Of a stretch of DNA of 28,066 bases, positions 1 through 28,066 are shown piece by piece. A program made the translations under genes and the position numbers. This DNA is from Nitrospinota bacterium. GTDB taxonomy: Bacteria > Nitrospinota > Nitrospinia > JACRGO01. Numbering within the stretch: the first letter of the stretch is position 1; every line of letters begins with the position of its first letter. Below the pieces are notes generated by a model, which was not told where the DNA came from, did no database searches, and saw nothing but the letters and a program-made list of their open reading frames with translations. The stretch covers positions 1-28,066 of the forward strand of contig JACRGO010000213.1 of NCBI GenBank assembly GCA_016212295.1. Direction: 5' to 3'.

Positions 1-1
1 C

Positions 2-181
2 AAGGCCAGGCTTTTCGGGAGTTTTCAAAAATTGAGCGCCAAACCCACCGGGGGAGAAAAAAGCACGGGGCTGGGACTGGCCATTACAAAAAAGATAATA
101 GAGGCCCATGGGGGGACGCTGGGAGTTGAAACCCGGCTTGGCTCCGGGACCACATTCAGTTTTTCAATTCCAGCAGCATAG
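2..181 (+). CDS. C-terminal end of a sensor histidine kinase (cut by window edge)
   Basis: Only the last 59 residues are in the window, read from base 2 to the TAG at 179-181. They carry the end of a HATPase_c ATP-binding domain: an F-box-like stretch (LFGSFQKL), the G2 box GEKSTGLGLAI, and the usual closing strands GGTLGVETRLGSGTTFSFSIP. In this family the G2 glycines bind ATP, which is used to phosphorylate a conserved histidine lying upstream, outside the window. The sensor input cannot be seen. The next gene is also a kinase with a receiver and the one after is a sigma-54 response regulator, so this may be part of the same signalling cluster. Which regulator it partners is unknown. Confidence 0.85.
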   Translation, partial: KARLFGSFQKLSAKPTGGEKSTGLGLAITKKIIEAHGGTLGVETRLGSGTTFSFSIPAA

Positions 182-245
182 GAATTTCCATTTTTAATCT
201 TTTAAAATCAAATAGATAGCTGAAAGGCTGAAAGTTTATTTTTTT

Positions 246-342
246 AATAGAACACGGATGACGCGGATTAAGCTGATTTTCACGGATTTAAAAAAGTTTT
301 ATCCGCGATAATCCGTATTATCCGCGTTATCCGCGTTCTATT
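246..342. repeat. Imperfect inverted repeat of the ATCCGCGT type
   Basis: Two arms of about 42 bases (246-287 and 301-342) are imperfect reverse complements. Both are built from short GCGGAT/ATCCGC units, and each outer end reads AATAGAAC. The arms are separated by about 13 bases. The element fills most of the 204-bp gap between the kinase tail and the next kinase. It has no coding capacity and no transposase nearby. Dispersed repeats built of this unit are common in environmental bacterial genomes; I infer a non-autonomous palindromic element. Confidence 0.7.
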
Positions 343-385
343 TTTTTAGTCCTCCAGAAGGGCGCTAAGTCCTCAAGTAAATCCC

Positions 386-2347
386 ATGTCTGTAATCATG
401 ATAGTGGATGACGATGAACCAATTCTTCAAGTGGCCGGGGCATACCTTCGCGCCCTTGGCCATACTCCTCTTCCCGCCCCTGATTCCACCCAGGTTTTTC
501 CGATTTTGGAGAATAACTCCGTTGATCTCATTTTGCTGGACGTTTTCATGCCCGATATCAATGGAATGGAGTTGCTTCAACTAATCAAGTCCCACCCGGT
601 TTATCAAAATATTCCTGTAATCATGCTGACCGGCGGACCGGAAGAAATGCTCCTCGCGAAGTGTTTCGAACTGGGCGCCACGGATTTTGTCTCAAAACCA
701 ATCAAGAAAACGGTCTTGCAATCAAGGATAAAAATGGCCCTTGCCGCAAGGGAATATATCCGCCAACTGGCGGACTTTAATGAGAACCTCGAAAAGATAG
801 TAAGACAAAGGACCATGGAACTGCGGGAGAGTGAAGAGAGGCTGCAATCCATTTTGGACAACGCCACGGCGGTTGTGTACCTCAAGGACACCCAGGGCAG
901 GTATCTTTTGATCAATCACCGCTATGAGGTTCTTTTCCACATAAAAAAAGATGAAATTTCAGGGAAAACCGACCATGATATATTCCCGGAAGAAACAGCG
1001 GATAAATTCATGGCCAACGACAGGAAGGCATTGGAAACACTGGGTCCCTTGGAGTTCGAGGAGGAGGTCCCGCAAGATGACGGAAACCATACCTATATTT
1101 CCATGAAATTCCCTCTTGTTGATCCACTAGGGGTCCCCTACGGGGTGTGCGGCATCTCAACGGACATCACGGAACGAAAGCGGATCGAGGAAGAACTGCT
1201 CAAGCTGTCCAGGGCCGTGGAACAAAGCCCTAATTCCGTGATTGTCACCGACATCCAGGGAAACATAGAATACGTCAACCCTAAATTCAGCCAGTTGACC
1301 GGATACACATCCCAAGAGGTGGTCGGAAAAAATCCCAGGATATTGAAATCCGGGGAAACCCCGCCGGAGTATTACAAGCGTCTGTGGGACACCATTGTCT
1401 CCGGCAGGGAATGGCAGGGAGAATTTCACAATAAAAAGAAAAACGGAGATCTCTTTTGGGAGTCCGTGGCCATCTCCTCCATAAAAAATACCAGGGGAGA
1501 GGCCACGCATTTCATCGCGGTGAAGGAAGACATCACCGAAAAAAAACTCGTGGAGGAAAAGGAGAGGCGCCAGCGGGAGCAACTGGCCCAGGCCGATAAA
1601 ATGATATCCCTGGGGACCTTGGTGGCCGGGGTCGCCCATGAGATCAACAATCCCAATAACAATATCCTGCTGAACGTGTCGTCCCTTAAAAAAATATGGG
1701 AACGGATGAAACCGATGGTCCTTTCAAAAGCCGAAGCGGCTGGAGAAAATAGTTTTGGTGAAATGGACGTCGGAGAGGGCATTAGACTCTTCGAGGAACT
1801 GCTGGGCGTGACCGGCAAGGCCGGGGAACGCATAGAAAAAATCGTGGACGGCCTGAAGGCGTTCGCCAGGGAGGACACCTCGGGTTACCAAAACAAGGTG
1901 GACGTGGGCAGGATGATTGAATCCTCGGTGAAACTCCTGGAAAGCCTGATAAAAAAAAGCGCCAACCGGTTCAGATGCGATATTCCACCGCTCCCGTTGG
2001 TCAGGGGAAATTTCCATAAATTGGAACAGGTAATGGTTAATTTAATCATAAACGCCTGCCAGGCGCTGGAGGACCCCAGCCAGCGCATTGAAGTCAGCGC
2101 GATCCACAATGAGCCCGAAGGCATGGTGGATATCACTGTCAGGGATGAGGGAAGGGGAATGGATGGAGAGGTCCTGCGAAGGGTGATGGAGCCGTTCTTT
2201 ACCACCCGGCAGGCGTCCGACGGGACCGGGCTGGGCGTTTCCATCTCCTATGGAATTATCCGGGAGCATGGGGGCGACATGGTTTATGATTCAGCGCCGG
2301 GCAAGGGGACTACCGTATGCGTCAGGCTGCCTGTGGAGAGGGAATAG
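386..2347 (+). CDS. REC-PAS-PAS sensor histidine kinase, cytoplasmic
   Basis: A 653-residue protein with no membrane segments, so probably a soluble kinase. An N-terminal receiver (about 1-120) has the acid cluster D8-D9-D10, phospho-acceptor D52 in LILLDVFMPD, T82 and K104. A short coiled coil (125-150) leads to two PAS domains (about 150-275 and 275-395); the second starts LSRAVEQSPNSVIVTD, and both end in the typical DITE(R/K)K linker. The kinase core has H418 in AHEINNP, an N box near VMVNLIINACQAL, and G boxes DEGRGM and GTGLGVS. By family knowledge, phosphorylation of the receiver would tune autophosphorylation of H418. No good ribosome-binding site precedes the ATG. The partner may be the sigma-54 regulator 87 bp downstream, but that is inference. 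Confidence 0.93.
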   Translation: MSVIMIVDDDEPILQVAGAYLRALGHTPLPAPDSTQVFPILENNSVDLILLDVFMPDINGMELLQLIKSHPVYQNIPVIMLTGGPEEMLLAKCFELGATDFVSKPIKKTVLQSRIKMALAAREYIRQLADFNENLEKIVRQRTMELRESEERLQSILDNATAVVYLKDTQGRYLLINHRYEVLFHIKKDEISGKTDHDIFPEETADKFMANDRKALETLGPLEFEEEVPQDDGNHTYISMKFPLVDPLGVPYGVCGISTDITERKRIEEELLKLSRAVEQSPNSVIVTDIQGNIEYVNPKFSQLTGYTSQEVVGKNPRILKSGETPPEYYKRLWDTIVSGREWQGEFHNKKKNGDLFWESVAISSIKNTRGEATHFIAVKEDITEKKLVEEKERRQREQLAQADKMISLGTLVAGVAHEINNPNNNILLNVSSLKKIWERMKPMVLSKAEAAGENSFGEMDVGEGIRLFEELLGVTGKAGERIEKIVDGLKAFAREDTSGYQNKVDVGRMIESSVKLLESLIKKSANRFRCDIPPLPLVRGNFHKLEQVMVNLIINACQALEDPSQRIEVSAIHNEPEGMVDITVRDEGRGMDGEVLRRVMEPFFTTRQASDGTGLGVSISYGIIREHGGDMVYDSAPGKGTTVCVRLPVERE

Positions 2348-2420
2348 TCATTGGTCATTAGTCATTGGTCATTTGTCATTTGTCATTGACCATTGACCAT
2401 TGGCTAATGACCAATGACTA
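2345..2420. repeat. Palindromic repeat of TCATTGGTCA units
   Basis: A perfect 17-bp inverted repeat, TAGTCATTGGTCATTAG (2345-2361) and its complement (2404-2420), encloses further copies of the units TCATTGGTCA, TCATTTG and TGACCATT. The left arm starts exactly on the TAG stop codon of the preceding kinase gene. The right arm contains the most upstream ATG of the next gene (2414). A second copy of the family lies at 3983-4070. Confidence 0.85.
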
Positions 2421-2434
2421 TTAATTTTACGAAC

Positions 2435-3847
2435 ATGCAAACTCCAAAAACTCTTTACCAGGACAAAAAGATACTTCTCGTGGACGACGACAAGGACGTC
2501 CTGCTCAGCCTCTCCGCCAGCCTCAGGATAGCGGGATACAGGAACGTCGTGGCCCTGGATGACAGCCGTCGCGCCATGGACGCGTTGGAACGGGACCGTT
2601 TCTCCCTGGTCCTTCTGGACCTTCTCATGCCCCATGTTTCAGGAAAGGACCTTCTGGAGAACATCGTGGAAGCCTTCCCGGATATTCCAGTTGTAGTTGT
2701 GACAGCGGTAGATGATTTGGATTCCGTGGTTTCCTGTATCCGGGCCGGGGCGCAAAATTATCTGCTTAAACCCGTGCGCGAGTCGCGCCTGCTGGCCACG
2801 GTGGAAAACGCCTTGCGCATCAAGGTCCTGGAAGATGAAAATCAGGCCCTCAAAAAAAAATTTTTCGATAATAAACCCGCGCATCCGGAAGCCTTCCAGG
2901 AAATTATAACGGTCGACCCCCGCATGGAAGCCATCTTCAGCTATCTGGAAGCCATAGCAGGCACGCCCTATCCTATCCTGATCACGGGTGAAAGCGGAAC
3001 AGGAAAGGAACTCATCGCCGGGAGCATCCGCAAATTGAGCGGTTGTAAGGGTGAATTTATCGCGGTGAACGTGGCGGGCTTGGATGACGCCCTTTTATCC
3101 GATGTCCTGTTCGGCCACAAAAAGGGGGCCTTCACCGGCGCTGACAGGGACAGAGATGGCTTGCTCCGCAAGGCGGAAAACGGATGCGTCTTTCTGGATG
3201 AGATCGGCGATATGGAGGTGTCCTCTCAGCTAAAGCTGCTGCGGCTCCTACAGCATCGGGAATATCACCCCATAGGCTCAGACCAGATTCAAAAAACCAA
3301 CGCCAAATTCGTCATGGCCACCAACAGAAACCTTGAGAACGCCATGAAAGAAGGAAAATTCCGGGCCGACCTGTTCTATCGTCTCTCCACCCATGTCATC
3401 CATATTCCTCCCCTGCGGGAGCGGAAGGCCGACCTGCCATTTCTGTTAAGGCATTTTATACAAAAGCACGCCGGGGTTTGGGGAAAAAAACCCCCGGATT
3501 ACCGGCCGGATTTGTTGGACCTCCTGGGCCGTTACCACTTTCCTGGGAACGTCAGGGAGTTGGAAAATATCATCGCAAACGCGGTTGCCGTTTCCAAGGG
3601 TAAATTTCTCGACGCCGAAGGCGTGAAAAAGAGCATCCATCTGGAAAAGGGAACGGAAGGGAAAGGTCCCGATCCCTTGGCCGACGGCGGATTCGAACCG
3701 ATTCCTACCCTCAAGGAAGTGGAGGCAAGGCATATCATCTCCGCGCTGCAATACACCAACAACAATATTTCTCATGCGGCCCGGCTGTTGGGGATCGACT
3801 ACACCACCCTGCACCGGAAGCTGAAAAAAATCTCGCCATTCAGGTAA
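2435..3847 (+). CDS. Sigma-54-dependent response regulator (NtrC family)
   Basis: A 470-residue activator of sigma-54 RNA polymerase. The receiver (about 10-125) has D17-D18-D19, phospho-acceptor D62 and a K in YLLKPV. A short helix leads to an AAA+ domain with Walker A GESGTGKE, the sigma-54 contact loop GAFTGA, Walker B CVFLDEIGD and the arginine-finger region FRADLFYRL. It ends in a Fis-type helix-turn-helix, HAARLLGIDYTTLHRKLKKI. All key residues are present, so it should hydrolyse ATP to open sigma-54 promoters. I chose ATG 2435 because the in-frame ATG at 2414 lies inside a repeat arm; neither has a clear ribosome-binding site, so 2414 remains possible. Candidate -24/-12 promoters are at 14062-14078 and 18657-18673 in this window. 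Confidence 0.93.
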   Translation: MQTPKTLYQDKKILLVDDDKDVLLSLSASLRIAGYRNVVALDDSRRAMDALERDRFSLVLLDLLMPHVSGKDLLENIVEAFPDIPVVVVTAVDDLDSVVSCIRAGAQNYLLKPVRESRLLATVENALRIKVLEDENQALKKKFFDNKPAHPEAFQEIITVDPRMEAIFSYLEAIAGTPYPILITGESGTGKELIAGSIRKLSGCKGEFIAVNVAGLDDALLSDVLFGHKKGAFTGADRDRDGLLRKAENGCVFLDEIGDMEVSSQLKLLRLLQHREYHPIGSDQIQKTNAKFVMATNRNLENAMKEGKFRADLFYRLSTHVIHIPPLRERKADLPFLLRHFIQKHAGVWGKKPPDYRPDLLDLLGRYHFPGNVRELENIIANAVAVSKGKFLDAEGVKKSIHLEKGTEGKGPDPLADGGFEPIPTLKEVEARHIISALQYTNNNISHAARLLGIDYTTLHRKLKKISPFR

Positions 3848-3982
3848 TATTCCCCTTAAAAACTTGAAACGCGACTAACAAACCCCTATAATTTCAGCAA
3901 TAAAATCTTAAATAAACTTTCCCACGCCTGTTTTTAGTGTAATATATTGAAAAATAATAAATTAACGCCTTTTGGGTGGACT

Positions 3983-4070
3983 TTAAACAGTCATTGGTCA
4001 ATAGTCACTGGTCATTAGGTGATTAGGTGATTTCCTGCTTATCAATGACTATTGACCAATGACTGTTTAA
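3983..4070. repeat. Palindromic repeat, second copy of the TCATTGGTCA family
   Basis: A perfect 25-bp inverted repeat: left arm 3983-4007 (starts TTAAACAGTCATTGG), right arm 4046-4070. A 38-base spacer contains GTCATTAGGTGATTAGGTGATT. It shares the GTCATTGGTCA core with the repeat at 2345-2420. It sits 18 bp before the glyQS start, so any transcript entering from upstream would carry this long hairpin just ahead of the ribosome-binding region. The rest of the 241-bp gap (3848-3982) is AT-rich with no gene or recognisable RNA element. Confidence 0.85.
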
Positions 4071-4088
4071 TACTTTTTGGGATGAAAA

Positions 4089-5390
4089 ATGGGTAATACG
4101 GACGTAACAATGGAAAAACTTGTCTCTCTTTGCAAACGGAGGGGATTTATCTTTCAAAGCAGCGAAATCTATGGCGGACTGAACAGTTGCTGGGACTATG
4201 GCCCCTTGGGCGCGGAGCTTAAAAGGAACGTGAAGGAGCAGTGGTGGAAGGCGGTGGTCCAGGGCCGGGAGGACATGGTGGGCCTGGACGCATCAATACT
4301 CATGCACCCGCAAGTGTGGGAGGCTTCCGGGCATGTTGATTCCTTTTCCGACCCGATGGTTGACTGCAAGAAATGCAAGCACAGGTTCAGGGCCGATCAT
4401 ATACAAGGAGACAAGTGCCCGGAATGCGGCGGCGAGCTTACCGGGGTCCGCCAATTCAACCTGATGTTCAAGACCTTCATGGGCCCGGTTGAGGACAGCC
4501 AATCAACCGTCTACCTGCGGCCTGAAACCGCCCAGGGGATTTTCGTTAACTTCAAGAATGTCCAGGCGTCCGCCAGGATGAAGGTCCCCTTCGGCATAGC
4601 CCAGATAGGAAAGGCGTTCAGAAATGAAATCACCCCTGGGAACTTCACCTTCCGGACAAGGGAGTTCGAGCAGATGGAGATAGAATTCTTCGTGAAGCCG
4701 GGAACTGACATGGAGTGGTTTGAGCGTTGGCGCGAGGAGAGGCTCCAATGGTACGTGAAATTGGGGATTAAAAAGGAAAACCTCCGCCTCCGCGACCATG
4801 AAAAGGAGGAACTGGCGCATTACGCAAGGGCGTGCTCGGACGTGGAATACCTTTTTCCCATGGGATGGTCCGAGTTGGAAGGGATCGCGAACAGAACCGA
4901 TTTCGATCTCACCCAGCACGCCAAGAAGAGCGGTAAGGACCTTCACTATTTCTCAGAGGATACCCAGGAACGGTATATTCCTTTTGTAATAGAACCCTCG
5001 GCGGGCGCGGACCGCGGGACCCTGGCCTTTCTGGCGGATTCTTACGCGGAGGAGGAAGACCGGGTAGTGTTGCATTTGGACCCCAGGCTAGCCCCCATCA
5101 AGGTGGGGATTTTCCCTTTAATGAAAAAGGGCGGGATGCTGGAAAGGGCTAAAAATATTGAGTCGGCCTTGAGGAAACATTATAATACGTTCTTTGACGA
5201 AAAGGGATCCATCGGACGCCGCTACAGAAGGCAGGATGAAATAGGGACCCCTTATGGCGTCACCATCGACCACGAGACCCTGGAAAACGGCACGGTTACT
5301 CTTCGTGACCGTGATTCCATGGAACAGATTAGAATATCCGAGGACAAGGTCGTGGAGGAGTTGAGCCAGCGTTTTTCGCGGCTTCCATAG
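4089..5390 (+). CDS. glyQS: Glycyl-tRNA synthetase, dimeric (alpha-2) class II type
   Basis: A 433-residue cytoplasmic enzyme that charges tRNA-Gly with glycine using ATP. The N-terminus [23 protein letters not shown] is followed by [11 protein letters not shown], typical of the single-chain enzyme rather than the two-subunit GlyQ/GlyS form. A zinc-ribbon-like insert has C93, C96, C110 and C113. Motif 2 is [21 protein letters not shown], where the arginine contacts ATP. Motif 3 lies in [14 protein letters not shown]. The C-terminal anticodon-binding domain starts near [10 protein letters not shown] and contains the [19 protein letters not shown] segment. Length and motif order match the family. 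The ATG at 4089 gives the expected short leader; a second ATG at 4110 (residue 8) is possible. I saw no T-box leader upstream. Confidence 0.96.
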
Positions 5391-5521
5391 CGCGACGTGG
5401 ACTCTAAGACACGAAGGTCAGCTAAGTTTAAAATATGAATTACTATGCCAAATTAACAATGCCGGGTTTTGAATATCGGAATTTTCCATGAAATTTTTTT
5501 CTAATTTAGGAAAGGGGGCGC

Positions 5522-8428
5522 ATGATGTCGAATAAACATGTCTACTTTTTCGGGCCGAACTGTGCCGACGGGACTGGAGAAATGAAGGACCTGCTTGGAG
5601 GGAAAGGAGCGGGGTTGGCTGAAATGTCCAGGATCGGGATACCCGTCCCTCCAGGTTTTACCATAACAACCGAAGTCTGCAAAATATTCCTGAAGGAGAA
5701 GAACCAACTCCCTCAAAGCATAGAAAAGGAAATTGACGCCGCCATTAAAAAACTAGAGGAAATGGGGGACGCCAGATTGAGTTCCGAGACAGATCCCCTT
5801 TTTCTTTCAGTCCGTTCCGGATCAAAATTTTCCATGCCGGGAATGATGGACACCATCCTCAATCTCGGAATGAATGACGTGACAGTGGTCGCCCTGGCCC
5901 AAAAAACTGAAAACGCCGTTTTTGCCTATGATAGTTACCGCCGGTTCATCCAGATGTTCGGCAATGTGGTGATGGGGATAGAAAAAGACGAATTCGAAAA
6001 ACTCCTGGCCCAAAAGAAAAGGAAGATGAAGGTGCTGTTGGACCAGGAATTAGGGGAATTCGCACTGGAAGAGCTGGTTTCAGATTATAAGGACGTTTAT
6101 AAAAGCCACACCGGCCAGGATTTCCCGGAAAATCCATTGGACCAGTTGAAAATGGCCAGGGACGCGGTTTTTAAATCCTGGAACAATCCAAGGGCCAGGA
6201 CCTATAGGACCTTGAATCACATTTCAGAGGACCTCGGCACCGCCGTTAACGTGCAGATGATGGTTTTCGGAAATATGGGGACCACTTCCGCGACAGGGGT
6301 CGGCTTTACAAGAAATCCGGCCACAGGGCGTAAGGAATTTTTCGGCGAATTCCTGGTCAATGCCCAGGGAGAGGACGTCGTGGCGGGCATCAGGACCCCA
6401 AGGCCCATTACGGAATTGGAAATGGTAATGCCGCAGGCATTCAAAAAACTCAAGGAAATCACCAGCAGGCTGGAAAAGCATTATAAGGACATCCAGGATT
6501 TTGAATTCACAATCCAGGAAGAAAAACTTTATATGCTCCAGACCAGAAACGGCAAGAGGACCGGCATGGCCGCGGTGAAAATCGCGGTGGACATGGTAAA
6601 CGAGGGCCTGATCAACCGCAAGGACGCCATAAAGCGCATTGAGCCCATTGCGCTCGACCAGCTTCTACATCCAATGTTTTCTCCAAAGGAGAGGGGCAAG
6701 GCCAAGGCCGTTGCAAAGGGGCTTGCCGCCTCTCCGGGCGCCGCCGCCGGGAAAGCGGTGTTCACGGCGGAATGCGCGGTCCTTTGGGCCAACAAAAAAG
6801 AAGAGGTTGTCCTGATCAGAAAAGAAACCACCCCTGACGACATCCACGGCATGGCCGTATCAATGGGGGTCCTGACGGCAACGGGTGGAATGACCTCCCA
6901 TGCCGCCGTGGTAAGCCGCCAAATGGGGAAACCGGCTGTTGTGGGCTGCGGGGGCATGGAGGTGAACGAACACGGCAGGTACTTGAATATCGGCGGCAAG
7001 AGGATTAATGAAGGGGATTTTATCTCTTTCGACGGTTCCACAGGCGAGGTGTTCCTGGAAAGAATTCCCACCATGCACTCGGAAATAATCCAGGTTTTCG
7101 AGGGAACGTTGAGCCCAGATAAATCGGAAATTTTCCGGGACTTCGAACAGTTGATGAAATGGGCCGGGAGTTTTAAGAAGTTAGAGGTCAGGGCCAACGC
7201 TGACACCCCCAACGACGCGAAGATCGCCCGCTCCTTCGGGGCCAACGGAATCGGACTTTGCCGGACCGAGCACATGTTTTTCGCGAAGGACAGAATTCCA
7301 ATAGTTCAGAGCATGATACTCCATGCCACAAGGGGGCAGTTGGGCCTAGATACCCTGGCCAGGCTGGATGAAAGGGTTAAGTCAGCCAGGGGCTTGAAGA
7401 AGAAGGAGCTTTTGCAGGAACGAAAAGACGCTGAAAAAGAGTTTCAAAAAGACATCAAGATATATACTGAGTCCCTGAAAAAACTTCTCGCAATGCAGAA
7501 AAAGGATTTTATTGCCCTGTTTAAGGAAATGGGAGGAGCTCCGGTTACGATCAGGACCCTGGATCCGCCTCTCCATGAATTTCTGCCCAAGAGGAATGAA
7601 TTGGTCGACGAGATTAACCGGCTGGACGCCGGCGGGAAAAAGCCGCCCAAGCTTTCAGCCCTCCAGGCCATGTTGGAAGACGTGGAAAGGCACCATGAAT
7701 TCAATCCCATGCTGGGGCACAGGGGTTGCCGGCTGGGGATCACCTTCACGGAAATAACCAAAATGCAGGCCACGGCCATTTTTTCCGCCGCCGCGGAATG
7801 TGTTTCCAGGAATATACCGGTCCACCCGGAAATCATGATTCCCCTGGTGGGGCACGTGAAGGAATTGACGGCCCAAAAGGCGATTATCAAGGATGTGGTG
7901 AAGGAATTTCAAAAGAACATTAATAAAAAAATCAAATACCATGTGGGGACAATGATAGAGCTTCCAAGGGCCGCCTTGACCGCCGACGAAATAGCTGCCG
8001 AGGCGGAGTTTTTCTCTTTCGGGACCAACGACCTCACCCAAACGACCCTTGGAATAAGCAGGGACGATGCGGGAACCTTCATGCCGGCCTATCTTAACAT
8101 GGGCATATACAGCCGGGACCCGTTTGTTTCCATTGACAAGGAGGGAGTTGGATCACTCATGGCCATAGCCATCGAAAAGGCCAGGAAGACCAAGCCCAAT
8201 ATTATCTTGGGCGTTTGCGGCGAGCATGGCGGAGAGCCGGCGTCAGTGGAATTTTTCCATCAACTGGGATTGAAATACGTGAGTTGCTCCCCCTATAGAA
8301 TTCCCATAGCCTATATGGCCGCGGCCCAAGCCGCCCTCAGGGAAAAGGAGGAAAAGGGCCAGGAAAAGAAACCCGTCCAGGACCAGGAGAAAGGGGATGA
8401 GGAAAAATCCAAGGAGGAGGCCGAGTAG
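5522..8428 (+). CDS. ppdK: Pyruvate, phosphate dikinase with internal insertion and charged tail
   Basis: A 968-residue enzyme that interconverts pyruvate + ATP + phosphate with PEP + AMP + pyrophosphate, in gluconeogenesis or pyrophosphate-linked glycolysis. An N-terminal nucleotide-binding domain (about 1-350) includes GSKFSMPGMMDTILNLG. The phosphohistidine domain has GGMTSHAAVVSRQMGKPA with catalytic H460. The C-terminal PEP barrel has GLCRTEHMFF, LDPPLHEFLP, GTMIELPRA, SFGTNDLTQ and catalytic C899 in GVCGEHGG. The start ATG at 5522 follows a GGAAAGGGGG purine run; ATG 5525 is equally close. Usual length is about 870-910. The excess comes from a lysine-rich helical insertion (about 601-655) and a Glu/Lys-rich tail after about residue 937. 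A strong terminator follows at 8501. Confidence 0.96.
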   Translation: MMSNKHVYFFGPNCADGTGEMKDLLGGKGAGLAEMSRIGIPVPPGFTITTEVCKIFLKEKNQLPQSIEKEIDAAIKKLEEMGDARLSSETDPLFLSVRSGSKFSMPGMMDTILNLGMNDVTVVALAQKTENAVFAYDSYRRFIQMFGNVVMGIEKDEFEKLLAQKKRKMKVLLDQELGEFALEELVSDYKDVYKSHTGQDFPENPLDQLKMARDAVFKSWNNPRARTYRTLNHISEDLGTAVNVQMMVFGNMGTTSATGVGFTRNPATGRKEFFGEFLVNAQGEDVVAGIRTPRPITELEMVMPQAFKKLKEITSRLEKHYKDIQDFEFTIQEEKLYMLQTRNGKRTGMAAVKIAVDMVNEGLINRKDAIKRIEPIALDQLLHPMFSPKERGKAKAVAKGLAASPGAAAGKAVFTAECAVLWANKKEEVVLIRKETTPDDIHGMAVSMGVLTATGGMTSHAAVVSRQMGKPAVVGCGGMEVNEHGRYLNIGGKRINEGDFISFDGSTGEVFLERIPTMHSEIIQVFEGTLSPDKSEIFRDFEQLMKWAGSFKKLEVRANADTPNDAKIARSFGANGIGLCRTEHMFFAKDRIPIVQSMILHATRGQLGLDTLARLDERVKSARGLKKKELLQERKDAEKEFQKDIKIYTESLKKLLAMQKKDFIALFKEMGGAPVTIRTLDPPLHEFLPKRNELVDEINRLDAGGKKPPKLSALQAMLEDVERHHEFNPMLGHRGCRLGITFTEITKMQATAIFSAAAECVSRNIPVHPEIMIPLVGHVKELTAQKAIIKDVVKEFQKNINKKIKYHVGTMIELPRAALTADEIAAEAEFFSFGTNDLTQTTLGISRDDAGTFMPAYLNMGIYSRDPFVSIDKEGVGSLMAIAIEKARKTKPNIILGVCGEHGGEPASVEFFHQLGLKYVSCSPYRIPIAYMAAAQAALREKEEKGQEKKPVQDQEKGDEEKSKEEAE

Positions 8429-8456
8429 ACGCGGGAATAATTCTCGATAGCAAAGA

Positions 8457-8483
8457 ATTGAACATTGAACGTCCAACACTGAA
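8457..8483. repeat. Short direct-repeat patch (TTGAAC / CCAACACTGAAC units)
   Basis: Between the ppdK stop and its terminator lies a patch of near-repeats of the unit (A)TTGAAC(A/G)T followed by CCAACACTGAAC. Similar patches are scattered in many environmental genomes. No function is suggested. The rest of the 271-bp gap holds the terminator (8501-8537), a G/C-rich stretch around 8585-8605 without a clear stem, and the leuS promoter candidate. Confidence 0.3.
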
Positions 8484-8500
8484 CTCCGAAAAAGGATGAG

Positions 8501-8537
8501 AATATCCCTGCGCCAGGAGCGCAGGGATATTTTTTTA
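8501..8537 (+). terminator. Rho-independent terminator of ppdK
   Basis: A perfect stem (8501-8513 pairing with 8519-8531, AATATCCCTGCGC on the left) closes a 5-base CAGGA loop and runs into seven T residues on the plus strand. It lies 73 bp after the ppdK stop and separates ppdK from leuS. Confidence 0.92.
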
Positions 8538-8647
8538 TCCCCCACATTTTAATCCTTCCATCGAACTCTTTCCTGTTTGTTTTAAGGGGCAGCCCCCCTT
8601 TCAAGGATTTTCCCCGGTATTCTTCGCCAAAGTTAAGTTTGCTCAGG

Positions 8648-8676
8648 TTGTGAATTTTAAATAAAAGAGCAATAAT
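8648..8676 (+). promoter_or_regulatory. Candidate sigma-70-type promoter for leuS
   Basis: A -35 box TTGTGA (8648-8653; 4 of 6 match), a 17-base spacer and a -10 box AATAAT (8671-8676; 5 of 6 match). The predicted transcript start falls close to 8683, at the AGGAGG ribosome-binding site, giving a very short leader. The upstream terminator makes an independent leuS promoter necessary. Confidence 0.4.
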
Positions 8677-8699
8677 ATTGTTAGGAGGCCTCAAAAAAA

Positions 8700-11138
8700 G
8701 TGGAATATAATCCGACAGAAATCGAACAAAAATGGCGGGAGCGCTGGGAAAAGGAAGGCCTTTATAAAAAAGTAAAGGACACAGGCAAGCCCAAGCATTA
8801 CGCCTTGACCATGTATCCATACCCAAGCGGAGACCTCCATATCGGGCATTGGTACGCCATTGCCCCATCAGACGCCAAGGCCAGATACATGGCCATGAAA
8901 GGCTATAACGTCTTTTTCCCCATGGGCTTTGACGCCTTCGGCCTTCCGGCGGAGAACGTCGCCATAAAAAACGGGATTCATCCATATAAATGGACCATGA
9001 AAAACATTGAGAACATGCGGCTGCAATTGAAGTCCATGGGCGCCATGTTCGATTGGGACCATGAAGTAGTCACCTGCCATCCGGATTATTACAAATGGAC
9101 CCAGTGGTTTTTCCTCAAGTTCCTCGAAAATGGCCTTGCCTACAGGAAAAATTCTCCAGTGGATTGGTGTCCAACCTGCAACACCACCCTGGCCAGGGAA
9201 CAGGTGTGGGGGGAGGACCGCCATTGCGAGCGATGCAGGACCCCGGTGATCAAGAAAAGTTTGGACCAGTGGTTTTTCAAGGTAACGAAATACGCGGAGG
9301 AGTTGCTGGATTTCAGCAAAATCCACTGGCCGGAGCGGGTGGTAAAAATGCAGGAACAATGGATCGGACGGAGCGAGGGCGCTGAAATCACGTTCATGAG
9401 CGGGCAAAATGATCCCATGACTGTTTTCACCACGCGCCCTGACACCCTCTACGGCGCCACTTTTTTAGTCCTTGCGCCGGAGCATCCCTTGGTCCAGAAA
9501 TTAACGCCTCCAGACCATAAAGAAGCAGTGCGCGGCTATGTTTCCGAGGCAAGCAGGAAAACGGAGATCGACCGCCTGACAGCGGACCGGGAGAAGTCGG
9601 GCGTATTTACCGGGGCCTTCGCTCTCCATCCCCTGACCGGGGAAAGGATACCTATATGGATAGCGGACTATGTCTTGATGACTTACGGCACTGGGGCAAT
9701 AATGGCAGTGCCGGCCCATGATGAACGCGACTTCGCCTTCGCGAAAAAATTCGGCCTATATATAAAGGTAGTGATAGCCCCCCCAGGATATAGCGGCGCT
9801 CCATTGCAAGAGGCTTATCCCGGACAAGGGGAAATGGTCAATTCCGGCCCGCTTAATGGGGTTCCCTCAGAGAAAGGCAAGGCCAGGATCGTGGAGATTC
9901 TGGCGGACAAGGGTTGCGGCCGCGCAAGCATCACCTACCGTCTCCGGGATTGGCTTATCAGCCGCCAAAGGTATTGGGGCGCTCCTATTCCAATAATTTA
10001 TTGCGCCCAGTGCGGGACCGTTCCCGTTCCCTACGATCAACTCCCGGTCCTTTTGCCGGAGGACGCCGAATTTCTGCCTACAGGGGAGTCCCCTTTGAAA
10101 AAGCATGAAGGCTTCCTGCGCGCCAAGTGTCCGAAATGCAACAGCGACGCCCACAGGGAAACCGACACAATGGATACCTTTTTATGCTCTTCATGGTATC
10201 AGTACGCATATATTTCCCCTTACTTCAAGGACGCGCCCTTTTCAAAAGCGGAGGCCGCCTGCTGGCTGCCCGTGGACCAGTATACAGGAGGAATAGAGCA
10301 CGCCACCATGCACCTGCTCTATACGCGGTTCTTCACAAAGGCCATGAGGGACATAGGGCTGGTTGACTTCGATGAACCCGTGCTCAACCTGTACAACCAG
10401 GGGATTATTCTTGGGGAAGACTCGGAAAAAATGAGCAAATCAAGGGGGAACGTGGTAAGCCCGGATGATTTGGTGAACGAATACGGCGCCGACGCTGTCC
10501 GGGCATATCTCATGTTCATCGGGCCTTGGGACGAAGGCGGACCCTGGAACAGCCGGGGGATCATCGGAATACAACGGTTTTTGCAAAGGACCTGGAATCT
10601 TGTCCTGGAGCCCGCAATGGCCAAAGGGGCGCGGCCTTCCAGCGAGGAAACATTGGAATTGAGGAAGCTGGCCCATAAGACCGTTAAAAAGGCGTCCGGC
10701 TATATGGAATCCTTTAAGTTCAACACCATGCTTGCCTCCCTCATGGAAATGAATAACTACATGTACAAGGCAAAATCAGCGGAAATGGCCGAAACCGATG
10801 CATGGAAGGAGGCCATAAGGCATTATATTCTTATGCTGGCCCCGTTGGTCCCCCACCTTACGGAGGAGCTATGGGAAAGGACAGGGGGGAAGGGCAGCGT
10901 CCACAGGCAATACTGGCCGGTATGGGATGAAAGGTTAGCGGCGGAAGATAGAGTCACCTTCGTTGTGCAGGTTAATGGGAAGCTGAGGGACCGCCTGGAA
11001 GTTCCCGCCGGTATCGGCCAGGACGAAGCTTGCGAACTGGCAAGGAACATGGACAAGGTCAAGTCCCTGGTGGAAGGCAAGGAGATAGTGAAAACAGTTT
11101 TTGTCCCGGGAAAATTGCTGAATATCGTGTTGAAATAA
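8700..11138 (+). CDS. leuS: Leucyl-tRNA synthetase
   Basis: An 812-residue class I synthetase that charges tRNA-Leu. HIGH motif H47-I-G-H50 lies in YPYPSGDLHIGHW; KMSKS (577-581) lies in GEDSEKMSKSRGN. The CP1 editing domain between them includes TTRPDTLYGATFLVLAPEHP, YGTGAIMAVPAHDERD and zinc-binding-like CPTC..CERC and CAQC..CPKC pairs. The tail has the anticodon-binding helices (LAPLVPHLTEELWE) and the C-terminal QVNGKLRDRLEVP domain. The start is GTG at 8700, fixed by AGGAGG at 8683-8688 (spacing 11) and the expected N-terminus EYNPTEIEQKWRERW; no in-frame ATG fits better. Two short signalling genes follow 2 bp apart each and are probably co-transcribed. Confidence 0.97.
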   Translation: MEYNPTEIEQKWRERWEKEGLYKKVKDTGKPKHYALTMYPYPSGDLHIGHWYAIAPSDAKARYMAMKGYNVFFPMGFDAFGLPAENVAIKNGIHPYKWTMKNIENMRLQLKSMGAMFDWDHEVVTCHPDYYKWTQWFFLKFLENGLAYRKNSPVDWCPTCNTTLAREQVWGEDRHCERCRTPVIKKSLDQWFFKVTKYAEELLDFSKIHWPERVVKMQEQWIGRSEGAEITFMSGQNDPMTVFTTRPDTLYGATFLVLAPEHPLVQKLTPPDHKEAVRGYVSEASRKTEIDRLTADREKSGVFTGAFALHPLTGERIPIWIADYVLMTYGTGAIMAVPAHDERDFAFAKKFGLYIKVVIAPPGYSGAPLQEAYPGQGEMVNSGPLNGVPSEKGKARIVEILADKGCGRASITYRLRDWLISRQRYWGAPIPIIYCAQCGTVPVPYDQLPVLLPEDAEFLPTGESPLKKHEGFLRAKCPKCNSDAHRETDTMDTFLCSSWYQYAYISPYFKDAPFSKAEAACWLPVDQYTGGIEHATMHLLYTRFFTKAMRDIGLVDFDEPVLNLYNQGIILGEDSEKMSKSRGNVVSPDDLVNEYGADAVRAYLMFIGPWDEGGPWNSRGIIGIQRFLQRTWNLVLEPAMAKGARPSSEETLELRKLAHKTVKKASGYMESFKFNTMLASLMEMNNYMYKAKSAEMAETDAWKEAIRHYILMLAPLVPHLTEELWERTGGKGSVHRQYWPVWDERLAAEDRVTFVVQVNGKLRDRLEVPAGIGQDEACELARNMDKVKSLVEGKEIVKTVFVPGKLLNIVLK

Positions 11139-11140
11139 TC

Positions 11141-11500
11141 ATGCAAAAGAAAGTCTTGATACTGGGCCACAATGACGCCTCTTTTCTTGAGGAGGTTATG
11201 GCATGCCTGGAGGGGCTGGATTTAGAGATCCACTCCGAAGACAGGTGCCCGGTGGAAACGGGAATTCAATTCGATTGGACGCCAGACGCCGTGATTATCA
11301 ACGTGACCTCCCTCAAGCTGGACAAATGCATCAAACATATAAAAGACCTTTCCAGGGAGACCCTGGTCCTGGCGGCGGAGAGGGACTCCTCTGTTGAGAG
11401 CTATCTTCGCATGCAGATTCTGGGGGTGAGGGATTTTTTTCACGTCCCCCTGGACCCCAAAAACTTGAAAAGCGCTATTGTGGAATTGTTAAAATTATAA
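11141..11500 (+). CDS. Receiver-like protein lacking the phospho-acceptor (pseudo-receiver)
   Basis: A 119-residue protein with the alternating strand/helix pattern of a response-regulator receiver and nothing else. Strand 1 is [10 protein letters not shown], strand 3 is [10 protein letters not shown], strand 4 is TLVLAAERD, and [15 protein letters not shown] matches the usual GADDYLxKPF ending. Key residues are altered: the phospho-acceptor position is N54, the strand-4 Thr/Ser is replaced by alanine and the conserved lysine by V102. I infer a receiver fold that does not use Asp phosphorylation. The ATG at 11141 starts 2 bp after the leuS stop, and the next gene, a chemoreceptor, starts 2 bp after this one stops. 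No Shine-Dalgarno is visible, which suggests translational coupling. A role with the chemoreceptor is inference. Confidence 0.75.
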
Positions 11501-11502
11501 TC

Positions 11503-13089
11503 ATGTTAAAAAAAATCCAATCCAGCATCCTGGCAAAGCTCGGTTTGCTTTTTGGCCTGATGTCCTTCCTTACCATTTCCAGTGTCTTTTTTACCGTTTA
11601 TACTTTTCATACCCTGAAAGGAGTCAGCAGGGCCATAGATGTTTCCGGGAGCGAAAGGATGAGGTCCATCCTGCTGGGGTCCCTCCTAAATGAATATGTC
11701 CACGAGATGGGAAAAAGCCATAGCAGGCCAAACGAAAGGGCGCTTAAGTTAAAAAATTTGATCATCCAGGAAACAAATACTTATGTGGAGTATTTGAACG
11801 GCTTGGCCGACGGAAGCGAGGCCCTTGGATTGGTGGCGGCCGAGGACGAATACGTGCTTGACCAGCTTGAAATTCTCAAAAAGGAATTCCGCGAATGGGA
11901 AAATTATATTAAAAAGGCCCTTCGGCCCGAGGCGACGGATATGGACCGGGGCCGCGCCGCGGAAATGCTTGCCATAGAAAACGCCATTCATCTGAAGCAA
12001 ACCGCGCATAGAGTGGTCGAACTCTTCGAGAGCAGGTTCCGGGAAAACGTCGCAAGGCTAAAGGATATCCAAAAAATCCTTTTGGCCTCCTCAGTCCTTA
12101 GTTTCCTCTTCTCCATCTGGTTTTTGTATCTGATCATCAGGCCCATTAAGGAAGTTGTGAGCGTGGCCCACAAAATGGCGGAAGGCAATTTAACGGAAAT
12201 AGTGAAAATAAACCTCAAGGATGAAATAGGCGTCTTGGGTGAAACCATGAACCTGACTATTTACGAATGGAGGAAAATATTGAGGCAGCTAGTTGAAAGC
12301 TCTGAAAAACTCCTGGTTTCTTCTTCCAATATTTCCCTTGCCGCCTCGGAAATCGTCAATGGCGCCAAGGAGCAGGTTGAGCAGGTGATCAAGACCTCCG
12401 AGGCAATGGAAGAGATGTCCGGTTCCATCCAGGAGGTTTCCAGGAACGCGAAAACCACCGTGAGTTACGCGGAGACGGCTTCCAACCGCTTGCGGCAGGG
12501 AAGATCAACTTGTGAAGAGACGGTGGTGACCATTAGAAAGGCCAACCAAAAAGTGGAGGAGTTGAACAGGAAATCGGCTGAAATAGGCAAGATCGTGCAT
12601 TTCATAAGCGGCTTTGCGGAGCAAACGAACCTTCTGGCCATAAACGCCGCCATCGAGGCCGAGAGGGCCGGGGTTCACGGCAAGGGATTTGACGTGGTTG
12701 CCGATGAAATACGGCAGCTTGCAAGGAAAACATCCAAATTCACCACCGATATCATAGCGGACTTGGAAGATATTCAGCGGGAAATAATTGACGTCACAAA
12801 AACCATGAATGAAGGCTCCGGATTGATGGAAAAGACAGGTGACTTCTTTGTCACCATAACAGAGGACATTTCCCACACCACGGACCGCATCAATTTGATT
12901 TCCACCGCCACTGCGCATCAGGTGGGTATATCCGGGAAAATCGCGGACTCCCTCTTCCTGATATCCGGGGTAAGCCGGGAAACATCCAACAATTCCATGG
13001 AATCCGCTGAAGAGACCAAAAAACTTACCGCCCTGGCCGAGCAACTGAAAACCATTACCCAGAAATTTCAGATAAATGGAAAGTTGTAA
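11503..13089 (+). CDS. Methyl-accepting chemotaxis protein (inner-membrane chemoreceptor)
   Basis: A 528-residue chemoreceptor. TM1 is about residues 12-35 and TM2 about 191-211. The periplasmic helical domain between them (about 36-190) begins [17 protein letters not shown], recalling the PilJ/NarX-type four-helix sensor. A HAMP domain follows (about 212-265, [18 protein letters not shown]), then a long signalling coiled coil with the conserved tip [18 protein letters not shown] continuing [15 protein letters not shown] (about 369-408). The tip binds CheA and CheW in this family. No C-terminal CheR-tethering pentapeptide is seen. The gene lies 2 bp behind the pseudo-receiver gene. No che genes are in the window, so the pathway (flagella, pili or other) is unknown. 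Confidence 0.92.
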
Positions 13090-13300
13090 CCGTTCACGGG
13101 GTGTCATGGAAAACGGCTTCACGCTCAATTGCAGAGGGAACCACATCCCCCTTGGTCCCCCTTTGGTAAGGGGGAATACGGGAACGCCACTAAAATGGCT
13201 CTGTTTTAATTCCCCCTTAGCAAGGGGGATCAAGGGGGATGTAAAAACATAACGAATGCGGCCCTCCTTGATTTTTCATGGCAACTTCGTGAACGGTTAC
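13086..13300. repeat. Nested palindromic element between convergent genes
   Basis: An outer perfect 13-bp inverted repeat, GTAACCGTTCACG (13086-13098) and its complement (13288-13300), extends imperfectly inward by about 15 bases. Inside it sits a second, stronger palindrome: arms 13143-13177 and 13209-13242, both starting ACATCCCCCTTG when read inward and ending GGTAAGGGGGAAT or the near-identical form. The left outer arm overlaps the last codons of the chemoreceptor gene (stop at 13087-13089). No ORF or transposase is present. It looks like one element inserted within another, or a composite MITE-like unit. Confidence 0.8.
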
Positions 13301-13301
13301 G

Positions 13302-13350
13302 AAAAAAACTGGAAAGCCGATGGCGAGGGGGGGGGTGCCACCGGCTTTCC
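13302..13350 (-). terminator. Rho-independent terminator of the secreted CX5CH protein gene
   Basis: On the minus strand the stem GGAAAGCCGGTGGC pairs with GCCATCGGCTTTCC (one mismatch; 13311-13350), followed by AGTTTTTTTC. The loop contains a run of nine C residues, which is unusual. It lies about 38 bp after the stop of the gene at 13388-14014. Confidence 0.85.
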
Positions 13351-13353
13351 TCT

Positions 13354-13383
13354 GGGGAGGGGAAAATTGGGGGAGAGGAGGGG
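13354..13383 (+). other. Predicted G-quadruplex motif
   Basis: Four runs of at least four G on the plus strand (13354-13357, 13359-13362, 13369-13373, 13380-13383) have loops of 1, 6 and 6 bases, fitting the standard quadruplex pattern. It sits between the stop codon of the minus-strand secreted-protein gene and its terminator, so its RNA copy is C-rich and only the DNA could fold. Confidence 0.55.
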
Positions 13384-13387
13384 ATAG

Positions 13388-14014
13388 CTATTGTTCGCTG
13401 ACGGTAACGGAGCCGTAGTAAGCCGTATCGTCAGTGGATATTGCGTTATTGTTCGCGGAATTCAGGCCGTAATAAAAAACCACCTTGCCGGTCCCTTTCG
13501 CCGGGGCCGTCCAATTAAACGTCCAGGAAGACACATTCTTTTTATTATGGATGTTTTCTATCAATCCTACTGTCTTATGGGTATCGGCGTCAGTTGCATT
13601 GTAAATCTGGCTGTTTGTGCCTTTTTTGAAAGTTCCCACGCTGTTCTTGCTGAGGTCCCGCGCCGACATCTGAAATCCGTTTATCGCTCCAGGCGTAGGA
13701 ACTGTGATGGTAAGCGTATAGGTGGCCCCGCCGGTGTAAGAGGTGAATTTTTTGTTTCCAGACAACAACTGTGAATTTTTAATTTTTCCATACTTACCGT
13801 TGCTGGCCTTGGTGTGGCATGTAGCATTGGTGGCGCAAGTCCCTTTGGAATTAGATCCGTCTGAAATGTCCTTCCATAAGATTCCTTTTGGGTCCGATGT
13901 TTTGCTCTGGGTAATGTTATAAGCCTCGCCGTTTCCAACAGGACAGAAAATCAAGGCCGCACAGGCCATGAGGGGAAGAATGCCTGTTACTCCTTTTTTA
14001 CTTTGTGTTTCCAT
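13388..14014 (-). CDS. Secreted reelin-like / choice-of-anchor-type protein with CX5CH motif
   Basis: A 208-residue exported protein. The N-terminus is a signal peptide (MetGluThrGln-Ser-Lys-Lys, hydrophobic 9-27, likely cleavage near GEA at 29-31). The mature part begins with a C60-x5-C66-H67 motif, then beta-rich sequence with TYTLTITVPTPGAINGFQMSAR, WTFNWTAPAKGTGKVVFYYG and a closing YYGSVTVSEQ. This order recalls the reelin-like domain often annotated choice-of-anchor V, whose members usually carry a CxxCH haem-like motif at this position. The spacing here is five residues, so haem binding is uncertain. The start ATG has AAGGAGG 9 bases upstream. A -24/-12-type promoter lies at 14062-14078 and a terminator at 13302-13350, so it is probably a single-gene unit. 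The function is unknown. Confidence 0.85.
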   Translation of the reverse strand: METQSKKGVTGILPLMACAALIFCPVGNGEAYNITQSKTSDPKGILWKDISDGSNSKGTCATNATCHTKASNGKYGKIKNSQLLSGNKKFTSYTGGATYTLTITVPTPGAINGFQMSARDLSKNSVGTFKKGTNSQIYNATDADTHKTVGLIENIHNKKNVSSWTFNWTAPAKGTGKVVFYYGLNSANNNAISTDDTAYYGSVTVSEQ

Positions 14015-14061
14015 CCTAAGTTCCTCCTTAATTTAAATTTGTTGGACTCTGCCTCTTGAAA

Positions 14062-14078
14062 AGCAAATACAATGCCAA
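14062..14078 (-). promoter_or_regulatory. Sigma-54 (-24/-12) promoter candidate
   Basis: Read on the minus strand, TTGGCATTGTATTTGCT matches the consensus YTGGCACGRNNNTTGCW at all fixed positions but two. The GG and GC pairs are exactly 10 bases apart. The predicted transcript start is near 14051, giving a leader of about 37 bases with the AAGGAGG site of the gene at 14014. A perfect 10-bp palindrome, TAAGTACTTA (14110-14119), lies about 60 bp upstream of the start, a possible activator site. Confidence 0.6.
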
Positions 14079-14256
14079 ATATTTAAAAAAATAAAAAACT
14101 CAATTAAATTAAGTACTTAGAAAAATTTCTGTGGAAAAACCATGCCGAATTATGAAAATTATGTCGCAAAGCCAGACAAAAAGGACAAAAGGCAGGACAG
14201 CTAGGTGGTAAGATGTGGATTCGCGCCCTTTGGACGGATAAATCCGCGCAAATTTT

Positions 14257-15243
14257 TCAACCGTTGGCAAGTGGACACAACTCCAGGTCCTCGATCATTC
14301 TTAAATCCGCCTCGCAGTCGCGGCCGGTGGTGGTGAGGTAGTTGCCCACCATGGTGGAGTTGGCCCCGGCCGCGAACATCCACGACTGCAAGTCTCTCAG
14401 GTTATATTCCCTTCCTCCAGCCACCTTGATGTCCTTGTCAGGCAGATAAAAGCGGTACACGGCTATGATCTTTAAAATTTCCAATGGACGCAATGGCGGG
14501 ATGTCCTGGACCTGAGTGCCGGGAATGGGATGAAGGAAATTGAGAGGCACGGAGTCCACGTCCAGTTCCCTAAGCGTCTGGGCCAACTCGATGCGCTGCT
14601 CCGGCGACTCCCCTAAACCGAAGATTCCGCCGCAACAGGCCATGAGTCCCGCCTCTTTCACGGCGATGATGGTGTCCACGTCCTCCTGGTAATCGTGGGT
14701 GGTGCAGATATTGGGAAAGAAACTCCGGGCGGTTTCCAGATTGTGGTGGTATTCCTGGAGTCCGGCCTCCTTCAGCTCCAACGCCTCCTCCCTGGAAATG
14801 ATTCCCAATGAGGCGCAACGGTGCAAGGAGTCCTCTGCCCTTAGATGCCGGAGCATCCGCAACACCGCCTCCCTGTCCTTGCCGTTAATCCCCTTGCCGC
14901 TGGTCACTATCCCGAACCGGTCCGCGCCGCCATGCCGGGCGCGGTCCATTTGCCTTGCAACGGCGTCCGCTCCCACCATGGGGTATTTTTTGATCTCCGA
15001 GGAATTGTGGGAGGATTGGGGGCAGAAGGAGCAGTCCTCGCCGCAATTACCCGACTTGGCGTTGATGATGGAACAGAGGCTGATCTTGTTTCCCTTGAAG
15101 TGGTTCCTGATCCGGTTGGCCGAGGCGATGAGGGAAAAGATATCCGGCCCCTTGGCGTCCATTAATTCCAATGCCTCTCGCGGACCGGGCCGCTCTCCCC
15201 CCAGGACCCTGTCTTCCAGGTCTATAATGCTTCTTTTGTCCAT
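14257..15243 (-). CDS. bioB: Biotin synthase (radical SAM), atypical cluster-ligand set
   Basis: A 328-residue enzyme that inserts sulfur into dethiobiotin, the last step of biotin synthesis. The radical-SAM motif is C67-GED-C71-SF-C74, followed by PQSS. YHHNLETA, GGIFGLGES, NFLHPIPGT, AGGREYNLRDLQ and ANSTMVGNYLTTTGR are typical of BioB. The arginine of AGGRE matches the E. coli Arg260 cluster ligand; C143 and C203 match Cys128 and Cys188. The position of E. coli Cys97 is glycine (G111 in RFGIVTSG), while extra cysteines occur at C180 and C204. This suggests a different auxiliary iron-sulfur cluster. No Shine-Dalgarno precedes the ATG and a -10-like box lies directly before it. The gene is 61 bp behind the hybrid kinase on the same strand. 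No other biotin genes are nearby. Confidence 0.95.
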   Translation of the reverse strand: MDKRSIIDLEDRVLGGERPGPREALELMDAKGPDIFSLIASANRIRNHFKGNKISLCSIINAKSGNCGEDCSFCPQSSHNSSEIKKYPMVGADAVARQMDRARHGGADRFGIVTSGKGINGKDREAVLRMLRHLRAEDSLHRCASLGIISREEALELKEAGLQEYHHNLETARSFFPNICTTHDYQEDVDTIIAVKEAGLMACCGGIFGLGESPEQRIELAQTLRELDVDSVPLNFLHPIPGTQVQDIPPLRPLEILKIIAVYRFYLPDKDIKVAGGREYNLRDLQSWMFAAGANSTMVGNYLTTTGRDCEADLRMIEDLELCPLANG

Positions 15244-15248
15244 GATTT

Positions 15249-15277
15249 ATATTATCACGAACGTTGAATACATCGAA
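15249..15277 (-). promoter_or_regulatory. Candidate promoter directly upstream of bioB
   Basis: On the minus strand an extended -10 TGATAATAT (hexamer 15249-15254) lies 5 bases before the bioB ATG, with a weak -35 TTCGAT (15272-15277) at 17-base spacing. The expected transcript start is at or next to the ATG, which would make a leaderless mRNA and fit the absence of a Shine-Dalgarno. No BirA-like inverted operator is seen. Confidence 0.3.
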
Positions 15278-15304
15278 ATTTATTTTGGTTGCGGCCATGC
15301 CGCG

Positions 15305-18013
15305 CTACTTTGCTTCTTTTTTAAAGACAGGCACCACCCGTTCCAGATAATCTGAAAATTCCTCGATTTTCCCCCGGATCTCTTCAATGTTCTTTCCCTT
15401 GCCGGCTTGTTCCAGGACAATGCCTATGCGGCTGATAGGCTCAAATCCAAAGGAGGCCCCGGTCCCCTTCATTTTATGCCCTAAACTCGCCACGGCCTCG
15501 AAATCCTTTTCACGCGATGCTTCTTGAAGTCCCTTGAGATTCTCACGCATCCTTTCCAGGAAACGAGGTATATAATCCTGGACGTCCACCGGGATGTGGG
15601 CCGGAATTTTTCCCTTTATCGCCTCGGCTGATTGAGTAGCGCAAGCCGCGTGTTTCAGGATGGTTTCCAGCAGCAGCGCCTTTTTCACCGGTTTAGTGAT
15701 GTGGCTGTTACAGCCCGCCCTGCGGCTCTTTTCCGATTCTTCCCTGAGGGCATAAGCTGTTAAAGCGATGACCGGTGTCTCCCCCGCGTTCGTTTCATGC
15801 TCCCACTTCCTTATTTCCCTGGTGGCGGCGTATCCGTCCATGACGGGCATCTGCATGTCCATCAAAACCAGATCATATTTATTCGCCTTGAATTTTTCCA
15901 CGGCCATGGCGCCGTTTTCAGCCACGTCCAGGCCCCAGGGAGCGCCTTTCAGGTAGGCATGGACCACCATCCGGTTTTCCTCCGCGTCATCCACGAGGAG
16001 TATTTTAAGCGGGGGAAATTTACCGGGATCAATGGAGACCTTCAAGGCCGTCTCCGCCTCTGCTTCCTCTATTTCCCCCAAGGCGGAAAGGATGGAGTCA
16101 TGCACATTGCTCCTCCTTATAGGTTTAAACAGATAACCGCCGATCCCCAATCCATGGTATCTATCAATATAGCTGCTCCGGTTTTCGGTGGTAAGCATCA
16201 TGACCGGCAGGCTCCCCATGCCGGGGCTCTTTTTTATATGTCCGGCGATATCAAAGCCGTCCATTCCAGGCATGAGGCAATCCAAAAAAACAAATTTATA
16301 AGGATCTCCCGCCTTGTGGGCCCGGTCCAATTTAGAGAGGGCCGTTGGTCCCGACTCTGCCTCCTCCACCAGGGCGCCTGCCTCGGAAAGAATTTCGCGC
16401 AATATAAAACGGTTCATGGCGCTGTCATCGGCTATAAGTATCCTTGCGTCCTTAAGGTTCGTTGGGGCGGGCGGGCGGGCCTCTTCCAGCCCGGAGGCCG
16501 ATTGGGAGTGGATGGAAAAATAAAAAACGCATCCCTGGCCATCCGCGCTTTCCACCCAGATACGCCCTCCCATTAGTTCCACCAAGCGTTTGGAAATGGA
16601 GAGTCCCAATCCAGTGCCCCCATATTTGCGGGTGGTGGAGGAATCGGCCTGGGTGAAGCTGTCAAAAATCCTGTCTTGTTTTTCCTTAGGGACGCCTATT
16701 CCCGTGTCCTTTACGGAGAAGAGCAGTTCCACGTCCCCCTGGCCGCCGCTTTCCGTTTCCTTCAGCCGCGCCTCGATAACCACCTCTCCCTTGTCAGTGA
16801 ATTTGATGGCGTTTCCTATGAGATTTATGAGGACTTGGCGGAGCCGGACCGGGTCGCCCTTTATCATGCCCGGCACATCGGGATGCACGCGGAAGGCCAC
16901 CTCGATGTTTTTTTTATGGGCGCGTATGGCCAGAATGTCGCACGTCTTTTCCATTAAATCGCGGAGATTGAAGTCCACGTATTCCAACTCGATATGCCCT
17001 GCCTCTATTTTCGAGAAATCAAGAATATCGTTTATAAGGGCCAGGAGGACGTCTCCCGATGTTTTGGATAATTGCAAATATTCCTTCTGGGCCGGGGTGA
17101 GAGAGGTCTCTTCCAGCATTTCGCCCATGCCGATGATGGCGTTCAAGGGGGTGCGGATTTCATGGCTCATTATGGAGAGGAACTCGCTCTTGGCCTTAGT
17201 GGCCTTTTCCGCGCTTTCCTTCGCGACAAGCAGTTCCTTGTTGGCGATCTGTAGTTCGGCTGTCCTTTCCTCCACCATTTCCTCCAATTGTTCCCTGTGC
17301 CGCGTGAGTTCCTGGTCCCTTCCCTGTATCTGGCTCAGCATCTCATTAAAGGTGTCCACCAGCAGCCCCAATTCATCTTCGCTTTCCTTCATGGCCCGGA
17401 CAGAATAATCCTTTTTCTCGGAAACGGTTTTTGCGGATTGGACCAAGTTCAAAACCGGGCCTGAGATCAACCTCTGGAGCCTTGAGGAAAGAAAGAAGGC
17501 CACCAGGAAGGAAATGAGCAGCACGGATGCCGCGGTAATGGCGTTTTGCTTCAGGATATCATTCAATTCATTTAAGTCGGCCTTGATGTAAACGGTCCCG
17601 ATCCTTTCATTCTCCAGGAAAATGGGCCTGAACATGATAAGATGGGAGTCGCGGAATATATATCCGTCCTTTTCCGGCCTTGGAGGGAAATCCGCCTTTT
17701 GGGTCCCGCGGAAATAGCAGGTGAACATTTGCCCCGTGTCCTCGTAAATGCAGGATGTGACTATGGATTGCTTGGCCGACAGCGCGGAAAGGGTCTCCTT
17801 GGCGGACACGGGATCATTAAAGGCGATCGCGGCTGTGCTGCGGTCCGCGATGATTTCCGCGAGGGTGGAGAGGTCCCGGACCATGTTTTTTCTCAGCAAG
17901 GCCTGGTCGTAGGCGATGAACATGGCGCAGGCGATGAGCAGGGCGGCGGAGCTGGTTAGAAGGATAATGGCCCGCAGCTTGTTTTTCAGGTTCAGATTTT
18001 TCAGCGTCCTCAC
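15305..18013 (-). CDS. Hybrid histidine kinase: CHASE8-like sensor, HAMP, kinase, two receivers, Hpt
   Basis: A 902-residue inner-membrane phosphorelay protein. TM1 is about 14-35 and TM2 about 158-176. The periplasmic part (about 36-157) has LAEIIADRSTAAIAFND, characteristic of the CHASE8 sensor of YfiN-like proteins. A HAMP domain (about 177-235) and coiled coil lead to HisKA with H284 (SHEIRTPLN), an ATPase domain with N401, DTGIG and GGTGLGLS, receiver 1 (D578 in FLDCLMPGMDG), receiver 2 (D719 in LMDMQMPVMDG) and a C-terminal Hpt with H846 (LGHKMKGTGASFG). All phospho-sites for a His-Asp-His relay are present. The YfiR-like gene starts the pair and ends 6 bp upstream. I infer that the YfiR-like protein controls this kinase in the periplasm. 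The final output regulator is not in the window. Confidence 0.94.
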   Translation of the reverse strand: MRTLKNLNLKNKLRAIILLTSSAALLIACAMFIAYDQALLRKNMVRDLSTLAEIIADRSTAAIAFNDPVSAKETLSALSAKQSIVTSCIYEDTGQMFTCYFRGTQKADFPPRPEKDGYIFRDSHLIMFRPIFLENERIGTVYIKADLNELNDILKQNAITAASVLLISFLVAFFLSSRLQRLISGPVLNLVQSAKTVSEKKDYSVRAMKESEDELGLLVDTFNEMLSQIQGRDQELTRHREQLEEMVEERTAELQIANKELLVAKESAEKATKAKSEFLSIMSHEIRTPLNAIIGMGEMLEETSLTPAQKEYLQLSKTSGDVLLALINDILDFSKIEAGHIELEYVDFNLRDLMEKTCDILAIRAHKKNIEVAFRVHPDVPGMIKGDPVRLRQVLINLIGNAIKFTDKGEVVIEARLKETESGGQGDVELLFSVKDTGIGVPKEKQDRIFDSFTQADSSTTRKYGGTGLGLSISKRLVELMGGRIWVESADGQGCVFYFSIHSQSASGLEEARPPAPTNLKDARILIADDSAMNRFILREILSEAGALVEEAESGPTALSKLDRAHKAGDPYKFVFLDCLMPGMDGFDIAGHIKKSPGMGSLPVMMLTTENRSSYIDRYHGLGIGGYLFKPIRRSNVHDSILSALGEIEEAEAETALKVSIDPGKFPPLKILLVDDAEENRMVVHAYLKGAPWGLDVAENGAMAVEKFKANKYDLVLMDMQMPVMDGYAATREIRKWEHETNAGETPVIALTAYALREESEKSRRAGCNSHITKPVKKALLLETILKHAACATQSAEAIKGKIPAHIPVDVQDYIPRFLERMRENLKGLQEASREKDFEAVASLGHKMKGTGASFGFEPISRIGIVLEQAGKGKNIEEIRGKIEEFSDYLERVVPVFKKEAK

Positions 18014-18019
18014 TTAATC

Positions 18020-18571
18020 TTATTCCTTAACACCCTTGGCCAATTCAAGGAGTTTGGAGCTTATCCTGAGGCCTGCCCGCTCGGCCGCTGGCAGATTGAC
18101 GACGAAACGGATTTTGCTTTCATGTAAAACAAATTGGATAATGCCCCCGGCGTCTATGAAACCTTCCATGTCTCCCACGGTCAAAATGTTCTTTTCATTC
18201 AAGGCTTGGAAGATGCCTGCAAGGTTTTTTTTCTCCGAGTCGCTCACGAAGAGGCAATCGCAGTTTCCGATGTGCTGTAAATCGGTGATGAGCCTGATGG
18301 CGACCTTGCGGGCCTTCACGGGTTTGCTGTTAATAATATTCAGGTCTTCTCCAAATGGATCTAGTCCCAGGACGCAGACGGAGAATTCGGGAGAGGAGGT
18401 GGAACTTTCTGGCCACTCTACGAACCTGGCGAAATTGTACAGGAAGGCGGCCTTGACCTTATATTCCGGGAGTTGGTTTGATTCCGCGTGGACCTTCCAA
18501 AGCGTCGGCCCGGCAAAACATATGGCGGTAAGGGCCGCGTAGCCAAGAATTCTTTTTAGATAGCCTGGCAA
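18020..18571 (-). CDS. YfiR-family (DUF4154) periplasmic protein
   Basis: A 183-residue exported protein. The signal peptide is residues 1-29 (cleavage likely after KVHA), then the YfiR hallmark YKVKAAFLYNFARFVEWPE, FSVCVLGLDPFGEDL, a CDCLFVS segment, ILTVGDMEGFIDAGGIIQFV and the closing RFVVNLPAAERAGLRISSKLLELA. In Pseudomonas, YfiR sits in the periplasm and represses the diguanylate cyclase YfiN through its CHASE8 domain. Here the next gene, 6 bp away, is a CHASE8-like hybrid kinase, so the same type of periplasmic control is likely. The start is TTG at 18571; no ATG or GTG in frame gives a signal peptide. The outer-membrane partner YfiB is not in the window. A weak -24/-12-like promoter lies at 18657-18673. 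Confidence 0.88.
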   Translation of the reverse strand: MPGYLKRILGYAALTAICFAGPTLWKVHAESNQLPEYKVKAAFLYNFARFVEWPESSTSSPEFSVCVLGLDPFGEDLNIINSKPVKARKVAIRLITDLQHIGNCDCLFVSDSEKKNLAGIFQALNEKNILTVGDMEGFIDAGGIIQFVLHESKIRFVVNLPAAERAGLRISSKLLELAKGVKE

Positions 18572-18656
18572 GGTTTGTTTCGTCCCATGAAAAGGTAAGC
18601 AGAGATTATTTTTTCAGCGTCAAGGTTTCCAACATAAAGTATTTAATTACAATGAT

Positions 18657-18673
18657 AGCAAAGTTTATTCCAG
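18657..18673 (-). promoter_or_regulatory. Weak sigma-54 (-24/-12) promoter candidate for the yfiR-like operon
   Basis: On the minus strand, CTGGAATAAACTTTGCT keeps the -24 TGG and the full -12 TTGCT with correct spacing, but lacks the CAC after GG. The predicted start is near 18646, leaving a leader of about 75 bases to the TTG start at 18571. Confidence 0.3.
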
Positions 18674-18680
18674 GAGGCCA

Positions 18681-18746
18681 ATGAAAAGAAAAAAGCCAAA
18701 TTCCTGTCCACGGAAGCTCTTCATTGACAAGGCCAGGCTAAAATGA
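18681..18746 (+). CDS. Possible 21-residue basic peptide
   Basis: AGGAGG (18672-18677) stands 3 bases before an ATG that opens a 21-codon frame, MKRKKPNSCPRKLFIDKARL plus a final lysine, ending in TGA. The peptide is strongly basic with a single cysteine. The spacing is shorter than usual and no homology is recognised. It lies in the 301-bp divergent gap between the yfiR-like gene and murA, upstream of and partly overlapping the predicted murA promoter. It could be chance. Confidence 0.2.
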   Translation: MKRKKPNSCPRKLFIDKARLK

Positions 18747-18752
18747 AATAAT
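18724..18752 (+). promoter_or_regulatory. Sigma-70-type promoter for murA
   Basis: A perfect -35 TTGACA (18724-18729), a 17-base spacer and a -10 AATAAT (18747-18752; 5 of 6). The predicted transcript start is near 18759, about 114 bases before the chosen murA ATG. It is the best standard promoter match I found in the window. Confidence 0.55.
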
Positions 18753-18872
18753 TCGTTGTTGAAAAGGTTGTTATATTATTCCGAAAATTTATCTCTTTTT
18801 TTGCCATGAAACGTTTTACTTTTTACCGCCTTTTTGAAATTTCAAATATTTTGTGCTCATTGCGGAAATGAA

Positions 18873-20207
18873 ATGCGCGAGATAAATTCTCAGAATAGGC
18901 GGGTAAGTATCTACAAGATAACCGGCGGGAAAAAACTGCAAGGCGCCGTGAAGGTGGCCGGGGCCAAGAATGCAGCCACGAAGGAAATCGTCGCCTCCCT
19001 TCTGACCAGGGAAAAGTGCCGCTTGGGCAATGTCCCCAGGATCGGGGACATAGAGGTGACACTGGAGATGTGCAAGCTCCTCGGCTCCAATTATTCATGG
19101 ACCGGGGACGGGGCCCTCGAAATTGAAAACTCCGCGCTCTCATCCTTTGAAATCCCCTTCGATTACACGGGCATAAACCGGATTCCAATCCTGTTGCTCG
19201 GCCCCCTTCTCCACAGGTTCGGCAAGGCGGTGGTCCCGGTCCCTGGCGGATGCAGGATAGGACCAAGGCCCGTGGATTTCCACATTCAGGCCCTGCAACG
19301 CCTGGGGGCCAGCGTTGAATTAAAGGACGAGAAATTCATCGTCCATGCCAGGAAGCTGTCCGGCAATCTCATAGAACTCCCCTATCCAAGCGTTGGCGCG
19401 ACCGAGAACATCATCATCACCGCCACTCTCGCGGAAGGGACCACCACCATCAAGAACGCGGCGGTGGAGCCGGAGGTAATCGACCTTATCTCGTTCCTGC
19501 AGAGCATGGGGGCGATCATTTACGTGGACGTGGACAGGAAGATAGTGGTTGAAGGAGTAAAGGAGCTTAACGGCGCGGCGCACCGGGTCATCAACGACCG
19601 CATAGAGGCCGCCTCCTTCGCGTCCCTTGCGGCGGTCACGGAAGGGGACGTCATGGTCGAGGGCGCTAGCCAGGACCACATGCTGACCTTCCTGAACTAC
19701 TACAGAAAGGTAGGGGGCAGGTTCCGCGTGGAGGAAGACGGCATTCATTTTTTTTCCGCCGGGACCCTTACGCCCGTGGCTATGGAGACGGACGTCCATC
19801 CCTGGTTCATGACCGATTGGCAGCAGCCTTTTGCCGTGATGCTCACACAGGCGGACGGGCTTTCAGTCATCCATGAGACCGTGTACGAAAACCGTTTCGG
19901 TTATGCCGAGGAACTCAAGCGCATGGGCGCGGAAATCCAGTTGTATAACTATTGCCTGGGCAACAAGCCGTGCCGCTTTTCCGGGAGGGACTATAAGCAT
20001 AGCTGCGTCATCAAGGGGAAGAGTCTCTTGAAGGGGCGGGAGATACGGATCCCCGACCTCCGGGCGGGCTTTTCGTACCTGATCGCGGCCGCCATCGCCG
20101 AGGGGGTTTCTGAAATTCACGGCGTGGAATACATCGAACGCGGCTATGAAAACATCTTCGGGAAATTCAAGGCCCTTGGAGCGGACATCGAGGTTTGTGA
20201 AAAATGA
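18873..20207 (+). CDS. murA: UDP-N-acetylglucosamine 1-carboxyvinyltransferase (MurA type)
   Basis: A 444-residue cytoplasmic enzyme of the EPSP-synthase fold that transfers enolpyruvate from PEP to UDP-GlcNAc, the first committed step of peptidoglycan synthesis. K32-N33 (GAKNAAT) and catalytic C127 in PGGCRIGPRPVDFHI match E. coli Lys22-Asn23 and Cys115. R103, the Asp in FMTDWQQP, the Arg in VYENRFGYAEEL and the Arg in DLRAGFSYL fit the other active-site residues. The DWQQPF stretch differs from the usual PTDxQ, so this is a divergent branch. Having Cys rather than Asp at 127 predicts fosfomycin sensitivity. I chose ATG 18873; an in-frame TTG at 18834 would add 13 residues without homology. 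Its stop overlaps the next start (ATGA). Confidence 0.9.
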   Translation: MREINSQNRRVSIYKITGGKKLQGAVKVAGAKNAATKEIVASLLTREKCRLGNVPRIGDIEVTLEMCKLLGSNYSWTGDGALEIENSALSSFEIPFDYTGINRIPILLLGPLLHRFGKAVVPVPGGCRIGPRPVDFHIQALQRLGASVELKDEKFIVHARKLSGNLIELPYPSVGATENIIITATLAEGTTTIKNAAVEPEVIDLISFLQSMGAIIYVDVDRKIVVEGVKELNGAAHRVINDRIEAASFASLAAVTEGDVMVEGASQDHMLTFLNYYRKVGGRFRVEEDGIHFFSAGTLTPVAMETDVHPWFMTDWQQPFAVMLTQADGLSVIHETVYENRFGYAEELKRMGAEIQLYNYCLGNKPCRFSGRDYKHSCVIKGKSLLKGREIRIPDLRAGFSYLIAAAIAEGVSEIHGVEYIERGYENIFGKFKALGADIEVCEK

Positions 20208-20794
20208 AAGTGGAAGTCCTGGAGAAAAAAAGGATCTTCGACCGGTTTTTCAAAATAGATGAAGTCCTCTTGCGGCACGAAAAACACGATGGAGGCATGA
20301 GCCCGCCCCAAACCAGGTTCTGTTTTGAGAGGGGGGAATCGGTGGCCGTGGTCCTCTTTGATCCCGGCACGGAGGAAGTCCTGCTGATCGAGCAATTCAG
20401 GTATCCGGCTTTTTCCGCCGGACATGAGGGGTGGCTGCTGGAAATAGTGGCCGGAAGCGTTGACAGGGAAGAGGCCCTTGAAGAAATCGCCTCCAGGGAG
20501 GTCCTGGAAGAGACGGGCTATTTCATCCCGCCGGTGTCCCTGAAAAAACTTTGCGTTTTTTTTGCAAGTCCAGGCGGGACTTCTGAAAGGGTCCATCTCT
20601 ATTTAGGCAAGGTCTCAGATCTTGATAAAAAGGAAAAGGGCGGTGGAAAGGAATCCGAGGAGGAGGATATACGCCTTGAAAAAATTCCATTGAAGGCCGC
20701 TCTGGATATGGTCCGCTCCGGCAAGATAGAGGACGCCAAGACCATCATCGGTTTGATGATGCTGGAAAAGAACATAGCTTCACAAGTTGATTAA
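20204..20794 (+). CDS. Nudix hydrolase, ADP-ribose pyrophosphatase-like
   Basis: A 196-residue hydrolase with an exact Nudix box at 84-106: G84-x5-E90-x7-R98-E-V-L-E-E-T-G-Y. Before it is IEQFRYPAFSAG...WLLEIVAG, the pattern typical of ADP-sugar (ADP-ribose) pyrophosphatases, which cleave ADP-ribose to AMP and ribose 5-phosphate using Mg2+. After it, a Lys/Glu-rich loop (KEKGGGKESEEED) leads to the C-terminal helix KTIIGLMMLEK. The substrate cannot be fixed from sequence; nucleotide sugars are possible given the MurA neighbour. The ATG at 20204 overlaps the murA stop by 4 bp, so translation is probably coupled. No separate ribosome-binding site is evident. Confidence 0.88.
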   Translation: MKVEVLEKKRIFDRFFKIDEVLLRHEKHDGGMSPPQTRFCFERGESVAVVLFDPGTEEVLLIEQFRYPAFSAGHEGWLLEIVAGSVDREEALEEIASREVLEETGYFIPPVSLKKLCVFFASPGGTSERVHLYLGKVSDLDKKEKGGGKESEEEDIRLEKIPLKAALDMVRSGKIEDAKTIIGLMMLEKNIASQVD

Positions 20795-20826
20795 TGAAAA
20801 TAGGCGCTTTCCCAAAAAGCTGAGTG

Positions 20827-20860
20827 ACTAAAGTGTCAAGTGAACTAAAGTGCCTAAAGT
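20827..20860. repeat. Short direct repeat ACTAAAGTG
   Basis: Two exact copies of ACTAAAGTG (20827-20835 and 20844-20852) and a third partial copy (CTAAAGT, 20854-20860), spaced 17 and about 10 bases, lie just before the ribosome-binding site of the pseudouridine synthase. This is another short-repeat family seen in gaps of this window. Confidence 0.45.
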
Positions 20861-20871
20861 TAGGGAAAAAC

Positions 20872-21669
20872 ATGAAAGCCAAAAAAGTAACTAAAAAACT
20901 CGGACAAACCGGACCGGTCCGCCTTCAGAAATTATTGTCCATGGCCGGGGTCGCCTCAAGAAGGGCCTCGGAAAAGATGATAGAAGAGGGGGTAGTGCGC
21001 GTGGACGGAAAGATCGTCCGCGAAATGGGGACCAAGGTGGACCCCGAGAAGGGGGCCGTAACCGTCCGCGGCAAGCCGGTAAGGGCGATGGGCCGGAAGC
21101 TCTATTTCCTTTTCTACAAACCCCTGGGATGCCTGACCACCGCCAAGGACGATAAGGAAAGGCCGACTGTCTTTCACTTCCTGAAGGGCATAAAGGAGAA
21201 GGTTTTCCCTGTTGGGCGGCTGGACTTCAACACAGAGGGCCTTTTGCTCATCACCAATGACGGCGAGCTGGCCCAGGCTTTGAGCCATCCCTCATATAAA
21301 CTGGAAAAAACCTATCAGGCGAAGGTGAGGGGCGTCCCCAAGGAGGAGACCCTGAAAAAACTTGAGGGAGGGATTGTATTGGATGGAGGAGAAAAGACCG
21401 CGCCCTTGAAGGCTTTCCTGCTCAGGACCACAGGGAAGAACGCGTGGGTCGAATTCCGCCTCAGGGAAGGGAAAAACCGGCAAATACGCAGGATGTGCGA
21501 AAGGGTCGGCCACCCTGTAAGCAAACTGAAAAGGACCGGCATTGCGTTTCTGAAATGCACCGGCCTTAGGCCAGGCGACTACCGCCACTTGTCGGAAAGG
21601 GAGATTTCCAAGCTACGGTCATTTTTGAAATTCAAGGAAGGCGGAGGAAAGTTGAAAAGAAAAGGTTAA
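20872..21669 (+). CDS. rluB: 23S/16S rRNA pseudouridine synthase, RsuA/RluB family
   Basis: A 265-residue enzyme that isomerises uridine to pseudouridine in ribosomal RNA. An N-terminal S4 RNA-binding domain (about 16-70; RLQKLLSMAGVASRRASEKM) is followed by the catalytic domain: YFLFYKPLGCLTT, then GRLDFNTEGLLLITNDGEL with catalytic D118, SHPSYKLEKTYQAKV, and the closing LREGKNRQIRRMCERVGHPV. This order fits RluB/RsuA/RluE/RluF; RluB (23S helix 89 region) is most likely but the exact target site is inference. The ATG at 20872 has AGGGA about 7 bases upstream and fits family starts. A GTG at 20824 lies inside a repeat and is less likely. The basic tail GGGKLKRKG is low complexity. Confidence 0.9.
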   Translation: MKAKKVTKKLGQTGPVRLQKLLSMAGVASRRASEKMIEEGVVRVDGKIVREMGTKVDPEKGAVTVRGKPVRAMGRKLYFLFYKPLGCLTTAKDDKERPTVFHFLKGIKEKVFPVGRLDFNTEGLLLITNDGELAQALSHPSYKLEKTYQAKVRGVPKEETLKKLEGGIVLDGGEKTAPLKAFLLRTTGKNAWVEFRLREGKNRQIRRMCERVGHPVSKLKRTGIAFLKCTGLRPGDYRHLSEREISKLRSFLKFKEGGGKLKRKG

Positions 21670-21705
21670 TATTAACCGTCTCAAAATAGAACGCGCATAA
21701 AAATT

Positions 21706-21746
21706 CCCCTCCTTGGAGGGGTGGCGCGGAGCGCCGGGGTGGGTTA
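21706..21746. repeat. Tandem small palindromes (CCCCTCC / GGCGC) repeat
   Basis: The palindrome CCCCTCCTTGGAGGGG (21706-21721) is followed at once by the hairpin GGCGC-GGA-GCGCC (21723-21735) and GGGGTGGGTTA. It lies in the 109-bp gap between the convergent rluB and hepT genes. No T-tract follows on either strand, so it is not a typical terminator. It resembles dispersed REP-like units. Confidence 0.6.
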
Positions 21747-21778
21747 GCGTGTTTTTTATACCAACCGCATATTGCCCT

Positions 21779-22198
21779 TCAGGATAAACATTTTTTCCAA
21801 GACAGCTTCTTAATCTTTTCCACGAACTCTCTTATGTCAGGAATTTTGTTTTTTACGGCTATGATGTTATGCCAATTCGCCTTTAAATAATGATGAATGG
21901 TTTCATTGCGATGCTTCACCAGAGGCGCCACCTTCAGTACAATATCCCCGGCAAATTCATGGCAGGCCAGGATCGTGTCTTTATATGTATCCGGGACACT
22001 TCTCTTGTTTTCTTTTAAGCACTCCTCCGCGATATCCACCAAACACAAAATAATATCGTTTATGCTTTTGTCCAGGATGTTTCTTTTGTCTCTGTCGGCA
22101 AAATAAAGGTCTCTGTCCACCCCTTCAAGCCGTGAAAGGAAATATGACATGGTTTCCTCTAAAAACGCGCATAAGGAAATTGCTCTTTTTTCAGGCAC
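21779..22198 (-). CDS. hepT: HepT-type toxin (HEPN RNase) of a toxin-antitoxin pair
   Basis: A 139-residue, mostly helical protein with the HEPN motif RX4HXY exactly at R97-NETI-H102-H-Y104, the RNase active site of HepT toxins. Other family features are NILDKSINDIILCLVDIAEECL and the C-terminal helices. In characterised systems HepT is neutralised when MntA adds AMP groups to a tyrosine near the active site; Y104 is the likely equivalent. The start is GTG at 22198, with GGAGG 7 bases upstream inside the antitoxin gene. The two genes overlap by 8 bp, so translation is coupled with antitoxin first. Repeats flank the pair on both sides. Confidence 0.88.
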   Translation of the reverse strand: MPEKRAISLCAFLEETMSYFLSRLEGVDRDLYFADRDKRNILDKSINDIILCLVDIAEECLKENKRSVPDTYKDTILACHEFAGDIVLKVAPLVKHRNETIHHYLKANWHNIIAVKNKIPDIREFVEKIKKLSWKKCLS

Positions 22199-22574
22199 TC
22201 AAGGCCCTCCTGAAGCGTATGCCTTCAGATTCATGAAGCGCCCAATCGGCCACTTTATAAAGGGTGTCCTTGTCAGGCTCAACAAGGTGTGTTCCCTTTA
22301 AGGCCTTCTGAACCACGAAAGGCGATTCGTCTTCATCGTCAAGCCTTAAAATTGAGATATCCCGGTCAACCGCCATAAGGATTCTATCCACGGCGTCGGC
22401 CTCTTCCTTGCCGTCCCTTGGGCTTAGAAATATCGCCAAGTCGATATCCGACCGTCCATGCGGCGTGCCCTCGGCAAAAGAGCCGTAGAGAAGGGCAATG
22501 TGAATTTGCCCTTTTCTTTTCAGGTCCCAAAGGACCTCCTCAAGGGGTTTCAATTCTTTTTTAATTAAGGACAT
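22191..22574 (-). CDS. mntA: MntA-type nucleotidyltransferase antitoxin
   Basis: A 127-residue minimal nucleotidyltransferase with the motif GSX10DXD: G31-S32 ... D43-I-D45 in LLYGSFAEGTPHGRSDIDLA. A third acidic residue lies in the DRDISILRL strand near residue 77. In known HepT/MntA pairs this enzyme AMPylates the toxin and blocks its RNase activity. All catalytic residues are present, so the pair should be functional. The ATG at 22574 has GAGAGG about 11 bases upstream. Upstream on the minus strand a TATACT box lies near 22611-22616 without a good -35. Order (antitoxin first) and overlap match the family. Confidence 0.9.
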   Translation of the reverse strand: MSLIKKELKPLEEVLWDLKRKGQIHIALLYGSFAEGTPHGRSDIDLAIFLSPRDGKEEADAVDRILMAVDRDISILRLDDEDESPFVVQKALKGTHLVEPDKDTLYKVADWALHESEGIRFRRALSA

Positions 22575-22776
22575 GCCGGTTTAGCCTCTCTTTAAATAAA
22601 GGACTTATTGTTAAAAGTATACACTATGTTCCCACTTATATTCACCAGGGGAATTAACCAAGTCCATGCGCATTTCAGAAAGGGTTTTCGCCTTATTCCA
22701 GGTTTAGTTTTTCTGGACATTAGTTTTCCTGAACCTTGATAATTTCCATGAAGGAAAGCTAACCTATGAATCGTCC

Positions 22777-23073
22777 GTGAACACATCTTCCAACCATGTC
22801 TGGAGAAAACAAGATGAAAAAGAATGGAACAATATCGTTAAAACCGGGCAGGAGGAGATTCCCGTGCATTTGGGGCCTGGAGGGTTCATTGAAAAACAGA
22901 ATTTCAGGATTGAGCCAAAGGACAAAATAGAAATCAAGGGATCAAGAATCACCGTTAAGGGAGTGCCCGCCATCATTGCCGCCGAGGTGAAAAAGGGGAC
23001 GGGAGTACTTAAGCTTCGTGATGAACAGGGTATCCCCGCTTGGAAGGGACAGAAAAAGGGCGGGGGAAACTGA
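22777..23073 (+). CDS. Small protein with VHLGP / LRDxxGxPxW motifs, possibly broken at its 5' end
   Basis: The sure part is 98 codons from GTG 22777. It contains IPVHLGPGGFIEKQNF, DKIEIKGSRITVKGVPAIIAAEVKKG and LKLRDEQGIPAWKG. This recalls the C-terminal half of small exported OB-fold-like hypothetical proteins (from memory; no name is certain). The same frame stays open back to a TAG at 22705-22707. Beyond that stop, in the same frame, an ATG at 22666 starts MRISERVFALFQV. A hydrophobic, signal-like stretch is therefore interrupted by the amber codon. There is no ribosome-binding site before GTG 22777. It may be a decayed gene that has lost its export signal. Confidence 0.5.
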   Translation: MNTSSNHVWRKQDEKEWNNIVKTGQEEIPVHLGPGGFIEKQNFRIEPKDKIEIKGSRITVKGVPAIIAAEVKKGTGVLKLRDEQGIPAWKGQKKGGGN

Positions 23074-23111
23074 TTTATACTTTACAAGGTCACAAATGGC
23101 GATTTATTATT

Positions 23112-23287
23112 AACCACGAAACACACGAAAAAATTATAGAATGATTCTTTCAACCTGGGCCTTGGGATAAGATATACTCAACAAATCCGCAACCCATTTC
23201 ACGATACACTTCGAATATTGCCCCCTGAATGGCAAAACATTCCTCCTTAAATAAAATTTTTTCGTGTGTTTCGTGTATTTCGTGGTT
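23112..23287. repeat. Inverted repeat of 9-bp CACGAA units around a gene remnant
   Basis: The left arm (23112-23135) begins AACCACGAAACACACG; the right arm (23255-23287) is its complement with one extra 9-base unit. The units are AACCACGAA, ATACACGAA and ACACACGAA. The arms enclose about 119 bp that derive from a GxxExxY-type gene on the minus strand. The right arm itself encodes the His-Glu-rich start of that gene. Confidence 0.85.
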
Positions 23288-23290
23288 CAT
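23134..23290 (-). pseudogene. Internally deleted GxxExxY-family gene
   Basis: On the minus strand ATG 23290 opens MNHEIHETHEKILFKEE, then CFAIQGAIFEVYREMGCGFVE, which is the N-terminus of GxxExxY proteins. Just inside the name-giving motif (GFVE) the frame runs into unrelated residues and stops at TGA 23150-23152. In another frame, 23134-23172 encodes SYPKAQVERIIL and a stop, which fits the family C-terminus. About 36 N-terminal and 12 C-terminal codons are therefore left, joined out of frame, and the middle (roughly 70-80 codons in full-length proteins) is gone. It cannot make a functional protein. Confidence 0.75.
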
Positions 23291-23324
23291 CTTGCTTTTC
23301 TAAAAGAAGAATTAAAAACGCTAT

Positions 23325-23363
23325 ATTCCTGCTTTCGCGGGAATGAGCGGTGAAAAATCACCG
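23325..23363. repeat. Two adjacent small hairpins (REP-like)
   Basis: ATTCCTGC-TTTC-GCGGGAAT (23325-23344) is followed by CGGTGA-AAAA-TCACCG (23348-23363). The first resembles a widely dispersed extragenic palindrome. On the minus strand they follow the last gene of the glycan operon by about 35 bp, and a TTTTTAATT tract lies beyond, so they could help to end that transcript. The 324-bp gap 23074-23397 otherwise holds only the GxxExxY element. Confidence 0.5.
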
Positions 23364-23397
23364 TTTATGGCCATATTGAGTATAACCACGGCTGTTT

Positions 23398-24636
23398 TCA
23401 AGGAGAGGCATGGGCTGGGTTCTTAAATTCTTCCCACGGAAACAAGCGCCTATTTAAAAAAAAGCTCGCATGTCCCAAGACGTTGATTCTAAGAAAAGCG
23501 GCATGATGAAAAGAATCCTTATCCATTTTCGTGAGCATTACCCCTCCTCCGGCGAAAAATAAAGACCCGGTTCCAAGAAGAATATATGGACTGTCCGGGA
23601 TGGACGCCATATCAAGAACATGGCCGACACTTTTGTTTGGCATTTCAAGGCTTTCAGACAAAAATCGGCTTCTCACCGAAAAATCATCAAGAGAAAGAGT
23701 AAGCAAATTGCGCTTGGAATCGGCCATGGCGACGACCTGTAAAGATGGGACCCAAACCATTTCAGGAACGGGTCCATGCGGCAGGGCAATATCACGAATA
23801 TGGCTGCCAGTGGCGGCGTCCCAAACGGCGATCCGGTTCTCATGGCAAGAGTCATTGCCATGAGCTGTTATCAACCAACCCTTATCCGGAATATGAATCA
23901 GGCGATTGATCGCTGGAACGGCGCAAGGACGCAAAGCCGTCCAATGCAAGAACTTTTCTTTCCAGGCGCGGGTTTCGATGGTTCGCAGGATTTTTCCGGT
24001 TTTCGCGTCAACTTCGACAATACTGGACGACTGGCCGGTGGCCATTAAACGTCCTGGTCCCACAAACTGAATAGCGGATACCGGGCCGTTAAATAAAGGA
24101 ATTGTCGCAAGCACACGGGCGCCGGCAAGCTCAATCAAGGTCAACCGTCCGCCCAGGTCGCCCATGGCGAGGATATTATCGCCGATCACCATGCGGGTGA
24201 TTTCATGGTCGAATTCAATCTCCCCATGGCGAAGATCGTTTTTAAGAATCACCAGTTCCCTGGCCTTGCCTCCGAAAGCCGAGTAAACCCCGTTCGGACT
24301 TATGGCTATGGCCTTTATAACATTCGTGGTTATACGTATCAATTCAATATGCGGGGCGGCCTTCTGAAGCAAATCTTTTTTAGGCGCTAATTTAATTTTC
24401 AGCAAATTGGGCTGATTAAACAGCGCGGGCTCCACCCCGAAAAACAACCATGCGTTTACCGGATCGTAGGCAATGGCCGACACTCGTTGAATTACACTCC
24501 CGCCGTCGTTGTACTTGTACTCCTTCCACAAACAATAAAGAAAGTCCGGCGCTTGCGGCTTCGCCGGGAAGAAAGCAAGCCCCGGTCCGGCCAGCAAACC
24601 GGCAACAACTAAAAATCCCGCGATAATTTTCCGCAT
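23398..24636 (-). CDS. Secreted WD40/quinoprotein-like beta-propeller protein
   Basis: A 412-residue exported protein. A signal peptide covers residues 1-21 (hydrophobic core IIAGFLVVAGLLAGPG, cleavage likely at LA/FF). The rest is repeated four-stranded beta blades of the type VIKAIAISPNGVYSAFGGKARELVIL, NILAMGDLGGRLTLIEL, SSIVEVDAKTGKIL and ENRIAVWDAATGSHIR, which fits a seven-bladed propeller. Such domains usually bind partners and have no catalytic activity. It has no recognisable enzyme motif and no C-terminal anchor. The ATG lies 1 bp after the stop of the membrane-protein gene, so the two are co-translated or co-transcribed. A role as periplasmic partner of that membrane protein is inference. 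Scattered cysteines (C35, plus pairs near PCAV and SCHEN) may form disulfides. Confidence 0.75.
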   Translation of the reverse strand: MRKIIAGFLVVAGLLAGPGLAFFPAKPQAPDFLYCLWKEYKYNDGGSVIQRVSAIAYDPVNAWLFFGVEPALFNQPNLLKIKLAPKKDLLQKAAPHIELIRITTNVIKAIAISPNGVYSAFGGKARELVILKNDLRHGEIEFDHEITRMVIGDNILAMGDLGGRLTLIELAGARVLATIPLFNGPVSAIQFVGPGRLMATGQSSSIVEVDAKTGKILRTIETRAWKEKFLHWTALRPCAVPAINRLIHIPDKGWLITAHGNDSCHENRIAVWDAATGSHIRDIALPHGPVPEMVWVPSLQVVAMADSKRNLLTLSLDDFSVRSRFLSESLEMPNKSVGHVLDMASIPDSPYILLGTGSLFFAGGGVMLTKMDKDSFHHAAFLRINVLGHASFFLNRRLFPWEEFKNPAHASP

Positions 24637-24637
24637 A

Positions 24638-26518
24638 TTATTTTTGGATGTGATACACGGTTATTGTTCCGCTCTTGAAAACCGGACGGAAGATGGATGG
24701 GTCCTTTAGAGGCAGCGGGGTTGCATTCACCTGACGAGGCTGGCCCCCTAGCGGACTCATTTCCTTGAGAAAAGATGCGTCATATTCCACATAGTAATCA
24801 ATGTTTTTATGCATGGAAAAAAAATATCGCTGGAAATCAGGACTAAACCCGCTCGTGTAAAAATTAAAATAATCATACAGCCTCTGCTCCAGGATGCGCT
24901 GATACGAACCGGCAAACCGCTCGGCTTCATCTATGAAACTTTTCCGGTATGAAAGCGCGCTGAGAAAACTGGGGCGGTCGTTATAGCGCATTACATTATG
25001 CAGAAAAACACTGCTCTCCGGGGTCTCCGCGCGGAGATAACGGACAACGGCAAACTCATCCTGTGTCATTGAAAAATATTCATTGCAATTTTCAAAACGC
25101 GGCTGCAACAGGAAAATCCAAAAAAAAACGGCAAGCGCCGTGGCGCCTGCGCCCAATAAAACCGGCCTTGCAACTCCCACCCTGAACAACGCAACCGGTA
25201 AAGCCATCACCAAACCGTGAAGCACGATCTCGGCCGCGTCTCCAAGCAAATGAATCTGGGCCACCAAGCCATATACCATGAAACTTGCAACTCCTGTCCA
25301 CAAAACCTTTTCAATTTGGGACAACGGTTTCGCTCCAACCCGCTTCAGCCGCTCAAACGCGATTACAATAATCAACGGCACAATAATTAGTATTTCCTGA
25401 AAAAGATGTATTATTCTTGTCCAGTCAAAAAAAAACATCGTGTCAGGAAGAAACAGTAGAGCGAAAAACTTCCGGCTTACCCAAGCCATCAGCAGAAGCG
25501 GTAACACACCCAGGGCACATAGGCCCAGTTCCCTGAGCCGGGCTTTCCACCCTGAAGCGTTCCACACAACCAAAAAACAAAACGCCGCGGCCACGGGAAG
25601 CGCAGGAACCAAATAATTTCCTTTTACTACGTAGAGCAAGGTCCAGGAAAACGAGAGAAACAGAAAAACCGGACGTTGGTGGTCCAGGTAGCTTTTCATG
25701 AAGATAAGAGTACAGAGAATCATGAAAAGCCCGGCGAGATTTCTCAGCGGCATCATGCCCGCCTTGTACAAACCCAATTCAGGGGCAAGATAGAAAAAAC
25801 CGATCCCCAAAAAAGCCGGCCAATGCTCCCCTCCCAAGCGGCGTATAAGGTGGTATAAAAGCCCGAAAAAAATCAGAAAAAAGAAAAGAGGTGACCATGA
25901 AAAATAAGCATGCAACTGATCAGTTCCAGCCACTTTGATCAAAAAGGAAGCCATGAGGTTTCCAAGCCAACTATGATAAAAAGGCATTTCTCCAGGAAGA
26001 AACGGATTGTCCTCTGGCAAAAAGCGGTGCCGTGATTCATTAATCATGGAAAGCGTGTGAAGATCGTCCCAAGGTAAAACAGCGCCATAATTATTTCCGA
26101 GGTCTCCTCCAACACGGAACAAACCGAAATTTCCCCAAACAAGATGCGAATACAAAACCGCTGTTATAAGGAAAACCCAGGCGATAACCTTGGGATATTC
26201 AATATTGCTGAACACGGCAACAGGCATTTTCTTCTTCCGGAGCCAGACGAAAGCCTCCTTTCCCACGTAAACAAGGCATCCAGCCAGATACAGAAACAGC
26301 GACGCATCGGACCGCATTAGGAACATCACATAGGCAAGAGGATGCAACAACAAATAGCCCAATCCGGAGGCGAGCGCGCACTGTTCCGGAAGGCTTCCTT
26401 GCAAATCCGGCAACCGGCGGTAAATCGCCCATCCGGGAACAAAGACGAACAAAAACCATGCCCCAAAAACAGTCAAAGCTTCAATTATTGTATAGGGCGC
26501 AAACGGGTCTAAATACAT
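24638..26518 (-). CDS. Large polytopic membrane protein, GT-C glycosyltransferase-like
   Basis: A 626-residue protein with about 12-14 predicted membrane helices over residues 10-490, then a soluble C-terminal domain of about 130 residues. The loop after about TM4 carries GGDLGNNYGAVLPWDDLHT and PFLPGEMPFYHSWLGNLMASF, with acidic pairs at a position where GT-C transferases keep their catalytic Asp/Glu. GT-C enzymes move sugars from polyprenyl-phosphate donors on the outer face of the membrane. The C-terminal part (TPESSVFLHNV..., IDYYVEYDASFL) resembles the tail of such proteins. I do not recognise the exact family. The neighbouring family-2 transferase could make the lipid-linked donor. The ATG at 26518 has only a weak AGAGAT site upstream; the 63-bp gap before it holds nothing clear. 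Confidence 0.75.
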   Translation of the reverse strand: MYLDPFAPYTIIEALTVFGAWFLFVFVPGWAIYRRLPDLQGSLPEQCALASGLGYLLLHPLAYVMFLMRSDASLFLYLAGCLVYVGKEAFVWLRKKKMPVAVFSNIEYPKVIAWVFLITAVLYSHLVWGNFGLFRVGGDLGNNYGAVLPWDDLHTLSMINESRHRFLPEDNPFLPGEMPFYHSWLGNLMASFLIKVAGTDQLHAYFSWSPLFFFLIFFGLLYHLIRRLGGEHWPAFLGIGFFYLAPELGLYKAGMMPLRNLAGLFMILCTLIFMKSYLDHQRPVFLFLSFSWTLLYVVKGNYLVPALPVAAAFCFLVVWNASGWKARLRELGLCALGVLPLLLMAWVSRKFFALLFLPDTMFFFDWTRIIHLFQEILIIVPLIIVIAFERLKRVGAKPLSQIEKVLWTGVASFMVYGLVAQIHLLGDAAEIVLHGLVMALPVALFRVGVARPVLLGAGATALAVFFWIFLLQPRFENCNEYFSMTQDEFAVVRYLRAETPESSVFLHNVMRYNDRPSFLSALSYRKSFIDEAERFAGSYQRILEQRLYDYFNFYTSGFSPDFQRYFFSMHKNIDYYVEYDASFLKEMSPLGGQPRQVNATPLPLKDPSIFRPVFKSGTITVYHIQK

Positions 26519-26581
26519 TCGGGAATATCTCTAAAAGAATCCAATGGTTATAGAATAGCGCAGCATGGTGAATAGATGCAT

Positions 26582-27295
26582 TTATTTTTTAAATGCATAA
26601 GCCAGCTTCATCTTCAGGACGTCCCATAACATTTTGGAGGAATCCTTTACCAGCCTGACCTTGCTATCATGATAATGCACCCAACGAACCGGGACCTCTT
26701 TTACTTGAAAGCCTCTCATTTTGGCAAGCAGTAACACTTCAGCGTCAAAGGCGAAATGGCTAGACTTAATCGAGTTGAACAACTCCAGGGCGGCCCTCCG
26801 CTGGAAGCATTTGAAGCCGCATTGCGTGTCATGAAAATCAAGGCCCAGGATTAAGCGCAAGATCCTGTTAAAAGCCTTTCCCATGAACTCCCGATACCAG
26901 GGTTGATGTGTTGTTATCACGGACTCAGGAAGGTCCCTGGAGCCTATCGCTATATGAAATCCGTTTTCAAGCCAAGGCGCCAGGTTGTTAAACTCCTCGA
27001 TCGGCGTGGACAAATCGGCGTCTGTGTACAGGACAATATCCCCTTTGCTTGACAAAACCCCCTTTTTCACGGAGTATCCCTTGCCCATGTTTTTTTCATT
27101 TCTTAAAACTTCAATGGATCTCATTTTTTTTGAGTATTCACGTAAAATATTGCTGGTGTTGTCCACGCTTCCGTCATCCACTATTAGCACCTCAAAGTCA
27201 AATTCCATGCTCTTCAGAAAAAAAAATATTTTTTCCAAGGAAGCTCCGATCCTCCTTTCTTCATTGTATACCGGGATAATAACGGAAACTTTCAA
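26582..27295 (-). CDS. Family 2 glycosyltransferase, polyprenyl-phosphate sugar synthase-like
   Basis: A 237-residue GT-A enzyme. MKVSVIIPVYNEERRIG, IVDDGSVDNT (D40-D41), NMGKGYSVKKG and YTDADLSTP (the DxD, D92-A-D94) form the nucleotide-sugar site. FHDTQCGFKCFQR and PVRWVHYHDSKV match dolichyl/polyprenyl-phosphate glucosyl or mannosyl transferases (Alg5/Dpm1 type), which load a sugar onto a lipid phosphate at the inner face of the membrane. There are no C-terminal membrane helices. The start is TTG at 27295, fixed by AGAGG 7 bases upstream and by the standard N-terminus. It lies 19 bp behind the methyltransferase and 63 bp ahead of the GT-C-like gene, which would be the natural user of its product. 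Confidence 0.88.
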   Translation of the reverse strand: MKVSVIIPVYNEERRIGASLEKIFFFLKSMEFDFEVLIVDDGSVDNTSNILREYSKKMRSIEVLRNEKNMGKGYSVKKGVLSSKGDIVLYTDADLSTPIEEFNNLAPWLENGFHIAIGSRDLPESVITTHQPWYREFMGKAFNRILRLILGLDFHDTQCGFKCFQRRAALELFNSIKSSHFAFDAEVLLLAKMRGFQVKEVPVRWVHYHDSKVRLVKDSSKMLWDVLKMKLAYAFKK

Positions 27296-27314
27296 AATAT
27301 GACCTCTTTTATTT

Positions 27315-28055
27315 TTACGTTTTTTTGGCTACGACAATGCATGTTAAACCAAAAAATCGATTCAAAGGGCTGAAGGCAGTTTCGACTTTTTGAAGAGTTT
27401 TTAATAAAGAATTGATGTTTTTATTAGTTGCCTTTATCCCAGGCTTTAAAAAAAGACCTAAATTATTCAGCAAAGGCTCCAGGATTTTTCTTTTAACAAC
27501 GGCAAAAGGCAGCAGAGTCGCGAAATAATAGCACGATTTTAAAATGGCAAGGTTCGCTTCCATGACAATTTTTTCCAATTCATTCAGGGAATATCTCCTT
27601 TTATGCTTTAAAAAATCATCGTGGCTAGACCATAGCCAGTTATAAGCAGGAGCGGTAAGCAAAAAGACGCTTCCTGATTTCGATTTACCGGACCAACTCT
27701 TCAGAAATAAGGCATCCTCATCTATGTGCTCAACCACGTCCACGAAAAAAAAGTAAAAAGGGTCGGCCTCCCCCGGCAATGCAGTGCAAAAATGCACGCC
27801 GTTATGAAACCCGATGCGCCCCTCGCCATAATTCTTGTCAACGGCGTACGCGGCTTTTCCATTTGAACCCAACTCCTTTAAAAAAGCTTGCGTAAAAATG
27901 GCGGAACCGGCCCCAACATCAACGATAATCCCATCATCCCGCGAACCCGGCGGCCAGGCTGACGCCTCCTTTAAAATTTTTAACATGGCCTTATACTTGG
28001 AATAATAATACCAATGGCTGATGTCTATTCCCTCGTCAAACTCCAATAAGTCCAT
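27315..28055 (-). CDS. Class I SAM-dependent methyltransferase
   Basis: At least 246 residues. The SAM-binding motif I is IIVDVGAGSAIF (about 43-54), with DVVEHIDEDALFL as motif for the post-strand-4 region, and LTAPAYNWLWSSHDDFLKHKRRYS, typical of methyltransferases found in envelope sugar or glycan clusters. The C-terminal third is hydrophobic (CYYFATLLPFAVV) and may touch the membrane. The N-terminus DEGIDISHWYYYSKYKAML fits the family HWYY/R-type start. ATG 28055 lies 11 bases from the window edge, the frame stays open to the edge and no ribosome-binding site is visible, so the true start may lie outside. The substrate is unknown. Confidence 0.82.
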   Translation of the reverse strand: MDLLEFDEGIDISHWYYYSKYKAMLKILKEASAWPPGSRDDGIIVDVGAGSAIFTQAFLKELGSNGKAAYAVDKNYGEGRIGFHNGVHFCTALPGEADPFYFFFVDVVEHIDEDALFLKSWSGKSKSGSVFLLTAPAYNWLWSSHDDFLKHKRRYSLNELEKIVMEANLAILKSCYYFATLLPFAVVKRKILEPLLNNLGLFLKPGIKATNKNINSLLKTLQKVETAFSPLNRFFGLTCIVVAKKT

Positions 28056-28066
28056 TTTTTGCTGTA

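Follow-up and report, generated by a model that had tools for sequence, protein, structure and literature searches.

A YfiR-like gene paired with a hybrid histidine kinase gene

The window, i.e., the whole stretch of 28,066 nucleotides analyzed (contig JACRGO010000213.1 of the Nitrospinota bacterium assembly GCA_016212295.1), carries on its minus strand an open reading frame for a YfiR-like protein that ends 6 bp before the start of one for a large hybrid histidine kinase (Table 1). The YfiR-like protein was assigned to the YfiR/HmsC-like family by Pfam, and a phmmer search of the sequences of solved structures matched it with Pseudomonas aeruginosa YfiR (E 2.3e-6). The first part of a structural model of the two proteins, artificially fused by translating as Gln both in-frame TAA stops that separate the genes, matched YfiR crystal structures with target TM-scores of up to 0.83. 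Alignment showed that the Cys71/Cys110 pair of P. aeruginosa YfiR was kept, that Ile and Gln stood in place of Cys145/Cys152, and that F, L, and L occupied the positions of PAO1 F162, L181, and L183. A putative signal peptide, read by eye, indicates that the protein is secreted.

Table 1. Coordinates of the YfiR-like gene, the hybrid kinase gene, and their domains in the window
Feature	Positions	Strand	Basis
YfiR-like periplasmic protein (PF13689), 183 aa, TTG start	18020..18571	-	Pfam E 1.7e-47, phmmer, model match
Putative signal peptide of YfiR-like protein, ~residues 1-29	18485..18571	-	By eye: hydrophobic stretch, then KVHA|ES
CHASE8-HAMP-HisKA-HATPase-REC-REC-Hpt hybrid histidine kinase, 902 aa, GTG start	15305..18013	-	ORF, Pfam
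Periplasmic CHASE8 domain, kinase residues 40-143	17585..17896	-	Pfam PF17152 E 1e-17; same family in whole-genome search
AAIAF, kinase residues 61-65, counterpart of YfiN AAVVF	17819..17833	-	94 CHASE8 domains and E. coli DgcN aligned
HAMP, kinase residues 179-230			Pfam E 4e-7
HisKA, residues 274-339, phospho-acceptor H284	16997..17194	-	Pfam, motif
HATPase_c, residues 386-502	16508..16858	-	Pfam
First receiver domain, D578, limits approximate	16079..16435	-	Pfam Response_reg in two stretches, motif
Second receiver domain, D719	15659..16003	-	Pfam Response_reg, motif
C-terminal Hpt domain, residues 817-893, H846	15335..15565	-	Pfam, motif

The kinase has hydrophobic segments at residues ~15-35 and 158-176, corresponding to the layout of a receptor with two transmembrane segments. 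Its match to CHASE8 scored 64.7 bits against a cut-off of 27, and this family also contains E. coli DgcN/YfiN. What is presumed to be the second part of the predicted model resembled the extracytoplasmic domains of WalK- and CitA-type proteins. The cytoplasmic output consists of HisKA, HATPase, two receiver domains, and Hpt without a GGDEF domain, and H284, D578, D719, and H846 all lie in their motifs.

The pair is flanked on the kinase side by a biotin-synthase-like radical SAM gene (14257-15243, minus strand) and on the YfiR side by a divergent EPSP-synthase gene (from 18834, plus strand), with no OmpA-like gene beside it and no yfiB in the window. Elsewhere in the window, genes for an MNT-like nucleotidyltransferase and a HepT-like protein overlap end to end (21779-22574, minus strand) in the layout of MNT-HepT toxin-antitoxin systems, and a 626-aa open reading frame with no Pfam match (24638-26518, minus strand) adjoins the gene of a beta-propeller-like protein (23398-24636).

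Conservation of the gene pair

A profile search of the whole 3.74-Mb genome identified three PF13689 and three PF17152 genes, all in adjacent pairs; the same models recovered E. coli K-12 yfiR, dgcN, and yfiB as PF13689, CHASE8 plus GGDEF, and OmpA, respectively, as a positive control. Among 77 genomes of the class, both families were present in 27, one in 4, and neither in 46 (Fisher p 3e-16), and a CHASE8 gene lay within 1 kb downstream on the same strand for 46 of the 66 YfiR genes of the class. The three pairs out of three in the genome and the class-wide co-occurrence place the association of YfiR with CHASE8 far beyond chance. A large expansion of the switch was observed in one class relative (G044, 5.3 Mb), which encodes 14 YfiR-family and 12 CHASE8 genes. 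The original prediction, made from the DNA letters, had named a YfiR gene ending 6 bp before a 902-residue kinase, a CHASE8-like periplasmic part, a HisKA-ATPase-REC-REC-Hpt output with four intact phospho-sites, and no YfiB beside the pair, all of which agreed with the open reading frames, Pfam matches, motifs, and window neighbors; the conserved gene pairing that it proposed to look for was also found.

A wider survey was carried out by scanning one genome per species with a 3-sequence YfiR alignment, an 8-sequence alignment being too divergent, and comprised the closest relatives of the window YfiR (83 YfiR genes at 80 named loci). These loci were labeled as Nitrospinota, Nitrospirota, Acidobacteria, Desulfobacterota, Geobacter relatives, Verrucomicrobiota, Planctomycetes, Alpha- and Gammaproteobacteria, and others. 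A CHASE8 kinase adjoined 70 of the 83 genes by HMM and approximately four more by reading (~74), although the loci were picked for likeness to the window YfiR and this is therefore a census of one branch in which the kinase share is not unbiased. For the other genes, a CHASE8-GGDEF protein was near five, including one on the other strand at a distance of ~3.5 kb (L101), two were without CHASE8, and two were undecided as to their neighbor. No OmpA motif was detected in the 80 loci. In the YfiR tree, E. coli YfiR was very distant from the surveyed branch, and parsimony gave four swaps of output, a count that is not firm because the tree was poorly resolved.

Sequence support for a predicted contact between YfiR and CHASE8

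In YfiN, YfiR is proposed to bind at the AAVVF motif of the periplasmic domain (Malone et al., 2012; PMC3375315). This motif corresponds to AAIAF in the window kinase, and its Phe (F65) was invariant in 95 of 95 sequences (94 CHASE8 pairs plus E. coli DgcN), while the YfiR positions matching PAO1 F162, L181, and L183 were kept at 90-96%. Across 69 kinase pairs, YfiR distances correlated with those of CHASE8 at 0.60, compared to 0.48 for HAMP, 0.35 for HisKA, and 0.41 for HATPase, the difference between CHASE8 and HATPase being 0.19 (bootstrap 0.10-0.29). This covariation is consistent with one sensing unit to which different outputs can be attached. The fusion model, an artificial read-through without an inter-domain error estimate, had confident domains (pLDDT 92.7) and a pTM of 0.60 and yielded no usable interface. 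Physical binding of the YfiR-like protein to the CHASE8 domain is predicted from the motif and the covariation; its holding off of the kinase is predicted by analogy with YfiN.

A TonB-dependent receptor as possible third partner

A gene for a TonB-dependent receptor was adjacent to at least 74 of the 80 evaluable YfiR genes (~9 in 10), lying directly upstream on the same strand in 68 cases, divergently in 4, and just downstream of YfiR in 2. Of the receptors tested by Pfam, the plug domain was found in 4/4 and the barrel in 3/4. Two of the three YfiR-kinase pairs in the window's genome have such a receptor, and none is present beside the window pair. The orthologs of the window pair in a sister genome (L063; YfiR ~52% identical) lie beside a receptor gene that runs divergently ~200 bp from YfiR, and a receptor 66% identical to that one is encoded in the window's own genome at a contig end (C185:28750-30789; L169:8751-10859). 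On this similarity, the C185 receptor is likely the best candidate partner of the window pair, and since it lies at a contig end it could also belong to a fourth pair absent from the 90.5%-complete assembly.

In another genus of the class (L037, L039, and L040), the kinase gene has moved away and the receptor and YfiR genes are still together, and a receptor also precedes further YfiR genes that have no CHASE8 (L049 and L059). These loci without a kinase neighbor, together with the window pair without a receptor, indicate that the receptor-YfiR and YfiR-kinase links each survive without the other. The receptor-YfiR distance correlation was weak (0.21) and not clearly greater than that of receptor and HATPase. 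A search for an N-terminal motif that would set the YfiR-linked receptors apart gave a candidate that was rejected, as it was present in 30 of 73 and N-termini like it also occurred in unlinked receptors.

A full-text search of open-licence literature returned no report of a YfiR-TonB link, the matches being unrelated by title and abstract, and TonB does not occur in the text of PMC3375315, Table S4 apart. The recurrent TonB-type receptor beside YfiR-kinase pairs seems to be undescribed.

Output of the phosphorelay

The kinase ends in an Hpt domain and a separate response regulator would therefore have to act; no linked one was seen in the window, and none lies next to the pair. In the survey, a REC-GGDEF gene directly followed 8 of 24 two-REC kinases versus 0 of 46 others (p 8e-5, which is optimistic as the cells of the test are genes from related species). 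The REC-GGDEF genes lie right downstream of CHASE8-HisKA-HATPase-REC-REC kinases, most of them with Hpt, at L067, L077, L092, L102, L108, L115, L121, and L137. From this gene order, the two-REC phosphorelay of L067 and other such loci appears to feed a diguanylate cyclase. Given how often REC-GGDEF genes follow two-REC kinases, the phosphorelay of the window may still end in c-di-GMP.

The window's genome encodes several REC-GGDEF proteins, none of them attributable to the pair. One of these (C129) was rejected as the cognate output, being the nearest of several with ~31-39% identity to most of the linked proteins and lacking linkage. At a further locus of this genome (L174; G000:C168:17500-23000), a REC-GGDEF gene at ~2271-3571 on the minus strand is split over two frames (368 and 147 aa) by a frameshift or an assembly error.

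Proposed mechanism and alternative explanations

The observed domains, phospho-residues, gene pairing, motif conservation, and receptor neighborhood are best explained by a periplasmic switch of the Yfi type that feeds a phosphorelay, which we regard as rather likely. The secreted YfiR-like protein would bind CHASE8 on the kinase in the inner membrane and most likely hold the kinase off as YfiR does YfiN. When YfiR is drawn off or changed, a signal would pass through HAMP to H284, and phosphate would then move from H284, probably via D578 and/or D719, to H846 and finally to a response regulator separate from the kinase. In the majority of relatives, the outer-membrane input would come from a TonB-dependent receptor in YfiB's place, the role for which the C185 receptor is the candidate here. 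The final output would probably be a response regulator encoded elsewhere, a diguanylate-cyclase regulator being a reasonable guess.

Alternatively, the YfiR-like protein could be an activating co-receptor or solute-binding protein whose ligand-loaded form, perhaps carrying a molecule imported by the receptor, activates the CHASE8 kinase, in the way that some kinases are turned on by solute-binding proteins. An imported ligand is suggested by the TonB-dependent receptor neighborhood, crystallography of P. aeruginosa YfiR showed the pocket used by YfiB to bind vitamin B6 and L-Trp (PMC4887326), and a Trp-bound ABC-type domain as well as substrate-binding proteins were among the weaker structural neighbors of the model. 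However, activation of this kind is unlikely given that YfiR represses in the tested Yfi systems (PMC3375315) and that the YfiR subfamily of the window has no known ligand. Less probable still is that the pairing reflects adjacency of genes only, with YfiR and the receptor forming one unit and the kinase sensing another signal via CHASE8 with no YfiR-kinase contact. This would accommodate the several genomes with YfiR and a receptor but no adjacent CHASE8, as well as the fusion model that gave no interface, whereas YfiR distances covary clearly more strongly with those of CHASE8 than with those of the kinase core, the YfiN-derived motif is invariant, and the YfiR-CHASE8 pairing holds with GGDEF outputs too.

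Extending the Yfi-type switch to its surroundings, the receptor, periplasmic YfiR, and CHASE8 kinase may constitute a three-part relay from the outer membrane to the cytoplasm, a tentative proposal to which we give slightly less than even weight. It holds that the receptor and not YfiB is the usual partner in this branch and would report its occupancy without the FecA-FecR-sigma route, that the hybrid-kinase branch would often end in a REC-GGDEF cyclase, and that the receptor gene of the window pair would have moved away. A functional receptor link would mean that many bacteria can signal from an outer-membrane receptor through a soluble periplasmic protein to a kinase. It would also provide an input for the large and mostly unstudied YfiR family, and the well-known YfiBNR system would become a single branch of a broader switch driven by receptors. 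The question of the ligand would be testable as well, because the receptor genes adjoin the YfiR genes.

Comparison with known systems

The window pair belongs to the known modular Yfi switch. With distance from Pseudomonas, yfiB is missing in almost all Yfi operons and the GGDEF domain is in many cases swapped for GGDEF-EAL, Hpt, or sensor histidine kinases, including a hybrid kinase in Thauera, and the YfiR-YfiN[PAS/HAMP] core has been called a modular signalling unit (Malone et al., 2012; PMC3375315). The central idea of the original prediction, that the same periplasmic switch is wired to a phosphorelay, is in part supported, by the CHASE8 profile, the pairing, AAIAF with F65, and the covariation, but it is not new as the swap of GGDEF for a kinase and the missing yfiB have been in print since 2012, and the TonB-dependent receptor neighbor had been missed. 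Similarly to the window pair, the divergent systems of Geobacter, Acidobacteria, Opitutus, and Thauera in that study lack yfiB and have a histidine or hybrid kinase in place of GGDEF (PMC3375315), in a comparison made at the level of description; in contrast, TonB-dependent receptors are not part of that text.

The YfiBNR system itself (YfiR-YfiN/TpbB-YfiB in P. aeruginosa, with DgcN in E. coli) shares with the window a secreted YfiR gene placed just before the gene of a CHASE8 plus HAMP protein with two transmembrane segments, and the AAxxF motif and the YfiR hydrophobic positions are kept in the window pair. It differs in its GGDEF output compared to HisKA-HATPase-REC-REC-Hpt, in the presence of yfiB, and in the Cys145/Cys152 pair, which is important for the folding of P. 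aeruginosa YfiR and is missing from the window YfiR. A more distant parallel is WalK with YycH/YycI, a system without YfiR whose accessory proteins are membrane-anchored and unrelated to it; as proposed for the window pair, a Cache/PAS-like extracytoplasmic sensor stands under an accessory protein, and a WalK-YycH model was the top structural match of the fusion model.
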